A DNA stretch of 64,000 nt from Streptomyces sp. NRRL B-24484. GTDB taxonomy: Bacteria > Actinomycetota > Actinomycetes > Streptomycetales > Streptomycetaceae. Both the position numbers and the translations under genes were made by a program. Shown one piece after another: positions 1 through 64,000 of this stretch. Each line of letters begins with the position of its first letter. The stretch's first letter is position 1. The stretch covers positions 35,662-99,661 of the forward strand of contig NZ_JOAI01000030.1 in NCBI RefSeq assembly GCF_000717715.1, written 5' to 3'. The notes beneath the pieces were generated by a model that was not told the origin of the DNA, did not search any database, and worked only from the letters and a program-made list of their open reading frames with translations.

Positions 1-20
1 GTGACGGCGGTCTCGGTCAT
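1..20 (-). CDS. 5' end of an unidentified minus-strand gene
   Basis: An ATG on the minus strand at 18-20 opens a frame reading M-T-E-T-A-V before the window ends. A GAGGAG ribosome binding site lies about 10 bases upstream of it on that strand. Six residues do not identify the product. It is divergent from the two-component system that follows. Confidence 0.45.
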
Positions 21-487
21 CGCGCGGTGGCTCCTCGTCTCTGGCCCGGGGTCAGTTCCCGCGGGTGGCAGTGCTGGTGGTGCGAAGTGGTGCCGAACTA
101 GTGCCGGGGGCCGGAGCCGGCGGAGCCCGCAGCCCCCGGTGGGCCGACCATAGGAGGCCCGACGATGCCATGTCAGTCGATCTGAGCGGAACTTGAGGAT
201 CACGATCAGGCCACGCACGGCCGCCGGGGGATCACCCTGCGCGTTCGGCGCCGGCCGGAGGGTGCCGGGTATCGGCTCGGTAACGGCCCGCGGCCGCAGC
301 CCCCGGGGAACGGCCGTGTGCGGTGCGATGGGCCGGGGCGCCGGGACCGCCCTGCAGACGGCGGTGTCGCCGCGCCCGGGGCGGACGGCACAATACTCCG
401 AACCGCGTGGCCGTACCGGTCGGGCCGCCGGCCCGGCACACTGGCCGGACGGGCCACCGCGGCAACGGGAGAAAAGGGAGGTACCGG
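21..487. promoter_or_regulatory. Divergent intergenic region, 467 bp
   Basis: Non-coding stretch between the divergent partial gene and the response regulator. It must hold promoters for both. I see no convincing -35/-10 pair or operator. The only clear element is the AAGGGAGG ribosome binding site at 474-481 for the response regulator. Confidence 0.4.
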
Positions 488-1294
<807 letters not shown>

Positions 1295-1301
1295 GCCCGA
1301 C

Positions 1302-2732
1302 GTGCGCAACCGCCTGCTCGGCATCCTGCTCTCCCTGATGGCCTGCGTGCTGGCCGCCCTAGGGCTGCCGCTCGCCGCCGCCGTCGCCGCGGCCGAGCAG
1401 AGCCGGGTGGTGGTCGACCGGATCGACGACGCCGCCCGCTTCGCCCAGGACCTGCCGACCCAGGGCCGGGCGGGCTCCGACGCGGCCGTGAAGGGCTCCA
1501 CCGAACCCGACGCCGGGGACACCACGCGGCTGCGCATGCTCGCGCTGGAGGCCTCCCGCTACTTCGACCTGTACGGCGCCCGGGTGGGCATCTTCCAGCG
1601 GGACGGCAGCTCCGTCGCCGTGGCCCCGGTCGGCTGGACGGTGCCCGAGGAGGGCCCCGGCGCGCAGGCCTTCCAGGAGGCCCTGGACGGACGGCGAAGC
1701 CACAACCCGCCGCAGGTCTGGCCGTGGACCCCGGACCGCACCATCACCGTCGCCCTGCCGGTGGTCCGCGACGGCGACGTGGTCGCCGTGGTGATCACCG
1801 AGTCGCCGACCGGCCCGATGCGCGCCCGCGTGCTGCACAGCTGGCTGTGGATCGGCGCCGGCGAGGCGCTCGCCATGATCGTCGCCGTGCTGCTCGCCGT
1901 CCGGCTGACCGGCTGGGTGCTGCGGCCCGTCCGCACCCTCGACCGGGCCACCCACGACATCGCCACCGGCCGCCTCAACGCGCGGGTCGCCGCCAGTGGC
2001 GGCCCGCCGGAGCTGCGCCGCCTCGCCCGCTCCTTCAACGACATGGCCGACCACGTGGTGCTCGCCATCGACCAGCAGCGGGCCTTCGTCGCCGACGCCT
2101 CGCACCAGCTGCGCAACCCGCTGGCGGCCCTGCTGCTGCGGGTCGAGCTGCTCGGCCTGGAACTCCCGGAGGGGCACCAGGAGGAGGTCGGCGCCGTCCG
2201 CGAGGAGGGCATCCGGCTGGCCCGGGTGCTGGACGACCTGCTGGGCCTGGCCACCGCCGAGCACGCCCGCCCCGAGCCGGAGCCGGTGGACCTCACCGCG
2301 CTGGTGCTCGCCCGGGTCGACGCCTGGCGCCCGGTCGCCGACCAGCGGGGCATCGACCTCGCCTGGGACGGCCCCCCGGTGGCGTACGGCCTGGCCGACC
2401 CGATCGGCTTCGGCAGCGCGCTGGACGCGGTGCTCGACAACGCCCTGAAGTTCACCCCGTCCGGCCGCCGGGTGGCCGTCGACACGGTGCTGCGCAAGCG
2501 CGAGGTCAGCGTGGCGGTGACCGACTCCGGCCCGGGCCTCACCGAGGAGGAGCTCGGCCGGATCGGCGACCGCTTCTGGCGCAGCCCCCGCCACCAGAAC
2601 GTGGACGGCTCCGGGCTCGGCCTGTCCATCGCCCGCACCCTGCTGCTCGCGGGCGGCGGCTCGCTGGACTTCGCCCCGGCCGAGCCCGGCGGGCTCACCG
2701 TCGTGCTGTCCGTGCCGCGCCGCCGGGACTGA
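1302..2732 (+). CDS. Sensor histidine kinase
   Basis: 476-residue membrane histidine kinase, the partner of the preceding regulator. An N-terminal transmembrane helix (about 6-30), an extracytoplasmic sensor of about 145 residues and a second helix (about 180-203) lead into HAMP. The dimerisation domain holds the phosphoacceptor H268 in DASHQLRNPLAA. The ATPase domain has the N box DNALKFTPSG, G1 DSGPGLTEEE and G2 GSGLGLSIA. The GTG start 7 bases after the regulator stop gives an N-terminus that begins at the first membrane helix. The convergent TAXI protein downstream is a possible extracytoplasmic partner by position only. Confidence 0.93.
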   Translation: MRNRLLGILLSLMACVLAALGLPLAAAVAAAEQSRVVVDRIDDAARFAQDLPTQGRAGSDAAVKGSTEPDAGDTTRLRMLALEASRYFDLYGARVGIFQRDGSSVAVAPVGWTVPEEGPGAQAFQEALDGRRSHNPPQVWPWTPDRTITVALPVVRDGDVVAVVITESPTGPMRARVLHSWLWIGAGEALAMIVAVLLAVRLTGWVLRPVRTLDRATHDIATGRLNARVAASGGPPELRRLARSFNDMADHVVLAIDQQRAFVADASHQLRNPLAALLLRVELLGLELPEGHQEEVGAVREEGIRLARVLDDLLGLATAEHARPEPEPVDLTALVLARVDAWRPVADQRGIDLAWDGPPVAYGLADPIGFGSALDAVLDNALKFTPSGRRVAVDTVLRKREVSVAVTDSGPGLTEEELGRIGDRFWRSPRHQNVDGSGLGLSIARTLLLAGGGSLDFAPAEPGGLTVVLSVPRRRD

Positions 2733-2734
2733 TC

Positions 2735-2770
2735 GCGCCGCCGCGACCGAGCGCGCCGCCGCGACCGAGC
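2735..2770 (+). repeat. Two perfect 18-bp tandem repeats after the kinase stop
   Basis: The unit GCGCCGCCGCGACCGAGC occurs twice without mismatch, starting 3 bases after the kinase stop codon. It fills the gap to the convergent TAXI gene. No hairpin terminator is evident here. Confidence 0.85.
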
Positions 2771-2786
2771 CCCGGGCGGCCACCCC

Positions 2787-3815
2787 TCAGGGCTTGATCG
2801 AGATGTAGTACCGCCGGGCGCCCTCGTGCAGCGGCAGCGGGTCGGTGTACACGGCGGTGCGCAGGTCCACCAGCTGCGCCGCGTGCACCTGCGAGCCGAT
2901 GGTGTCCCGGCTGTCGATCACCGCCCGGGTCACCCCCTGCACCAGGTCCGGGTCCACGTCGTCCCGGGTGACCAGCAGGTTCGGCACCGCGACGGTGGGC
3001 ACCGCGGTGCCGGCCGGCTCCGCCTTCGGGTAGGCGTCCTTGGGGATGGTCGCCGCCCGGTAGGCGTCGGTGCCGCCGCCGCCCTCCTGCTGGTGCAGCG
3101 CCTCGGCGAGGTCGGCCAGCGGCACGATCCGGATCCGGTAGCGCTCAGACAGGTCGGTGAGCGCGGTGGTCGGCAGGCCGCCGGACCAGAAGAACGCGTC
3201 GATCCGGCCGTCCCGCAGCTGGTCCGCCGCGTCGCCGACGCCCAGCAGCGCCGGCTTGATGTCCTTGTCGATGTCGAGGCCGGCCGCGGCGAGCAGCTTG
3301 CGGGTGACGAGGTTCACGCCGGACTTCTCCTGGCCCACCCCGACCCGCAGGCCGCGCAGGTCGGAGGTCCGCCGCACCTTGGAGTCGGCGGGCACGACCA
3401 GCTGGAGGTAGTCGTCGTAGAGCCGGGCGATCGCCCGCAGGTGCCACTTGGACGGGCTGTTGAAGCCGGCCACGGCGTCGGCGGTCGCGATCGCGAAGTC
3501 GTCCCGGCCGGCGGCCAGCCGCTCCAGGTTGTCCACCGAGCCCTGGGAGTTGTCCAGGCGCATCCGCATGCCGGGCATCGCCGTCGAGACGTAGCCCTGC
3601 AGCAGCTGTCCGTAGCGGTCGTACACGCCTCGCTGCACGCCGGTCGAGAAGCCGATCTCGCCCTTCGGGTAGCCGGGCGACGCGTTCGAGGAGAGCCACC
3701 ACCCGGTCAGGGCGCCCGCCACCAGCAGCAGTGCCAGGCCGATCGGCACCGGCCGGCGGCGGGCGGCGCGGCGCACGGCGGCACCGAACCGGGCGGGTAT
3801 CGAGGACTGGGCCAT
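2787..3815 (-). CDS. TAXI-family TRAP transporter solute-binding protein
   Basis: 342-residue extracytoplasmic solute receptor of the TAXI type. An N-terminal membrane anchor or uncleaved signal (about 22-45, [17 protein letters not shown]) is followed by the periplasmic-binding-like fold. Family-like segments are [14 protein letters not shown], the ligand-lobe stretch [12 protein letters not shown], and [21 protein letters not shown]. No TRAP membrane subunits (DctQ/DctM type) lie in the window, so it is an orphan receptor or works with the adjacent kinase as a sensor component. That link is inference from convergent adjacency. The ATG at 3813-3815 has only a weak ribosome binding site, so the start is moderately certain. 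Confidence 0.85.
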
Positions 3816-3887
3816 GCAGGGATACTGCCAGGCCGGGCGGCCCGGCGGGAGGCCCGTCCCACTGCCCGTACCCTTGCTGTCGTGGGT

Positions 3888-5378
3888 ATGGAGGAGAGCT
3901 TGCGAACTTACAAGGTCGTCACGTACGGCTGCCAGATGAACGTCCACGACTCCGAGCGGCTGTCCGGCCTGCTGGAGGAGGCGGGCTACGCGAAGGCCGC
4001 CCAGGACGCCGACCCGGACCTGGTGGTCTTCAACACCTGTGCGGTCCGCGAGAACGCCGACAACAAGCTGTACGGCAACCTCGGCCGGCTGGCCCCCGTC
4101 AAGCAGCAGCACCGGGGCATGCAGATCGCCGTCGGCGGCTGCCTCGCCCAGAAGGACCGCGACACCATCGTCCGCAAGGCGCCCTGGGTCGACGTCGTCT
4201 TCGGCACCCACAACATCGGCCACCTCCCCGCCCTGCTGGAGCGGGCCCGGGTCGAGGAGCAGGCCCAGGTCGAGATCCTCGAATCGCTGGAGACCTTCCC
4301 CTCCACCCTGCCCACCCGCCGCGAGTCCGCGTACGCGGCCTGGGTCGCCATCTCGGTCGGCTGCAACAACACCTGCACCTTCTGCATCGTGCCGGCGCTG
4401 CGCGGCAAGGAGGAGGACCGCCGCCCCGGCGACATCCTCGCCGAGGTCGAGGCGCTGGTCGCCGAGGGCGTCGTCGAGGTCACCCTGCTCGGCCAGAACG
4501 TCAACTCCTACGGCTCCGACCTGGGCGACCGCGAGGCCTTCTCCAAGCTGCTGCGCGCCTGCGGCGGCGTCGAGGGCCTGGAGCGGGTCCGCTTCACCTC
4601 GCCGCACCCGCGCGACTTCACCGACGACGTGATCGCCGCGATGGCCGGGACGCCGAACGTGATGCACCAGCTGCACATGCCGCTGCAGTCCGGCTCGGAC
4701 ACCGTGCTCAAGGCGATGCGGCGCTCCTACCGTCAGGCGCGCTACCTGGAGATCATCCGCAAGGTCCGCGAGGCCATGCCGGACGCCGCGATCTCCACCG
4801 ACATCATCGTCGGCTTCCCCGGCGAGACCGACGAGGACTTCGAGCAGACCCTGCACGTCGTCCGCGAGGCCCGCTTCACCAACGCCTTCACCTTCCAGTA
4901 CTCCAAGCGGCCCGGCACCCCCGCCGCCGAGATGGACGGCCAGATCCCGAAGGCGGTCGTCCAGGAGCGCTACGACCGGCTGATCGCCCTCCAGGAGGAG
5001 ATCTCCTGGGAGGAGAACAAGAAGCAGGTCGGCCGCCGGCTGGAGATCCTCGTCGCCGAGGGCGAGGGCAAGAAGGACGACCGGACGGCCCGGCTCTCCG
5101 GCCGCGCCCCCGACAACCGGCTGGTGCACTTCACCCGGCCGTCCGAGCCCGTGCGGCCCGGCGACATGGTGACCGTCGAGATCACCTACGCCGCCCCGCA
5201 CCACCTCCTCGCGGAGGGCGCCCCGATCGCCGTCCGGCGGACCCGGGCGGGCGACGCCTGGGAGCGGCGGCAGGCGGCCCCGGCGGCCAAGCCGGCCGGC
5301 GTGATGCTCGGCCTCCCCACCATCGGAGCCCCGGTGCCGGTCGCGGCCCCGGCGGGGCCGGGGTGCGGCTGCGACTGA
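3888..5378 (+). CDS. miaB: tRNA-2-methylthio-N6-dimethylallyladenosine synthase
   Basis: 496-residue radical-SAM methylthiotransferase that adds the 2-methylthio group to i6A37 of tRNAs, acting after MiaA, encoded nearby. The N-terminal UPF0004 domain supplies the auxiliary cluster cysteines (C15 in YGCQMN, then FNTCAV and GGCLAQK). The radical SAM motif CxxxCxxC is at C159, C163 and C166. A TRAM domain (about 385-450) follows, then a short tail ending GPGCGCD. Start choice is open: ATG 3888 is used, GTG 3882 is in frame and lies 7 bases after a TACCCT hexamer (leaderless option), and TTG 3900 follows GGAGGA at 3890-3895. Confidence 0.95.
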
Positions 5379-5388
5379 CGTTCCCGTC

Positions 5389-5437
5389 GGGACCCGCGCG
5401 GCGGGAGGCCACGGTGCCTCCCGCCGCGCGCGGGTCC
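5389..5437 (+). terminator. Hairpin after miaB
   Basis: A 21-base arm at 5389-5409 pairs with 5416-5437, with a 6-base loop and a two-base bulge in the 3' arm. It lies 10 bases past the miaB stop. There is no U-tract, as is usual for Streptomyces hairpins. Confidence 0.75.
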
Positions 5438-5524
5438 CGCGGCCCCCGGTCGGGAGGCACCCCCGCGCGCCCTCGGGGTTCGCCACGGGCCTCCGGCGGG
5501 GCTGCGCCGACTAGAGTGATCGCC

Positions 5525-6223
5525 ATGCTGGTTGCCGCCGCCGTGTGTCCCTGTCCGCCGTTGGTCGTTCCGGAGGTGGCGGCGGGTGCCGCGCCCGAGC
5601 TGGACGGGCTGCGGGCCGCCTGCGCGGAGGCGGTGGGGGAGCTGCTCGACTCCGGTGCGGAGCTGATCGTCGTGGTCGGGACGGGCCCCAGGGCCGAGGT
5701 CTGGACGGAGGGCGGGGCCGGTTCCTTCCGCCGCTACGGGGTGGACCTCGCGGTGCGGCTGCCCGCCGCCGGCGTCTCGGGCCCCGAACTCGCACCCTCG
5801 CTGACCGTCGGCGCCTGGCTGCTGGCCGAGGCCGGCGCCGCGCTGCCAGCGCACGCCTGCGCCGTCCGGCCCGACACCGCCCCCGACCGGCTGGCCGGCC
5901 TGGGCAAGGGCCTGGCCGACCTCGCGGACCGGGTCGGCCTGCTGGTCCTCGGCGGCGGCAGCGCCTGCCGCTCGGTGAAGGCGCCGGGCTACTGGGACGA
6001 GCGCTCCGAGGCCTACGACGCGGCCGCGGCCGCCGCCCTGGCCGCCGCCGACACCGCCGCGCTGGCCGCCCTCGACCCGCAGCTCTCGGCCGAGCTGCAG
6101 GCCGACGGACGGGCGCCCTGGCAGGTGCTGGCCGGGGCCGCCGAGGGCGCGGGCCTGAGCGGCCGGCTGCTCCTCGACGAGGCCCCGTACGGCGTGGGCT
6201 ACCTCGTGGCCTCCTGGCGCTGA
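5525..6223 (+). CDS. Class III extradiol dioxygenase (LigB/MEMO-like) protein
   Basis: 232-residue protein resembling the catalytic B-subunit fold of class III extradiol dioxygenases. It opens with MLVAAAVCPCPPLVVPEVA, then has an alternating strand-helix pattern with ELIVVVGTGP and LLVLGGGSACRSVKAPGYWDE. Conserved actinobacterial proteins of this type sit next to miaB and miaA. Actual dioxygenase activity is doubtful, because the metal-binding histidines of true LigB enzymes are not obvious. The start ATG follows a TAGAGTGATCGCC leader without a clear ribosome binding site. Confidence 0.72.
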   Translation: MLVAAAVCPCPPLVVPEVAAGAAPELDGLRAACAEAVGELLDSGAELIVVVGTGPRAEVWTEGGAGSFRRYGVDLAVRLPAAGVSGPELAPSLTVGAWLLAEAGAALPAHACAVRPDTAPDRLAGLGKGLADLADRVGLLVLGGGSACRSVKAPGYWDERSEAYDAAAAAALAAADTAALAALDPQLSAELQADGRAPWQVLAGAAEGAGLSGRLLLDEAPYGVGYLVASWR

Positions 6224-6268
6224 GCCCCCGCCCGAGGTCCGGGAGGTCCGGCCCGCGGTCCGGGCGGA

Positions 6269-6499
6269 TCAGGGGGTACTGCCCGCCTCCGGCTTGGTCG
6301 CGAAGTCGTTGACCATGTGCTTCGCCTTGGCCGTGCCGTGCTCGATCTTCTCGTGGTACTTGTGCTTGGTCGCCTTGTCGACGGCCTGGCCGGTCTTGTC
6401 GACGACGTCGTCGATCTTCTCCTCGTGCCGGCCGGTGAGTTCGCTCGCCTTGACCTTGAGCTCGTCGGCCTTGACCTTGAGGCTGTCCTTCAGTCCCAT
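6269..6499 (-). CDS. Small antitoxin-like protein (MT0933/Rv0909 type)
   Basis: 76-residue, Lys/Glu/Asp-rich, predicted helical protein beginning MGLKDSLKVKADELKVKASE, with a repeated lysine-rich heptad-like pattern and no cysteines or membrane segment. It resembles the MT0933-like antitoxin family and CsbD-like stress proteins. No toxin gene is adjacent on either strand, so an antitoxin role is unsupported here. AGGAG lies 7 bases upstream of the ATG on the minus strand. It is convergent with the LigB-like gene and divergent from miaA. Confidence 0.7.
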   Translation of the reverse strand: MGLKDSLKVKADELKVKASELTGRHEEKIDDVVDKTGQAVDKATKHKYHEKIEHGTAKAKHMVNDFATKPEAGSTP

Positions 6500-6664
6500 G
6501 GCTGGTCTCCTCGTCCGGTGGGGGAGGGCCGGACCCGGCGGGCCGGCGTCCCATTTCCTCCAACGCTCGGATGTGCCCGGTTGTTCTCCCCGGCAAACCG
6601 GGCGTAATCGGGCAAAACGATACGGGGGTGCGAACACCGCCGCAGGGTTTGGGAGACTGGGCGG

Positions 6665-7597
6665 GTGAGCAGCTCCAGCCCCGTCCCCTCCCGCGTGGTC
6701 TCCGTCGTCGGCGCCACCGCAGCCGGCAAGTCCGACCTCGCCGTGGCGATCGCCACGGCCCTCGGCGGCGAGGTGGTCAACACCGACTCGATGCAGCTCT
6801 ACCGGGGCATGGACATCGGCACCGCCAAGCTCACCGAGGAGGAGCGCGGCGGGATCCCGCACCACCTGCTGGACATCTGGGACGTCACCGAGGCGGCCAG
6901 CGTCGCCGAGTACCAGCGGCTGGCCCGCGCCGAGATCGACCGGCTGCTCGCGGCCGGCCGCACCCCCGTCCTGGTCGGCGGCTCCGGCCTGTACGTGCGG
7001 GCCGTCGTGGACGAGATGGAGTTCCCCGGCACCGATCCGTCCGTACGCGCCCGGCTGGAGGAGGAGCTGGCCGAAAACGGCCCCGGCGTGCTGCACCGAC
7101 GCCTCGCCGAGCTGGACCCGGCGGCCGCCGACGCGATCCTGACCAGCAACGGCCGGCGGATCGTCCGGGCGCTGGAGGTCATCGAGATCACCGGCCGGCC
7201 GTTCACCGCCAACCTGCCCGGCCACACCGCCGTCTACGACACCGTGCAGATCGGCGTCCGGGTGCCCCGGCCCGAGCTGGACGAGCGGATCGAGCTGCGG
7301 GTCGACCGCATGTGGCAGGCCGGACTCCTCGACGAGGTGAGGGAGTTGGAGAAGGTCGGGCTGCGCGAGGGACGGACGGCCTCGCGGGCCCTCGGATACC
7401 AGCAGGTGCTGGCCTTCTTCGCCGGCGAGTGCACCGAGGACGAGGCCCGGGCCGAGACCGTCCGCGCCACCCGGCGGTTCGCCCGCCGCCAGGAGTCCTG
7501 GTTCCGCCGCGACGACCGCATCCACTGGCTGGACCGCCCCGTCGGCGCCGACCCCGTCGAGCTGCTGGCGCGCTCGCTGGAGCTGATCGGCGGCTGA
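6665..7597 (+). CDS. miaA: tRNA dimethylallyltransferase
   Basis: 310-residue enzyme transferring the dimethylallyl group from DMAPP to A37 of tRNAs reading UNN codons; its product is the MiaB substrate. The N-terminal P-loop is VGATAAGKSDLA, followed by NTDSMQLYRGMDIGTAK, PHHLLDIWD and GGSGLYVRA, all family hallmarks. The C-terminal FARRQESWFRRD matches the tRNA-contact region. Length is normal. The GTG at 6665 follows GGGAGACTGGGCG, and no upstream in-frame start gives family similarity. Confidence 0.96.
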   Translation: MSSSSPVPSRVVSVVGATAAGKSDLAVAIATALGGEVVNTDSMQLYRGMDIGTAKLTEEERGGIPHHLLDIWDVTEAASVAEYQRLARAEIDRLLAAGRTPVLVGGSGLYVRAVVDEMEFPGTDPSVRARLEEELAENGPGVLHRRLAELDPAAADAILTSNGRRIVRALEVIEITGRPFTANLPGHTAVYDTVQIGVRVPRPELDERIELRVDRMWQAGLLDEVRELEKVGLREGRTASRALGYQQVLAFFAGECTEDEARAETVRATRRFARRQESWFRRDDRIHWLDRPVGADPVELLARSLELIGG

Positions 7598-7927
7598 TCC
7601 CGCGCTCCGCCCGCGGCGCCCCCGAGGTTCGCCGGGGAGTACCCTCCGGACGTGAGCCCCGAGGACGTCCCGCGCAGCCCCGGAGGCCGCGGGGGGCGCT
7701 TTCCGGCCATGTCGTTCGTGCAGCTGCGCACGCAGCGGCAGGTGCACGACGAACCCGCGGTCACGGCCCGATCACGTCATGGCCACGGATCACCCGGAGA
7801 CCCCGTACGACGCCCTGTCGGCAACCTTGGACATGCCATCATCGTCACTACCGAGGGTCGGTCCGCGCGGGCCGGCTCCACCGTTCACGAGTCCGTGAAC
7901 TCGTGTCGATCCGTCAGGGGAGGCCGC
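7598..7927. promoter_or_regulatory. Intergenic region with overlapping inverted repeats
   Basis: 330 bp between miaA and the membrane protein gene. An open frame crosses it in the membrane-protein frame, but its translation lacks any domain and the real start lies at 7928. At 7883-7905 two inverted repeats overlap: GTTCACG/CGTGAAC (7883-7889 with 7894-7900) and CACGAGT/ACTCGTG (7886-7892 with 7899-7905). Only one can form at a time. They lie about 25-45 bases upstream of the start codon and could be an operator or a leader switch. Confidence 0.5.
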
Positions 7928-8398
7928 GTGTCGACGGGTACCGGCCCCGAAACCGAGGAGCTCAGGCAGGGCACCGAGCAGGTGCTGCCCGAACTCGTGG
8001 TGCCCACCTCCTACGCGATCGCACTGCCCGCCATCGAGGACCTCGCCGCTCCCGGCGTGGTGCACGAGCGGGAGATCCGGCCGCGCCGCCGACTGCGCTG
8101 GTGGCAGCTGCTGCCCATCGTGCTGATGGCCACCTTCGGCTCCCTGATGTTCGCCTTCCCGCTGGCCTTCTCCGGCGACGCCGCCTCCTCGATGATCGGC
8201 ATGCTCGGCCTGCTGCTCACCGCGGCCTCGGGCGGCTGGGGCGCGATGGCCGCCCGCCGGGCCGGCTACCAGTGGCCGGGCCTGCCCCGGCGCGGCAGCG
8301 GCACCCGGGCGAGCTGGCGGGCGATCGCGGCCTACACCCTGATCGCGGGCGCGGCCGTGGCGCTGGCCCTCTGGCGGGTCGTCCACCTGCGCGGCTGA
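7928..8398 (+). CDS. Small two-helix membrane protein
   Basis: 156-residue protein of unknown function. A soluble N-terminus (about 1-58) is followed by a basic RPRRRLRWW junction, a transmembrane helix (about 62-84, LLPIVLMATFGSLMFAF), a second hydrophobic pair near 90-108, and a last helix (about 133-152, AAYTLIAGAAVALALW). The GTG at 7928 is preceded by AGGGGAGG, which decides the start; the longer frame from 7652 is rejected. It lies 17 bases upstream of dapF and is probably co-transcribed with it. Confidence 0.7.
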   Translation: MSTGTGPETEELRQGTEQVLPELVVPTSYAIALPAIEDLAAPGVVHEREIRPRRRLRWWQLLPIVLMATFGSLMFAFPLAFSGDAASSMIGMLGLLLTAASGGWGAMAARRAGYQWPGLPRRGSGTRASWRAIAAYTLIAGAAVALALWRVVHLRG

Positions 8399-8415
8399 TC
8401 AGTACCATCGGCCGT

Positions 8416-9318
8416 GTGAGCGCACCCACCGAATCCGGCCTCCCCTTCCTCAAGGGCCACGGCACCCAGAACGACTTCGTGATCGTCCCCGACCCGGACG
8501 GCCGCCTCGACCTCGGCCCCGCCGCGGTCGCCCGGCTGTGCGACCGGCGCGCGGGCATCGGCGGCGACGGTCTGCTGCGGGTGGTGCGCTCCGCCGCCGA
8601 CCCGGCCGCCGCCCACCTCGCCGACGAGGCCGAGTGGTTCATGGACTACCGCAACTCCGACGGCTCGATCGCCGAGATGTGCGGCAACGGCGTGCGGGTC
8701 TTCGCCCACTACCTGGTGCAGGCCGGGCTCGCGAAGCCCGGTGCGCTGGCCGTCGCCACCCGGGCCGGCGTCCGGCGGGTCCGGGTCGCCGAACCGGCCG
8801 CCGACGGGACGCCCGGCGAGGTCACCGTCGACATGGGCCGGGCGGTGCTCCCCGGCCCGGACGGCATCGAGGTCGCGGTGGGCGAGCGGACCTGGCCCGC
8901 CCGCAACGTCAACATGGGCAACCCGCACGCGGTCGCCTTCGTCGACAGCCTGGGCGACGCCGGGCACCTGTTCACCGCTCCGCGCACCACCCCCGAGGGC
9001 GTCTACCCGGACGGCGTCAACGTCGAGTTCGTGGTCGACCGCGGCCCGCACCACGTGGCCATGCGGGTGCACGAGCGCGGCTCCGGCGAGACCCGCTCCT
9101 GCGGCACCGGCGCCTGCGCGGTGGCCGTCGCCACCGCCCGCCGCGACGGGCTCGACCCCGCCGTCACCGGCGAGGCCGCCCGCTACACGGTGGACCTGCC
9201 CGGCGGCCGACTGGTGATCGAGGAGTTCCCGGACGGCCGGGTGGAGATGACCGGCCCCGCCGAGATCGTCGCCTCCGGCACCCTGGACCCGGCCTGGCTG
9301 GCCGGCCTCCCGGCCTGA
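8416..9318 (+). CDS. dapF: Diaminopimelate epimerase
   Basis: 300-residue cofactor-independent epimerase converting LL- to meso-diaminopimelate, the last step before lysine and a peptidoglycan precursor. (Streptomyces walls carry LL-DAP in vegetative hyphae, but meso-DAP is still required for lysine.) The two catalytic cysteines are C89 in EMCGNGVRV and C229 in SCGTGACA. The N-terminal GHGTQNDFVIV and the GGDGLL and NMGNPHAVAF segments are family signatures. The GTG at 8416 is used; a second GTG two bases earlier is out of frame. The gene is followed by a strong hairpin. Confidence 0.96.
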   Translation: MSAPTESGLPFLKGHGTQNDFVIVPDPDGRLDLGPAAVARLCDRRAGIGGDGLLRVVRSAADPAAAHLADEAEWFMDYRNSDGSIAEMCGNGVRVFAHYLVQAGLAKPGALAVATRAGVRRVRVAEPAADGTPGEVTVDMGRAVLPGPDGIEVAVGERTWPARNVNMGNPHAVAFVDSLGDAGHLFTAPRTTPEGVYPDGVNVEFVVDRGPHHVAMRVHERGSGETRSCGTGACAVAVATARRDGLDPAVTGEAARYTVDLPGGRLVIEEFPDGRVEMTGPAEIVASGTLDPAWLAGLPA

Positions 9319-9335
9319 CCCGCGGCCCCGGATCT

Positions 9336-9390
9336 GGACCGTCGGGCCGGCGGCGCGCACCACTGCGCCACCGCGCCGGCCCGACGGTCC
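9336..9390 (+). terminator. Hairpin after dapF
   Basis: A perfect 16-bp stem (9336-9351 with 9375-9390) encloses an inner GGCGC/GCGCC stem. It starts 18 bases after the dapF stop. Confidence 0.8.
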
Positions 9391-9618
9391 GTCGGTTCCC
9401 CCGCCGCACACCCGCGGGCCGTCCGCGCACGAAGGTGTCCGGCGGTCCGTCAGCTCCGGCCGGAGTGCCCTGTTTTCCCGTTTCGGTCGTGGGCGAATCC
9501 GCCCGATCGGGTGATCCTGGTCACGGACCGGGAGCATTGCGTCGCGGATCGTGCTGTCCTCGGTAGCATGGACCACCGGGTCGGGAGCCCGCTCCGGTGA
9601 TCGCTGCCGGAGGTGCGG
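9391..9618 (+). promoter_or_regulatory. Promoter region of the RelA/SpoT homologue
   Basis: 228 bp of lower-GC non-coding sequence after the dapF terminator. It must carry the rsh promoter. A TAGCAT hexamer at 9564-9569 is a plausible -10, but the nearest TTG-type -35 is spaced too far (21 bp), so I cannot name the promoter. GGAGG at 9608-9612 is the ribosome binding site for the ATG at 9619. Confidence 0.4.
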
Positions 9619-12090
9619 ATGGCCATCGAAGCAGGACCGATCGAGACCGCTCAGCCCGGCGCCGTACCCAGGCGCCCGCTCGGCCGGCTGAGCCGCAGCG
9701 CGCTGACCCGGGCCGGCCGCGCCGCCCTGCTGGCCACCGGCCGCGCCCCCGTCCCGGACGCCATCGAACCGATCGTGCAGGCGCACCGCCAGCACCATCC
9801 GCAGCCGGACCTCGCCCTGCTCGCCCGGGCCTACCGGCTCGCCGAGGAGGGCCACCGCGGCCAGACCCGCAAGAGCGGCGAGCCCTACATCACCCACCCG
9901 CTCGCCGTCACCATGATCCTCGCCCAACTCGGCGCCGGGACCACGACGCTGGTCGCCTCGCTGCTCCACGACACCGTCGAGGACACCGAGGTGACGCTCG
10001 ATCAGGTCGCTGCCGACTTCGGCCCCGAGGTGGCCTACCTGGTCGACGGCGTCACCAAGTTGGAGAAGGTCGACTTCGGCGCCGCCGCCGAGGCGGAGAC
10101 CTTCCGCAAGATGCTCGTCGCCACCGGCGACGACGTCCGGGTGATGGTGATCAAGCTCGCCGACCGGCTGCACAACATGCGCACCATCCGACACATGAAG
10201 CCCGCCAGCCGCGTACGCATCGCCAAGGTCACCCGGGACGTCCTCATCCCGCTCGCCGAGCGGCTCGGCATCCAGGTCCTCAAGACCGAGCTGGAGGACA
10301 TCGTCTTCGCCACCCTCCACCCGGAGGAGTACGCCCGGACGCGCGCCGTGGTCGCCGCGCACGAGGCCCGGCCGGACGGACTGCTGGAGCCCTTCGCCGG
10401 GACGCTCGCCCGCCAGCTCGCCGAGGCCGGGGTGACCGCCGAGGTCACCGTGCGCCCCCGGCACTGCGTCTCCGTCCACCGGGTGCTGCTCAAGCGGGCC
10501 GCCGCGGCCGGCCCGGACGGGCGGCCCCAGGCACTGCAGCCCGCCGACTTCGGCCGGCTGCTCGTGGTCGTCGAGGACAACGCGGACTGCTACGCAGTCC
10601 TCGGCGAGCTGCACACCTGCTGGACCCCGCTGCCCGGCGAGTTCAAGGACTTCGTGGCGGCCCCCAAGTTCAACCTCTACCAGTCGCTGCACACCGCGGT
10701 GCAACTGCCCGGCGGCGAGGTCGCCGAGGTGCTCGTCCGCAGCCGCGGGATGCACCGGGTGGCCGAGTTCGGCGTGGTCGCGCTCGGCGACCCGCACCAG
10801 CCCGCCGACCGGTCGGGCCCCGCCGGCCCGGCCGCGACGGTCGCCGCGGCCGCGCCCGGCACCCCGGCGGCCGGCGACGAGCTCGACCGCACCGACCCGG
10901 CGAGACCGGGCTGGCTCAGCCGGCTGCTCGCCTGGCAACAGGAGACGCCCGACCCGGACGCCTTCTGGACGACCCTGCGGGACACCCTCTCCGACGACGG
11001 CGAGATCACCGTCGTCACCGAGGCCGGGGACACCCTCCACCTGCCGGTCGGCGCCAGCTGCGTGGACGCCGCCTACCTGCTCGGCGAGGAGACCGGCCAC
11101 CGATGTATCGGCGCCCGGGTCAACGGCCGGCTCGCCACCCTCTCCACCGTGCTGCGCGACGGCGACATGGTGGCCGTGCTGACCGCCCCGACCGGGGAGC
11201 CCCCGGGCCCCTCCGCCGCCTGGCTGGAGCACGCCCGCACCCCCGCCGCCCGCCTCGCCGTGGAGCGCTGGCTGGCCGGCCGTCCCGACGCCGCGCCGGT
11301 GGTGGAGACCGGGCCGGCCGACAGCAGACCGGCCCCCCAGCCCCCGCAGCACCAGCCGGCGGGCGCCCGCGGCCGCGCCCCGGTCGCCGTGGCCGGCCGG
11401 CCCGGCACTCCGGTGCGGCTCGCCCGCTGCTGCACCCCGGTACCCCCGGACGCGGTCACCGGCTATCCGATCCGCGGCGGCGCCGTCGCCGTCCACCGCA
11501 CGGGCTGCCCGGTCGGCGAGCGGATGCGCGAGGACGGCCGCGGCCCGCTGTCGCTCACCTGGGTCCCCGGCGCCGCACCGCCGAACGGCTACCGGGTCGC
11601 CCTGCAGGCCGAGGCGCTGAACCGGCCCCGACTGCTCGCCGACCTCACCGCCGCGATCTCCGGCGAGGGCGTCGGCATCTTCTCCGCCGACGTCGAGGCC
11701 CCCCGCGAGCTGCGGGTCCGGCACAGCTACACGATCGAACTGCCCGGCGCCGAGACGCTGCCCGCGGTGATGCGCGCGATGCTGCGCGTCCCCGGTGTGT
11801 ACGACGTCTACCGGCCCGGCGCCCCGCGGGAGGACGCCGGCGACACCCCCGTCCGGAACGGCTTCGCCGCAGCCGGCCGCACCGCCGACCCGGCCGCCGA
11901 GGACCCTGCCGAGGGCCCGGTCGGCGACGCGGTCGGCGACGCGCAGGACAGTGCCGCCGAGGTGGCCGCGGGGCGAAATGGGGGTGACCCGGCCGGAGGG
12001 GCCGTGCGACCATCGTGGGGAATGCACGGCCGGTCCGCGGCGTTCACCGGAGGCAGTAGCGCCGGTGACGGCGGCGGTCCACAGGGGTAG
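9619..12090 (+). CDS. RelA/SpoT homologue (long-RSH type)
   Basis: 823-residue (p)ppGpp enzyme family member. Domains in order: HD hydrolase (about 60-200; LLHDTVEDTE and IKLADRLHNMRT present, so hydrolysis looks intact), synthetase-like domain (about 255-395), TGS (about 465-520), ACT (about 655-720), and a disordered tail. In the synthetase domain the equivalents of Rel R241, S247, D264, H312 and E323 appear present (RPRHCVSVH, ADFGRLL, YQSLHT, AEVLVR). The second substrate lysine (K251) seems replaced, and RTxEMH reads RSRGMH. Synthesis may therefore be weak or lost. The TGS domain is further degenerate. The position between dapF and hflX matches the second RSH gene of streptomycetes rather than canonical relA. 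ATG 9619 is chosen over GTG 9613 because of GGAGG spacing. Confidence 0.88.
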   Translation: MAIEAGPIETAQPGAVPRRPLGRLSRSALTRAGRAALLATGRAPVPDAIEPIVQAHRQHHPQPDLALLARAYRLAEEGHRGQTRKSGEPYITHPLAVTMILAQLGAGTTTLVASLLHDTVEDTEVTLDQVAADFGPEVAYLVDGVTKLEKVDFGAAAEAETFRKMLVATGDDVRVMVIKLADRLHNMRTIRHMKPASRVRIAKVTRDVLIPLAERLGIQVLKTELEDIVFATLHPEEYARTRAVVAAHEARPDGLLEPFAGTLARQLAEAGVTAEVTVRPRHCVSVHRVLLKRAAAAGPDGRPQALQPADFGRLLVVVEDNADCYAVLGELHTCWTPLPGEFKDFVAAPKFNLYQSLHTAVQLPGGEVAEVLVRSRGMHRVAEFGVVALGDPHQPADRSGPAGPAATVAAAAPGTPAAGDELDRTDPARPGWLSRLLAWQQETPDPDAFWTTLRDTLSDDGEITVVTEAGDTLHLPVGASCVDAAYLLGEETGHRCIGARVNGRLATLSTVLRDGDMVAVLTAPTGEPPGPSAAWLEHARTPAARLAVERWLAGRPDAAPVVETGPADSRPAPQPPQHQPAGARGRAPVAVAGRPGTPVRLARCCTPVPPDAVTGYPIRGGAVAVHRTGCPVGERMREDGRGPLSLTWVPGAAPPNGYRVALQAEALNRPRLLADLTAAISGEGVGIFSADVEAPRELRVRHSYTIELPGAETLPAVMRAMLRVPGVYDVYRPGAPREDAGDTPVRNGFAAAGRTADPAAEDPAEGPVGDAVGDAQDSAAEVAAGRNGGDPAGGAVRPSWGMHGRSAAFTGGSSAGDGGGPQG

Positions 12091-12183
12091 CTCGTCCCGC
12101 CCGACGGTAGAAGGGGCGGCAGCCGGGCAGACTCCTCGACGCAGTCCGTCTGCGCCGGCCTTCCCGACACCGCAAAGGATGAG

Positions 12184-13686
12184 ATGACCTCCACGTTCGA
12201 CAGCCGCACCCAGACGAGCGGGTCCGCCCGCCGGCTCGCCGACCTCAGGGCCGGTGCCCTGATGGACGAGGACCTCGCGGCGATCGACGAGGACCTCGAC
12301 CACTACGACGGGGAACAGTACGACCGCTCCGAGCGGGCGGCCCTGCGCCGCGTCGCCGGCCTGTCGACCGAGCTCCAGGACGTCACCGAAGTCGAGTACC
12401 GCCAGCTCCGCCTGGAGCGCGTGGTGCTCGTCGGCGTGTGGACGGACGGCACGGTCGACGAGGCCGAGAACTCGCTGGCCGAGCTGGCCGCGCTCGCCGA
12501 GACGGCCGGTTCCGAGGTGCTGGACGGTGTGATCCAGCGCCGTGACAAGCCCGACGCGGCCACCTACATCGGCTCCGGCAAGGCGAAGGAGCTGCGCGAC
12601 ATCGTCGCCTCCACCGGCGCCGACACGGTCGTCTGCGACGGCGAGCTCACCCCCGGCCAGCTGATCCACCTCGAGGACGTCGTCAAGGTGAAGGTCGTCG
12701 ACCGGACGGCCCTGATCCTCGACATCTTCGCCCAGCACGCCAAGTCCCGTGAGGGCAAGGCCCAGGTCTCCCTGGCGCAGATGCAGTACATGCTGCCGCG
12801 CCTGCGGGGCTGGGGCCAGTCGCTCTCCCGGCAGATGGGTGGCGGTGGCTCCGGCTCCTCGGGCGGCGGCATGGCCACCCGTGGTCCCGGTGAGACCAAG
12901 ATCGAGACCGACCGGCGCCGGATCCGCGAGAAGATGGCGAAGCTCCGCAAGGAGATCGCCGAGATGAAGAAGGGCCGCGACACCAAGCGCCAGGAGCGCA
13001 AGCGCCACCAGGTGCCGTCCGTGGCCATCGCCGGCTACACCAACGCCGGCAAGTCCTCGCTGCTCAACCGGCTGACCGGGGCCGGCGTCCTGGTGGAGAA
13101 CGCCCTGTTCGCCACCCTGGACCCGACCGTCCGGCGCGCCCAGACCCCGAGCGGCCGGCTGTACACGCTCGCCGACACCGTCGGCTTCGTGCGCCACCTG
13201 CCGCACCACCTCGTCGAGGCGTTCCGCTCCACCATGGAGGAGGTCGCCGACGCCGACCTCATCCTGCACGTGGTGGACGGCTCGCACCCCGAGCCGGAGA
13301 CCCAGCTCGCGGCCGTCCGCGAGGTGATCGTCTCGGTCGAGGCACAGGACGTGCCGGAGATCGTGGTGATCAACAAGGCCGACGCCGCCGACCCGGCGGT
13401 GCTGCAGCGCCTGCTGCGCCGCGAGCCGCACGCCATCGTGGTGTCGGCCCGCAGCGGCCAGGGCATCGACGAGCTGCTGCAGCTCATCGACGACGAGCTG
13501 CCCCGCCCCGCCGTCGAGGTGCGGGTACTGCTCCCCTACACCCGCGGCGACCTGGTCTCCCGGGTCCACGCGGAGGGCGAGCTGATCTCCACCGAGCACA
13601 CCGGCGACGGCACCCTGGTGCACGCCAAGGTGGCCGCCGTGCTGGCGGCCGAGCTGGAGCGCTTCGCCGTGGTGGCCCAGGCCTGA
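12184..13686 (+). CDS. hflX: Ribosome-dissociating GTPase HflX
   Basis: 500-residue TRAFAC-class GTPase that splits stalled 70S ribosomes under stress. The N-terminal HflX domain (about 75-190) contains GSGKAKEL and a Gly-rich linker with RGPGETKIETDRR, then a coiled coil rich in Lys/Arg/Glu. The G domain starts with P-loop GYTNAGKSSLL and has DTVGF as G3 and NKAD as G4. A C-terminal extension is typical of actinobacteria. The ATG at 12184 follows AAAGGATGAG. It ends in a strong bidirectional terminator. Confidence 0.95.
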   Translation: MTSTFDSRTQTSGSARRLADLRAGALMDEDLAAIDEDLDHYDGEQYDRSERAALRRVAGLSTELQDVTEVEYRQLRLERVVLVGVWTDGTVDEAENSLAELAALAETAGSEVLDGVIQRRDKPDAATYIGSGKAKELRDIVASTGADTVVCDGELTPGQLIHLEDVVKVKVVDRTALILDIFAQHAKSREGKAQVSLAQMQYMLPRLRGWGQSLSRQMGGGGSGSSGGGMATRGPGETKIETDRRRIREKMAKLRKEIAEMKKGRDTKRQERKRHQVPSVAIAGYTNAGKSSLLNRLTGAGVLVENALFATLDPTVRRAQTPSGRLYTLADTVGFVRHLPHHLVEAFRSTMEEVADADLILHVVDGSHPEPETQLAAVREVIVSVEAQDVPEIVVINKADAADPAVLQRLLRREPHAIVVSARSGQGIDELLQLIDDELPRPAVEVRVLLPYTRGDLVSRVHAEGELISTEHTGDGTLVHAKVAAVLAAELERFAVVAQA

Positions 13687-13702
13687 CGGCCGCGCACCGA
13701 CG

Positions 13703-13748
13703 ACGCCGCGGGCCCCGCCCCCTCACGAGGGGGCGGGGCCCGCGGCGT
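13703..13748. terminator. Perfect 21-bp bidirectional terminator
   Basis: Arms 13703-13723 and 13728-13748 are exact reverse complements around a CACG loop. It lies between the convergent hflX and protease genes and can serve both. Confidence 0.93.
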
Positions 13749-13755
13749 TCTCCGG

Positions 13756-14892
13756 TCACCGCTTCAGGGTGCTCACGTAGTCGAACATCGCCTTCGCCTG
13801 CGCGCCGAGCGCCGGGCCGGCCATCCAGGCCGCCGGACGCGGGCCGATCGAGTTGTTGCTGACCAGGGCCGGCTTGCCGTTGCGCAGCACGAACCAGCCG
13901 CCGCCGCTGGAGCCGCCGGTCATGGTGCAGCCGATCACGTACATGGTCGGCCGCTCGGCGTCGAAGGAGAGCCGGGCCGGCTTCACCCGCGAGTCGCAGA
14001 ACTCCAGCTCCCGGCCGTCGAAGGGCGCACCCTGCGGGTAGCCGTACGCGGAGACGCCGGCGATCTGGGTGCGCGGCGCGTCGAACCAGACCGGCACCGA
14101 GCTGCCGACCGCCTCCTCCAGCGAACGGCCGTCGGAGGAGTCCTCGTTGTGCACCCGGAGGATGCCGAAGTCGTACTGGCTGGCGGGGCCGCCGCGCTCG
14201 CCGCCCTCCTCCGCCCACTGCGGGGAGACCACCGCGTAGTCGGCCGTCCAGGCACCGTACGGCGCGACCTGCTCGAAGGTCGCGTCGCGGCCCTTCGACG
14301 CCGCACCGGAGCGGTTGTACGAGGGCACGAACGCCATCTTCTTGAACCAGGTGCCGCCCTTGCCCTCGTGCAGGCAGTGCGCGGCCGTCCACACCAGGTT
14401 GGACTTGCCGGGGTGCGCCGGGTCGCTGATCACCGTGCCGGAGCAGACCGCGCTGGTCTGCGCGTCCACCTGCATGAAGATCTTGCCCAGCACCGCCGAG
14501 GCGGGGGAGTACGGGTGCGGCTGCGCCTTGGCGGGGATCTTCACCGGCGGCTGCGGGTCGTTCTCCGGCGCGGTCTTCTCGGACTGCAGGGTGGCGTCCT
14601 GGGTCTCCATGCCCTGCGCCTTGTCCATGCGCGTCCGGTCCCAGAAGCCCTTCAGCTTCTCCGGGGTGAAGCCGTGCGCGCCGGCCCACTTCGCCCAGTC
14701 GTCCGTCGTCCAGCTCTTCAGGTTCTTCAGCGCCTCGGACAGGTCGAGGCCGGGCTTGGCGGGGCCGGAGGCCGAGGCCGGCGCGGCCGCGTCGGCGCCG
14801 CCCCCGGCCTCCGGGTCGCAGGCGGTCGCGGTGAGGGTGAGCACGGCGGCCGCCGCGGCGGCGGCTGCGGTCCTGCGGAAGGTGGAAGGCAT
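13756..14892 (-). CDS. Trypsin-like serine protease lipoprotein (copy 1)
   Basis: 378-residue exported S1-like protease. A signal peptide with lipobox LTATAC (predicted lipidated C25) is followed by an N-terminal module with WTTDDWAKWAGAHG and FWDRTRMD (about 60-92), a Pro-rich linker, then the protease domain. The triad is visible: His in WTAAHC, Asp in YDFGIL, Ser in GGSSGGGW. It is paralogous to the next upstream gene, with the same domain order. It has its own 145-bp upstream gap, so it may be transcribed independently. Substrate unknown; expected at the outer face of the membrane. Confidence 0.88.
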   Translation of the reverse strand: MPSTFRRTAAAAAAAAVLTLTATACDPEAGGGADAAAPASASGPAKPGLDLSEALKNLKSWTTDDWAKWAGAHGFTPEKLKGFWDRTRMDKAQGMETQDATLQSEKTAPENDPQPPVKIPAKAQPHPYSPASAVLGKIFMQVDAQTSAVCSGTVISDPAHPGKSNLVWTAAHCLHEGKGGTWFKKMAFVPSYNRSGAASKGRDATFEQVAPYGAWTADYAVVSPQWAEEGGERGGPASQYDFGILRVHNEDSSDGRSLEEAVGSSVPVWFDAPRTQIAGVSAYGYPQGAPFDGRELEFCDSRVKPARLSFDAERPTMYVIGCTMTGGSSGGGWFVLRNGKPALVSNNSIGPRPAAWMAGPALGAQAKAMFDYVSTLKR

Positions 14893-15037
14893 GTCTGTCC
14901 CCGTCTGCTGTGTCGGTGTGCCCGCGGCCGGCCGTCCCGGGGAGTGCCCCGGCACCGCCGGTCGCGTCGGTGCGTGTCCGCCGTCGGGCGGTCCTGCTTC
15001 CCGGGCGGTCGTGCTGTCGGGCGGTCTGTCGGCGGTA

Positions 15038-16183
15038 CTACTGGCGGGCGATCCAGGCCAGTGCCTGCTGGGCGACGCCCTCCAGGTAGGGGCCGCTCAG
15101 GGTGGTGTGCGCGTTGGTGCCGATCGAGGTGTTGCTCACCAGGGCGAGCCGGCCGTCCGGCATCGCGGCGAACCAGCCGCCGCCGCTCGCACCGGCGGTC
15201 ATGGTGCAGCCGATGGTGAGCATCGCCGGGCGGGCCGCGTCGAAGGACAGCCGGGCGGGCCGCCCGCCGTCGCAGCGGTCCAACTCCTGACCGTTGAACG
15301 GCTTGACCGCCGGATAGCCCCAGGCGGAGATCCGCAGCTGCTCGCGCGGCGCGTCGAACCAGACCGGCATCGCGGTGCCGATCGTCTCCTCCAGCGACTT
15401 CGAGGGGTCCTGCGGGTTGTGCACCCGCAGCACCGCGAAGTCGTACTGGTTGGCGGCGTCCCCGCTGTGCCCGCCCTCGACCGGCCACAGCGGCGAGGTG
15501 ACCACCTTGTCGGCCCACCACTGGCCGAGCGGCGCCACCTCGGCGAGCGGAGCCCTGCGGCCGCCGCTCGCCGCCCCCGAACTGTTGTAGGCCGGAACGA
15601 AGATGACGTTCTTGAACCAGTCGCCGCCCTTGCCCTGGTGGACGCAGTGCGCGGCCGTCCAGACCAGGTTCGACCTCCCCGGGTGCGCCGGGTCGGCGAC
15701 CACCGTCGCCGAGCACTGGCCGATGCCGCCGCCCGGCGCGTTGCTGAACACCTTCCCGGAGGCCGGGTAGCGGGTGTACGGGCGCTCCACCGCGACGGCC
15801 GGCACCGGCGCCGGGTCGGGCTCGGTGCCGTTGTCCCCGGGCGGCGGCGGAGCGGCCGGCGGCGCCGGCTGCTGCGGTGCGGCGGCGTCCATCCGGTCCG
15901 GGTTCCACAGGTCCCGCACCACCGGGTTGTGGAACACGTGCCGGGACGCCCACTGGTCCCAGTCCGCGTACTTCCAGTGGCGCAGCTCGTCCCAGCTCCG
16001 CGGCAGCCCGGCCAGCAGCCCCGAGGGCAGGTCGGTCGGCAGCTTCAGCCGGCCCGCCCGCGCCGATGCGGCGCTGCCCGACGGCTCCGGAGCGCCCCCG
16101 CCCTCCGGTGTGCAGGCCGCGACGGTGAGCAGCAGTGCCGCGGCGAGTGCCGCGAACGGCCCCGCCCGTCCGATGTGTGCCAT
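15038..16183 (-). CDS. Trypsin-like serine protease lipoprotein (copy 2)
   Basis: 381-residue paralogue of the downstream lipoprotein protease. The signal peptide ends in lipobox LTVAAC (C24). The shared N-terminal module reads WKYADWDQWASRH and LWNPDRMD, then a Pro-rich linker. Protease triad: WTAAHC, YDFAVL, GASGGGW. The ATG at 16181-16183 is preceded on its strand by AGGGGGGA, a good ribosome binding site. The gene is divergent from the siderophore operon. Two tandem copies with the same unusual N-terminal module indicate a local duplication. Confidence 0.88.
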   Translation of the reverse strand: MAHIGRAGPFAALAAALLLTVAACTPEGGGAPEPSGSAASARAGRLKLPTDLPSGLLAGLPRSWDELRHWKYADWDQWASRHVFHNPVVRDLWNPDRMDAAAPQQPAPPAAPPPPGDNGTEPDPAPVPAVAVERPYTRYPASGKVFSNAPGGGIGQCSATVVADPAHPGRSNLVWTAAHCVHQGKGGDWFKNVIFVPAYNSSGAASGGRRAPLAEVAPLGQWWADKVVTSPLWPVEGGHSGDAANQYDFAVLRVHNPQDPSKSLEETIGTAMPVWFDAPREQLRISAWGYPAVKPFNGQELDRCDGGRPARLSFDAARPAMLTIGCTMTAGASGGGWFAAMPDGRLALVSNTSIGTNAHTTLSGPYLEGVAQQALAWIARQ

Positions 16184-16284
16184 GGCTACGTCCCCCCTGA
16201 CGTCGCTGCGGCCGGATCGCCGCCGGTGAAGTCTGCCACCCCCGGCGCGGCCGACGTCGCAGGGGTGCACGCCGGTTGACAAGA

Positions 16285-16302
16285 GGTCACCGAACCGTGA
16301 CC
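16285..16302. promoter_or_regulatory. Inverted repeat GGTCAC-N6-GTGACC
   Basis: Perfect 6-bp arms separated by 6 bases, about 105 bp upstream of the copy-2 protease start. A TTGACA hexamer at 16276-16281 on the plus strand directly precedes it. It is a possible operator in the divergent protease/siderophore promoter region. No family assignment is possible. Confidence 0.4.
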
Positions 16303-16396
16303 CGGACGCACCGTCAGCACACACCACCCCCACGGGTGAGCGAACCGGAATCTTTCACTGCAACGAGTGAGGCGCTTTTGTGGTCGGGCACCTCAG

Positions 16397-16415
16397 GAAG
16401 GTAACCCTTACCTGT
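16397..16415 (+). promoter_or_regulatory. Iron box (DmdR/IdeR-type operator)
   Basis: The core AGGTAACCCTTACCT at 16399-16413 has perfect 6-bp arms. It has the AGGT-N7-ACCT layout of the streptomycete iron-box consensus. It sits 78 bp upstream of the siderophore synthetase start and predicts repression of the two-gene operon when iron is sufficient. The rest of the 16184-16490 intergenic region holds no gene. Confidence 0.82.
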
Positions 16416-16490
16416 CGCCTTCCGGGTGCCGTCCCCCCGCCGCACCCGTTCGACCCCGCGCCGGCCACGGCGCGCACCCAAGGAGCAGCC

Positions 16491-18353
16491 TTGAGCACCG
16501 CCCTCACCGGAGCCCCGACCCCCGCCGCGCCGCCCGGACCAGCTGCCCCCCGAACACGCCGCGCCCCCGACGACGACCCGCTGCACGACCCCCTGCCCGA
16601 TCCGCCCGAGCACCCCGCGACGGACGACCCGCTGCTCCACCCCGACCCGGCCACCGCCGCCGAACACGCCACCACCGAGGCCGTGCTGCGCTGCTGGGCC
16701 CGCGAGACCGGCACCCGCCCCGACGCCGCAGGACGCCTCTCGGCCCCCGTCCTCGGCGGCGCCGCCCGGCTCTCCGCCCCCGTCCGCTACTGGTCCCCGT
16801 GCGGCCGCCACCGCTTCGGCCCGGCCACCGTCGGCACCGGGCCCGGCGGCCCCGCCGCCCCCGTCGACGCCGTCACCGCCACCGCCCTGCTCGCCCGCAC
16901 CGCCGACGGCGACGGCCGGCACACCGACCCCGGCCGGATCGCCGACCTCGCCGCCCGGGTCGCCGACTCCGCCGCCCGCACCGCCGAGATCCTCGCCCAC
17001 CGCCGCACCACCGCCGACCCCGCCGGACACCCGCCCTTCCTCCGCTCCGAACAGGCGTTGCTGCTCGGCCACCCGCTGCACCCCACCCCCAAGAGCCGCG
17101 ACGGCCTCGGCCCCGCCGAGAGCCGCGCCTACTCGCCCGAACTCCACGGCTCCTTCCGCCTGCACTGGTACGCCGTCGACCGCTCCCTGCTCGCCGCCGA
17201 CTCCGCCGAGGGGCAGAGCGCCGACCGGATCACCGAACGGCTCCTCGCCGCCCCCGGCCTCCTCCCGCCCGGCACCGCCGCCCTGCCGCTCCACCCCTGG
17301 CAGGCCCGCGAACTCGCGCTGCGCCCCGCCGTCGCCGCCCTGCTCGACCAGGGCCTGCTGCACGACCTCGGCCGGCACGGCGAGCCCTGGCACCCCACCT
17401 CCTCCGTCCGCACCGTCACCCGCCCCGGCACCCCCTGGATGCTCAAGCTCTCGCTGGGCCTGCGGATCACCAACTCCCGACGTGAGAACCTCCGTAAGGA
17501 ACTCCACCGCGGCACCGAGGTCCACCGCCTCCTCGAAGCCGGCCTCGCCGCCGAGTGGCGGGCCGCCCACCCCGGCTTCGGCATCGTCCGCGACCCCGCC
17601 TGGATCGGCGTCGACCACCCCGCCCTCACCGACCCCGACGGGCTGTCCACCGTGCTGCGCCGCCAGCCGTTCGGCCCAGCCGACCGCGTCCACTGCCTCG
17701 CCGGACTGCTCGCCGAGCAGCCGGTCGGGCAGCGGCTCCACTCCCACCTCGGCCTCGTCCTCGCGGCCCTCGCCGCCCGCACCGGCCGCCGCCCGGGCAC
17801 CGTCGCCGCCGAATGGTTCCTGCGCTACCTCGACGCCGTCGTCCTGCCCGTCCTCTGGCTCGACGGCACCGCCGGGATCGCCCTGGAGGCCCACCAGCAG
17901 AACACCCTCGTCCTGCTCGACGAGGACGGCTGGCCCGTCGGCGGCCGCTACCGCGACAACCAGGGCTACTACTACCGCGACTCCGCCGCCGAACGGCTCA
18001 CCGCCCGGCTGCCCGGCCTCGGCACCGCCAGCGACACCTTCGTCCCCGACCCGGTCGCCGACGAGCGCTTCGCCTACTACCTCGGCATCAACCACGTCCT
18101 CGGCCTGATCGGCGCCCTCGGCGCCCAGCGGCTCGCCGACGAGGAGGTGCTGCTCGCCGCCCTGCGCCGCTTCCTCGCCGGCCCGCGCGCCGCCGCCACC
18201 GGCTCCGGCCTGCCCGCCCACCTGCTCACCGCCCCCACCCTGCGCTGCAAGGCCAACCTGCTCACCCGGCTGCACGGCCTCGACGAACTCGTCGGCCCGG
18301 TCGAGACGCAGTCCGTCTACGTCGACATCCCCAACCCGGTGGCCGCCGCATGA
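16491..18353 (+). CDS. NRPS-independent siderophore synthetase (IucA/IucC family)
   Basis: 620-residue ATP-dependent NIS synthetase that condenses a carboxylate with a hydroxylamine or amine to build a hydroxamate siderophore. Family landmarks are GHPLHPTPKSRDG (about 194-206), LPLHPWQ, PTSSVRTV, KLSLGLRITNSRREN, EAHQQNTLVLLDEDG, RDNQGYYYRD and the C-terminal KANLLTRLHG. The TTG at 16491 is chosen because AAGGAG lies at 16480-16485; the longer frame from 16380 would start upstream of the iron box. The stop overlaps the next start (ATGA), indicating translational coupling. No decarboxylase or transporter gene lies in the window, so the final siderophore is undetermined. Confidence 0.92.
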   Translation: MSTALTGAPTPAAPPGPAAPRTRRAPDDDPLHDPLPDPPEHPATDDPLLHPDPATAAEHATTEAVLRCWARETGTRPDAAGRLSAPVLGGAARLSAPVRYWSPCGRHRFGPATVGTGPGGPAAPVDAVTATALLARTADGDGRHTDPGRIADLAARVADSAARTAEILAHRRTTADPAGHPPFLRSEQALLLGHPLHPTPKSRDGLGPAESRAYSPELHGSFRLHWYAVDRSLLAADSAEGQSADRITERLLAAPGLLPPGTAALPLHPWQARELALRPAVAALLDQGLLHDLGRHGEPWHPTSSVRTVTRPGTPWMLKLSLGLRITNSRRENLRKELHRGTEVHRLLEAGLAAEWRAAHPGFGIVRDPAWIGVDHPALTDPDGLSTVLRRQPFGPADRVHCLAGLLAEQPVGQRLHSHLGLVLAALAARTGRRPGTVAAEWFLRYLDAVVLPVLWLDGTAGIALEAHQQNTLVLLDEDGWPVGGRYRDNQGYYYRDSAAERLTARLPGLGTASDTFVPDPVADERFAYYLGINHVLGLIGALGAQRLADEEVLLAALRRFLAGPRAAATGSGLPAHLLTAPTLRCKANLLTRLHGLDELVGPVETQSVYVDIPNPVAAA

Positions 18354-20287
18354 CCCCGCCCGCCGCCCCCGCCCCGGCGGCTCCGGAACCGGGGGAGCGC
18401 CCGGCCCCGCCGGACGGCATCGCCGACCTGGGACCGATCGCCACCCCCGCCGGGGAGTTCCGGCTCCGGCCCGTCCGGCTGCCCGACGACCTCCCGCTGA
18501 TCGCCGGCTGGATGAACGACCCCTCCGTCGACGCCTGGTGGAGCCTGGCCGGCCCGCCCGGACGCACCGAACGGCACCTGCGCGACCAACTCGACGGCGA
18601 CGGCCGCAGCCTGCCCTGCCTCGGCCTGCTCGACGGCACCCCGATGAGCTACTGGGAGATCTACCGGGCCGACCTCGACCCGATCGCCGCCCACTACCCG
18701 GCCGAGCCCCACGACACCGGCCTCCACCTGCTGCTCGGCCCGCCCGCCGCGCGCGGCCGCGGCCTCGGCGCCGTCCTGCTCGACGCCCTCGCCGCGCACG
18801 TCCTCGCCCACCGCCCCGCCTGCCGCCGCGTCCTCGCCGAACCCGACGTCCGCAACACCGCCTGCCGCCGCTCCCTCGAACGGGCCGGATTCCGGCAGGA
18901 CGGCGAGCTCCGACTCCCCGACAAGACCGCCGCACTGATGGTCCGCCCCCGCGCCCGCACCCGCCCGCTCCCCGCACCCCGCGGCGGCGGCGAACCGTAC
19001 GACCTGCTCGGCGTCGGCATCGGTCCGTTCAACCTCTCCCTCGCCGCGCTCGCCCACGGCGCCGCCGACGCCGTCTCCGCACTGTTCTGCGAGGCCGAGC
19101 CCGAGTACCGCTGGCACCCCGGCATGCTCGTCGAGGGCGCCCGGATGCAGGTGCCCTTCCTCGCCGACCTGGTCTCCCTGGTCGACCCCACCAGCCCCTG
19201 GTCCTTCCTCAACTACCTGCGGCACCAGGAACGCCTCTTCCCCTTCTACTTCGCCGAGCGCTTCCAGCTCTCCCGCCGCGAGTACGCCCACTACTGCCGC
19301 TGGGTCGCCCACCGGCTGCCCAACTGCCGCTTCGGCGCACCCGTCACCGCGCTGCGCTGGGACACCGACGAACGGCTGTTCCGCGCCGAGGCCGGCGGCG
19401 AGGAGATCCGCGCCCGCAACGTCGTCCTCGGCGTCGGCACCCGCCCGCACCGGCCGGCCGCCTTCGCCGACCTCGCCGGCCACCCCCGGGTCTGGCACTC
19501 CGCCGACTACCTCGCACGCCGCGCCAGCCTCGACGGCGCCCGCGACATCACCGTCCTCGGCTCCGGCCAGTCCGGCGCCGAGGTCTTCCTCGACCTGCTG
19601 CGCCACCGCGCGGACGACGGCACCCGGCTGCGCTGGCTCAGCCGCACCCGCGCCCTGGCCCCCATGGAGTACTCCAAGCTCGGCCTGGAGCACTTCACCC
19701 CCGACTACACCCGCTACTTCCACAGCCTCCCGCGCGAGGTCCGCGACCGGCTGGTGCCCGCCCAGTGGCAGCTCCACAAGGCCGCCAGCGCGGAGACCCT
19801 CGCCGAGATCCACGACCTGCTGTACGAGCGTTCCGTCGGCCGGCCGCCCGGCGGCGACCCGGTCGAGATCGTCCCCGGCACCGCCGTCACGGCCGCCCGC
19901 ACCGGACCCTGCGGCGGCCTCGAACTCCACTGCCGGCACAGCGACTCCGGGGCCGACCACACCCTGCGCACCGACGCCGTGGTGCTCGCGACCGGCTACC
20001 GCGCCACCCGCCCCGACGCCCTCGACCCGATCGCCGACCTCATCGACTGGGACGAGCAGGGCCGCTACCGCGTCGACCTGGACCACCGGGTCGCCACCCG
20101 GCCCGGACTCACCGGCGGCCTCTACGTGCAGAACGCCGAACTGCACACCCACGGCGTCGGCACCCCCGACCTCGGGCTCGGCGCCCACCGCGCCGCCGTG
20201 ATCCTCAACGCCGTCGCCGGCAAGGAGCTCCACCCGCTGCCTGCCCGCACCGCCTGGACGAGCTTCGCCCCGCCCGGCGGGGTCTGA
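18350..20287 (+). CDS. Fused acetyltransferase and L-lysine/ornithine N-monooxygenase
   Basis: 645-residue two-domain siderophore enzyme. Residues about 20-205 are a GNAT-like domain of the AlcB/IucB/RhbD type (WMNDPSVDAWW, GTPMSYWEIYRA, RGRGLGAVLLDAL, RNTACRRSLERAGF). Residues about 218-640 form an IucD/SidA-type flavin monooxygenase (FAD motif GVGIGPFNLSLA; NADPH motif GSGQSGAEV near 402; C-terminal VVLATGYRATRPDA). The monooxygenase would make an N-hydroxy amine and the transferase would acylate it, giving the hydroxamate arm for the NIS synthetase. These are two separate genes in aerobactin and desferrioxamine systems. Translationally coupled to the synthetase through ATGA. Confidence 0.9.
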   Translation: MTPPAAPAPAAPEPGERPAPPDGIADLGPIATPAGEFRLRPVRLPDDLPLIAGWMNDPSVDAWWSLAGPPGRTERHLRDQLDGDGRSLPCLGLLDGTPMSYWEIYRADLDPIAAHYPAEPHDTGLHLLLGPPAARGRGLGAVLLDALAAHVLAHRPACRRVLAEPDVRNTACRRSLERAGFRQDGELRLPDKTAALMVRPRARTRPLPAPRGGGEPYDLLGVGIGPFNLSLAALAHGAADAVSALFCEAEPEYRWHPGMLVEGARMQVPFLADLVSLVDPTSPWSFLNYLRHQERLFPFYFAERFQLSRREYAHYCRWVAHRLPNCRFGAPVTALRWDTDERLFRAEAGGEEIRARNVVLGVGTRPHRPAAFADLAGHPRVWHSADYLARRASLDGARDITVLGSGQSGAEVFLDLLRHRADDGTRLRWLSRTRALAPMEYSKLGLEHFTPDYTRYFHSLPREVRDRLVPAQWQLHKAASAETLAEIHDLLYERSVGRPPGGDPVEIVPGTAVTAARTGPCGGLELHCRHSDSGADHTLRTDAVVLATGYRATRPDALDPIADLIDWDEQGRYRVDLDHRVATRPGLTGGLYVQNAELHTHGVGTPDLGLGAHRAAVILNAVAGKELHPLPARTAWTSFAPPGGV

Positions 20288-20292
20288 GCCCC

Positions 20293-20396
20293 GCCGGTCC
20301 GCCGTGGCGCCGTACCGCCGGTCCGCCGTGGCGCCGTACCGCCGGTCCGCCGGTCCGCCGTGGCGCCGTACCGCCGGTCCGCCGGTCCGCCGTGGC
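20293..20396 (+). repeat. 13-unit octamer tandem repeat
   Basis: Three octamers, A = GCCGGTCC, B = GCCGTGGC and C = GCCGTACC, are arranged ABC ABC AABC AAB without a mismatch over 104 bp. It begins 6 bases after the siderophore operon stop. All units begin GCCG, giving an 8-bp phase. No open frame is favoured. The structure implies slippage or unequal exchange at both the 24-bp and 8-bp levels. Confidence 0.93.
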
Positions 20397-20506
20397 GTCC
20401 GGGGCCGGGCCGGGGCGCACGGGGCGCCCGGCCCGGCGGGCGCCCCGGCCCCGCCCGCCGCAGCGCGCACCGATTGTCGGCGGCGCGCAATAAGGTGGGC
20501 GGCGTC

Positions 20507-22591
20507 ATGACGAACGACTCCGCACCCCTGCCCCTGCCGGGCGACGACACGCCGGCCCCCGTACCGCGCTCCCGCATCCCCGAGCTGCTGCACGCTGCCG
20601 TCACCGCGGTCGGCGGCATCGAGCGCCCCGGCCAGGTCAGGATGGCCGAGGCCGTCGCGGACGCGGTCGACGAGGGCGAACACCTCCTCGTCCAGGCCGG
20701 CACCGGCACCGGAAAGTCCCTCGCCTACCTGGTGCCCGCCCTCGCCCACGGCGACCGCGTGGTGGTCGCCACCGCCACCCTCGCCCTGCAGCGCCAGCTC
20801 GTCGAGCGCGACCTGCCGCGCACCGTCGACGCCCTGCACCCCGTGCTGCGCCGCCGCCCGGCCTTCGCGATGCTCAAGGGCCGCTCCAACTACCTGTGCC
20901 TGCACCGGGTGCACGAGGGCACCCCGGCGGACGAGGGCGAGGGCCTGTTCGACGCCGCCGAGGTGCTCGGCGGCCCGAGCAGCAAGCTCGGCCAGGACGT
21001 GGTGCGGCTGCGCGAGTGGGCGGACGAGACGGAGACCGGCGACCGGGACGACCTCTCGCCGGGCGTCTCCGACAAGGCCTGGGCCCAGCTGTCGGTCAGC
21101 TCCTCCGAGTGCCTCGGCGCCTCCAAGTGCCCGTACGGCCAGGAGTGCTTCGCGGAGGCCGCGCGCGAGCGGGCCAAGGTGGCGGACGTCGTCGTCACCA
21201 ACCACGCGATGCTCGCGATCGACGCGATCGAGGGCGCGCCGGTGCTGCCCGAGCACGGGCTGCTGATCATCGACGAGGCGCACGAGCTGGTGAACCGGGT
21301 GACCGGCGCCGCCACGGCGGAGCTCACCGTCCACGCGGTGAACCGGGCCGTCCGGCGGGCCGCCAAGCTCGCCAACGAGAAGTCGGTGGACGCCCTCCAG
21401 GCCGCCGCCGAGAACTACCACGGGCTGATGGAGACCGCGCAGCCCGGCCGGGTCGAGGAACTGCCCGAGTACCTCGCCTACGCCGTGACCGCGATCCGGG
21501 ACGCCGCCCGCCAGGTCATCACCTCGCTCGGCGAGACGAGGGACCGCTCGCTCTCGGACGAGGACGCGGTGCGCAAGCAGGCCATGGCCTCCGCCGAGTC
21601 GCTGCACGAGACGGCGGACCGGCTGCTCCAGGACTCCGCCTACGACGTGGTGTGGATCGAGCGCAGCGACCGGTTCGGGGCCGGCACGGCCTCGCTGCGG
21701 GTCGCCCCGCTCTCCGTCTCCGGTCTGCTGCGGGAGAACCTCTACCGGGACCGCTCGGTGGTGCTCACCTCGGCGACGCTCAAGCTGGGCGGCGACTTCA
21801 ACGGCGTGGCCGCATCGGTCGGGCTGCCGGCGGAGGGCCGGCTGCCGGACGAGCGGACGGCCGTCGAGCCGGAGCCCGACGGCGGCGAGGACGTTCCGCC
21901 GACCTGGCGCGGCCTCGACGTCGGCTCGCCGTTCACCTACCCCAAGCAGGGCATCCTCTACGTCGCCAAGCACCTGCCGCCGCCCGGCCGCGAGCCGGAC
22001 CGGCCGGCCATGCTGGACGAGCTCGCCGAGCTGATCGGCGCGGCCGGCGGGCGCACGCTCGGCCTGTTCTCCTCGATGCGGGCCGCGCAGGCCGCGGCGG
22101 AGGCGCTGCGCGAGCGGCTGGACAACCGCATCCTGCTGCAGGGCGAGGAGACGCTCGGCGAGCTGATCAAGGCGTTCGCCTCGGACGCCGAGTCCTGCCT
22201 GTTCGGCACCCTGTCGCTCTGGCAGGGCGTCGACGTGCCCGGATCGGCCTGCCAGCTGGTGGTCATGGACCGCATCCCCTTCCCGCGGCCGGACGACCCG
22301 CTGATGAGCGCCCGGCAGAAGGCGGTGGAGGAGGCCGGCGGCAACGGCTTCATGGCCGTGGCGGCGACCCATGCGGCGCTGCTGATGGCGCAGGGCGCGG
22401 GACGGCTGGTCCGCGCGGCGGACGACCGCGGCGTGGTGGCGGTGCTCGACCCGCGCCTGGCCACCGCCCGGTACGGCGGGTTCTTCCGCTCGTCGATGCC
22501 GGACTTCTGGTACACCAACGACCGCAACCAGGTCCGCCGCTCACTGGCGGCGATCGACGCCTCGGCCCCGCCGGTGAAGCCGGTCCGGTAG
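20507..22591 (+). CDS. DinG/XPD-family ATP-dependent helicase
   Basis: 694-residue superfamily 2 helicase. Motif I is AGTGTGKSLAYLVPA, and motif II is the DEAH box in LIIDEAHELVNR. Cysteines between motifs I and II (LCLHRVHEG, then CLGASKCPYGQECF) match the Fe-S cluster site of DinG/XPD helicases. The C-terminal helicase half has LTSATL, LFSSMRAAQAAAE, SLWQGVDVPG and QGAGRLVR. It resolves DNA structures during repair or replication. Convergent with lexA, although I see no SOS box in its own upstream region. ATG at 20507 lacks a strong ribosome binding site. Confidence 0.9.
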   Translation: MTNDSAPLPLPGDDTPAPVPRSRIPELLHAAVTAVGGIERPGQVRMAEAVADAVDEGEHLLVQAGTGTGKSLAYLVPALAHGDRVVVATATLALQRQLVERDLPRTVDALHPVLRRRPAFAMLKGRSNYLCLHRVHEGTPADEGEGLFDAAEVLGGPSSKLGQDVVRLREWADETETGDRDDLSPGVSDKAWAQLSVSSSECLGASKCPYGQECFAEAARERAKVADVVVTNHAMLAIDAIEGAPVLPEHGLLIIDEAHELVNRVTGAATAELTVHAVNRAVRRAAKLANEKSVDALQAAAENYHGLMETAQPGRVEELPEYLAYAVTAIRDAARQVITSLGETRDRSLSDEDAVRKQAMASAESLHETADRLLQDSAYDVVWIERSDRFGAGTASLRVAPLSVSGLLRENLYRDRSVVLTSATLKLGGDFNGVAASVGLPAEGRLPDERTAVEPEPDGGEDVPPTWRGLDVGSPFTYPKQGILYVAKHLPPPGREPDRPAMLDELAELIGAAGGRTLGLFSSMRAAQAAAEALRERLDNRILLQGEETLGELIKAFASDAESCLFGTLSLWQGVDVPGSACQLVVMDRIPFPRPDDPLMSARQKAVEEAGGNGFMAVAATHAALLMAQGAGRLVRAADDRGVVAVLDPRLATARYGGFFRSSMPDFWYTNDRNQVRRSLAAIDASAPPVKPVR

Positions 22592-22717
22592 CCGGGGCGC
22601 GCCGTGCACCTCCCGCTCGGTCGGGGATGGGCCGGTCAGGGCAAGCAGAAGGGGGCGCGGGGAGCCGCGCGGGCCGTGTGCCCCGCGCAGTTCTCCGCGC
22701 CCCCGGCGCGCTGCCCG

Positions 22718-23542
22718 TCAGAGGCGTCGCAGCACCGCGACGACCTTGCCGAGGATGGTGGCGTTGTCGCCCGGGATCGGGTCGTACGCCGGGTTGTGCG
22801 GCATCAGCCAGATCTTGCCGTCCTCGCGCTTGAGGCGCTTGACGGTGGCCTCGCCGTCGATCATCGCCGCGACGATGTCGCCGTTCTCGGCGACCGGCTG
22901 CCGGCGGACGGTGACCCAGTCCCCGTCGCAGATCGCCGCCTCGATCATCGAGTCGCCGCGGACGGTGAGCGCGAAGAGCTCGCCCTCGCCGACCAGCTGA
23001 CGCGGCAGCGGGAAGACGTCCTCGACGGTCTGCTCGGCGAGGATCGGGCCACCCGCCGCGATCCGGCCGACCAGCGGCACGTAGGAGGTCGAGGGGCGGC
23101 CGGCCGTCTCCGCGGTGTTGGGGCGGGCGACCTCGACGCCGCGGACCTCGTAGGCACGCGGGCGGTGCGGGTCGCGGCGGAGGAAGCCCTTGCGCTCCAG
23201 GGCCATCAGCTGGTGGGCGACGGAGGAGGTGGAGGAGAGGCCGACGGCCTGGCCGATCTCGCGCATGGAGGGCGGGTACCCCCGGCGCTGGACCGAGTCC
23301 CGGATGACCTCGATGACCCGGCGCTGGCGCTCCGTCAGGCCGGCCTCGTCGGTGCGGATGCCGGGCGGCCGGCCGGGCAGGGAGCGGGTGGGGACGGTCG
23401 CGCCGAGCACGGCATCCTGCACGGCGGCGTGCTCGATCGGCTGGCTACGGCTCATGCTGTGGTCCACGCCTTGCTGGTCCGTGGTGCGCGCGGAGCGCTC
23501 CTGCACCGGGATGGAGTTGCTCTTGAGTTCTACGGTGTTCAT
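22718..23542 (-). CDS. lexA: SOS transcriptional repressor LexA
   Basis: 274-residue repressor and self-cleaving S24 protease. A disordered N-terminal extension (about 1-65) precedes the winged-helix DNA-binding domain ([12 protein letters not shown] and [16 protein letters not shown]). The cleavage site is the A-G bond in RIAAGGPIL. Catalytic Ser lies in [11 protein letters not shown] and Lys in [10 protein letters not shown]. The first ATG is used. MSRSQPIE inside the extension is an alternative start giving a length closer to other LexA proteins. An SOS box in its own promoter indicates autorepression. Confidence 0.96.
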
Positions 23543-23611
23543 CGCGGCCCCTCATTGGACAGGCGTTTCTCCCTTGCCCTGCTCAACTGGTGCCCCTATC
23601 GAAAGGTTGCG

Positions 23612-23627
23612 CCAAACACACGTTCGA
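23612..23627 (-). promoter_or_regulatory. SOS box (LexA operator) of lexA
   Basis: Read on the minus strand the site is TCGAACGTGTGTTTGG, a close match to the actinobacterial TCGAAC-N4-GTTCGA consensus with an imperfect right half. It overlaps the predicted lexA transcription start, as expected for autorepression. Confidence 0.82.
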
Positions 23628-23631
23628 GTGA

Positions 23632-23660
23632 ATTATTTAGCAGTCTGCTGACTCGATCAA
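23632..23660 (-). promoter_or_regulatory. lexA promoter
   Basis: On the minus strand TTGATC (23655-23660), a 17-bp spacer and AATAAT (23632-23637) form a good housekeeping-type promoter. The predicted start of transcription falls within the SOS box at 23612-23627. Confidence 0.6.
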
Positions 23661-23675
23661 GGCTTTGGGTGTACA

Positions 23676-23691
23676 TCGATTAAATGTTCGA
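23676..23691 (+). promoter_or_regulatory. Second SOS-box-like site
   Basis: TCGATTAAATGTTCGA keeps the outer TCGA/TTCGA and AATGTTCGA half of the SOS consensus but has TT in place of AC in the left half. It lies about 50 bp beyond the first box in the lexA-nrdR intergenic region and could serve either gene. Confidence 0.5.
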
Positions 23692-23812
23692 CTCCGGGCA
23701 GTCTATTTCACCCTCCCCGGAGATTTCGACCCGGTCCGCGGAACACGCCGCGCGGGTGGCGGTGCGAACACTGCGGACGAACCGGATCCGTTCGGCGTGG
23801 CGAAGCCCCCGA

Positions 23813-23859
23813 GCGCTAGATCTTGTGCCAGTCTCACCCGTCGGGCCCACAGGTTGTGG
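23813..23859 (+). promoter_or_regulatory. Pair of NrdR boxes upstream of nrdR
   Basis: Two 16-bp sites, 23813-23828 (GCGCTAGATCTTGTGC) and 23844-23859, share the right half TTGTG. They are offset by exactly 31 bp, three helical turns, as is typical for cooperative NrdR binding. The first matches the ACAC-W-ATAT-W-GTGT consensus at about 11 of 16 positions, the second more weakly. They predict control of nrdR and nrdJ by dATP/ATP-bound NrdR. Confidence 0.62.
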
Positions 23860-23937
23860 TCGAGCTTGCTGTGGACCCCCGCTCATCGCGTAGAGTGGCC
23901 CGGTCCGCTGTCACGCCCTTCGGGAGGGAGTCCTCAG

Positions 23938-24435
23938 GTGCACTGCCCCTTCTGCCGGCATCCCGACAGCCGGGTCGTGGACAGCCGGGCCAGCGACGAC
24001 GGCAGTTCCATCCGCCGCCGCCGCCAGTGCCCCGACTGCGGCCGCCGTTTCACCACGGTCGAAACCGCGACCCTGATGGTGATCAAGCGCAGTGGCGTCA
24101 CCGAGCCCTTCTCCCGCGAGAAGGTGATCTCCGGCGTCCGCAAGGCCTGCCAGGGCCGGCCGGTCACCGAGGACGCGCTCGCGCAGCTGGGCCAGCGGGT
24201 CGAGGAGTGCGTGCGCGCCTCCGGCAGCGCCGAGCTGTCCACCCACGACGTCGGCCTGGCCATACTGGGCCCGCTCAAGGAGCTCGACGTCGTCGCGTAC
24301 CTGAGGTTCGCGTCGGTCTACCGGGCCTTCGACGGCCTGGAGGACTTCGAGGCCGCCATCGCGGAGCTCCGCGCCGAGCGGCCGTTCGTCCCGGAGGACG
24401 GCGCCGCGCTGCCCTCCCCCGCCGCCGCGCCCTAG
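23938..24435 (+). CDS. nrdR: Ribonucleotide reductase repressor NrdR
   Basis: 165-residue zinc-ribbon plus ATP-cone regulator. The zinc ribbon is CPFC (about 3-6) with CPDCGRRF. The following segment [16 protein letters not shown] leads into the ATP cone (about 46-135; [27 protein letters not shown]). It senses the dATP/ATP ratio and represses ribonucleotide reductase genes. GTG at 23938 follows GGGAGGGAG. Located 194 bp upstream of nrdJ, with which it is likely co-transcribed. Confidence 0.96.
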
Positions 24436-24629
24436 GGCCGCGGCCAAGGTCCACCGCTCCGGCCGTCCGCGGCCGGCGCGCGCCCGCGCAACGGTTACAG
24501 AACACAACACAACGTGCGAAAGCGGTCACCGTTCGAGGCTGCCCGCACACCAGGAAGCGAACCACCGGATGCCCCGTAAGCCGGAAGCATCGGGGCGTCC
24601 AGGGCGTTTGCCCAGGAGGAGGAGAAGAA

Positions 24630-27509
24630 GTGACTGACACGACGAGCGGTTCCGCACGCGGGTCGAAGTCCGCGAAGGCGACCAAGGCGGGCGGCAAGGC
24701 GCCCGAGGGCGGGCTGCGGATCGGGCGCATCTACACCACTCCTGGCGTCCACCCCTACGACCAGGTGACCTGGGAGCGCCGCGACGTCGTCATGACCAAC
24801 TGGCGTGACGGCTCGATCAACTTCGAGCAGCGCGGCGTGGAGTTCCCCGACTTCTGGTCGGTCAACGCGGTCAACATCGTGACCTCGAAGTACTTCCGCG
24901 GCGCCGTGGGCACCCCGCAGCGCGAGTGGAGCCTCAAGCAGATCATCGACCGCGTGGTGCTCACCTACCGCGCCGCCGGTGAGAAGCACGGCTACTTCGC
25001 CACCCCGGAGGACGCCGAGACCTTCGAGCACGAGCTGACCCACGCCCTCCTCCACCAGGTGTTCAGCTTCAACTCGCCGGTCTGGTTCAACGTCGGCACC
25101 AAGCAGCCCCAGCAGGTCTCCGCCTGCTTCATCCTGGCCGTCGACGACTCCATGGAGTCGATCCTCGACTGGTACAAGGAAGAGGGCATGATCTTCAAGG
25201 GCGGCTCCGGCGCCGGCCTCAACCTCTCCCGGATCCGCTCCTCCAAGGAGCTGCTGTCCTCCGGCGGCAACGCCTCCGGCCCGGTCTCCTTCATGCGCGG
25301 CGCCGACGCCTCCGCCGGCACCATCAAGTCGGGCGGCGCCACCCGCCGCGCGGCCAAGATGGTCGTCCTGGACGTCGACCACCCGGACGTCGAGGCCTTC
25401 ATCGAGACCAAGGTGAAGGAGGAGGAGAAGATCCGCGCCCTGCGCGACGCCGGGTTCGACATGGACCTGGGCGGCGACGACATCACCTCCGTCCAGTACC
25501 AGAACGCCAACAACTCCGTCCGCGTCTCGGACGAGTTCATGACGGCGGTCGAGAACGGCACCGCCTTCGGCCTGCGTGCCCGGATGACCGGCGAGGTCAT
25601 CGAGACCGTCGACGCCAAGCAGCTCTTCCGCAAGATGGCCGAGGCCGCCTGGGCCTGTGCCGACCCGGGCATCCAGTACGACTCGACCATCAACCACTGG
25701 CACACCTGCCCGGAGTCCGGCCGCATCAACGCGTCCAACCCCTGCTCCGAGTACATGCACCTGGACAACTCCAGCTGCAACCTCGCCTCGCTCAACCTGA
25801 TGAAGTTCCTCCGCGACGACGACTCCTTCGACGCCGGGACCTTCGCCAAGGTCGTCGAGCTGGTCATCACCGCGATGGACATCTCCATCTGCTTCGCCGA
25901 CTTCCCGACCGAGAAGATCGGCGAGACCACCCGCGCCTTCCGCCAGCTCGGCATCGGCTACGCCAACCTCGGCGCCCTGCTGATGGCCACCGGCCACGCG
26001 TACGACTCCGAGGGCGGCCGCGCGCTGGCCGGCGCCATCACCTCGCTGATGACCGGCACCGCCTACCGCCGCGGCGCCGAACTCGCCGGCGTGGTCGGCC
26101 CGTACGAGGGCTACGCCCGCAACGCCGCCGCCCACCGCCGGGTGATGCAGCAGCACGCGGACGCCAACGCCGCCGCCGTCGCGGTCGACGACCTGGACGC
26201 CCCGGTGTGGGCCGCCGCCACCGAGACCTGGGGCGACGTGATCCGCCTGGGCGCCGCGAACGGCTTCCGCAACGCGCAGGCCTCCGTGCTCGCCCCGACC
26301 GGCACCATCGGCCTGATGATGGACTGCGACACCACCGGCGTCGAGCCGGACCTCGCACTGGTCAAGTTCAAGAAGCTCGTCGGCGGCGGCTCGATGCAGA
26401 TCGTCAACGGCACCGTGCCGCGCGCCCTGAAGCGCCTCGGCTACCAGGACGAGCAGGTCGAGGCGGTCGTCGCCCACATCGCCGAGCACGGCAACGTGAT
26501 CGACGCCCCGGGCCTCAAGTCCGCCCACTACGAGGTCTTCGACTGCGCGATGGGCGAGCGCTCCATCTCGCCGATGGGCCACGTGCGGATGATGTCGGCG
26601 ATCCAGCCGTGGATCTCCGGCGCCATCTCCAAGACGGTCAACATGCCCGAGAACGCCTCGGTCGAGGACGTCGAGGAGATCTACTTCGAGGCGTGGAAGC
26701 TCGGTGTGAAGGCGCTCGCCATCTACCGCGACAACTGCAAGGTCGGCCAGCCGCTCTCGGCCAAGACCAAGACCCCGGCCGTCGAGGAGAAGGCCGCCGC
26801 GGCGCCCGCCGCGGTCGAGAAGGTCGTCGAGTACCGCCCCGTCCGCAAGCGCCTCCCGAAGGGCCGCCCGGGCATCACCACCTCCTTCACGGTCGGCGGC
26901 GCCGAGGGCTACATGACGGCCAACTCCTACCCGGACGACGGCCTGGGCGAGGTCTTCCTGAAGATGTCCAAGCAGGGTTCGACCCTCGCGGGCATGATGG
27001 ACGCCTTCTCGATCGCCGTCTCGGTCGGCCTGCAGTACGGCGTGCCGCTGGAGACCTACGTCTCGAAGTTCACCAACATGCGCTTCGAGCCGGCCGGTCT
27101 GACCGACGACCCGGACGTGCGGATGGCGCAGTCGATCGTCGACTACATCTTCCGCCGCCTGGCGCTGGACTTCCTGCCGTTCGAGACCCGTTCCGCGCTC
27201 GGCATCCACTCCGTCGAGGAGCGGACCCGGCACCTGGAGACGGGCTCGTACGAGCCGGTCGAGGAGGAGGACGTGGACGTGGAGGGCCTCGCCCAGTCCG
27301 CGCCGCTCGCCGCCCCCCGGGCCGCCGAGCCCGCCCCGGCGAAGCCGCAGGCCGCCCCGGCCCGGGCCCACAACTCGACCGAACTGGTGGAGATCCAGCT
27401 GGGCCTGAACGCCGACGCGCCGCTCTGCTTCTCCTGCGGCACCAAGATGCGCCGCGCCGGCAGCTGCTACCTCTGCGAGGGCTGCGGCTCCACCAGCGGC
27501 TGCAGCTGA
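24630..27509 (+). CDS. nrdJ: Class II (B12-dependent) ribonucleotide reductase
   Basis: 959-residue adenosylcobalamin-dependent reductase making dNTPs independently of oxygen. A basic N-terminal tail (1-30) precedes the barrel. Visible landmarks are FNSPVWFNVG, ACFILAVDDSM, GGSGAGLNLSRIRSSKE, NASNPCSEYMHLDNSSCNLASLNL (given by its key cysteines), and LAPTGTIG. The C-terminus holds CFSCGTKM and CYLCEGCGSTSGCS, the redox-active/zinc tail. GTG at 24630 follows GGAGGAGGAG. I looked for a cobalamin riboswitch in the 194-bp leader and see none. Control is more likely through the NrdR boxes. Confidence 0.97.
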   Translation: MTDTTSGSARGSKSAKATKAGGKAPEGGLRIGRIYTTPGVHPYDQVTWERRDVVMTNWRDGSINFEQRGVEFPDFWSVNAVNIVTSKYFRGAVGTPQREWSLKQIIDRVVLTYRAAGEKHGYFATPEDAETFEHELTHALLHQVFSFNSPVWFNVGTKQPQQVSACFILAVDDSMESILDWYKEEGMIFKGGSGAGLNLSRIRSSKELLSSGGNASGPVSFMRGADASAGTIKSGGATRRAAKMVVLDVDHPDVEAFIETKVKEEEKIRALRDAGFDMDLGGDDITSVQYQNANNSVRVSDEFMTAVENGTAFGLRARMTGEVIETVDAKQLFRKMAEAAWACADPGIQYDSTINHWHTCPESGRINASNPCSEYMHLDNSSCNLASLNLMKFLRDDDSFDAGTFAKVVELVITAMDISICFADFPTEKIGETTRAFRQLGIGYANLGALLMATGHAYDSEGGRALAGAITSLMTGTAYRRGAELAGVVGPYEGYARNAAAHRRVMQQHADANAAAVAVDDLDAPVWAAATETWGDVIRLGAANGFRNAQASVLAPTGTIGLMMDCDTTGVEPDLALVKFKKLVGGGSMQIVNGTVPRALKRLGYQDEQVEAVVAHIAEHGNVIDAPGLKSAHYEVFDCAMGERSISPMGHVRMMSAIQPWISGAISKTVNMPENASVEDVEEIYFEAWKLGVKALAIYRDNCKVGQPLSAKTKTPAVEEKAAAAPAAVEKVVEYRPVRKRLPKGRPGITTSFTVGGAEGYMTANSYPDDGLGEVFLKMSKQGSTLAGMMDAFSIAVSVGLQYGVPLETYVSKFTNMRFEPAGLTDDPDVRMAQSIVDYIFRRLALDFLPFETRSALGIHSVEERTRHLETGSYEPVEEEDVDVEGLAQSAPLAAPRAAEPAPAKPQAAPARAHNSTELVEIQLGLNADAPLCFSCGTKMRRAGSCYLCEGCGSTSGCS

Positions 27510-27515
27510 CCCCGG

Positions 27516-27552
27516 GCGGGCCGCGCCGGACACGACGTCCGGCGCGGCCCGC
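27516..27552 (+). terminator. Terminator after nrdJ
   Basis: A perfect 16-bp stem (27516-27531 with 27537-27552) with a 5-base ACGAC loop, starting 7 bases after the nrdJ stop. Confidence 0.88.
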
Positions 27553-27576
27553 GGGGGTGGCCGAACAGCAGCTCAC

Positions 27577-27607
27577 GAAGGGGACCGGCCGTCGGCCGGT
27601 CCCCTTC
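27577..27607. terminator. Second hairpin downstream of nrdJ
   Basis: A perfect 14-bp stem (27577-27590 with 27594-27607) with a GTC loop. It backs up the first terminator and insulates the sigma-factor gene. Confidence 0.8.
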
Positions 27608-27692
27608 GCCGTGCCTGCGTGCTGCGGGACACGACACCGGGCGGGTGCCGTGTCCCGGCCCGGCCGGCGGGGTGGTGCGGCATGATGGGCGG

Positions 27693-28631
27693 ATGGAACT
27701 GGAGCCGCACCGGCGCGAGTTGGTGGCGTTCTGCTACCGGATGACGGGCTCGTTCCACGAGGCCGAGGACCTGGTGCAGGAGACCCTGCTGCGCGCCTGG
27801 AAGGCCCGTGACCGCTACGACCCGGCGCGTGCCTCGGTGCGGACCTGGTTGTACCGGATCGCCGCCAACGTGTGCCTGACGGCACTGGAGGGGCGCGGGC
27901 GGCGGCCGCTGCCGTCCGGACTGGGAGCGCCGAGCGAGGACCCGGGGGCGCCGCTCGTGCCGGCGCAGGACGTCCCCTGGCTGGAGCCGTTCCCGGACGC
28001 CCGGTACGACGCGGAGGTCCGGGCCGACCTCCGGCTCGCCTGGGTGGCCGCCGTGCAGCACCTGCCGGCGCGCCAGCGCGCGGTGCTCGTCCTGCGCGAG
28101 GTGCTGGCCTTCTCCGCCGCCGAGGTCGCCGAGCAGTTGGGGACCACCGTCGCCGCGGTGAACAGCGCGCTGCAGCGCGCCCGCGCGGCCGTGGCCGACG
28201 TGGGCGACGCCGGCGAGGTCCGCGAGCCGGACGACCCCGAGGTGCAGGCGGTGGTCCGGCGCTACGTGCGGGCGTTCGAGGCGGCCGACGTCGGCGCGCT
28301 GGTGCGGCTGCTGGCCGAGGACGCCGTCCTGGAGATGCCGCCCGTGCCGCTGTGGTACCGGGGCAGCCGGGACTACGGCCTGTTCCTGGAACGGGTCTTC
28401 CGGATGCGCGGCACCGGGTGGGGCGTGCGTCCGCTCACCGCCAACGGGCAGCCCGCGTTCGCCGCCTACGCGCCCGGGCCCGACGGCGGACTCCTTCTGC
28501 ACACGGTGCAGGTGCTCACGGTCGCCCGCGGCCGCGTGACGCACAACGTGGTGTTCGCGGATCCGCGCGTCCTCGAAGCATTCCGCCTGCCGCCACGGAT
28601 TTCCCCCGAGGAGTTCCGGCGGCGGCGATGA
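27693..28631 (+). CDS. ECF sigma factor with SnoaL-like C-terminal domain
   Basis: 312-residue extracytoplasmic-function sigma factor of the SigG/TIGR02960 type. Region 2 (about 5-75) has FCYRMTGSFHEAEDLVQETLLRAW. Region 4 (about 120-180) has HLPARQRAVLVLREVLAFSA and the helix-turn-helix VAEQLGTTVAAVNSALQRAR. Residues about 195-305 form an NTF2/SnoaL-like domain (VVRRYVRAFEAADVGALVRLL) that replaces a separate anti-sigma factor in such proteins. The ATG at 27693 gives the family N-terminus MELEPHRRELVAF. The adjacent DHFR-like gene 56 bases downstream is the likely co-transcribed partner. Confidence 0.9.
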   Translation: MELEPHRRELVAFCYRMTGSFHEAEDLVQETLLRAWKARDRYDPARASVRTWLYRIAANVCLTALEGRGRRPLPSGLGAPSEDPGAPLVPAQDVPWLEPFPDARYDAEVRADLRLAWVAAVQHLPARQRAVLVLREVLAFSAAEVAEQLGTTVAAVNSALQRARAAVADVGDAGEVREPDDPEVQAVVRRYVRAFEAADVGALVRLLAEDAVLEMPPVPLWYRGSRDYGLFLERVFRMRGTGWGVRPLTANGQPAFAAYAPGPDGGLLLHTVQVLTVARGRVTHNVVFADPRVLEAFRLPPRISPEEFRRRR

Positions 28632-28687
28632 GTCCGGGCGGTGCCGCCGGTACGTACCGGTGAACACCGCACCGAAGGGAATCCGCC

Positions 28688-29242
28688 GTGAGCGTCATCG
28701 TCATCGAATTCACCACCCTGGACGGCATCGTGTCCGACCCGGACGGCTCCGGGGGGACTCCGCCGGGCGGCTGGGCCTTCCGGTTCGGCCGGGAGGCGGT
28801 CGCCGGGGACAAGTTCCGGCTGGGCAGCACGCTGGACGAGGGGGTCATGCTGTTCGGGCGGGAGACCTGGCAGCTGTTCTCCCGGCTGTGGCCGGGACGC
28901 GACGACCCCTTCGCCGTCCGGCTGAACGCGGTGCCCAAGCTCGTCGCCTCGCGCACCCTCACCGACACCTCGGCGTGGGCGAACTCCCGGCTGCTGGAGG
29001 GCGACCTGGTCGACACGGTCAAGCGGGAGCGGCGCGACGTGATCGTCACGGGCAGCCTGAGCGTCGTGCACCGGCTGATGGCCGAGGACCTGGTCGACGA
29101 GTACCGGCTGCTGACCTTCCCGACCGTCCTCGGCACCGGTCGGCGCCTCTTCCCGGCCGAGGGCCCGCTCGTCGACCTGGAGTGCCGGTCGGTGCAGCGG
29201 ATCGGCGCCGCCGTCCTGACGCGTTGGACCAGGCCCGCCTGA
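28688..29242 (+). CDS. Dihydrofolate reductase-like (RibD C-terminal domain) protein
   Basis: 184-residue single-domain protein of the RibD_C/YwjB-YyaP type. Family features are the N-terminal strand SVIVIEFTTLDGIVSDPDG, LFGRETWQLFSRLWPG, VTGSLSVVHRLMAEDLVDEYRLL, and FPTVLGTGRRLF. The substrate is unknown; folate reduction is not implied. GTG at 28688 follows GAAGGGAATCCGCC. It often accompanies ECF sigma genes of this class in actinobacteria. Confidence 0.85.
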   Translation: MSVIVIEFTTLDGIVSDPDGSGGTPPGGWAFRFGREAVAGDKFRLGSTLDEGVMLFGRETWQLFSRLWPGRDDPFAVRLNAVPKLVASRTLTDTSAWANSRLLEGDLVDTVKRERRDVIVTGSLSVVHRLMAEDLVDEYRLLTFPTVLGTGRRLFPAEGPLVDLECRSVQRIGAAVLTRWTRPA

Positions 29243-29267
29243 GCCCCGCTGCTACTGGATTCGTACG

Positions 29268-29303
29268 CCGAGGGCCGGACCCCTGGTCGGGTCCGGCCCT
29301 CGG
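29268..29303. terminator. Terminator between convergent genes
   Basis: A perfect 15-bp stem (29268-29282 with 29289-29303) with a 6-base loop, between the convergent DHFR-like and lipoprotein genes. Confidence 0.87.
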
Positions 29304-29320
29304 GCGCGTGTGCGGTGGGG

Positions 29321-30781
29321 TCAGTGGGTGGTGCTCAGGGACGGCAGGGGCCACTCGCGGTGGAATGCGGGCAGCGGGAGGTCGGCCTTGAGGAGGGGGG
29401 TGCCGAGGATCTTGATCTGGGCGTAGAGCCTGCCGTTGATGTCGAGGCCGGCGGTGTTGGTCCAACTGCCTTCGACGTGCGGGGGCTTGCCGGTGGTGTC
29501 GAGGGTCACCGAGCCGGCCACCCGGGAGGTCAGGTGGGGCTCGATGCTTGCGGCGACGCCGACGGTGTCGTACAGGCCGACGGAGGCCTCGGCGGTGAGG
29601 CCGGTGCGCAGGGAGCCCTCGCCGCTGAGCTTGGCGCGGACGGGTCCGACGGTGGTGGTGCCGGGGTCGGCGGCGGTCGTCCAGCCCTTGCCCTTGGCGT
29701 AGTCGGCGTGGACGGCCCAGGCGCCGTCGAGGTCCTGCTCGGCCTCGACGGTGAGCTTGCCGTCGGCGCCGACGGTCAGGTAGCAGGTGAGGTCGAGGTT
29801 GACCACCACGGGGAAGCCGGCGACGGTGAGCACGGGGCTGGCGCTGAGCTTGGCGAGCGGGACCCGCAGCGGGTTGGGGCTCGCCGCGAGGGTGGCGTCG
29901 ACCTTCCAGTCGGCGTGGGCGCCGAGGCCGAAGCCGACCCGGGCCTTCTCGATGCCGCCCTTGAGGATGCCGCGGCCGTCGTAGGAGAAGTCGACGGAGG
30001 GGTCGAGGCGGATGCCGGCGGCGAGGTCGGCCTTGGCCCCGCCGGGCAGCGGGACGCTGGTGCTCGCGTCGAGGGAGAGCTGGGCGGAGGCGGAGCCGTT
30101 GCCGCCGCCGGGGCGGGTGGTGAAGCCGACCTTGAGGTCCTTGACCAGCGGCTGGACGTGGATGCCGTGGACGTCGATCGCCCTGTGCTGTTCGGTGGCG
30201 GTGGCGCCGAGCAGTTCGGCGACCTCGGCGGGGCGGGTGGTGACCTCGACCGTGTCGCCCTCGGCCTTCTGCACGCCGGTGACGGCGACCAGCGCGCCGC
30301 GGGGTGCGGCGGGGGTGGGCGGGCTGGCGATCAGCTGGCCGGTGCGGACGGTGTCCGGTGCGGCGGAGGCCGAGGCGGACGCGGACGTGGAGGCGGAGGC
30401 GGTGGCGTTCGGGCTGTGCGGGGCACCGGTGGTGCGGGAGCCGCCGGGGGTGGTGCTGCTGCCCCGGGTGCTGCCGGTGTTCCCGGTGTGCAGGGTGGCG
30501 CGGCCGCTGGCCGGGTCGTAGGCGACGAGGGCGACCGTCCGGCCGGTGCCGGCGGCCGGCTTGCCGGAGGTCGCCGGGCTCGCGACCGCGGCGGCCGGGG
30601 CCGCGGCGGCGGGGGTGTCGGTGCTGCTCGGGACGGTCGCGGCCGGGGCCGGCGCGGTCTCCGTGGTGAGGGCCGCGGCGGCGAGGGCCGGCTCGGCGGC
30701 GGGTGCGGAGGCGGCGCAGCCGGTGGCGGTGAGCAGCAGGCCGGTGGCCAGTGCGGGGAGCGCACGGGAGCGTATGGACAT
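29321..30781 (-). CDS. Secreted lipoprotein of unknown function
   Basis: 486-residue predicted lipoprotein. The lipobox is LTATGC (C22). A low-complexity Ala/Pro/Ser/Thr region (about 23-150, including a Ser-Ala run) is followed by a roughly 330-residue domain rich in beta-prone alternating residues (for example LKVGFTTRPGGGNGSASAQL and GFPVVVNLDLTCYLTVG). I do not recognise this domain. A single cysteine lies in the mature domain. Expected at the outer face of the membrane. Start ATG at 30779-30781. Confidence 0.75.
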   Translation of the reverse strand: MSIRSRALPALATGLLLTATGCAASAPAAEPALAAAALTTETAPAPAATVPSSTDTPAAAAPAAAVASPATSGKPAAGTGRTVALVAYDPASGRATLHTGNTGSTRGSSTTPGGSRTTGAPHSPNATASASTSASASASAAPDTVRTGQLIASPPTPAAPRGALVAVTGVQKAEGDTVEVTTRPAEVAELLGATATEQHRAIDVHGIHVQPLVKDLKVGFTTRPGGGNGSASAQLSLDASTSVPLPGGAKADLAAGIRLDPSVDFSYDGRGILKGGIEKARVGFGLGAHADWKVDATLAASPNPLRVPLAKLSASPVLTVAGFPVVVNLDLTCYLTVGADGKLTVEAEQDLDGAWAVHADYAKGKGWTTAADPGTTTVGPVRAKLSGEGSLRTGLTAEASVGLYDTVGVAASIEPHLTSRVAGSVTLDTTGKPPHVEGSWTNTAGLDINGRLYAQIKILGTPLLKADLPLPAFHREWPLPSLSTTH

Positions 30782-30923
30782 GCAGAGGGTTCGCCTTCGA
30801 GGTGGTGAGGGCAGGGTGAGGCCGGACGGGGGTGGCCGACCGACGCATTCCTTGGCATGTTACTGACGAGTCATCGGTTGGACGAAAGTGACGCAGGCTC
30901 AACTTTCTGGAGGTGGATGCCGG

Positions 30924-31250
30924 ATGAGTTTCGGATGGCACGCCCGGCGGGTGGCGGATTCGAGGTTGCCGCTCCGGGTGAGGGTGGCGGCGCTGCGGTC
31001 GTGCGTGCAGCTGTACCGGCCGCTGGGGTTCCACGGGACGCTGGACCGTCTGGCGTGGCTGGCCGGGCCGTTCCAGCGGGACGAGGCGGCGCTGTTGCGG
31101 GCGCTGGCCGTGCTGGAGGAGGACCGCAGTCGCTGGCTGGCCGAGCTGGACGCGTACGCGCGGTCGCGGCGGACGGGCAAGCGCTGCGGTCGCCGCATGC
31201 CGAGGGAGGGGGAGCGGAACCCGAACGACCGGACGTACTGGTCCGTGTGA
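30924..31250 (+). CDS. Small Arg-rich conserved-type protein, unknown function
   Basis: 108-residue basic protein with a helical middle (VAALRSCVQLYRPLGFHGTL, AALLRALAVLEEDRSRWLAEL) and an Arg/Lys-rich C-terminus RSRRTGKRCGRRMPREGERN. No membrane segment or known domain. GGAGGTGG 8 bases upstream decides the ATG at 30924; a GTG further upstream is in frame. It might be a DNA- or RNA-associated protein, but that is only a guess from charge. Confidence 0.55.
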   Translation: MSFGWHARRVADSRLPLRVRVAALRSCVQLYRPLGFHGTLDRLAWLAGPFQRDEAALLRALAVLEEDRSRWLAELDAYARSRRTGKRCGRRMPREGERNPNDRTYWSV

Positions 31251-31281
31251 GGCACTGCCGTTGTGATCGTTCCGGGCCGGG

Positions 31282-31327
31282 TGTCAACCAGGGTTGACAG
31301 GAGCCCCGGTGTCAACCTAAGTTGACA
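31282..31327 (+). promoter_or_regulatory. Twin palindromic operators overlapping a promoter
   Basis: Two 18-bp palindromes start 28 bp apart: TGTCAACC-AG-GGTTGACA (31282-31299) and TGTCAAC-CTAA-GTTGACA (31310-31327). The first contains a perfect -35 TTGACA (31294-31299). The second contains TAAGTT (31318-31323, fitting TANNNT) 18 bp downstream. A start 7 bases after that -10 would be the A of the HTH gene's ATG at 31330. Occupancy of either site would block RNA polymerase. Confidence 0.85.
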
Positions 31328-31329
31328 AC

Positions 31330-31563
31330 ATGAGCGAGACGAGACAGCTCGCCGCGGACGCGAGCAGCCGCGACCCCGCGATCGGCCTCCGGGCCGTCCG
31401 GGCTCTGCGGGACCTGGCCGACCGGCTGGAGGACCTCCAGGTCGGCAACGCGCGCGAGCAGGGCTGGTCCTGGCAGGAGATCGCCGCCTGCCTCGGGGTC
31501 AGCCGACAGGCGGTGCACAAGAAGTACGCCAAGCGGATCTTCGGTTCGAGAGGGGAGGGCTGA
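31330..31563 (+). CDS. Small helix-turn-helix protein, Clp N-domain partner
   Basis: 77-residue protein: a helical dimerisation-like N-terminus (LRAVRALRDLADRLEDLQVG) followed by a helix-turn-helix, WSWQEIAACLGVSRQAVHKKY, and a short basic tail. The reading helix SRQAVHKKYAKR suits DNA contact. It has no ribosome binding site and likely starts as a leaderless message. Two bases separate its stop from the next GTG, so the pair is translationally coupled. It is the obvious candidate to bind the twin palindromes. Confidence 0.85.
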   Translation: MSETRQLAADASSRDPAIGLRAVRALRDLADRLEDLQVGNAREQGWSWQEIAACLGVSRQAVHKKYAKRIFGSRGEG

Positions 31564-31565
31564 CC

Positions 31566-32102
31566 GTGTTCGAGCGGTTCACGGACGGCGCGCGCCGCGT
31601 CGTCATGCAGGCCCAGGTCGAGGCGCGCGAACTCGGCCACGAGAAGGTCGGCACCGAGCACCTGCTGCTCGGCATCCTGCACGACCCGGCCGACCCGGTG
31701 GCCGCACTGCTGGCCGCCGACGGCCTCGACCACGAGTCCGCCCGGGCCGAGGTCGTCCGGCTCTCCGGCGGCCAGGTCGACGGCCGGGCGCTGGCCGCGA
31801 TCGGCGTCGACCTCGACGCCGTCCGGGCGGCCGTGGAGTCCGCGTTCGGCGAGGGCGCCCTGGAGCGCCGGCCCGCCGACGGACGCCGGGCCGGGAAGCA
31901 CAGCCGGCTCACCCCGCGCGCCCGCAAGACCCTGGAGCTCTCGCTGCGTGAGACCCTCCGCCTCAAGCAGAAGGAGATCGCCACCGGCCACCTCCTGCTC
32001 GGCCTGGTCCGCGAGGGCCAGGGCCTGGGCGCGGCGGTGCTGTCCGGCCACGGCGTGGACTTCGCCAAGCTACGCCGGGACGTGGAGGCGGTCCTCGGTT
32101 GA
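31566..32102 (+). CDS. Clp N-domain-only protein (ClpC2-like)
   Basis: 178-residue protein made of two Clp_N repeats (about 1-66 and 112-178) with no AAA+ ATPase. Its start MFERFTDGARR matches the N-terminus of the ClpC1 unfoldase, and the second repeat has LTPRARKTLELSLRE and HLLLGLVREGQGLG. The linker between repeats is about 30 residues longer than in ClpC1. It could act as a decoy or adaptor for ClpC1 N-domain ligands. Compared with ClpC1 as I recall it, F2, R10 and E89 equivalents are kept (F2, R10, E124), F80 is Leu115 and K85 is Arg120. GTG start after AGGGGAGG. Confidence 0.87.
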   Translation: MFERFTDGARRVVMQAQVEARELGHEKVGTEHLLLGILHDPADPVAALLAADGLDHESARAEVVRLSGGQVDGRALAAIGVDLDAVRAAVESAFGEGALERRPADGRRAGKHSRLTPRARKTLELSLRETLRLKQKEIATGHLLLGLVREGQGLGAAVLSGHGVDFAKLRRDVEAVLG

Positions 32103-32126
32103 CCCGGCGCCGCCCCGAAGCGTGCC

Positions 32127-32164
32127 CCGGCGGGCCGTTCCCACATCGCGGAACGGCCCGCCGG
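32127..32164 (+). terminator. Terminator after the Clp N-domain operon
   Basis: A perfect 15-bp stem (32127-32141 with 32150-32164) and an 8-base loop, 25 bases past the stop. Confidence 0.85.
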
Positions 32165-32251
32165 ACGTCTTCACAGGCCCTTCCGCCCCGCGGTTACCGG
32201 GTGGTACGGGCGCGGAGCGTCATGCTGTGCGACTGTGCGTCAACTCGGGCA

Positions 32252-32279
32252 TTGAGTCGAAAACCTGAATGGATATGAT
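32252..32279 (+). promoter_or_regulatory. Conservon promoter
   Basis: TTGAGT (32252-32257), 16-bp spacer, TATGAT (32274-32279). It lies in a locally AT-richer stretch and would start transcription near 32286, 18 bases before the first ATG of the kinase-like gene. Confidence 0.6.
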
Positions 32280-32303
32280 CTGGCGACCGCGTGTACCGAT
32301 CAA

Positions 32304-34118
32304 ATGAGCGGAACGCGCCCGGCCGTACGCCGCGCCGGCCCGCCCGGCGTGCCCGCCGCCGGTCCCGCGGTCGCCCTGCTCCGCCGCCGACGCCGCACGA
32401 GGATCAGACAGATGAGAGCTCGCACGCGCCCCGCCCGGGCGGCGTACCAGGGATCCGACGGCGCACTCGCGGTCCGCGCCGGGGCCGGGATCGTCCTCGG
32501 CGCCGCGGCCGCGGCCACCGCCGTCGCCCTCACCCCCTCCGTCCACCGCGCCGCCGTCGCAGGCGTCGCCGCCGTCGCCGCCGTGCTCTGGTGCGGCCTC
32601 GTCGGCTGGACGGCCAAGCTCGGACTCCGCGCCCGCGCCGCCGAGCGCACCCTCGCCGACGTCCGGCGCGAACTCGCCGAGACCGGCGCCGCCGCCGGCG
32701 CGCTGCACACCGAACTCACCGCCGCCCACACCGCGGCCGGCGCCCTGCGCGCCGCCCTCGCCAACGCCCAGGCGGAGACCGCCGAGATCCGCACCGACCT
32801 GGAGCAGGCCCGCGCCGACGAGCACGCCCTGCGCGCCGAACTCGCCGCGCTCCACGAGGCGCACAGCGCCGCCGTCCGGGAACGCACCGAACTGGCCGCC
32901 CTCCGCGACCAGGTGCTGCCCCGGGTGGTCGAGAAGCTGCGCGCGGGCGCCTCGGTCGACACCGCCCTCACCGGCCACGACCTGCCTGTCCACCACGCAC
33001 TGCTGCGCACCGTCGCCGAGGCCGTCGGCCGCGGCGAACGCCAGCGCGCCGCCGCCCTCGCCGTCTGCGCCACCGCCGCCGGCCGCGTCCAGGCACTGGC
33101 CACGAGCATGCACGCCGAACTGCGCGACATGCAGCACCGGCACGGCGAGGACGTCCTCGGCGACCTGCTCGTCCTCGACCACTCCACCGCCCAGGTCGGC
33201 CGGATGGCCGACTCCATCGCGGTGCTCACCGGCGCCCGCTCCGGCCGCCGCTGGACGAAGCCGATCGGCGTCGAGTCGATCCTGCGCGGCGCCCTCGGCC
33301 GGATCGGCGCCTACCAGCGCGTCCGGCTGCACAACGCCTCCACCGCCGCGGTGGCCGGCTTCGCCGCCGAGGGCGTGATGCACGTCCTCGCCGAACTCCT
33401 CGACAACGCCGCCAACTTCTCCGCCCCGCCGGCCGAGGTGCACGTCTACGTCGAGGAGGCCCACTCCGGCCTCGTCGTCACCGTCGAGGACGGCGGACTC
33501 GGCCTCAGCGACAGCTGGCTGCGCCGCGCCGAACAGGCCGTCTCCGCCCAGCCGCTGGACCTCAGCGCGCTCTCCGCCGGCACCCGGCTCGGCCTCGCCG
33601 TGGTCGGCTCGCTCGCCCGCAAGCACGGCCTGTCGATCTCCTTCCGGCCGTCCGCGCGCGGCGGCACCGGCGTCGTGGTGCTGATCCCCGAGCAGCTGAT
33701 CAGCCACCCCGCACCCGCCCTCGCCCGGGCCCTGGACGCCGAGCGCCGCGCCGCGGCCGCCGCACCGGTCGCGGTCGCACCGGCGCCCGGCGCACCGCGC
33801 CCGGCCCGGCCCGTCCTGGAGCCCGCCCGGCCGGCCGCCCCCGCGGACCCCGCCGACGGCCCCGGCACCACCGCGGGCCCGGACAACACGGACAGCGACG
33901 CCGGCAACGAGGCCGGCGCCGACACCCCGCCCGCCGCCCGGACCCTGCCGCAGCGCCGCCGCGGGCAGACCCTGGCGGCGGCCGCGCCGGCGGGCCAGCC
34001 CGCTCCGCCGCCGCGGACCGAACGCTCCGCCGCCCTCTCCGCGGCCCGCTTCGGCGCGTTCCGCAAGGCCCTGCAAGGGGCCGAGTCCCCCGACGCCCAC
34101 GCGAAGGACGATGCCTGA
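32304..34118 (+). CDS. cvnA: Conservon component A: sensor histidine kinase-like protein
   Basis: 604-residue membrane protein. Two hydrophobic helices (about 52-72 and 80-101) precede a long Ala/Glu-rich coiled coil (about 110-205). An HATPase_c domain follows with the N-box-like LAELLDNAANFS and G1-like EDGGLGLSD, then a disordered Pro/Ala tail. A canonical phosphoacceptor H-box is not evident, which is usual for CvnA. Conservon proteins form a membrane complex resembling eukaryotic G-protein receptors. Start uncertain: ATG 32304 has no ribosome binding site, while ATG 32412 (residue 37) follows GAGGAT. Overlaps cvnB by ATGA. Confidence 0.88.
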   Translation: MSGTRPAVRRAGPPGVPAAGPAVALLRRRRRTRIRQMRARTRPARAAYQGSDGALAVRAGAGIVLGAAAAATAVALTPSVHRAAVAGVAAVAAVLWCGLVGWTAKLGLRARAAERTLADVRRELAETGAAAGALHTELTAAHTAAGALRAALANAQAETAEIRTDLEQARADEHALRAELAALHEAHSAAVRERTELAALRDQVLPRVVEKLRAGASVDTALTGHDLPVHHALLRTVAEAVGRGERQRAAALAVCATAAGRVQALATSMHAELRDMQHRHGEDVLGDLLVLDHSTAQVGRMADSIAVLTGARSGRRWTKPIGVESILRGALGRIGAYQRVRLHNASTAAVAGFAAEGVMHVLAELLDNAANFSAPPAEVHVYVEEAHSGLVVTVEDGGLGLSDSWLRRAEQAVSAQPLDLSALSAGTRLGLAVVGSLARKHGLSISFRPSARGGTGVVVLIPEQLISHPAPALARALDAERRAAAAAPVAVAPAPGAPRPARPVLEPARPAAPADPADGPGTTAGPDNTDSDAGNEAGADTPPAARTLPQRRRGQTLAAAAPAGQPAPPPRTERSAALSAARFGAFRKALQGAESPDAHAKDDA

Positions 34119-34531
34119 TGAGCAGCAGCACCGACCGCGACCTCGACTGGCTGCTGGAGAACCTGCTGACGGCCACCCCCGGTGCCCGGCACGCCCTGGT
34201 GCTCTCCGCCGACGGACTGAAGCTCTGCCACACCGCCGCCCTCGGCACCGACCAGGCCGACCAGCTCGCCGCGATCGCCTCCGGCATGCAGAGCCTGGCC
34301 CACGGCGCCTCCATCGAGTTCGGCGACGCCGCGGGCGGCGTCCGCCAGTCGATGACCGAGTTCCACGGCGGCATCCTGTGCATCGTCGCCGCCGGTGAGG
34401 GCGCCCACCTCGCGGTCGTCACCGACGACGACGCCGACGTCGGCGTGGTCGGGCACAACATGCACGGGCTGATCGAGCAGATCGGGGTGTTCCTGAGCGC
34501 CCCGGCGCGCGAGATCGAGGCAGGGGTGTGA
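34118..34531 (+). CDS. cvnB: Conservon component B: roadblock/LC7 protein
   Basis: 137-residue roadblock/LC7 domain protein (LDWLLENLLTATPGARHALVLSADGLKL, given by its leading strand and helix; IASGMQSLAHGASIEFG; GILCIVAAGEGAHLAVV). Such proteins act as modulators of the CvnD GTPase. Its start overlaps cvnA and its stop overlaps cvnC, so the order A-B-C-D is tightly coupled. Confidence 0.93.
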   Translation: MSSSTDRDLDWLLENLLTATPGARHALVLSADGLKLCHTAALGTDQADQLAAIASGMQSLAHGASIEFGDAAGGVRQSMTEFHGGILCIVAAGEGAHLAVVTDDDADVGVVGHNMHGLIEQIGVFLSAPAREIEAGV

Positions 34532-34890
34532 CGCGGCCGCTCGCCGGCCGGGACGAGGACCCGGACCGGCTCTACACCGTGACCCGCGGCCGCAGCCGGC
34601 CGCCCGAGCACGCCTTCGACCTGGTCACCCTGGTCGTCACCGAGCAGGAGCCGGTGCCCGGCATGCAGTCCGAGCACGCCCGCATCCTGACCCTGTGCGC
34701 CACCCCGACGGCCGTGGTCGAGCTCGCCGCCGAACTCGCCCTGCCGGTCAGCGTGGTGAAGATCCTGCTGGGCGACCTGCTGGAGGCCGGCCGGATCACC
34801 GCCCGCCACCCCAGGTTCGCCCCGTCCAAGGCACGCCTGCCCGACCTCGACACGCTGAAGCAGGTGCTGCATGGTCTCCAACAGCTCTGA
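34528..34890 (+). CDS. cvnC: Conservon component C: DUF742 protein
   Basis: 120-residue DUF742 protein with a winged-helix-like core: DRLYTVTRGRSRPPEHAFDL, then HARILTLCATPTAVVELAAE and ISVVKILLGDLLEAGRI-like segment (here LPVSVVKILLGDLLEAG). Its role in the complex is undefined. GTG start overlaps the cvnB stop; its 3' end overlaps cvnD by 20 bases. Confidence 0.92.
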   Translation: MTRPLAGRDEDPDRLYTVTRGRSRPPEHAFDLVTLVVTEQEPVPGMQSEHARILTLCATPTAVVELAAELALPVSVVKILLGDLLEAGRITARHPRFAPSKARLPDLDTLKQVLHGLQQL

Positions 34891-35497
34891 CACCCTCGCC
34901 CCGGCCGGCAGGGCACCGCTCAGCAGCACCGCCGCGAACGGCCTGAAGATCGTCGTGGTGGGCGGCTTCGGCGTCGGCAAGACCACCCTGGTCGGCTCGG
35001 TGAGCGAGATCCGCCCGCTCAACACCGAGGAGACGATGACCCGCGCCGGCGAGGGCGTGGACGACCTCACCGGGGTGCAGGGCAAGCGGTCGACCACCGT
35101 CGCCTTCGACTTCGGCCGGATCACCCTCGGCGCCGAGAACGTCCTCTACCTCTTCGGCGCCCCCGGCCAGGAGCGCTTCTGGTTCCTCTGGGACCGGCTG
35201 TTCACCGGCGCCCTCGGCGCCGTGGTGCTGGTCGACACCCGCCGGCTGGAGGAGTCCTGGTACGCCATCGACCGGCTGGAGCACCACGGCACGCCCTTCG
35301 TGGTCGTCCGCAACAACTTCGGGGCGCCCGAGCACACCCTCGCCGAGGTGAGGGCCGCCCTCGACCTCGCCGAGCACGTCCCGCTGGTGGAGTGCGACGC
35401 ACGGGACCGCGAGTCGAGCAAGCAGGTGCTGATCGAGCTTGTCCGCCACCTGCACCGCATGGCCGAGGCCGAGGCCTCCGGAGAGGACACCCCGTGA
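34871..35497 (+). CDS. cvnD: Conservon component D: Ras-like GTPase
   Basis: 208-residue small GTPase. P-loop VVVGGFGVGKTTLVGSVSE (about 31-49), switch region with TTVAFDFGRITL, the G3-like FGAPGQERFWFLW, and an atypical G4 position (VVRNNFG rather than NKxD). It is expected to cycle at the membrane with CvnA-C and signal to downstream partners, probably the P450s that follow. Its stop overlaps the GTG of the first P450 (GTGA). Confidence 0.93.
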   Translation: MVSNSSDTLAPAGRAPLSSTAANGLKIVVVGGFGVGKTTLVGSVSEIRPLNTEETMTRAGEGVDDLTGVQGKRSTTVAFDFGRITLGAENVLYLFGAPGQERFWFLWDRLFTGALGAVVLVDTRRLEESWYAIDRLEHHGTPFVVVRNNFGAPEHTLAEVRAALDLAEHVPLVECDARDRESSKQVLIELVRHLHRMAEAEASGEDTP

Positions 35498-36741
35498 CCG
35501 AGCCCGTCACCACCCCGCCGCCCGGCTGCCCGGCCCACGCGGACGCCGCGCCGCTGTACGGGCCGCGGTTCCAGACCGACCCCGGCGCGCTCTACCAGGA
35601 GCTGCGCGACCGCCACGGCCCGGTCGCACCCGTCGAACTCGCCGGCGGCGTCCCCGCCTGGCTGGTCATCGGCTACCGCGAACTCCAGCTCGTCACCGGC
35701 CAGCCCAAGGTCTTCGGCCGGGACTCCACCCGCTGGAACCAGTGGCCGAACATCCCCGAGGACTGGCCGCTCAAGCCGATGATGGCGCCCGTCCCCTCGA
35801 TCCTCTACGCCGAGGGCGCCGAGCACCAGCGCCGCTCCTCCGCCGTCACCGACGCCCTCGCCGCCGTCGACCCGTACGAACTGCGGGTCCACTGCGAGGA
35901 GATCGCCGACCGGCTGATCGACGGCTTCGCCGGGCGCGGCGAGGCCGACCTGGTCGCCGACTACGCCCACCGGCTGCCGCTGCTGGTGCTCTGCCGGCTC
36001 TTCGGCCTCGACGAGGACGAGGCCCCGGTGCTGATCCGCGGCCTGCTCGCGATGCTCGACGGCGGCGCGGACGCCCAGGAGGGCGCCCAGCAGCTGCTCA
36101 CCGTCATGCTCGGACTCGTCCACCGGCGCCGCGAGATCCCCGCCGCCGACGCCACCTCGCGGCTGCTCGCCCACGAGGCCGGGCTGAACGACGAGGAGGT
36201 CATGCGCGACCTGCGGGTGCTGCTGATCGCTGGCCACCAGCCGCTCGCCTACTGGATCTCCAACGCGCTGCGGCTGATGCTCACCGACGAGCGGTTCGCC
36301 GCCTCCCTCTCCGGCGGCCGCCGCTCGATCGGCCAGGCCCTCGGCGAGGCCCTCTGGGAGGACACGCCGACCCAGATCTTCGCCGGCCGCTGGGCGACCC
36401 GCGACGTCCACCTCGGCGGCCAGCGGATCGCCAAGGGCGACATGGTGCTGCTCGGCTTCGCCGGCGCCAACGCCGACCCGACGGTCCGCCAGGACTCCGG
36501 CCGCCCCGCCGAGGGCAACCGCGCCTACCTGAGCTTCTCCGCCGGCGACCACGGCTGCCCCTACCCGGCCCGCGAGGCCGCCGAGGTGATCGCCAACACC
36601 GCGATCGAGGTGCTGCTCGACCGGCTGCCGGACCTGCGCCTCGCGGTCTCCGAGAGCGCCCTGGTCTGGCGCCCCTCGGCGTGGGTGCGCGGACTGATGG
36701 CACTGCCGGTGGCCTTCACCCCCGGCTACGTGGCGGAGTGA
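35494..36741 (+). CDS. Cytochrome P450 lacking ExxR (CYP157-like)
   Basis: 415-residue P450-fold protein. The I helix reads LLIAGHQPLAYWIS. The heme-binding loop FSAGDHGCPYPARE has the cysteine ligand C355. The K-helix ExxR motif, almost universal in P450s, is absent: E285-A-L-W288 stands in its place. This matches the known CYP157 family, which occurs in streptomycete conservons beside a CYP154 and lacks ExxR. No ferredoxin gene is adjacent. Function is unknown. Coupled to cvnD by GTGA overlap. Confidence 0.88.
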   Translation: MTEPVTTPPPGCPAHADAAPLYGPRFQTDPGALYQELRDRHGPVAPVELAGGVPAWLVIGYRELQLVTGQPKVFGRDSTRWNQWPNIPEDWPLKPMMAPVPSILYAEGAEHQRRSSAVTDALAAVDPYELRVHCEEIADRLIDGFAGRGEADLVADYAHRLPLLVLCRLFGLDEDEAPVLIRGLLAMLDGGADAQEGAQQLLTVMLGLVHRRREIPAADATSRLLAHEAGLNDEEVMRDLRVLLIAGHQPLAYWISNALRLMLTDERFAASLSGGRRSIGQALGEALWEDTPTQIFAGRWATRDVHLGGQRIAKGDMVLLGFAGANADPTVRQDSGRPAEGNRAYLSFSAGDHGCPYPAREAAEVIANTAIEVLLDRLPDLRLAVSESALVWRPSAWVRGLMALPVAFTPGYVAE

Positions 36742-36763
36742 CGAGACCCGAGGAGGGGCACGG

Positions 36764-38032
36764 ATGACCGAACCGACCGCAGGGACCGCAGTGGCCGAGG
36801 TGACCGGACCCGGCGTGCCGGCCGCGCCGACCGCCGACGCGCCGTTCGTGATGGACCCGCTGGCCCTCGACAACGCCGCCGAGGGCGCCCGGCTGCGCGC
36901 CGCCGGCCCGGTGGTCCCGGTCGAGCTGATGGGCGTCCGCGGCTGGGCGGTCACCCGGCACGCCGAGGCCCGCAAACTGCTCACCGACGCCCGGCTGGTC
37001 AAGGACGCGACGCACTGGGCGGCGTTCCGGCGCGGCGAGGTGCCCAGGACCTGGCCGCTGATCGGCCTGGCCGTGCCCGGCCCCTCGATGGTCACCACCG
37101 ACGGCGCCGCGCACCGCCGGCTGCGGGCGATCGTGGCCCAGGCCTTCACCCCCCGCCGCGTCGAACTCATGAAGCCGCGCATCGAGGGGATCACCGCCGA
37201 ACTGCTCGACCGGCTCGCCGCGTCCGGCCCGGTGGTCGACCTGAAGACGGCCTTCGCCTTCCCGCTGCCGATGTCGGTGATCGGCTGGCTGCTCGGCGTG
37301 CCCGAGCACGACCACGCCTACATCCGCGAGCTGTACGAGCGCTTCTTCTCCAGCACCACCGCACCGGCCGACGTGCCGGCCACCATCGCCGCGCTGAACG
37401 CCTTCGTCGCCGACCTGGTGGCGCTGCGCCGGGCCGAGCCCGGGGACGACCTGATCAGCGCCCTGCTGACGGCGGACGTCGAGGGCGGCCCGCTCACCGA
37501 CGCCGAGGCCTCGGCCACACTGCGCGTGATCATCGCGGCGGGGCACGAGACCACCGTCAACCTGATCACCAACGCGGTCCGCGCCCTGCTCACCCATCCG
37601 GAGCAGCTTGCGCTCGCCCGTTCGGGCGAGGTGGGCTGGCCGGCGGTGGTCGAGGAGTCGCTCCGGTGGACCCCGCCGACAAGCAACTTCCTGTTCCGCT
37701 TCGCGACCGAGGACATCGAGGCGGGCGGCACGGTGATCCCCGCCGGGGACGCAGTCCTGATCTCGTACAACGCGATCGGCCGCGACCCCGGGCAGCACGG
37801 CGACACCGCGGAGCTCTTCGACATCACCCGCGACGCCGGACGGCACCTCTCGTTCGGCCACGGGCCGCACGTCTGCCCGGGCTCGCCGCTGGCCCGGCTG
37901 GAGGCGGCGGTGGCGCTGCCCGCGCTCTTCGAGCGCTTCCCCGGCCTCGCCCTCGCGGTGCCCGAGGAGGAGCTGCGGCCGAACCCCACCATGGTGGTCA
38001 ACAGCCTGCGCGAGCTGCCCGTCCGGCTCTGA
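36764..38032 (+). CDS. Cytochrome P450 (CYP154-like)
   Basis: 422-residue P450 with all canonical motifs: I helix IIAAGHETTVNLITN, K-helix E298-S-L-R301, and heme loop FGHGPHVCPGSPLARLE with C371. It lies 22 bases after the ExxR-less P450, preceded by GGAGGGGCACGG, and belongs to the same conservon operon. CYP154 members oxidise steroids or macrolide-like compounds in vitro, but the natural substrate here is unknown. Confidence 0.9.
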   Translation: MTEPTAGTAVAEVTGPGVPAAPTADAPFVMDPLALDNAAEGARLRAAGPVVPVELMGVRGWAVTRHAEARKLLTDARLVKDATHWAAFRRGEVPRTWPLIGLAVPGPSMVTTDGAAHRRLRAIVAQAFTPRRVELMKPRIEGITAELLDRLAASGPVVDLKTAFAFPLPMSVIGWLLGVPEHDHAYIRELYERFFSSTTAPADVPATIAALNAFVADLVALRRAEPGDDLISALLTADVEGGPLTDAEASATLRVIIAAGHETTVNLITNAVRALLTHPEQLALARSGEVGWPAVVEESLRWTPPTSNFLFRFATEDIEAGGTVIPAGDAVLISYNAIGRDPGQHGDTAELFDITRDAGRHLSFGHGPHVCPGSPLARLEAAVALPALFERFPGLALAVPEEELRPNPTMVVNSLRELPVRL

Positions 38033-38298
38033 TCGGGCCCGGAGCGGCGTCGGAGGGCCGGTGCGCAACCGGCCCTCCAGCACGGCCCGATCACGACCGG
38101 GACACCGGCCGATGAAGGTCGAACGCGCACCTTGGCGTGGGGTAACCGGTGAGTTAACGTCTTCAAGCCAGCGATACTGCTGGGTACAGCTCGATCAACC
38201 GGTACAGCGCAGACTTGTAGTCCCACGCCGGCATCTCGGGGTGCCCTGGCCAGGAGGAGCGCATTGTCCACCACCACGATCGCCTGTGAGGCCCGCCG
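38033..38298 (+). promoter_or_regulatory. Regulatory region of the sugar ABC operon
   Basis: 266 bp without a gene. GGTACAGC is repeated directly at 38183-38190 and 38201-38208 (18-bp offset), and a TAAC-N6-GTTA inverted repeat lies near 38140-38160. Either could be a regulator site, but no LacI-type gene is adjacent in this window. GAGG 7 bases before ATG 38299 is the ribosome binding site. Confidence 0.4.
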
Positions 38299-39660
38299 AT
38301 GACCAGACTCCAGCGGCGGCGCCTGCTCGCCGTCCCCGCCGTACTCGCCCTGGCCCTCGTCGCGGCGTGCTCGAACAGCTCGTCCAAGGACGGCGGCGGC
38401 ACCTCGGCGGCACCCACGCTCACCGGTGACTGTGCCAAGTACCAGGCCTACGCGGGCCACTCGGGCACCAAGGTGACGATGTTCGCCTCGATCCTCAGCC
38501 CGGAGTCCGACTCGCTGGAGAAGTCCTGGGCGGAGTTCAGTTCTTGTACGGGCATCAAGATCTCGTACGAGGGCTCCAACGACTTCGAGTCGCAGCTGCC
38601 GGTGCGCGTGAGCGGCGGAAACGCCCCGGACTTCGCGATCATCCCGCAGCCCGGCCTGCTCGCGCAGATGGTCAAGACCGGAAAGGTCGTGAAGCCGCCG
38701 GCGCAGACCGTCGCCAACGAGGACAAGTGGAGCCCGGTCTGGAAGACCTACGGCTCCGTCAACGGCACCTTCTACGCGGCGCCGATGAGCGCCAACATGA
38801 AGTCGCTGGTCTGGTACTCGCCGAAGGCCTTCAAGCAGGCCGGCTACGAGGTCCCGAAGACCTGGGCCGACCTCATGGGCCTCAGCAACCGGATCGCCAC
38901 CTCCGGCGGCGCCAAGCCGTGGTGCGGCGGCATCGCCTCCGGCACCGCGACCGGCTGGCCGGCCACCGACTGGGTCGAGGAGGCCGTCCTCGGCAGCTAC
39001 GGCGGCGACGTCTACGACCAGTGGGTCAGCCACAAGATCAAGTTCAGTGACGAGAAGATCACCGGCGCCATGAAGACGGTGGCCGACTGGATGCAGAACC
39101 CGGCCTGGGTCAACGCGGGCATCGGCGACGTGAAGTCGATCGCCACGACCACGTTCCAGGACGCGGGCGCGCCGATCCTCTCCAACAAGTGCTACATGCT
39201 GCAGCAGGCCTCGTTCTACCGGGCGCAGTGGCCCAAGGGCACCAACATCGGCCCGGACGGCGACATCTTCGCCTTCCACCTGCCGGCCGTGAACCCGGCG
39301 GTCAGCAGCCCGGTCGAGGGCGGCGGCGAGTTCCTGGCCGCGTTCTCCAGCAGGCCCGAGGTGCAGGCGGTGCAGAACTACCTGTCGACCAGCGACTGGG
39401 CGAGCAGCCGGGTCAAGGTCGCCTCCGGCTGGGTCTCCGCCAACCAGGGCGTCGACAAGAGCCTCTACACCGACCCGATCGACAAGCTCTCCGCCGAGGC
39501 GCTCACCGACCCGGCCGCCACGTTCCGCTTCGACGCCTCCGACCTGATGCCGGCGGCCGTCGGCTCCGGCCAGATGTGGAAGTCGTTCACGGCGTGGTTC
39601 GCCGAGGGGCAGTCCATCCAGAAGGTGGCGGCCGACATCGACGCGGCCTGGCCGCAGTAA
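38299..39660 (+). CDS. aglE: Alpha-glucoside-type ABC transporter solute-binding lipoprotein
   Basis: 453-residue lipoprotein with lipobox LALVAAC (C24), a Ser/Gly linker and a family 1 solute-binding fold. AglE-like features are FASILSPESDSLEKSW, GNAPDFAIIPQPGLL, WYSPKAFKQAGYEVPKTWADL, CGGIASGTATGWPATDWVEE and the C-terminal GSGQMWKSFTAWF. It captures alpha-glucosides or maltose-type oligosaccharides for the two permeases downstream. First gene of a three-gene operon. The agl assignment is by family resemblance; the exact sugar is not determined. Confidence 0.86.
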   Translation: MTRLQRRRLLAVPAVLALALVAACSNSSSKDGGGTSAAPTLTGDCAKYQAYAGHSGTKVTMFASILSPESDSLEKSWAEFSSCTGIKISYEGSNDFESQLPVRVSGGNAPDFAIIPQPGLLAQMVKTGKVVKPPAQTVANEDKWSPVWKTYGSVNGTFYAAPMSANMKSLVWYSPKAFKQAGYEVPKTWADLMGLSNRIATSGGAKPWCGGIASGTATGWPATDWVEEAVLGSYGGDVYDQWVSHKIKFSDEKITGAMKTVADWMQNPAWVNAGIGDVKSIATTTFQDAGAPILSNKCYMLQQASFYRAQWPKGTNIGPDGDIFAFHLPAVNPAVSSPVEGGGEFLAAFSSRPEVQAVQNYLSTSDWASSRVKVASGWVSANQGVDKSLYTDPIDKLSAEALTDPAATFRFDASDLMPAAVGSGQMWKSFTAWFAEGQSIQKVAADIDAAWPQ

Positions 39661-39736
39661 CGCCGGTCGCCTCCGGGCAGCGCGGGTCCCACCCGCCCGC
39701 GCTGCCCCTCCCCATGTCCGAGGAAGGACCCTCCGC

Positions 39737-40747
39737 ATGCCCACGGCCACCGCCGTGCACCTCGCCGACTCGGCGTGGACGGATGCGACGATCAAGTTCA
39801 CCAACACCGTGGGAGCCGTCGCCGGCTTCCTCGGCGTGCTGCTGCTGGTCTTCTTCGCGGCGGGCCGGGCGACCGGGCGGTTCTCCCGCCCGCTGGCCGT
39901 CCTGGTGATGGTCGGACCGGCGATCCTGCTGCTGCTGGTCGGCCTGGTGATCCCGCTGATCCGCACCGTCTACCTGAGCTTCTACAACGACGACTCCACC
40001 AAGGCGGTCGGCGCCAGCAACTACGGCTGGGCGCTCACCACCGAATCCATCCACCAGGTGCTGTGGAACACCCTGCAGTGGCTGGTGGTCGCACCGCTGG
40101 TGGCCACCGGCACCGGCCTGGTGCTGGCCCTGCTGGTCGAGCGGCTGCGCGGGCAGGCGCTCTACAAGTCGCTGCTTTTCATGCCGATGGCGATCTCCCT
40201 GGTCGGCGCGTCGATCATCTGGAAGTTCGTCTACGAGGACCGCGACCCCTCCCAGCCGCAGATCGGCCTGCTCAGCCAGCTCGCGATCAGCCTCGGCTGG
40301 GACGACCCGCCGAACTGGATCCTCTCCCACCCGCTGAACAACTACCTGCTGATGATCGTCATGATCTGGGTGCAGACCGGCTTCGCGATGGTGGTGCTCT
40401 CCGCGGCGATCAAGGCCATCCCGGACGAGATCACCGAGGCCGCCCGCCTCGACGGCGCCCGCGGCTTCCAGCTGTTCCGGCACGTCACGGTGCCGATGAT
40501 CCGCACCACGCTGATCGTGGTGCTGACCACCGTCATGATCACCACGCTGAAGGCCTTCGACATCGTCCGCACCATGACCGGCGGCAACTTCGGGACCCAG
40601 GTGCTGGCCAACGAGATGTACTCGCAGTCCTTCGTGCAGTTCAACGTCGGACGCGGCAGCGCGCTCGCCGTGATCCTCTTCCTGGCCGTGATCCCGCTGG
40701 TGGCCTACAACATCGTCCAGCTGCGCAAGGAGCGTGAGCACCGATGA
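39737..40747 (+). CDS. aglF: Sugar ABC transporter permease (AglF-like)
   Basis: 336-residue MalF-type permease. An N-terminal helix pair (about 22-70) is followed by the binding-protein-dependent transport domain (TM helices about 110-330). The EAA loop that docks the ATPase reads EITEAARLDGARGFQLFRHV. AGGAAGGA 9 bases upstream supports ATG 39737. It overlaps the next permease by ATGA. Confidence 0.92.
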   Translation: MPTATAVHLADSAWTDATIKFTNTVGAVAGFLGVLLLVFFAAGRATGRFSRPLAVLVMVGPAILLLLVGLVIPLIRTVYLSFYNDDSTKAVGASNYGWALTTESIHQVLWNTLQWLVVAPLVATGTGLVLALLVERLRGQALYKSLLFMPMAISLVGASIIWKFVYEDRDPSQPQIGLLSQLAISLGWDDPPNWILSHPLNNYLLMIVMIWVQTGFAMVVLSAAIKAIPDEITEAARLDGARGFQLFRHVTVPMIRTTLIVVLTTVMITTLKAFDIVRTMTGGNFGTQVLANEMYSQSFVQFNVGRGSALAVILFLAVIPLVAYNIVQLRKEREHR

Positions 40748-41700
40748 GCGAGCAGCTCGCCCCGGCCCCGCCGCCGGGGGCGGAGGACCGCGAGCCCCCG
40801 GCGAAGGCCGTCCGCCGCGCGTTCAGCAGCCCGCTCGCCTCGCTGCTGATGGTCGTGGTCACCGTGCTCTGGACGATCCCCACCATCGGCCTGCTGGTCA
40901 CTTCGCTCCGCCCGGAGGAGGACGTCGCGACCAGCGGCTGGTGGACGGTCTTCGGCGACCCGAACCTCACCCTGGAGAACTACCACACGGTGCTCTTCGA
41001 GGGCGGGTTCGGCGTCAGCGGCGGCCTGATGCCGTACCTGGTCAACTCGCTGGCGATCAGCATCCCGGCGACGGTCTTCCCGCTGGTCCTCGCCGCGATG
41101 GCCGCGTACGGGCTGGCCTGGGTGAAGTTCCGGGGCAGCGACGTGGTCTTCTTCGCGATCTTCGCGTTGCAGGTCGTGCCGCTGCAGATGGCGCTCATCC
41201 CGCTGCTGCAGCTGTTCTCCGGCGGCGCGCACATCGGCTCGGTCACCGTGATCCCCGCCTTCGACCTCAGCGGCACCTACGCCCCGGTCTGGCTGGCGCA
41301 CACCATGTTCGCGATGCCGCTGGCGATCTTCCTGCTGCACAACTTCGTCTCGCAGCTGCCGCGCGACCTCATGGAGGCCGCGGTCGTCGACGGAGCCACC
41401 CACTTCAAGATCTTCCGGTCGATCGTGGTGCCGCTCTGCACCCCGGCGCTGGCCTCCTTCGCGATCTTCCAGTTCCTCTGGGTCTGGAACGACCTGCTGG
41501 TGGCCCTCACCTTCGCCGGCGGCACCCCCGAGGTCGCCCCGATGACCGTCCGGCTGGCCCAGCTGAGCGGCTCCTTCGGCGGCCGCTGGGAACTGCTCAC
41601 GGCCGGCGCCTTCCTGTCCCTGATCATCCCGCTGATCGTCTTCTTCGCGCTGCAGCGGTACTTCGTCCGCGGTCTGCTGGCGGGCTCGGTCAAGGGCTGA
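40744..41700 (+). CDS. aglG: Sugar ABC transporter permease (AglG-like)
   Basis: 318-residue MalG-type permease with six predicted helices and the EAA loop LMEAAVVDGATHFKIFRSIV. No ATP-binding gene follows; in streptomycetes such importers share the MsiK ATPase encoded elsewhere. The operon also lacks a local alpha-glucosidase and LacI repressor. It ends in a hairpin at 41775-41803. Confidence 0.92.
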   Translation: MSEQLAPAPPPGAEDREPPAKAVRRAFSSPLASLLMVVVTVLWTIPTIGLLVTSLRPEEDVATSGWWTVFGDPNLTLENYHTVLFEGGFGVSGGLMPYLVNSLAISIPATVFPLVLAAMAAYGLAWVKFRGSDVVFFAIFALQVVPLQMALIPLLQLFSGGAHIGSVTVIPAFDLSGTYAPVWLAHTMFAMPLAIFLLHNFVSQLPRDLMEAAVVDGATHFKIFRSIVVPLCTPALASFAIFQFLWVWNDLLVALTFAGGTPEVAPMTVRLAQLSGSFGGRWELLTAGAFLSLIIPLIVFFALQRYFVRGLLAGSVKG

Positions 41701-41714
41701 GCCCGCCCCGCCCC

Positions 41715-41764
41715 GGCCCCGCGCCCCGGCTCCGGCTCCGGCCCCGCGCCCCGGCTCCGGCTCC
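41715..41764 (+). repeat. Two perfect 25-bp tandem repeats after aglG
   Basis: A 25-bp unit beginning GGCCCCGCGCCCCGG occurs at 41715-41739 and 41740-41764 with no mismatch, 14 bases after the aglG stop. Partial units with CGGCTCC flank it. Confidence 0.9.
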
Positions 41765-41774
41765 CGCTCCGGTG

Positions 41775-41803
41775 ACGCCCCCGCGCCCCGTGCGCGGGGG
41801 CGT
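41775..41803 (+). terminator. Terminator after the sugar ABC operon
   Basis: A perfect 12-bp stem (41775-41786 with 41792-41803) with a CCCGT loop. Confidence 0.82.
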
Positions 41804-41938
41804 CGCGCGTCCGACTCCTGACGTTCCGTGACATGGACCGGGAATGTGAGGATTTCGAGGACGCGCCACCCGTGCAGCCGGTACACCGGTAGCGGCGATT
41901 CCGCCGCCGATCCGGTTGTCCGACAAGTGGGGGATGGC

Positions 41939-44900
41939 GTGAGGTTCAGAAGACGTCTGGCGTGCCTGGTGGCCGCCGTGCTGGCAGGGGCGGTGCTGGC
42001 CGCCGCACCCGCAGGCGCGGCGGGGACGGCGACCCTCGGCACCACCGCGGTCGGCTCGGCCACCGACTCGGGCGACTCCAACTACATGAACACCTCGCGC
42101 TTCGTCACCGGCGCCAACGGCGGCGCCCTGAACAGCATCAGCGTGCACGTCGGGGCGGTCGGCGCCGCACCGAACAACCAGTACCAGGTCGCGGTCTACG
42201 CCGACGCGGCGGGCAAGCCGGGCGCGCTGGTCGCCTCCAGCGCCTCCGGCACGCTCGCCGCCAACGCCTGGAACACCCTGCCGCTGACCGGCACGCTCGC
42301 CGCCAACACCGCCTACTGGCTGGCCTACAACAGCAACGGGTCGAGCGCGGCCGTCAACAACCTGCACTACAGCAGCGGCGGCACCAGCGGGTACTCCACC
42401 GGCGGCGCCCCGTTCGGCACCTGGCCGGCGGCCTTCGGCGCGAGCAGCACCATGAGCGCCACCTTCTCGATCTACGCCACCTACACCCCCGACGGCGGCG
42501 GCACCACTCCTCCGGGCAGCGGACCGGGCTCGGAGGGCCCGATCCTGCTGGTCGGCAACGCGGCCAACCCGTACACCGCCTACTACGGCGAGATCCTCAA
42601 GGCCGAGGGCCTCAACTACTACAAGCAGACCGACCTGTCGGCGGTCACCGCGGCGCTGCTCGCGAACTACGACGTGGTGCTGCTCGGCGAGACCGCGCTC
42701 ACCCCCGCCCAGGTCGCCATGTTCACCACCTGGACCAACGGCGGCGGACGGCTGGTCGCGATGCGCCCCGACAAGCAGCTCGCCGGACTGCTCGGCCTCA
42801 CCGCCACCACCGGCACCCTCGCCGACGCCTACCTGAAGATCGACACCTCGGCGGCCCCCGGCGCCGGCCTCACCGCCGACACCATGGGCTTCCACGGCAC
42901 CGCGGACCGCTGGACGCTCAACGGCGCCACGGCCGTCGCGGCCCTCCACGACGACGCGAACACGGCGAGCGGCAACCCCGCCGTCACCCTGCGCACCGCC
43001 GGCAGCGGCCGGGCCGCCGCCTTCACCTTCGACCTCGCCAAGTCCGTGGTGCAGACCCGCCAGGGCAACATCGCCTGGGCCGGCCAGCAGCGCGACTCCA
43101 CCGACGGCTACGAGGCCAGCGAGATGTTCTTCGGCACCAACGGCCAGCCGAACTGGAACGACCTGAACAAGGCGCTGATCCCGATCGCCGACGAGCAGCA
43201 GCGGCTGCTCGCGAACCTGATCACCCTGATGGACTCGGCGAAGAAGCCGCTGCCGCGGTTCTGGTACTTCCCGCGGGACGTCAAGGCGGTCGTCGTGATG
43301 AGCGGCGACGACCACGGCATCGGCGGCACCGTCGGCCGCTGGGACAGCTACATCTCGCAGTCCCCGGCCGGCTGCTCGGTCGCCGACTGGGAGTGCGTGC
43401 GCGGTTCCTCGTACATCTACACCAACGACCCGATGACGCCCGCCCAGGCGCAGTCCTACACCGACGAGGGCTTCGAGGTCGGCGTCCACGTCACCACCGA
43501 CTGCAAGCCCTGGGGCACCACGGCCAACCTGCAGCAGCTCTACAGCGGCCAGTTGGGCGCCTGGAAGGCCAAGTACGGCTCGCTGCCGAACCCGTCGAGC
43601 AGCCGCACGCACTGCGTGGAGTGGGACGACTGGGCCACCCAGGCCAAGACCAAGCTGGCCAACGGCATCCGGCTCGACATGGATTACTACTACTACCCGT
43701 CCGCCTTCGTGCAGGACCGGCCCGGCTACTTCAACGGCACCGGCATGATCATGAAGTTCGCCGACACCGACGGCAGCGTGATCGACGAGTACCAGGCCAC
43801 CACCCAGCTCACCGACGAGTCCGGCCAGTCCTACCCGTCCAGCGTCAACGCCCTGCTCGACGGCGCGTACGGCGCCAAGGGCTACTACGCGGCGATCGGG
43901 GCCAACATCCACACCGACTTCGCGGCCTCCAGCGCCTCGGACGCGGTGATCGCGGCCGCCAAGGCCCGCGGCGTGCCGGTGGTCTCCGGCCGGCAGATGC
44001 TGACCTGGCTGGACGGCCGCAACGGCTCCGCCTTCTCCAAGCTCGCCTGGAGCGGCAACGCGCTGACCTTCGACATCACCGGCGGCACCCGCGGCCTGCG
44101 CGCCATGGTGCCGGTGAACTCCGCCTCCGGCACCCTCACCGGGATCTCCAAGCAGGGCCAGGCCGTGCCCTACCGGATCGAGACCATCAAGGGGACGGCG
44201 TACGCCTTCTTCGACGGCGCGGTCGGCTCCTACACCGCGACGTACGGCCAGGACACCACCGCACCCACCGTCACCGGCACCGCGCCCGCCAACGGCGCCA
44301 CCGGGGTCGCGGCCGGCACGGCGGTGAAGTTCTCCTTCAGCGAGCCGCTCGACCCCGCGACGGTCACCGCCTCGGCGCTCACCCTGAAGACCACCGGCGG
44401 CGGCACCCCGGTCCCCGGCACCGTCAGCTACGACGCGGCGACCAGCACCGCCGTCCTCACCCCGAGCACCGACCTGGCACTGACGACCGGTTACACCGCC
44501 ACCGTACAAGGGGTGAAGGACCTGGCGGGCAACACCCTCGCCGGGCCGGTGACCACCGCGTTCACCACCGCCGGGCTGCCGCCGAAGACCATCGGGTCGA
44601 ACACGGTCGGCACGCTGGTCGACGACACCGACTCCAACCACCTCAACGGCTCCAAGGTGACCACCGGCTCGACGGCCGTCCCGCTCACCTCGCTCAGCGT
44701 GCACGTCGCCGGGGTCAGCGCGGCGCCCAACAACCTGTACCAGCTGGCCGTCTACACCGACAACGCCGGCTCGCCCGGCACCCTCGTGGTCGCCACCGGC
44801 TCCGGCACGCTGACGCCCAACGCCTGGAACTCGGTGCCCGTCACCACCACCCTCGCGCCCAACACCAGCTACTGGTTCGTCTACAACAGCAACGGGACGA

Positions 44901-45049
44901 GCTCGACGGTGAACAACATGCACTACTCGACCGGCCCGGCCGGCTCCGGGGCCTACAGCAACACGGTGGTGCCGTTCGGCACCTGGCCGACCAGCTTCGG
45001 AACCGCCGTCAAGGACAGCCTCGTCTACTCGCTGTACGGCGCGTACTGA
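41939..45049 (+). CDS. Large secreted protein: deacetylase-like core between duplicated beta domains
   Basis: 1036-residue exported protein. Sec signal peptide (1-28, ending PAGAAG). Residues about 30-185 and 880-1036 are two copies of one beta-rich domain (shared SVHV-PNN-YQ-AVY, YNSNG and FGTWP segments). Between them lie a GATase-like domain (about 200-385; ILLVGNAANPYTAYYGEILK), a divergent polysaccharide-deacetylase-like domain (about 445-740; VVVMSGDDHG, GVHVTTDC, SRTHCVEWDDW) and a Big_5-like Ig domain (about 775-875; TAPTVTGTAPANGATGV). Substrate is probably a cell-surface or environmental polysaccharide (inference). GTG start after GGGGGA. Confidence 0.82.
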   Translation: MRFRRRLACLVAAVLAGAVLAAAPAGAAGTATLGTTAVGSATDSGDSNYMNTSRFVTGANGGALNSISVHVGAVGAAPNNQYQVAVYADAAGKPGALVASSASGTLAANAWNTLPLTGTLAANTAYWLAYNSNGSSAAVNNLHYSSGGTSGYSTGGAPFGTWPAAFGASSTMSATFSIYATYTPDGGGTTPPGSGPGSEGPILLVGNAANPYTAYYGEILKAEGLNYYKQTDLSAVTAALLANYDVVLLGETALTPAQVAMFTTWTNGGGRLVAMRPDKQLAGLLGLTATTGTLADAYLKIDTSAAPGAGLTADTMGFHGTADRWTLNGATAVAALHDDANTASGNPAVTLRTAGSGRAAAFTFDLAKSVVQTRQGNIAWAGQQRDSTDGYEASEMFFGTNGQPNWNDLNKALIPIADEQQRLLANLITLMDSAKKPLPRFWYFPRDVKAVVVMSGDDHGIGGTVGRWDSYISQSPAGCSVADWECVRGSSYIYTNDPMTPAQAQSYTDEGFEVGVHVTTDCKPWGTTANLQQLYSGQLGAWKAKYGSLPNPSSSRTHCVEWDDWATQAKTKLANGIRLDMDYYYYPSAFVQDRPGYFNGTGMIMKFADTDGSVIDEYQATTQLTDESGQSYPSSVNALLDGAYGAKGYYAAIGANIHTDFAASSASDAVIAAAKARGVPVVSGRQMLTWLDGRNGSAFSKLAWSGNALTFDITGGTRGLRAMVPVNSASGTLTGISKQGQAVPYRIETIKGTAYAFFDGAVGSYTATYGQDTTAPTVTGTAPANGATGVAAGTAVKFSFSEPLDPATVTASALTLKTTGGGTPVPGTVSYDAATSTAVLTPSTDLALTTGYTATVQGVKDLAGNTLAGPVTTAFTTAGLPPKTIGSNTVGTLVDDTDSNHLNGSKVTTGSTAVPLTSLSVHVAGVSAAPNNLYQLAVYTDNAGSPGTLVVATGSGTLTPNAWNSVPVTTTLAPNTSYWFVYNSNGTSSTVNNMHYSTGPAGSGAYSNTVVPFGTWPTSFGTAVKDSLVYSLYGAY

Positions 45050-45097
45050 CGATCCGTCCGGCCCGGCCGCTCCGGCCGCCGGCCGGACCGCCCGCCC

Positions 45098-45145
45098 ACT
45101 GCGGGGCGCTTGTGTCACAACTCTGCGACACAAGCGCCCCGCAGT
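45098..45145 (+). terminator. Strong 19-bp hairpin after the secreted protein
   Basis: A perfect 19-bp stem (45098-45116 with 45127-45145), 10-base loop, followed by ACTTTTG, the nearest thing to a U-tract in this window. Confidence 0.92.
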
Positions 45146-45251
45146 ACTTTTGAACCTGTTCAGAATTGTCCTCGGAGCCCTAGAGTCACGATCGCCCGCC
45201 GCGGGGCCGCACGTCGGCCGCCGCGTGTCCTGTGACGCTTGAGGGGGACTC

Positions 45252-47333
45252 ATGTCGACACCGTCAGACAGCACACCGCCGCCCGTACCGCCCACTCCGT
45301 CCGGGCCTTCCGAGTCGTCCGCGCCTTCCTCTCCCTCCGCGCCCTCCTCACCTTCTTCGCCCTCCTCGTCTTCCGGGTCGTCCGCTCCGACCGGGGCTGC
45401 GGCGGAGGGCGGTGCCTCGGACGCGACTCCGTCGGGTGCGGGCGCGGCTGCCGACGCCGGCGTCCCGGGTGCCGGGGTGCCCGGCGCGCGGACGGCGTCC
45501 GGTGGCGGGCCGGCAGGCCCGGAGCAGGGCGGTACGGACGGGGGAGTGGAGGCCGGCCGTGTCGCCGCCGAGTTCCGCAAGGCGGCCAAGGAGCCCGACC
45601 TGGGGCCGGCCGCCGGTGCGGCGCCGCGGACCGGTGCGGGTGCGGGTGAGGGGGCCGGTTCCGGGGCCGCCGCAGGACCGGCAGCCCGTCCGGCGCCGCG
45701 TCCGGCCGGAGGAGGGGCGGCTGCAGGGGCCGGGAGCGTGCCGCGGCCGGGGGCCGGCCCGGGTCAGGCGTACGGCGGCCGCCCAGGGACCGGCCCGGGC
45801 GCATGGCTGCCGCCCGCGCCGCCGCCGGACCCGCTGTGGATCGTCGCGACCGCGCCGACCCGGCCCGCCCTGCCGGGCTTCGGCGTCCTGGCGGCCGGAC
45901 TCGCCTCCGGCCTGCTCGCCGCGGTCCTGCTGACCGACGGCCTCGGCGTCAACGTCCTGCTGTGGGCCCTCGTCGGCGCGGTCGGGGCCGGCCTCGCCGC
46001 CTCCGCCACCGGCCGCAAGGTCCGGCCGTGGACGGTGGTCTGGACGGTCACCGCCCTGGTGCTGCTGCTCGTGCCGGCCCTGGTGGAGGCCTCCTGGCCG
46101 GTCGTCCTCGCGCTGCTCGCGGCCGCGGGCGCCGGCTCGCTCGCCCTGCACGGCGGCAGGCGCTGGCCCGGCGTGCTGCTCGGCCCGTTCGGAATGTGGC
46201 CGCACCTGATCCCCGGCCTCGCCTGGGGTCTACTCTCGCTGCGCAACCGCCAGTACCCGGCCCGGGACCGGGTGGTGTCCGTGGCCAAGGCGGCAGCCGT
46301 CTCGCTGGCGCTGCTGGTGGTCTTCGGCGCCCTGTTCGCCAGCGCCGACGCCGCGGTCGCCGAACTCCTCGGCGACCTCGCCCCGAGCATCGACACCGAG
46401 GACCTTCCGATGCAGGTCCTGCTCTTCCTGGTGGGCCTGCTGATCGCCCTGGCGGCCGCGCACACGGCGGCCGGCCCGCGCCGCTTCGACCGCTTCCCGG
46501 TGAAGCCGGGCCGCGAGCGCGGCCGTCTGGAGTGGGCGGTGCCGCTGGTCGCCCTCAACCTGCTGTTCGGTGCCTTCGTCGCCGTCCAGGCCGTGGTCTT
46601 CGTCGGCGGCTACGAATCGGTGATGAGCAAGCCCGGGATGATCCCGGCCGAGTACGCCCGGCAGGGCTTCTGGCAGCTGCTGATCGTCACACTGCTGGTG
46701 CTGGTCCTGCTGGCACTGGCGGGCCGCTGGGCACCGCGCTCCACCCCGCGGGACCGCGCCATGGCCAAGACCCTGCTCGGTCTGCTCTGCGGCCAGACAA
46801 TGGTCGTGGTCGCCTCGGCGCTCTACCGGATGCAGCGCTACGTGGACAACTTCGGCCTGACCCGGCTGCGGATCTCGGTGGCCACGGTGGAGATCTGGCT
46901 GGGCGTCGTCCTGCTGCTGGTGCTCGTCGGCGGCATCCTCGCCTCCGCCAAGTGGTTGCCGAGGGCCGTCGTGCTGAGCGCCGCCGCCGCAACGGCCGTC
47001 TTCGGCCTGATCAGCCCGGACGCGGTGATCGCCGAACAGAACGTCCACCGCTTCGAGCAGACCGGACGGATCGACGTCGGCTACCTCCGCGACCTCTCCG
47101 CGGACGCCGTGCCCGCTCTGGACCGGCTCCCGGAGGACCAGCGCGTCTGCGCCCTGCAGAAGATCGCCAAGGACCTCGACGACGACCGACTGCCCTGGTA
47201 CGCCACGAGCCTGGCCGAGTCCCGCGCCCGCGGGATCCTGGCGGACCGCGCGGTGTCGGTCGTCGGAGACGATGCCTGCCGCAGGGTCGGCGTCCGCCCG
47301 GACGACCGGTACTACGGCGACGGCGACTACTGA
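45252..47333 (+). CDS. DUF4173 multi-pass membrane protein
   Basis: 693-residue protein. The first ~190 residues are Pro/Ser/Ala/Gly-rich and disordered. Then come about ten to twelve predicted helices (for example ASGLLAAVLLTDGLGVNVLL and TLLVLVLLALAGRW) with the DUF4173 core. The C-terminal soluble tail contains LRDLSADAVPALDRLPEDQR and ends with a Tyr/Asp-rich stretch. No catalytic motif is recognisable. GAGGGGGA at 45241-45248 supports ATG 45252. Confidence 0.83.
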   Translation: MSTPSDSTPPPVPPTPSGPSESSAPSSPSAPSSPSSPSSSSGSSAPTGAAAEGGASDATPSGAGAAADAGVPGAGVPGARTASGGGPAGPEQGGTDGGVEAGRVAAEFRKAAKEPDLGPAAGAAPRTGAGAGEGAGSGAAAGPAARPAPRPAGGGAAAGAGSVPRPGAGPGQAYGGRPGTGPGAWLPPAPPPDPLWIVATAPTRPALPGFGVLAAGLASGLLAAVLLTDGLGVNVLLWALVGAVGAGLAASATGRKVRPWTVVWTVTALVLLLVPALVEASWPVVLALLAAAGAGSLALHGGRRWPGVLLGPFGMWPHLIPGLAWGLLSLRNRQYPARDRVVSVAKAAAVSLALLVVFGALFASADAAVAELLGDLAPSIDTEDLPMQVLLFLVGLLIALAAAHTAAGPRRFDRFPVKPGRERGRLEWAVPLVALNLLFGAFVAVQAVVFVGGYESVMSKPGMIPAEYARQGFWQLLIVTLLVLVLLALAGRWAPRSTPRDRAMAKTLLGLLCGQTMVVVASALYRMQRYVDNFGLTRLRISVATVEIWLGVVLLLVLVGGILASAKWLPRAVVLSAAAATAVFGLISPDAVIAEQNVHRFEQTGRIDVGYLRDLSADAVPALDRLPEDQRVCALQKIAKDLDDDRLPWYATSLAESRARGILADRAVSVVGDDACRRVGVRPDDRYYGDGDY

Positions 47334-47390
47334 CGCCACCCACCTCGGTCGGTCCGGCGCCGGGTGAGGCCGCTCCGGGCCGACCCGCCC

Positions 47391-47442
47391 CGGTGGCCGC
47401 GGTCGGGTGCCAGGACCGGTGGCCGCGGTCGGCTGCGAGGAC
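47391..47442 (+). repeat. Two 26-bp tandem repeats
   Basis: Copies at 47391-47416 and 47417-47442 begin CGGTGGCCGCGGTCGG and end AGGAC, differing at two positions. They lie between the convergent DUF4173 and MFS genes, 58 bases after the DUF4173 stop. Confidence 0.85.
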
Positions 47443-47446
47443 CGGT

Positions 47447-47482
47447 GTGCGGTGGCGGGCCCGTGGGGGACCGCCACCGCAC
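47447..47482. terminator. Terminator between DUF4173 and MFS genes
   Basis: A perfect 12-bp stem GTGCGGTGGCGG (47447-47458) with 47471-47482 and a 12-base loop, just before the MFS stop on the minus strand. Confidence 0.78.
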
Positions 47483-47488
47483 GGTGCG

Positions 47489-49036
47489 TCAGAGCACCAC
47501 GCCGGCCGCCCCTTCGGACGGCAGGTCGCTCGCCTTCGCCTTCACCACGAACAGTGCCACCAGCAGGGCGACCACCGCCAGCGAGGCACCCACGATGAAC
47601 GCCTGGCCGATGCCGTGCGCCAGCGTCTCGCTGTACGCGGCGCTGCCCACCGGGAACTCGTGCGCCGTCTGGAAGTGCTGCGCCTGCTCGGGCGTGGCGG
47701 ACTTCAGGAAGTCCGGCACCAGCTCGGTGGCCTTGGACTTCGCCGTCTGGCTGAACACGGTGGTGAGGATCGACAGGCCCAGGGCACCGCCGATCTGCTG
47801 AACCGAGTTGAGCAGGCCGGAGGCGGCGCCGGTCTCGGTGTTCGGCACGCCGGACACCGCGATCAGCATCACCGGGACGAAGATCAGACCCATGCCGAAG
47901 CCGAAGATCACCGTGGGGCCGAGGATCCCGTCCACGTATCCGCTGTCTGCCTTGAGCTGGGTGAGCCAGCTCAGGCCGACCGTGACCAGGGCGGCGCCGC
48001 CGGCCATGAACACCTTCGGGCCGAGCTTCGCCTGGAGCGCCGAGGCGATCTGCGCCGCCACGATGATCGCGGCACTGATGGGCAGGAACGCCACGCCCGC
48101 CTTGAGCGGGCTGTAGTGGATGACGGTCTGAACGAAGATCGTGATGTAGAAGAAGATGCCGAACATCGCCGCGGCGAGGCAGAGCATCATGATCAGGCCG
48201 CCGGTGCGGTTGCGGTCCCGGAACAGGTGCAGCGGGGTGATCGGCTGCGAGGTCCGCCGCTCGATGACGACGAACGCGGCGACCAGGATCACGCCGGCGG
48301 CGAACGAGGCCAGCGTCAGCCCGTTGCTCCAACCGTCCGACGCGGCGCGGATGAAGCCGTAGACCAGGGCGACCAGGCCGAGGGTCGAGGCGAGCGCGCC
48401 GGGCAGGTCGAACCGGCCCTCCGTCCGCTCCGACTCGTTGATGAACCGCGGCGCGGCGAGCGCGATCAGTGCGGCGATCGGCACGTTCACGAAGAACACC
48501 CAGCGCCAGTCGAGGTACTCGGTGAGCAGACCGCCGGCCAGCAGGCCGATCGCGGCCCCGGAACCCGCGACCGCGGAGAAGACGCCGAAGGCGCGGTTGC
48601 GTTCGGGCCCCTCCTCGAAGTTGCTGGCGATCAGCGCGAACGCGGTCGGCGAACAGATCGCGCCGCCGAGGCCCTGCAGGGCGCGCGCGGCGAGCAGCAT
48701 GGTCGAGTCCTGCGCGAGGCCGCCGAGCAGCGAGGCGAAGCCGAAGAGCAGGGTGCCGACGATGAACACCCGCCGCCGGCCGAGGATGTCGCCGAGGCGG
48801 CCGCCGAGCAGGAGCAGACCGCCGAAGGTCAGGGTGTACGCGTTGATCACCCAGGACAGGGTGGTGTCGGAGAAGCCGAGGTCGTTCTTGATGTGCGGCA
48901 GCGCGATGTTCACGATCGTCGCGTCCAGCACGACCATGAGCTGGGTCGCGGCGATGACGGTGAGGGTGATGCCCTTGCGCTGGGTGCGCCCCGCCTTCGG
49001 TGGTGCGGGTGCGCCGACTGTGTCGGAGAGTGCCAC
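47489..49036 (-). CDS. DHA2-family (14-helix) MFS drug exporter
   Basis: 515-residue drug:proton antiporter of the EmrB/QacA type, with about 14 predicted helices. Motifs: DATIVNIALPHI in helix 1, GGRLGDILGRRRVF after helix 2 (motif A), and GSGAAIGLLAGGLLTEYLDWRW (motif C region, shown by its glycines). It would export a toxic or self-made hydrophobic compound. The GTG start at 49034-49036 follows AGGGGGCAAACCA. Divergent from the TetR regulator with a 190-bp shared promoter region, so likely repressed by it. Confidence 0.92.
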   Translation of the reverse strand: MALSDTVGAPAPPKAGRTQRKGITLTVIAATQLMVVLDATIVNIALPHIKNDLGFSDTTLSWVINAYTLTFGGLLLLGGRLGDILGRRRVFIVGTLLFGFASLLGGLAQDSTMLLAARALQGLGGAICSPTAFALIASNFEEGPERNRAFGVFSAVAGSGAAIGLLAGGLLTEYLDWRWVFFVNVPIAALIALAAPRFINESERTEGRFDLPGALASTLGLVALVYGFIRAASDGWSNGLTLASFAAGVILVAAFVVIERRTSQPITPLHLFRDRNRTGGLIMMLCLAAAMFGIFFYITIFVQTVIHYSPLKAGVAFLPISAAIIVAAQIASALQAKLGPKVFMAGGAALVTVGLSWLTQLKADSGYVDGILGPTVIFGFGMGLIFVPVMLIAVSGVPNTETGAASGLLNSVQQIGGALGLSILTTVFSQTAKSKATELVPDFLKSATPEQAQHFQTAHEFPVGSAAYSETLAHGIGQAFIVGASLAVVALLVALFVVKAKASDLPSEGAAGVVL

Positions 49037-49197
49037 TGGTTTGCCCCCTGTTGGTCCTGCACCGTGGGGTGGTGCCGGAGAATTGCGCCCGTGACGTGCG
49101 CGGTTGTGCGACTGCGCACGGCCGGTGGCGGTGCGCGGACACTGTCAAGGAACGGAGTCGTTCACTATCATGTGGACGATATCCGGAAAGAGATTGT

Positions 49198-49211
49198 GAA
49201 CGCAAGCGTTC
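49198..49211. promoter_or_regulatory. Palindrome in the MFS/TetR intergenic region
   Basis: GAACGC-AA-GCGTTC is a perfect 14-bp palindrome 15 bases upstream of the TetR start. The region also carries flanking GTTCAC (49169 onward) and GTGAAC (overlapping the palindrome's left side). It is the natural candidate operator for the TetR protein. Confidence 0.62.
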
Positions 49212-49226
49212 TCTAGGGTGGTGACG

Positions 49227-50030
49227 ATGGATCAGTTGGTGCGGCGTCAGGCGTCGGTCGGGCCGTCGGGCGGGGTGGCGGCCAGGTGCGCGCCGCCCGC
49301 CCCCGCCGGTGTGACGCGGGCCGTACCGCTGCAGGCCGGCGCCGATGCGCCGGCCGGTCCCTCGGCCCCGGAGCCGCCCGGCGGGCCGCAGTCGTCCGGT
49401 GGGCCGGAGCCGTCCGGTGGGCCGGAGCCGTCCGGTGGACCGGTCGCGCCGACCGCTTCCCGGCGGCGCGGCCGCGCGCTGGAGGCCGCGATCTTCGAGG
49501 CGACCCTCGAACTCCTCGTCTCCGGCGGCTTCGCCCGGCTGACCATGGAGGGCGTCGCCGGGGCGGCGCAGACCGGCAAGGCCGCGCTGTACCGGCGCTG
49601 GGCGTCGAAGGCGGATCTGGTCGTGCACGCCCTGGGGGCCACTCTGCCACCCCCCGTGGACATCCCCGACCTCGGGTCGGTCCGTGCGGAGTTGACGCAG
49701 CTCATCGCGGGCTTCGGCACGATGATGTGCTCGCCGGCCGGCTGGGCCATCCGCGTCCTGATGGCCGAGCTCGACCACGAACAGGCCGTCGCCTTCAAGG
49801 AGTTCCTCGACGGGCGGGTGCTGCGGCCGGCCAACACGGCGATCCTCGACATCCTCGGTCGCGGCGAGCGGCGCGGCGACGTCCGGCCCGGCGCGGCCAC
49901 GCCGATCGTCGCCGACGTGGCCCCCGCGATGCTGCTCTACCGGGCCAAGGTCGCCGAGGGCGTGGTCGACGCGGCCTTCTGCACGGAGCTGGTGGACCAG
50001 GTGCTCATGCCGATGGTGGGCGCCCACTAG
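49227..50030 (+). CDS. TetR-family transcriptional regulator
   Basis: 267-residue regulator with an unusual ~78-residue disordered N-terminal extension containing repeats of GGPEPS (18-bp DNA repeats). The TetR_N helix-turn-helix (about 85-130) reads [20 protein letters not shown] and [16 protein letters not shown]. The ligand domain resembles the TetR_C_16/AcrR type ([22 protein letters not shown] segment). ATG 49227 is used; GTG 49218 is in frame and an internal start after the repeats would give a standard length. Divergent from the MFS exporter. Confidence 0.88.
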
Positions 50031-50155
50031 GCCCGCTCGGGCGGCTCCGGTGGCATCCCCCGGCGGGGTGCGGGGCAGCCGGTGCGCGGGCCGTCCGGGC
50101 CGGTGCCGCGGGGGACGTAGGCTGGTGCTGCCGGAGCGACACGAATGGACCAGCC

Positions 50156-50839
50156 ATGCCCTACGATCCCCCGACCCACTCGGTCGAGCGCTCGCTGCGC
50201 CGGGCCGGAGCCGGCCTGGTCGCCGGGCTCGACGAGGTCGGACGCGGCGCCTGGGCCGGCCCGGTCACCGTCGGCGCCGCCGTCACCGGTCTGCGCCGCC
50301 CGCCAGAGGGTCTGACCGATTCCAAGCTCCTCACCGTCAAGCGCCGCGAGGCGCTCGCCCCGGTGCTCGCCGACTGGGTCACCGCCTACGCGCTCGGCCA
50401 CGCCTCCCCGCAGGAGTGCGACGAACTCGGCATGACGGCCGCGCTCCGGCTCGCCGCCGAGCGGGCCCTCGCGGCGCTCCCGGTCCGGCCGGACGCCGTG
50501 ATCCTCGACGGCAAGCACGACTACCTCGGCGGGCCCTGGCGGGTCCGCACGGTGATCAAGGGCGACCAGTCCTGCGTCTGCGTCTCCGCGGCCTCCGTCC
50601 TCGCCAAGGTCCGGCGGGACCGGATGATGGCGGAGCTCGGCACCGACCACCCCGCGTTCGGCTTCGAGGACAACGCCGGGTACCCCTCGCCGGTGCACCG
50701 CGCCGCCCTGGAGGAATTCGGGCCGACCTCGGAACACCGCCTGTCCTGGGCCTATCTCGACGGGCTCCCGCAGTGGCGGCACCTCAAGCGGGGCCGGGCC
50801 GTCGAGCCCGCGGACGAGCAGCTGTCGCTGGGCTTCTGA
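50156..50839 (+). CDS. rnhB: Ribonuclease HII
   Basis: 227-residue RNase HII that removes ribonucleotides embedded in DNA and RNA-DNA hybrids. The active-site motif [18 protein letters not shown] (about 22-39) gives the first Asp and Glu. [12 protein letters not shown] and the [18 protein letters not shown] helix supply the others. C-terminal tail [11 protein letters not shown] is typical of actinobacteria. Start ATG after a CGGAGCGACACGAATGG leader. Confidence 0.95.
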
Positions 50840-50853
50840 CGCCCTGTCCGGTG

Positions 50854-50871
50854 CCGCGGAGGACTCCGCGG
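50854..50871 (+). terminator. Short hairpin after rnhB
   Basis: CCGCGGAG-GA-CTCCGCGG, a perfect 8-bp stem, 14 bases after the stop. Weak as a terminator. Confidence 0.5.
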
Positions 50872-50927
50872 GGCCGCTCCGGGTGCCCAACAGGTGGGGC
50901 GCCCGTGCGCATCCGACCGGCATTTGA

Positions 50928-50933
50928 TAGATA
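50928..50933 (+). promoter_or_regulatory. -10 hexamer placing a leaderless start
   Basis: TAGATA lies exactly 7 bases upstream of the ATG at 50941 in an AT-richer patch. No ribosome binding site is present, so a leaderless transcript is likely. A good -35 is not evident. Confidence 0.45.
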
Positions 50934-50940
50934 TCCGGGT

Positions 50941-51591
50941 ATGCCTGTCTTCCCCGAGGAGCCGGAGATTCACGAGAGTATCCCGGGCCCCGGCGTTCCC
51001 TTCCCTCACAAGTCGGACGCATCCAGCCCCCGTACGCCTTCCGCCAACCCCGCTGCCTCCGGTGTCGTGCCGGGTCAGCGGCCCGCGTCGCCCCGCCCGG
51101 CGCCGCCCCGTCCCGCACCGCCGAGAGCGGCCGGTGCCACCCCGGGTCCCCGCCCCGGGCCCAAGCCCGCACCGGGTCCCCGCCCTTCGTCCCCCGCCGT
51201 CCGGCTCGTCCCCGCCGACCCGCAGGAGGCGCTGGACCGCGCCGACGAGACGGTGGACCAGCTGCTCGAGTCCGGCCGTCGCCCCGGCGACGTCCTCGTG
51301 CTCACGGTCGGCGAACCGCACCCCTGGCAGCAGCACGAGCTGTCCTTCGGCGAGGAGCGCTACTGGGCGCAGCTCGCCGAGGCCGACGACGTGTTCTACG
51401 CGGACGCCGCCACCGGTCGGCCGCTGCGCCGCGAGGTGGTGGTCCTGGTGGTCAACGCCTCCGGGGTCAACCGCATCGCCGGGGCCGCGGTCCGTGCCGC
51501 CGAGCGCGCCGGCTCGCTGCTGGTGATCTGCGGCGGCACCGACGCCGTCGCATCGCTCTTCCCCGGAGCGGACCGGCCCGTCCCGGCCTGA
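50941..51591 (+). CDS. Conserved actinobacterial protein of unknown function
   Basis: 216-residue protein. The first ~85 residues are a Pro/Ala/Ser-rich disordered segment. The C-terminal ~130 residues form a compact domain with EALDRADETVDQLLESGRRP, VLVLTVGEPHPWQQHELSFG, ERYWAQLAEADDVFY and VNASGVNRIAGAAVRAA. I do not recognise a named family. It lies between rnhB and recQ. Likely leaderless. Confidence 0.7.
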   Translation: MPVFPEEPEIHESIPGPGVPFPHKSDASSPRTPSANPAASGVVPGQRPASPRPAPPRPAPPRAAGATPGPRPGPKPAPGPRPSSPAVRLVPADPQEALDRADETVDQLLESGRRPGDVLVLTVGEPHPWQQHELSFGEERYWAQLAEADDVFYADAATGRPLRREVVVLVVNASGVNRIAGAAVRAAERAGSLLVICGGTDAVASLFPGADRPVPA

Positions 51592-51646
51592 GCCCGCGGG
51601 CCCGGGTCGGCGCGCGAGCCGCAGGGACGGCCGGTTCCGGCCGTCG

Positions 51647-51685
51647 CCGGGGTGCCGCCCGCCTCATCGGCGGGCGGCACCCCGG
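51647..51685. terminator. Terminator between convergent genes
   Basis: A perfect 17-bp stem (51647-51663 with 51669-51685) and TCATC loop, between the convergent gene ends at 51591 and 51713. Confidence 0.88.
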
Positions 51686-51712
51686 ACGGTCGGTGCGAGG
51701 TCGCGCGAACGG

Positions 51713-52342
51713 TCAGTGCGACGCCGCGGGGCGCAGCGCGGCCACCGCCCCCACGTGGGGGTTGCGTGCCGTCCGCCGGGCGGAGTCCCGTGCATGGCGC
51801 GGCGGCAGCTCGGTGACGGTGTGCAGCGGGCCGTCGGACCACGATCCGGAGTGCGGGTTGCGGCCCTGCCGCCCGTCGCCGATCACGTGCCAGCCGGCCG
51901 GCGTCAGGGTGATGTAGGAACCGCAGCGCAGCCCGTGCAGCGCTGCGGCGTCCTGCAGGGCCCACATCCACGCGCCGTCCTGGGCCGTCCACTCGGGCGA
52001 CCCCTCCCGGCAGCGCAGCAGCACGGCGGTGCGGACGGGCGCGGCGAGCCGGAGGTCGTGCGGGACGACCTGCCGCAGGTTCGCCAGGATCGCGTTGCGG
52101 TGCTGCCACCCGTCGGTGAGGTGCTGGCGGGTGCTGAAGGACGCCGAGGCGATCAGCTGGTGCCTGGCGTCCAGCACGGCGACGACCGTGGTGCCCGGTT
52201 GCGGCAGGTGCCGCTGGTGCAGTTCACGGACGAAGTCGCGCGGGGCGCGCAGCAGCGGCACGTCGGCCTCGGACCAGGCCTTCGGGTCGATGCTCCGTCT
52301 GGCGGTGGAAGGGTCCTGACCGTGGTCTCTGCGGTTGATCAC
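51713..52342 (-). CDS. Conserved hypothetical protein
   Basis: 209-residue soluble protein without a recognised domain. Visible features: SEADVPLLRAPRDFVRELHQ, TTVVAVLDARHQLIASASFS, a His/Arg-rich middle, and WMWALQDAAALHGLRCG followed by a short strand-rich stretch. The GTG at 52340-52342 is chosen because a perfect AAGGAGG lies just upstream on that strand; the longer open frame to 52723 would run through AT-richer promoter DNA. It lies directly downstream of recQ on the same strand, 337 bp away. Confidence 0.68.
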   Translation of the reverse strand: MINRRDHGQDPSTARRSIDPKAWSEADVPLLRAPRDFVRELHQRHLPQPGTTVVAVLDARHQLIASASFSTRQHLTDGWQHRNAILANLRQVVPHDLRLAAPVRTAVLLRCREGSPEWTAQDGAWMWALQDAAALHGLRCGSYITLTPAGWHVIGDGRQGRNPHSGSWSDGPLHTVTELPPRHARDSARRTARNPHVGAVAALRPAASH

Positions 52343-52679
52343 GATCCTCCTTCCGGCCCGCTGGCACGGCGGTGACGTGGGTACGCCGAATACCGGGTCT
52401 TTCGACCGGGCGTGGGGTACGGCCTCAATTCTCCCGTCAGATCGGTCCGAGCGGCAATGATGAAATGCCGATCGCCGCCCGAAATTCAGTGTTCTGCCGG
52501 ATATATTCCTTCGCGCCGGTGCACCCATTCGCCTGACGGCCGACCGGTGGGTGCTCGACAGGCACCCGAAGTCCGGTTTGCCCCCTGGTGTCCATCCGGT
52601 GAACGGTGCCCCCCCCCGGCCCGCCCGGGGCGCGGTTCGCGAGGGGCCGCCGTTCGTGGGCGCGGGCTCAGGTCCGGGC
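52343..52679. promoter_or_regulatory. Intergenic region with lower GC and a run of nine C
   Basis: 337 bp between recQ and the hypothetical gene on the same strand. It contains the AAGGAGG ribosome binding site (minus strand, near 52346-52353), a CGGCA-N9-TGCCG inverted repeat near 52453-52471, AT-rich stretches near 52500 likely to hold the promoter, a run of nine C at 52609-52617, and a 12-bp-period repeat of CGGGCTCAGG (52663-52672, 52675-52684) that includes the recQ stop codon. Confidence 0.5.
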
Positions 52680-54995
52680 TCAGGCCTGGAGGGCGAGGAC
52701 CAGCGGGAGGACGCCCGTCGCACCCGCGCGGCGGAGCAGCCGGGCGGCCACGGTCACCGTCCAGCCCGAGTCCACCAGGTCGTCCACCAGCAGCACCGGG
52801 CCGCCGGCCGCGGCGAGCGTCGCGGCCAGCTCCTCTGGGACGACCAGCGTGCCGGCCAGCGAGTGCAGCCGCTGCGCACTGTTGCTGCGCGGGCCGTGCG
52901 GCGGCCGGCCGGCCGTGTACTCGATCCGGCCCAGCAGCGGCAGCCGGCCCACCGCCGCGATCCGTGCGCCGAGGCTCTCCACGAGCTGGGGCCGGGTCGC
53001 CGAGGCCATGGTGACCACGCCGACCGGCCGGGCGAGCCGGGTGCCGTCCGCGCCCTCCGGCCCGGCCCAGCCGCCGGGACCGCGGGCCCAGTCGGCCAGG
53101 ACGCTGACCAGTGCGTCGACCACCTCGGGCGGGACGGGGCCGTCCGGCGCCGACTCCGCGAGGAGCGAGCGCAGCCGGGTGCCCCAGCCGATGTCGGACA
53201 GCCGGCCGAGCGCCCGGCCGGTCTCCGCCTGCTCCCCGGCGGGGATGCGCCCCTTGAGCGGCACGCCGAGGGCGTCCATCCCGGTCGGCCACAGCCGGCG
53301 CGGCTCGAATTCGGTACCGGGCCGGCCGAGCGCCGCCCGGGCCGCGGCGAGCGCCTCCGCCGACACCTCCGGGCCGTGCGCGGGGCCGGCGCAGTTGTCG
53401 CACCGCCCGCAGGGCACGGCCTCCGGGTCGTCCAGCTGCCTGCGCAGGAACTCCATCCGGCAGCCGGCCGAGGCCGCGTACTTCCGCATGGCCTGCTGCT
53501 CGGCCTCCCGTGCGGCCGCGACCTTGGCGTAGCGCGGCGCGTCGTACTCCCAGGGGCGGCCGGTGGCCTCCCAGCCGCCGCGGACCTTGCGGACGGCGCC
53601 GTCGACGTCGAGCACCTTGAGCATGGTCTCCAGCCGGTTCCGCCGGAGGTCCACCCGGGCCTCCAGGGCGCCCGTGGACAGCGGCCGGCCGGCCTCGGCG
53701 AGGGCGTCGATCGTCCGCCGGACCTGCTCCTCAGGGGGGAAGCCCAGCGAGGCGAAGTACCGCCAGATCGCCTCGTCCTCCCGGCCGGGCAGCAGGAGCA
53801 CCTCGGCCCGGTCGACGCCGCGGCCGGCCCGTCCGACCTGCTGGTAGTAGGCGATCGGCGAACCGGGCGAGCCCAGGTGCACCACGAATCCCAGGTCGGG
53901 CTTGTCGAAGCCCATGCCCAGGGCGGAGGTCGCGACCAGCGCCTTGACCCGGTTGGCCAGCAGGTCCGCCTCGGCACTGCGGCGCTCGGCGTCCTCCGTC
54001 CGGCCCGAGTACGAGGCCACCGCCCAGCCGCGCGACCGCAGGAAGGCCGTCACCTCGTCCGCCGCCGCCACGGTGAGCGTGTAGACGATGCCGGAGCCGG
54101 GCAGCTCGGCCAGGTGGTCCGCCAGCCAGGCCAGGCGGTGCGCCGGATCGGGCAGCGCGAGCACCCCGAGGCTGAGGCTCTCGCGGTCCAGCGGGCCGCG
54201 GAGCACCAGCGCCGTGCGGTCGGCCGGCGACGCGCCCGCCTCGTCGGGGGCGCCCGTCCCGAGCTGGTCGGCCACGTCGGCGGTGACCCGCGCATTCGCC
54301 GTCGCGGTCGTCGCGAGGACCGGCACGCCGGGGGCGAGGTCGGCCAGCATGGTGCGCAGCCGCCGGTAGTCCGGACGGAAGTCGTGGCCCCAGTCGGAGA
54401 TGCAGTGCGCCTCGTCGACCACGAGCAGGCCTGTGGAGGCGGCGAGCTTGGGCAGGACCTGGTCGCGGAAGTCCGGGTTGTTCAGCCGCTCCGGGCTGAC
54501 CAGCAGGATGTCGACCGCCCCGGCGGCGACCTCGGCCTGGATCTCGTCCCACTCCTGCGGGTTGGCGGAGTTGATCGTCCGCGCGTGGATGCCGGCCCGG
54601 GAGGCCGAGTCCACCTGGTTGCGCATGAGGGCCAGCAGCGGCGAGACGATCACCGTGGGGCCGGCGCCCGCCGAGCGGAGCAGCGCGGTGGCGATGAAGT
54701 ACACGGCCGACTTGCCCCAGCCGGTGCGCTGCACCACCAGCGCCCGGCGGTGGTCCACGACCAGTGCCTCGATGGCCCGCCACTGGTCCTCCCGCAGCAC
54801 CGCGGACGGCCCGGCCAGCTCCCGCAGCACGGCCTCGGCCCGCTCCCGGACGGCGGCGCGGTCCGGCCCGGCCGCACGCCCCCGGTCGGCGGCGTGCTCG
54901 GCCGCCGCCCGGCCGCCGGAGCGGTCGGGCGCGTCCGGGGTGCCCGCGGACTCGGATTCGGGGCGGGTGCTGCGCTCGTCCATGCCCCCATGCAT
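52680..54995 (-). CDS. recQ: RecQ-family helicase fused to a phosphoribosyltransferase-like domain
   Basis: 771-residue 3'-5' DNA helicase. Motif [15 protein letters not shown], motif [21 protein letters not shown], then LATTATAN and the C-lobe [20 protein letters not shown] with QQVGRAGRG. The RecQ zinc site [10 protein letters not shown] and CGRCDNC follows. The last ~200 residues include [13 protein letters not shown] and [15 protein letters not shown], the PRPP-binding loop of type I phosphoribosyltransferases. Start uncertain: ATG 54995, ATG 54983 (after GGGGG) and TTG 55013 are in frame. Confidence 0.88.
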
Positions 54996-55036
54996 ACCGC
55001 GTGCGACCGACAATGGGCCAATGCAGCGCCCCGGCC

Positions 55037-55159
55037 TGTGGATGACCCGTCATCAGATCGGTTGACGGGAAAGGCCGCTGTGGCCCGGACGGCGGAATTC
55101 CCGCGGAATGATCAGGCCGGAACGGCCCCGCAACAATCCGCAATCCCGAGTTATCCACA
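55037..55159. promoter_or_regulatory. Two DnaA-box-like nonamers facing each other
   Basis: TTATCCACA at 55151-55159 is a textbook DnaA box. TGTGGATGA at 55037-55045 is TCATCCACA on the other strand. They lie in the divergent recQ/DUF4192 intergenic region (54996-55200). Two boxes do not make an origin, since oriC has many. Confidence 0.45.
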
Positions 55160-55200
55160 GGCCGAACACGGGGTCCGGAAAAAGCAGCAAGCTTCGGGCC

Positions 55201-56874
55201 ATGAACCACGACGAACACCGCACCCCGCCCACCGCCCCGGTCGAGGGGCCGACCCCCACCGTGCTGCCCATGCCGATGCGCGGCCCGGCCGACATGGCCG
55301 AGATGCTGCCCTACCTGCTCGGCTTCTTCCCCGACGACAGCATCGTCGCCGTCGGCCTGCAGGGGCCCTCGCTCCACCAGGGCGCCGTCGTCCGGGTCGA
55401 CCTCCCCGACGACCCGGAGCAGTGGGGGCCGGTGGCCCGCGACGCCGCCGCGCTGCTGCTCGACCTCTCCGAGCAGCGCGACCGGCGGCCCGACCAGGTG
55501 CTGCTGTACCTCGTCCGGGATCCCGCCGACCCGGCGCAGTCGCAGAGCGGCGCACCGCCCGGTGGCGCCCCGCGGCCGGCCGAACCGCTGCGCCCGCTCG
55601 CGGACGACCTGGCAGCGGCCTTCCGCACGGCCGGGGTGGCCGTGAAGGAGTCGCTGTTCGTCTCCGGCGGCCGCTGGTGGTCCTTCCTCTGCACCCGCAC
55701 CGGCTGCTGCGACCCCGACGGCACCCCGATCCGCCCGTCCCACCGGCCCAGCCCCGTCGCGGCCGCCGCGGCCTTCGCCGGCCTGGCCCCGCGCGGCAGC
55801 CGGCGGGCCATGGTCGCCGGGCTGGCCCCGGTCGGGCCGCCGCTCGCCGCCGTCCAGCGGCAGGAGATCGAGCGGGCCGGCCCCGGCTTCCTCCAGGAAC
55901 TCGCCGCGGGGCGGACGACCACCGTCGACCGGACGGGCGAGCTGATCACCGACGTGATGGCCGAGTTCCGGGCCGGCGAGCGGGAGATCGACGCCGAGCG
56001 CACCGCCCGCCTGCTGCTCGGCCTGCAGGACAAGCTCGGCCGCGACCGCGGCGCAGAGTTCGCCGAGCGGGACGAGCTGGCCGTCGCCCAGCGGGTGTGG
56101 CGGTTCCTCGTCCAGCGCTGCGTCAGCCCGTTCGAGCACCTCGCGGCGCCGCCGCTCACCCTGCTCGCCTGGACGGCCTGGATCGCCGGCGACACCGCCA
56201 CCGCCAGGATCATGCTCTCCAGGGCGCTGGAGGTGGACTCGCGCTACACCCTCGCCCTGCTGCTGTACGAGTCGATCAACGGCGGCCTGGCTCCGGAACG
56301 GCTGCTGGCGAGCGTCCGCGAGCAGCGCGCCAACCGCGTCGCCGCCCGCCCCGCCACCCACGCCGCCGAGCCGCTCGCCGATCACGTCGCCGACCCGCGG
56401 ACGGAACCGGTGGAGGCCCGCCAGGAGGAGCCCGCGGCCGATGACCCCGGCCCCGACTCCCCGCCCGTACTGCCCGTACCGCCTGCGCCGGTCACCGAAC
56501 CCGGCACGCCCCGGGCAGCGGCCACGCCCTCCAGGCCGGGGGAGTGCCGCGAGCCGGACACACCGTCCCCGGGCACCGGACCGATCACCGACGGGGGACC
56601 GGACTCCGCTGTCGGAGGGCCGACGGGGGCACAGCCCGCCGCCGACCCGGTCCCCACCCGGGGTGCCGTCGCCGCACGGCCCCACCGGCCGGGCGGGCAC
56701 GGTGCCGGTGCTGCACCCCGAGCCGCGGCACCGGGCAGGCCCCCCGGCGGCCCGCCGCACGCCCCGCTGCGCCGCCCCACCGGTCCTGCCGGGGACAGGC
56801 CGAGGCCCGCGGCCCCACAGGCCCGGGACCGTGCAGGCGGTCAGTGGCACGCCCCGCAGCCCGGCGGCGGCTGA
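55201..56874 (+). CDS. DUF4192 domain protein
   Basis: 557-residue protein. The DUF4192 domain (about 28-380) starts MRGPADMAEMLPYLLGFFPDD and includes VVRVDLPDDPEQW, FVSGGRWWSFLC and LTLLAWTAWIAGDTATARIM. The C-terminal ~170 residues are Pro/Ala/Arg-rich and disordered. Its function is unknown. Divergent from recQ and convergent with the S33 peptidase 34 bases away. Confidence 0.85.
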   Translation: MNHDEHRTPPTAPVEGPTPTVLPMPMRGPADMAEMLPYLLGFFPDDSIVAVGLQGPSLHQGAVVRVDLPDDPEQWGPVARDAAALLLDLSEQRDRRPDQVLLYLVRDPADPAQSQSGAPPGGAPRPAEPLRPLADDLAAAFRTAGVAVKESLFVSGGRWWSFLCTRTGCCDPDGTPIRPSHRPSPVAAAAAFAGLAPRGSRRAMVAGLAPVGPPLAAVQRQEIERAGPGFLQELAAGRTTTVDRTGELITDVMAEFRAGEREIDAERTARLLLGLQDKLGRDRGAEFAERDELAVAQRVWRFLVQRCVSPFEHLAAPPLTLLAWTAWIAGDTATARIMLSRALEVDSRYTLALLLYESINGGLAPERLLASVREQRANRVAARPATHAAEPLADHVADPRTEPVEARQEEPAADDPGPDSPPVLPVPPAPVTEPGTPRAAATPSRPGECREPDTPSPGTGPITDGGPDSAVGGPTGAQPAADPVPTRGAVAARPHRPGGHGAGAAPRAAAPGRPPGGPPHAPLRRPTGPAGDRPRPAAPQARDRAGGQWHAPQPGGG

Positions 56875-56908
56875 GATGCATCGCCGACCCGGCCTCGGAG
56901 CCCTGCTG

Positions 56909-58222
56909 TTACGCCTCGCCGCGCGCCATCCGCACCAGGCGGTCGAGCACCACCCGGCCGCTCACCCGCAGGGCGTCGTGCTCCCACTCGTTGGTCAGCC
57001 AGAAGCGCAGGTTGCCCACGGCCCGCGCGGTCTCCAGCGAGTCCGCGGTGTCGACGTACATGTCGTCGAAGTACACGGCGGCGTACACCGGCACCGTGTT
57101 GGCGGCCAGCCGCTCGGGGGAGTACAGGTCGGGCCAGTCGCCGCGCTCCGCGAGCAGCTGCGCCGTCTCGCGCAGCGGCTGCAGCGCCGGGTCGGTCTCG
57201 AACATCCAGGGGTAGATCATCTCGCCGGTGAACAGCACCGGGGCGTCGGTGCCGAGAGCGGACTCGGCGTCGAAGGCGGGGAACTCCTTGCGGACGCGCT
57301 CGGCGGCCCACCCGGTGCCCGCCGGGTCCACCGAGCGCTGGCCGTAGATCGACTCGTGCAGCACGGCGTACAGCGGGTTCTGCGCGAACGAGAGCTGGGC
57401 GTGGGCCCCGGCGAGGAAGGTGTCGGACAGCTCCGGCCCGTCCACCCCTTCCACCCAGGCCTCCTCCAGCAGGTAGTGCAGCGCGCCCGAGCCAGACCCG
57501 GCGCCGAGCATCAGGCCCAGCGCCTGGAAGGCCCGGACGGTCAGCAGTCCGCCGTCCGGCAGCCGGGCCGGCTGCTGCGCGAGGTGGGCCGCGATGCGGC
57601 GGACGGCCGCCACGTCCTGCGGGTAGCGGGCGTAGTGCGCCGCGTTCTTGGCCGCCACCCGCGGGTACGCCGCCCGGTAGACGTCGTCCGCCGAGGCCCG
57701 CAGGCCGGCCAGACCGCCCGTGACGAACGCCTCGCGCAGGCCCTCCGGGGCCAGCGACAGGTAGGTCAGCGTGCAGAAGCCGCCGAAGCTCTGGCCGAGG
57801 AGGCTCCACCTGCCCTCCTCGCCGAGCAGCAGACGGCGGACCAGCTCGGCGTCCCGGACGATCGAGTCGGCCCGGAAGTGGGCGAGGTAGTCGGCCTGCC
57901 CGGCCGGGCCGCCGCGGCGGGCGAGGGTCTGCCGGTTGGCCGGCGTCGAGCGGCCGGTGCCGCGCTGGTCGAGGAGAAGCACCCGGTAGTCGTCGAGCGC
58001 GCGGTTCAGCCAGTCGTCGCGCCCCAGCGGCCGCCCGGCCTTCCCGCCCGGCCCGCCCTGCAGGTAGAGCAGCCAGGGCAGGTCGTCGTGCTCCCGCCCG
58101 GATGCCACGACCTCACGGGCGTACACCTCGATCCGCTCGCCCTCCGGCCGGTCGTGGTCGAGCGGCACCCGGAAGACGTGGTCCGTGGTGACGATTCCGG
58201 GCAGTCGGCCGACGGTGGACAT
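56909..58222 (-). CDS. Alpha/beta-hydrolase of the proline iminopeptidase (S33) type
   Basis: 437-residue serine hydrolase. The oxyanion-hole motif YLQGGPGGKAG, nucleophile elbow LLGQSFGGFC, and RGTGRSTPAN are S33 signatures. The His is expected near the C-terminal WLTNEWEHDALRVSGR. The segment GEMIYPWMFETDPALQPLRE is characteristic of actinobacterial members. It would release N-terminal proline or similar residues from peptides; cytoplasmic, no signal peptide. Start ATG at 58220-58222. Confidence 0.9.
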   Translation of the reverse strand: MSTVGRLPGIVTTDHVFRVPLDHDRPEGERIEVYAREVVASGREHDDLPWLLYLQGGPGGKAGRPLGRDDWLNRALDDYRVLLLDQRGTGRSTPANRQTLARRGGPAGQADYLAHFRADSIVRDAELVRRLLLGEEGRWSLLGQSFGGFCTLTYLSLAPEGLREAFVTGGLAGLRASADDVYRAAYPRVAAKNAAHYARYPQDVAAVRRIAAHLAQQPARLPDGGLLTVRAFQALGLMLGAGSGSGALHYLLEEAWVEGVDGPELSDTFLAGAHAQLSFAQNPLYAVLHESIYGQRSVDPAGTGWAAERVRKEFPAFDAESALGTDAPVLFTGEMIYPWMFETDPALQPLRETAQLLAERGDWPDLYSPERLAANTVPVYAAVYFDDMYVDTADSLETARAVGNLRFWLTNEWEHDALRVSGRVVLDRLVRMARGEA

Positions 58223-58820
58223 GCAGCTCCTCGGTACGTGCTGGTCGCAGGCGCGATGCGACGCGCGTCAACCATGTTCCGGGTACGGGCGCCGCCGAAC
58301 CGCACCGTATCCTGGCCGCGGACGGGAGCCGTCGGGGGAGGGCCATCGAGGTGGCCGCGCCGCCGTCGGCAGCCGGATCGGGCAGCGTCGACGGGGGTGG
58401 CGCGGCAGGTCGGGCGGTCGTACCGGGCCTGCGCGCCGTCGCCGCCGCGCCGGTCGGCGTGACCTGTGGCACGTGCAGGACGTTCATCAACCGGGCGCAG
58501 GCGGGCACCGTCCGTCCGCAGGCCCTGCACGGAGTCGACGCGCACCGCACCACCGGTGTGTGCGGACCGCAACACGGCCCGTCCGGGCAGAGCAACGGCC
58601 GTACGGGGCCGCGCCGGAGTCGGTGCGGCCCCGGCCGCTCCCGGCGATCGGCCTGTCGCACGGTGGACAGCATCGACCTGCCACCCGGCAGAGCAGTACG
58701 GACCTGCCACCAGGCAGGCAGTGCGGACCTGCCGCACGGCAGCGCAGTACAGACCGCGAACGAGCACGCTCGCGGTCGACCGGCCGAGCAGCCGCCGGCC
58801 GACCGAGGGAGGAGAGCCCG
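58223..58820. promoter_or_regulatory. 598-bp non-coding region with hairpin-bearing tandem repeats
   Basis: No convincing gene: the open frames crossing it have Arg/Gly-rich translations without domains. At 58675-58751 three tandem units of 25-26 bp (GACCTGCC-N4-GGCAG-N-GCAGT core) each contain a small CTGCC/GGCAG hairpin. A degenerate fourth unit (CCTGTCGCACGGTGGACAG) lies just upstream. The ribosome binding site GGGAGGAG precedes the GTG at 58821. Promoters for both flanking divergent genes must lie here. Confidence 0.6.
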
Positions 58821-61415
58821 GTGACCGTTTCCAGGCCACCACAGCCGGCCGCACCGCCGTCGGCCACCGAGCCGCACCCGGCGCCGGTTCAGCCCTCGGC
58901 ATCGGCTCCGGCAGCCCCACCAGCGGCACCGTCACTTCCCCCCGTACCGTCCGCACCGCCCGCCGGGCCGGCGGCGCCCGGGACGGCAGCCGGTCCGTCC
59001 GCACCTGCGGCACCTCCCATGCGGCCCGTACCGCAGGGCGCTGCCATGCCCCACCCTCCTGCGACGCCGCCCACGGTCCCGCCCGCCCCGTCCGTCCCTC
59101 GCGTGCCGTCCGTGCCGTCCGGGCCGGCCGCCGGCCCGACTGCCCCCGGCCGGCCCGTCCGTCCGCAGACGAGTCCGCCCGCGGGGCCCCCGAGCCCCCG
59201 GACTCCGCCGTACGGCATCCCCACCGCTCCGACCGTGCAGACCCCGCCCCACGGCGTCCCGCTCCCGCCCCATCCGGGCGGGACCCCGCCCTACGGTGTG
59301 CCGCTGCCGCCCCCGGGTGCGCCGACCGGCACTGCTCCGGGCCATCCCAGACCGCCCGCGCCGCCGCGCACCCAGGCGGCTGCGGCCGCCCACGACCTGC
59401 TGTTCTGCGTGGCCGCCCCGGCCCTGGCGGCGTCCGGCGTCGACGGCCAGCTCCGCGGCCAGGGGCTGCAGGGCTTCTACCGGTCCGGGATCCGCACGCT
59501 GGCCCGGATGGAGCTCCGCCTCGGCGGCATCGAGCCGATGCCGCTGCAGGGCGCGCTCACCTCCGCGGCCGAGGCCCGCTTCGTCGGCAGCATCCGCGTT
59601 CCCGGCGACCCCGATCCGGATCCGGCCCTCACCGTCGAACGGCTGCGCCACGCCGACGGGACGGAGACGGTCACCGTCCGCAACGCCGGCGGCCGGCCCG
59701 CCCGCCTCCCGCTGGAGATCACCTTCGGCACCGACCTCGGTCTGCTCGGCGACATCGCGGCGGGCCAGCGCAGCGCCGACCTGCCGAGCCAGGTGCAATC
59801 GGCCGGTCTGCGCTGGGCGGGCCACGGGCGCAGTGCCACCGTGTCGGCTCGGCCCACCCCGCACGCCGTCCTGGCGGGCGCGGGCGTGCTCCGCTGGGAC
59901 CTGGAGGTGCAGCCGGGTGCCCGCTGGTCGGTCGACCTGCAGGTGGAGCTGGAGAGCGTCCCGCCCGGCGGCCGTCCGCCCACCGGCCGGGGCCAGGGCG
60001 TCCCACTGCCCTGGTCCGAGCCCGAGGTGCGGTGCGACGACGCCCGGGCGCAGCGCCTGGTCCCCGCCTCCCTCGACGCGCTGGGCGCCCTGCTGCTCGC
60101 GGACGCCGACCGGCCGACCGACCTGTACGCCGCCTCGGGTGCGCCCTGGCGGTTCGGTCTCACCGCCGCCGACGCCCTGTGGGCCGCCCGGTGGACGCTG
60201 CCGCTCGGCACCCGGCTGGCGGCCGGGACGCTCCGCGCCCTGGCGCGCCGTCAGCACACCGGCCGTCCGGCGGGATCAGGCTCCGCATCGTCGGGTTCGC
60301 CGGCCGCGAGCGCGGCGGAGGGGCTGATCCCCGGGCCGATGCGGCACGGCGGTCCGGAGCTCCCGCCGACCTGCAGCGCGACCGAAGCGACCCTGCTGTT
60401 CGTCACCGTGCTGGCGGAGGCCTGGCGCTGGGGCCTGCCGCGGCACGAGGTGATAGAGCTGCTGCCGGCGATGGAGCGGGCGCTGGCCGCACTCCGCGCC
60501 TCCGTCGCCGAGGGGCCGGACGGGCCCGAGGGCTTCGTCGTCGACCTCGGCCGTCCCCCCGAGGAGAGGTCGAGCCGCACGGCGGTGGCCCGCTGTGAGG
60601 TGCAGGCGCAGGCGTACCGCGCCGCCCTGCACGGTGCCGAGCTGCTCGCGGCCTTCGCCCGGCCCGGCGCGGCCGAGTGGCTGAGCTGGGCCGCGGCCCT
60701 CCGGGAGCGGTTCCGGGAGCGGTTCTGGATCGACGACGTGGCGGGTGGGCGTCCCGCGGCGGCGCTGCTCGGCGGCGGGCGGGCGGCCCCCGCGGTCGCC
60801 TCGTCCTTCGCCCACCTGCTCGACGTGGGCCTCTCCCGCGAGGGCGACCTGCACGAGGGCCTGCTGGACCGCGAGCAGACCAGACTGCTCGCCCAGCGCC
60901 TCACCGCCCCGGAGCTGGACTGCAGCTGGGGGCTGCGGACCCTCGGCGCCAAGTCGCCGAGGTTCAATCCGCTCGGCCACCGCAGCGGTGCCGTCCGGGT
61001 GCACGAGACGGCGCTCGCCGTGGCCGGTCTCGCCGACGCGGGCTTCGAGCGCGAGGCGGGCCTGCTGCTGGAGGGCGCGCTCGGCGCGGCCGAGCACTTC
61101 GGCGGCCGCCTGCCGGAGATGTACGCCGGGGAACAGCGGGTGACGGGGTGTCCGCCGGTGCCGCATCCGGCGGCCTGCCGGCCGGCCGCGCTGTCCGCGG
61201 CGGCCGGTGTCCATCTCGTCGTGTCGATGGCCGGCATCAGGCCGGACGTCCCCGGCGGGCGAGTGGTGGTCCGTCCGGCCTCCAGCACGCCGCTCGGCGA
61301 ACTGCAGCTCACCGGACTGCGGGTGGCGGGCGAGCCGTTCTCCGCCAGGGTCAGCCGGATCGGCGTCGCCGTCGTCGAGGAGGCCTCGCCCCAACTCCAG
61401 CTCGGCGCGGGCTGA
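58821..61415 (+). CDS. Glycogen-debranching-like (GDE N-terminal) protein
   Basis: 864-residue protein. The first ~190 residues are Pro-rich and disordered. Residues about 190-380 match the glycogen debranching N-terminal beta domain ([41 protein letters not shown] by its leading residues, [20 protein letters not shown]). Residues about 400-860 form an alpha/alpha-toroid like amylo-1,6-glucosidases ([47 protein letters not shown]). The His/Trp-rich catalytic segments are reduced, so activity is not certain. GTG start after GGGAGGAG. Confidence 0.8.
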
Positions 61416-61482
61416 ACGACCCGTCAGCCGGCTGCCCGGGCGTCCCCGGGTCTCCGTCCGCCTTCCGCCCGTCCGTGGCGCC

Positions 61483-61518
61483 GGGCCTGCCGTGCGGGCC
61501 GGGCCTGCCGTGCGGGCC
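61483..61518 (+). repeat. Two perfect 18-bp tandem repeats
   Basis: GGGCCTGCCGTGCGGGCC occurs at 61483-61500 and 61501-61518 without mismatch, 67 bases after the debranching-like gene stop and before the NUDIX promoter. Each unit is itself partly palindromic (GGGCC ends). Confidence 0.88.
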
Positions 61519-61618
61519 GCGTCCGCCACTGCGCCACGGACCACGGCACCAGCGCCGTACCGGACGGCGGACCCGTCGGCCCGGGCCGGAGTTGCCGGGG
61601 TCGTGCGGGCACTCTGTG

Positions 61619-61642
61619 TTTATCGTCAGAAAGACGACTATC
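61619..61642. promoter_or_regulatory. Palindromic operator before the NUDIX regulator
   Basis: TTATCGTC-AGAAA-GACGACTA: the inner TCGTC (61623-61627) and GACGA (61633-61637) are exact reverse complements. It lies 10 bases upstream of the ATG, overlapping the likely promoter or start site. NUDIX/winged-helix (NrtR-type) regulators bind sites of this layout in their own promoters. Confidence 0.65.
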
Positions 61643-61651
61643 ATCATCGCC

Positions 61652-62392
61652 ATGTCGCGTTATGACCCGTCGGCCTTTCCCCCGTTCGCCGTCACCGTCG
61701 ACCTGGTGGTGCTGACGGTCCGGGACCACGAACTGTGTGCGCTGCTGGTCAGACGGGGCGAGCCGCCGTTCCAGGGGTACTGGGCGCTGCCCGGTGGCTT
61801 CGTCCGCCCGGACGAGGGCCTCGCCGAGGCGGCCTCCCGCGAGCTCGCGGAGGAGACAGGCCTGCGCGCGTCCGCACCCGCCCAGTCCACGGCCGGCGTG
61901 CACCTGGAGCAGCTCGCGACCTACGGCCACCCCCAGCGCGACCCGCGGATGCGCGTGGTCAGCGTCGCCCACCTGGTGCTGGCGCCCGACTTGCCCACCC
62001 CGCGCCCCGGCGGTGACGCCAGCAGCGCCCGCTGGGCCCCCGTCCGAGAACTGCTCGACGACGCTCCGGTGGACGGCGTCCCGCTGGCCTTCGACCACGG
62101 CCGGATCCTCGGCGACGGCGTCGAGCGCGCCCGCTCGAAGATCGAGTACTCCTCGCTGGCCACCGCCTTCTGTCCCCCCGAGTTCACGGTGGGGGAGCTG
62201 CGCCGCGTCTACGAGGCGGTGTGGGGCGTGGTGCTCGACCCGCGGAACTTCCACCGCAAGGTCACCGGCACCCCCGGCTTCCTGCTGCCGTCCGGCGGGA
62301 CGACGACCCGGCAGGGCGGGCGTCCCGCACAGCTGTTCACGGCCGGCGGTGCAACCGTCCTCAACCCGCCGATGCTCCGGCCCGAGGCCTGA
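61652..62392 (+). CDS. NUDIX-domain transcriptional regulator (NrtR-like)
   Basis: 246-residue protein: a NUDIX-like domain (about 8-140) with [18 protein letters not shown] and the degenerate Nudix box [20 protein letters not shown], followed by a C-terminal winged helix (about 165-235, [15 protein letters not shown] and [16 protein letters not shown]). Such proteins sense NAD-derived or sugar-nucleotide ligands with the NUDIX pocket. A NUDIX catalytic box with REL-EE is present, so hydrolysis cannot be excluded. The only nearby candidate target is its own operator. Confidence 0.86.
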
Positions 62393-62394
62393 CC

Positions 62395-62444
62395 CCGGCG
62401 CCCGGGCTGCTCCCTGCACGCGGAGGGAGCAGCCCGGGCGCCGG
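62395..62444 (+). terminator. Perfect 21-bp terminator after the NUDIX gene
   Basis: Arms 62395-62415 and 62424-62444 are exact reverse complements with an 8-base loop, 2 bases after the stop. Confidence 0.92.
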
Positions 62445-62533
62445 CCGGCCGCTGCTGGCGCCGGTCCCGTTCCGACCTGCTCGGAAGCGCTCCGGCCTGC
62501 ACGGGGTCCGAACCGCGTCGGGCGCCGACCGCA

Positions 62534-62548
62534 CTGACGATCGGTCAG
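62534..62548. promoter_or_regulatory. CTGAC-N5-GTCAG inverted repeat
   Basis: CTGAC-GATCG-GTCAG, perfect arms, in the 328-bp gap between the NUDIX terminator and the ABC ATPase gene. A TetR-like operator layout. The rest of the gap shows no gene. Confidence 0.4.
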
Positions 62549-62719
62549 AATCCTGGTCACGTCACCTGATCGAGTGAGGTCTGCGGGCGCGCTCCCCATC
62601 GGCCTCCGCAATGCCCGGAATCCTCGCCGCCGGGGCCTAGGGTGCTGGCGCGGGCAGGCGGAGCACCGCACTGCCCGGGGCCGGTGCACCGGTCGGCCGA
62701 GGCGTGGGAGCAGGCAGCG

Positions 62720-64000
62720 ATGATCCAGATCACCGGACTGACCAAGGTCCACCGGCGGGGCGGCCCGCCGGCGCTGCTCGACCTGACCTTCGACACCCGT
62801 CCCGGTACGGTCACCGCCCTGCTCGGCGACGAGGGCGCGGGCAAGACCACTGCGATCCGGCTCATGGTGGAGCTCGAACGCGGCCGTGGCGCAGCCCTGT
62901 TCGACGGCCGTACCTACCGCAGGCTGCCCCGACCCGAGACCCGCGTCGGACTGGTCCCCGAGATCGGGCCGTCCTGCCCGGGCCACCCCGACCGGAAGGC
63001 AGCGGACCACCTCCGGATGCTCGCTGCCGCGATCGGCGTGCCCGCACGCCGCGCCGACGACCTGCTGGAGCAGACCAGGCTCGCGGGCGTCGCCTCCCAC
63101 CGGCTGCGCACCTTCTCGCCGGGCATGAACCGCCGGCTCGCCCTGGCCACGGCCCTGCTCGGCGATCCGCAGGCCCTGCTGCTGGACGAGCCGACGGCCG
63201 GCCTGTCGCCGCGCAGCACCGAGTGGCTGCACTCCTTCCTGCGTTCCTTCGCCGCGGCGGGCGGCACGGTGCTGATGACCACCCGTTCCCCGCAGGAGGC
63301 CGGGACGGTCTCCGACCGGGTCATCACCCTGGTGCGGGGGCGCCAGGTCGCGGACCTGGGCGCGGCGGACTTCCGCGCCACCCGGCTCTGCCCGGAGGTG
63401 GTGGTGCGGGGGCCGCAGGTGGCCCGGCTCGCAGACCTGTTGCTCGCCCAGGGCGCCCGGGTCCGGTCGGACGGCCGCTCCGGCATCGCGGTCGGCGGCC
63501 TCGCCCGCGCGGAGATCGGCGAACTCGCGCACCGCCACGGCGTCCTGCTCCACGAACTCGCCGACCGCGCGATCGGCCGCCCGCCGCCCCGCCCGGTCCT
63601 GCCCACCGGATCGGGCCGCTCCGGCGCGGTCGTCCGGCTGCACCCCACCCCGGCTCCGCCGGCCACGGGATCCGCACCGCCCCCACCCGTACCGGCGCCC
63701 GTGCCGTTACCGGCCTCGCCGCACGCCTCCGGAACCGCCCGGAACCGCCCCGGGGTCCTGCCGACCGCCGGCGCCCCCAGCCCGCAGCCACGCCCCACGG
63801 AGTCACGCACCGCACAACCCCGCGCCACAGAACCACGCCCCACGGAGTCACGCACCGCACAACCGCGCACCCCCACGGCGCGGACTGTTCCCACGGCTGC
63901 TCCTGCCGGCCCCGCTCCGATCGAGTCCGCGCGGCCCCCGTCCGTACCCTCGCCCACCCCGCCCTTCCCCCGCACGGACCGGCCGACGGCACCCCCGGCC
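62720..64000 (+). CDS. Atypical ABC-transporter ATP-binding protein (3' end outside window)
   Basis: 427 codons are visible and the frame is open at the window end. Residues about 1-215 form an ABC ATPase: Walker A GDEGAGKTT, signature FSPGMNRR instead of LSGGQ, Walker B LLLDEPTAGLSP. The Q-loop Gln is Glu in VGLVPEIG, and the H-switch His appears as Arg in LMTTRSPQEA. From about residue 290 a Pro/Ala/Arg/Ser-rich segment follows, with a 45-bp-period repeat encoding PRPTESRTAQP. An in-frame TTA codon (63707-63709, residue 330) is present. Its membrane partner is expected beyond the window, possibly fused in the same chain. Confidence 0.8.
   Translation, partial: MIQITGLTKVHRRGGPPALLDLTFDTRPGTVTALLGDEGAGKTTAIRLMVELERGRGAALFDGRTYRRLPRPETRVGLVPEIGPSCPGHPDRKAADHLRMLAAAIGVPARRADDLLEQTRLAGVASHRLRTFSPGMNRRLALATALLGDPQALLLDEPTAGLSPRSTEWLHSFLRSFAAAGGTVLMTTRSPQEAGTVSDRVITLVRGRQVADLGAADFRATRLCPEVVVRGPQVARLADLLLAQGARVRSDGRSGIAVGGLARAEIGELAHRHGVLLHELADRAIGRPPPRPVLPTGSGRSGAVVRLHPTPAPPATGSAPPPPVPAPVPLPASPHASGTARNRPGVLPTAGAPSPQPRPTESRTAQPRATEPRPTESRTAQPRTPTARTVPTAAPAGPAPIESARPPSVPSPTPPFPRTDRPTAPPA
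63788..63864 (+). repeat. Direct repeat inside the ABC protein tail
   Basis: A 32-bp unit is present at 63788-63819 and again at 63833-63864, identical, with a 45-bp period. It encodes the peptide PRPTESRTAQP twice, so it is a coding low-complexity repeat. Confidence 0.9.

What the first reader, a model, noticed from the sequence alone, without database searches (positions are those of the whole stretch)
31282..32102. Self-contained HTH + Clp N-domain bicistron with twin operators over a leaderless promoter
Seen: two 18-bp palindromes, one containing a perfect -35 TTGACA and the other the -10, with a predicted start at the A of the HTH gene ATG, followed by a coupled Clp_N-only gene. Known: Clp_N domains of ClpC1 bind substrates and natural antibiotics such as cyclomarin, and a ClpC2-type Clp_N protein protects mycobacteria by binding them. 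Inference: this is a drug- or stress-responsive decoy operon in which ligand binding to the Clp_N protein relieves repression by the HTH partner. The ligand-contact residues F2, R10 and E89 seem kept, while F80 and K85 are changed to Leu and Arg, suggesting altered specificity.
Basis: partly seen in the sequence, partly recalled or inferred. Interest (0 to 1): 0.78.

Follow-up and report, generated by a model that had tools for sequence, protein, structure and literature searches.

The report
Split ClpC2-like repressor and decoy
Two small neighbouring genes, a DNA-binding repressor and a free-standing copy of the docking domain of a protein-degrading machine, sit under a self-controlling switch that recurs across actinobacteria and look like a two-protein version of a known antibiotic-sensing, antibiotic-soaking protein.

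Summary
Two exact TGTCAAC-N4-GTTGACA palindromes (31282-31299, 31310-31327) cover a TTGACA/TAAGTT promoter whose start would be the A of the HTH ATG (31330); a Clp_N-only gene starts 2 nt after the HTH stop. No other place in the 8.9-Mb genome matches with under two mismatches. The drug-responsive decoy idea is published for mycobacterial ClpC2, one protein joining an HTH-like domain to Clp_N: a cyclomarin-lifted autorepressor and sponge with similar operators (PMC10030653). This locus is a split relative found across Actinomycetes; the same genome also has a fused ClpC2. Two results go further. Operator spacing follows architecture: 4 bp in 278 of 282 site hits upstream of split genes, 5 bp in 181 of 187 upstream of fused ones. 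And recognition-helix residue 64 tracks the innermost operator base (inner G in 0 of 123 K64 and 25 of 29 Q64 loci), though only about 4 evolutionary changes underlie this. Both point to the HTH as DNA reader; the published ClpC2 N-domain crystal ends just before that helix. Repression, ligand binding and HTH-Clp_N contact are untested. New variant of a known kind.

The parts
31282..31299 (.). operator O1, TGTCAAC-N4-GTTGACA
31294..31299 (+). -35 element TTGACA inside O1
31310..31327 (.). operator O2, TGTCAAC-N4-GTTGACA, 28 bp from O1
31318..31323 (+). -10 element TAAGTT (TANNNT) inside O2; 6 nt before the ATG, so a leaderless start is expected
   Evidence: not listed by the consensus scan
31330..31563 (+). 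HTH protein, 77 aa, proposed dimeric autorepressor
31504..31545 (+). recognition helix, residues 59-72 of the model; residue 64 (AAG, 31519-31521) is Lys
31566..32102 (+). Clp_N-only protein, 178 aa, proposed sensor and decoy
31770..31850 (+). extra helical hairpin between the two Clp_N repeats (about residues 69-95), absent from ClpC and from the genome's fused ClpC2

Best explanation
A split, two-protein counterpart of ClpC2. The HTH protein forms a dimer and sits on both palindromes, blocking the -35 and -10 of its own leaderless promoter, so the operon is nearly off. The translationally coupled Clp_N protein is sensor and effector: it has the substrate- and drug-binding face of ClpC without the motor. 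When it is occupied by a ClpC-directed peptide or by surplus ClpC clients, repression by the HTH protein is lifted, Clp_N is made in excess and soaks up the ligand, sparing the ClpC-ClpP protease. Supported by comparison or prediction: kinship of the HTH protein with the ClpC2 N domain, conserved operators over the promoter, spacing set by architecture, the residue-64/operator association, the ClpC-like fold and the mostly kept pocket. Inferred: repression itself, HTH-Clp_N contact, the ligand and the decoy role.
Against: No experiment on any split member was found in the searches. The window's own Clp_N has L80 where F80 matters for cyclomarin in ClpC1. Published work on ClpC2 assigns DNA contact to Arg residues of Clp_N, not to the HTH. 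The residue-64 association rests on about 4 changes; 3 independent pairs gave 2 for, 0 against, 1 uninformative, p 0.5. Binding need not mean induction: ecumicin and ilamycin bind ClpC2 without inducing it (PMC12913811 passages). Of six more distant HTH copies read in the genus (L063-L068), four gave no Clp_N match.
Confidence: 0.6

Rival explanations
1. The HTH protein autoregulates alone and Clp_N is only the output (a holdase or competitor at ClpC). Induction comes from loss of the HTH protein, for example its degradation by ClpC-ClpP or heat instability, and not from ligand on Clp_N.
For: All DNA-side evidence concerns the HTH; separate polypeptides need no contact; fused clpC2 is also about twofold heat-induced (PMC10030653).
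Against: Tight coupling of the pair; in fused ClpC2 the ligand acts through Clp_N (PMC10030653).
Confidence: 0.27
2. A toxin-antitoxin-like pair: the HTH protein as antitoxin, free Clp_N as a growth inhibitor that titrates ClpC clients or adaptors.
For: RelI, antitoxin of RelS, has an HTH region related to ClpC2 (PMC13284704 passages); operon layout and autoregulation are typical of such pairs.
Against: Clp_N has the plain ClpC N-domain fold, not a known toxin fold; deleting clpC2 or derepressing it did not harm growth in M. smegmatis (PMC10030653).
Confidence: 0.05
3. The HTH protein is a small sigma-like or activating factor, as its database names suggest.
For: Many of the 120 listed homologues are named RNA polymerase subunit sigma-70; Sigma70_r4 models match weakly, below cut-off.
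Against: 77 aa with no region 2 match; palindromes laid over -35 and -10 suit a repressor; the fused relative is a repressor.
Confidence: 0.03

Closest known systems
ClpC2 of mycobacteria and other actinobacteria (PMC10030653; PDB 8ADA, 8AD9, 8B9O)
   Same: HTH-like domain of the same family, Clp_N domain without AAA+, near-identical half-site, twin sites over a leaderless promoter, self-contained circuit.
   Different: ClpC2 is one polypeptide, its sites have a 5-bp spacer and its Clp_N lacks the extra hairpin; here two genes, 4-bp spacer, hairpin of 23-38 residues.
RelS-RelI toxin-antitoxin pair (PMC13284704, passages)
   Same: RelI has an HTH region related to that of ClpC2; it is the top, insignificant PDB sequence match of the window HTH (E 0.063).
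   Different: Partner is a RelE-like RNase, toxin gene first, no inverted repeats reported upstream.
ClpC3 of M. smegmatis (MSMEG_3761; PMC10864484 and PMC10454040, passages)
   Same: A small Clp protein said to bind cyclomarin and ecumicin and to compete with ClpC1.
   Different: Whether it is a split Clp_N is open.
ClpC N-terminal domain (3WDC, 8IBO and others)
   Same: Fold and most pocket residues.
   Different: No AAA+ motor; extra hairpin.

Membership tests
ClpC2 | N-terminal HTH-like dimer domain | tested here: met
   as a separate protein: hhalign 96.8, E 2.5e-10; bridge residues 67 of 68
ClpC2 | Clp_N domain without AAA+ modules | tested here: met
ClpC2 | both domains in one polypeptide | tested here: not met
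   stop TGA 31561-31563, new start 31566; separate in the relatives too
ClpC2 | twin GTCAAC/GTTGAC palindromes over a leaderless promoter | tested here: met
   by sequence only
ClpC2 | 5-bp operator spacer | tested here: not met
   4 bp here and in 278 of 282 hits of split loci; 5 bp in 181 of 187 of fused loci
ClpC2 | cyclomarin-contact residues F2, F80, E89 | tested here: inconclusive
   window has F2, L80, E89; family F2 120, F80 119, E89 107 of 130
ClpC2 | autorepression lifted by ligand; sponge | not testable with these tools
   needs experiment
type II toxin-antitoxin pair | toxin whose expression stops growth | not testable with these tools
   Clp_N is the ClpC N-domain fold; toxicity not tested
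sigma-70 factor | region 2 and region 4 domains | tested here: not met
   only weak region 4 matches, below cut-off, in a 77-aa protein

The most novel reading that the evidence does not exclude
Actinobacteria run parallel ClpC-guarding circuits in one cell, built from one HTH family whose operators are kept apart by half-site spacing (4 bp when the HTH is a free protein, 5 bp when fused to Clp_N) and by recognition-helix residues. In the split form the sensor acts on the repressor in trans. The HTH helix, and not mainly the Clp_N arginines proposed for ClpC2, reads the operator; the published N-domain crystal (residues 4-72) ends just before that helix (about 74-87 by alignment).
Probability: 0.55. 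Interest if true: 0.72.

Novelty: new variant of a known kind. Interest (0 to 1): 0.62.

Why it matters
It places a widespread gene pair, whose first member is often named a sigma-70 subunit, beside ClpC2 and gives it a testable role. Because DNA reader and proposed drug sensor are separate proteins here, the open question of how ligand binding lifts ClpC2 repression can be tested with two purified parts. The spacing rule and residue 64 predict which operator belongs to which protein. If true, antibiotic-producing actinobacteria carry inducible guards of ClpC, the target of cyclomarin, rufomycin, ecumicin and lassomycin.

Full report
What is there. The window lies in an 8.86-Mb actinobacterial genome, by its nearest named relatives a Kitasatospora (inference). 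At 31282-31299 and 31310-31327 are two exact copies of TGTCAAC-N4-GTTGACA, 28 bp apart. The window has no other match at up to two mismatches, shuffle mean 0.06; the genome has none with fewer than two mismatches and three with two, so the switch looks dedicated to this locus. The first palindrome contains TTGACA, the second TAAGTT, 18 nt apart and ending 6 nt before the ATG at 31330. The -10 is poor and the consensus scan did not report this promoter. The HTH protein has 77 aa. Two nt after its stop a GTG opens a 178-aa Clp_N protein without AAA+ part.

Conservation of the layout. All 70 genomes of the genus searched have some HTH relative at E 1e-3; 52 have a close one (E below 1e-30), and I read these (L011-L062). 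In 49 of 52 two perfect palindromes precede the gene, in 3 one; all have a 4-bp spacer. A Clp_N match follows in 51 of 52. In two the Clp_N frame ends early (L025, L053) and in L018 it is cut short, as it seems by the contig end. In the family 151 of 200 genomes match at E 1e-12, in the class 205 of 394 at E 1e-5 (this can include fused relatives). A capped scan of named genomes gave 80 loci, among them Streptomyces, Actinomadura, Streptosporangium, Cellulomonas, Arthrobacter, Nocardia and Mycobacterium; 78 of 80 have Clp_N next door. Many mycobacterial sites read GTCAAG-N4-CTTGAC. In all I read 164 loci, 161 with Clp_N; some genomes were reached twice, so I counted unique ones where stated. 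Of 140 unique gene pairs 132 have a gap of -1 to +4 nt. Six more distant HTH copies of the genus (L063-L068) have no GTCAAC/GTTGAC palindrome, and only two of them gave a Clp_N match.

The fused sister. Published ClpC2 is one protein: an HTH-like N domain joined to Clp_N. It represses its own leaderless promoter from CGTCAAC-n5-GTTGACG sites, in many species twin; cyclomarin lifts repression and ClpC2 soaks up the drug (PMC10030653; I read parts 1-4 of 8, to the end of the discussion and the start of the methods). The window's genome has such a fused gene, 249 aa, with its own twin operators, N5, 28 bp apart. In the genus 70 of 70 genomes match the fused protein at E 1e-20, in some of them only through ClpC; in the class 107 of 394 match at E 1e-30.

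Spacing follows architecture. I scored sites with up to 2 mismatches and spacers from 2 to 8. Upstream of split genes (143 unique stretches) 278 of 282 hits have spacer 4. Upstream of fused genes (94 unique stretches, four divergent paralogues included) 181 of 187 have spacer 5. In the window's genome the promoter geometry is alike in both: TTGACA, 18 nt (split) or 17 nt (fused, read), TANNNT, 6 nt, ATG. So the operator changed and the promoter did not. Both proteins share one cell; the simplest reading is that the two dimers hold their reading heads at different distances, which would keep the circuits apart. This is inference.

Who reads the DNA. Profile comparison joins the split HTH proteins to the N domain of fused ClpC2 (probability 96.8, E 2.5e-10). 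The published dimer bridge D46-R57 maps to residues 31 and 42, acidic in 67 of 68 and Arg in 67 of 68 rows. The HTH model has helices 2-11, 16-43, 48-55 and 59-72, pLDDT 90.5. By the profile alignment the last helix falls at about 74-87 of ClpC2, past residue 72 where the solved N-domain fragment ends. The authors assigned DNA contact to R185 and R189 of the Clp_N part. By the offset that their residues imply (my inference) these are positions 93 and 97 of ClpC. Of 130 split Clp_N proteins 126 have Arg at 93 but only 43 at 97; the genome's own ClpC has R93 and Q97. The measured effect of R185A/R189A stands, so Clp_N may add to binding in the fused form; R57A, in the N domain, derepressed more (4.6-fold against 2.0-fold).

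Residue 64 in the last helix goes with the innermost base of the half-site. K64: C 426, T 51, A 1, G 0. Q64: C 33, G 52, T 23. By locus, 0 of 123 K64 and 25 of 29 Q64 have an inner G (152 unique loci). Three divergent fused paralogues (L171-L173) carry Q at that place and at least one inner-G half-site each (sites read by eye). Distant split copies agree: L063 has E64 and inner G, L064 R64 and inner C, both with 4-bp spacers, read by eye. The caution is phylogeny: residue 64 changes only 4 times on the Clp_N tree, and 3 independent pairs give 2 in agreement, 0 against, 1 uninformative, p 0.5.

Judgement. The locus is not ClpC2 by the membership test (two polypeptides, other spacing, extra hairpin) but most likely works like it, with sensor and reader on two chains. 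Searches of the open-access library found no description of the split pair, the spacing rule or the helix-operator association; papers outside that library were not searched.

Noticed in passing
window 32304-36741: Conservon-like operon downstream: HATPase sensor (32304-34118), Roadblock/LC7 protein (34118-34531), DUF742 protein (34528-34890), GTPase-like protein (34871-35497), then a protein that looks P450-like by eye (Pfam gave nothing at 1e-3); promoter-like match at 32252-32279.
   Followed up: partly
L063, L064, L066: Further HTH copies in the genus keep the 4-bp spacer with altered half-sites: GTCAGG/GTCAAG (L063), GTCAGC/GTCAAC (L064), AGCAAC/GTCAAC (L066), which suggests several insulated circuits per genome (read by eye).
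   Followed up: partly
L170: A divergent fused ClpC2 paralogue has GACAAC-N5-GTTGTC twin sites and Arg at helix position 63, a possible second contact rule.
   Followed up: no
L256-L258, L267, L272, L275, L276: Williamsia split Clp_N proteins are 257-282 aa long, with a C-terminal extension of unknown nature.
   Followed up: no
Many of the 120 listed HTH homologues are named RNA polymerase subunit sigma-70; 7973 of 8000 scored candidates pass E 1e-3.
   Followed up: no
L273: A split pair in a contig labelled Acidobacteria MAG, close to mycobacterial ones; likely a binning error.
   Followed up: no
G000:C6:88714, C18:153997, C18:156239: Three other GTCAAC/GTTGAC inverted pairs (spacers 5, 3, 2) in the genome, context not read.
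   Followed up: no
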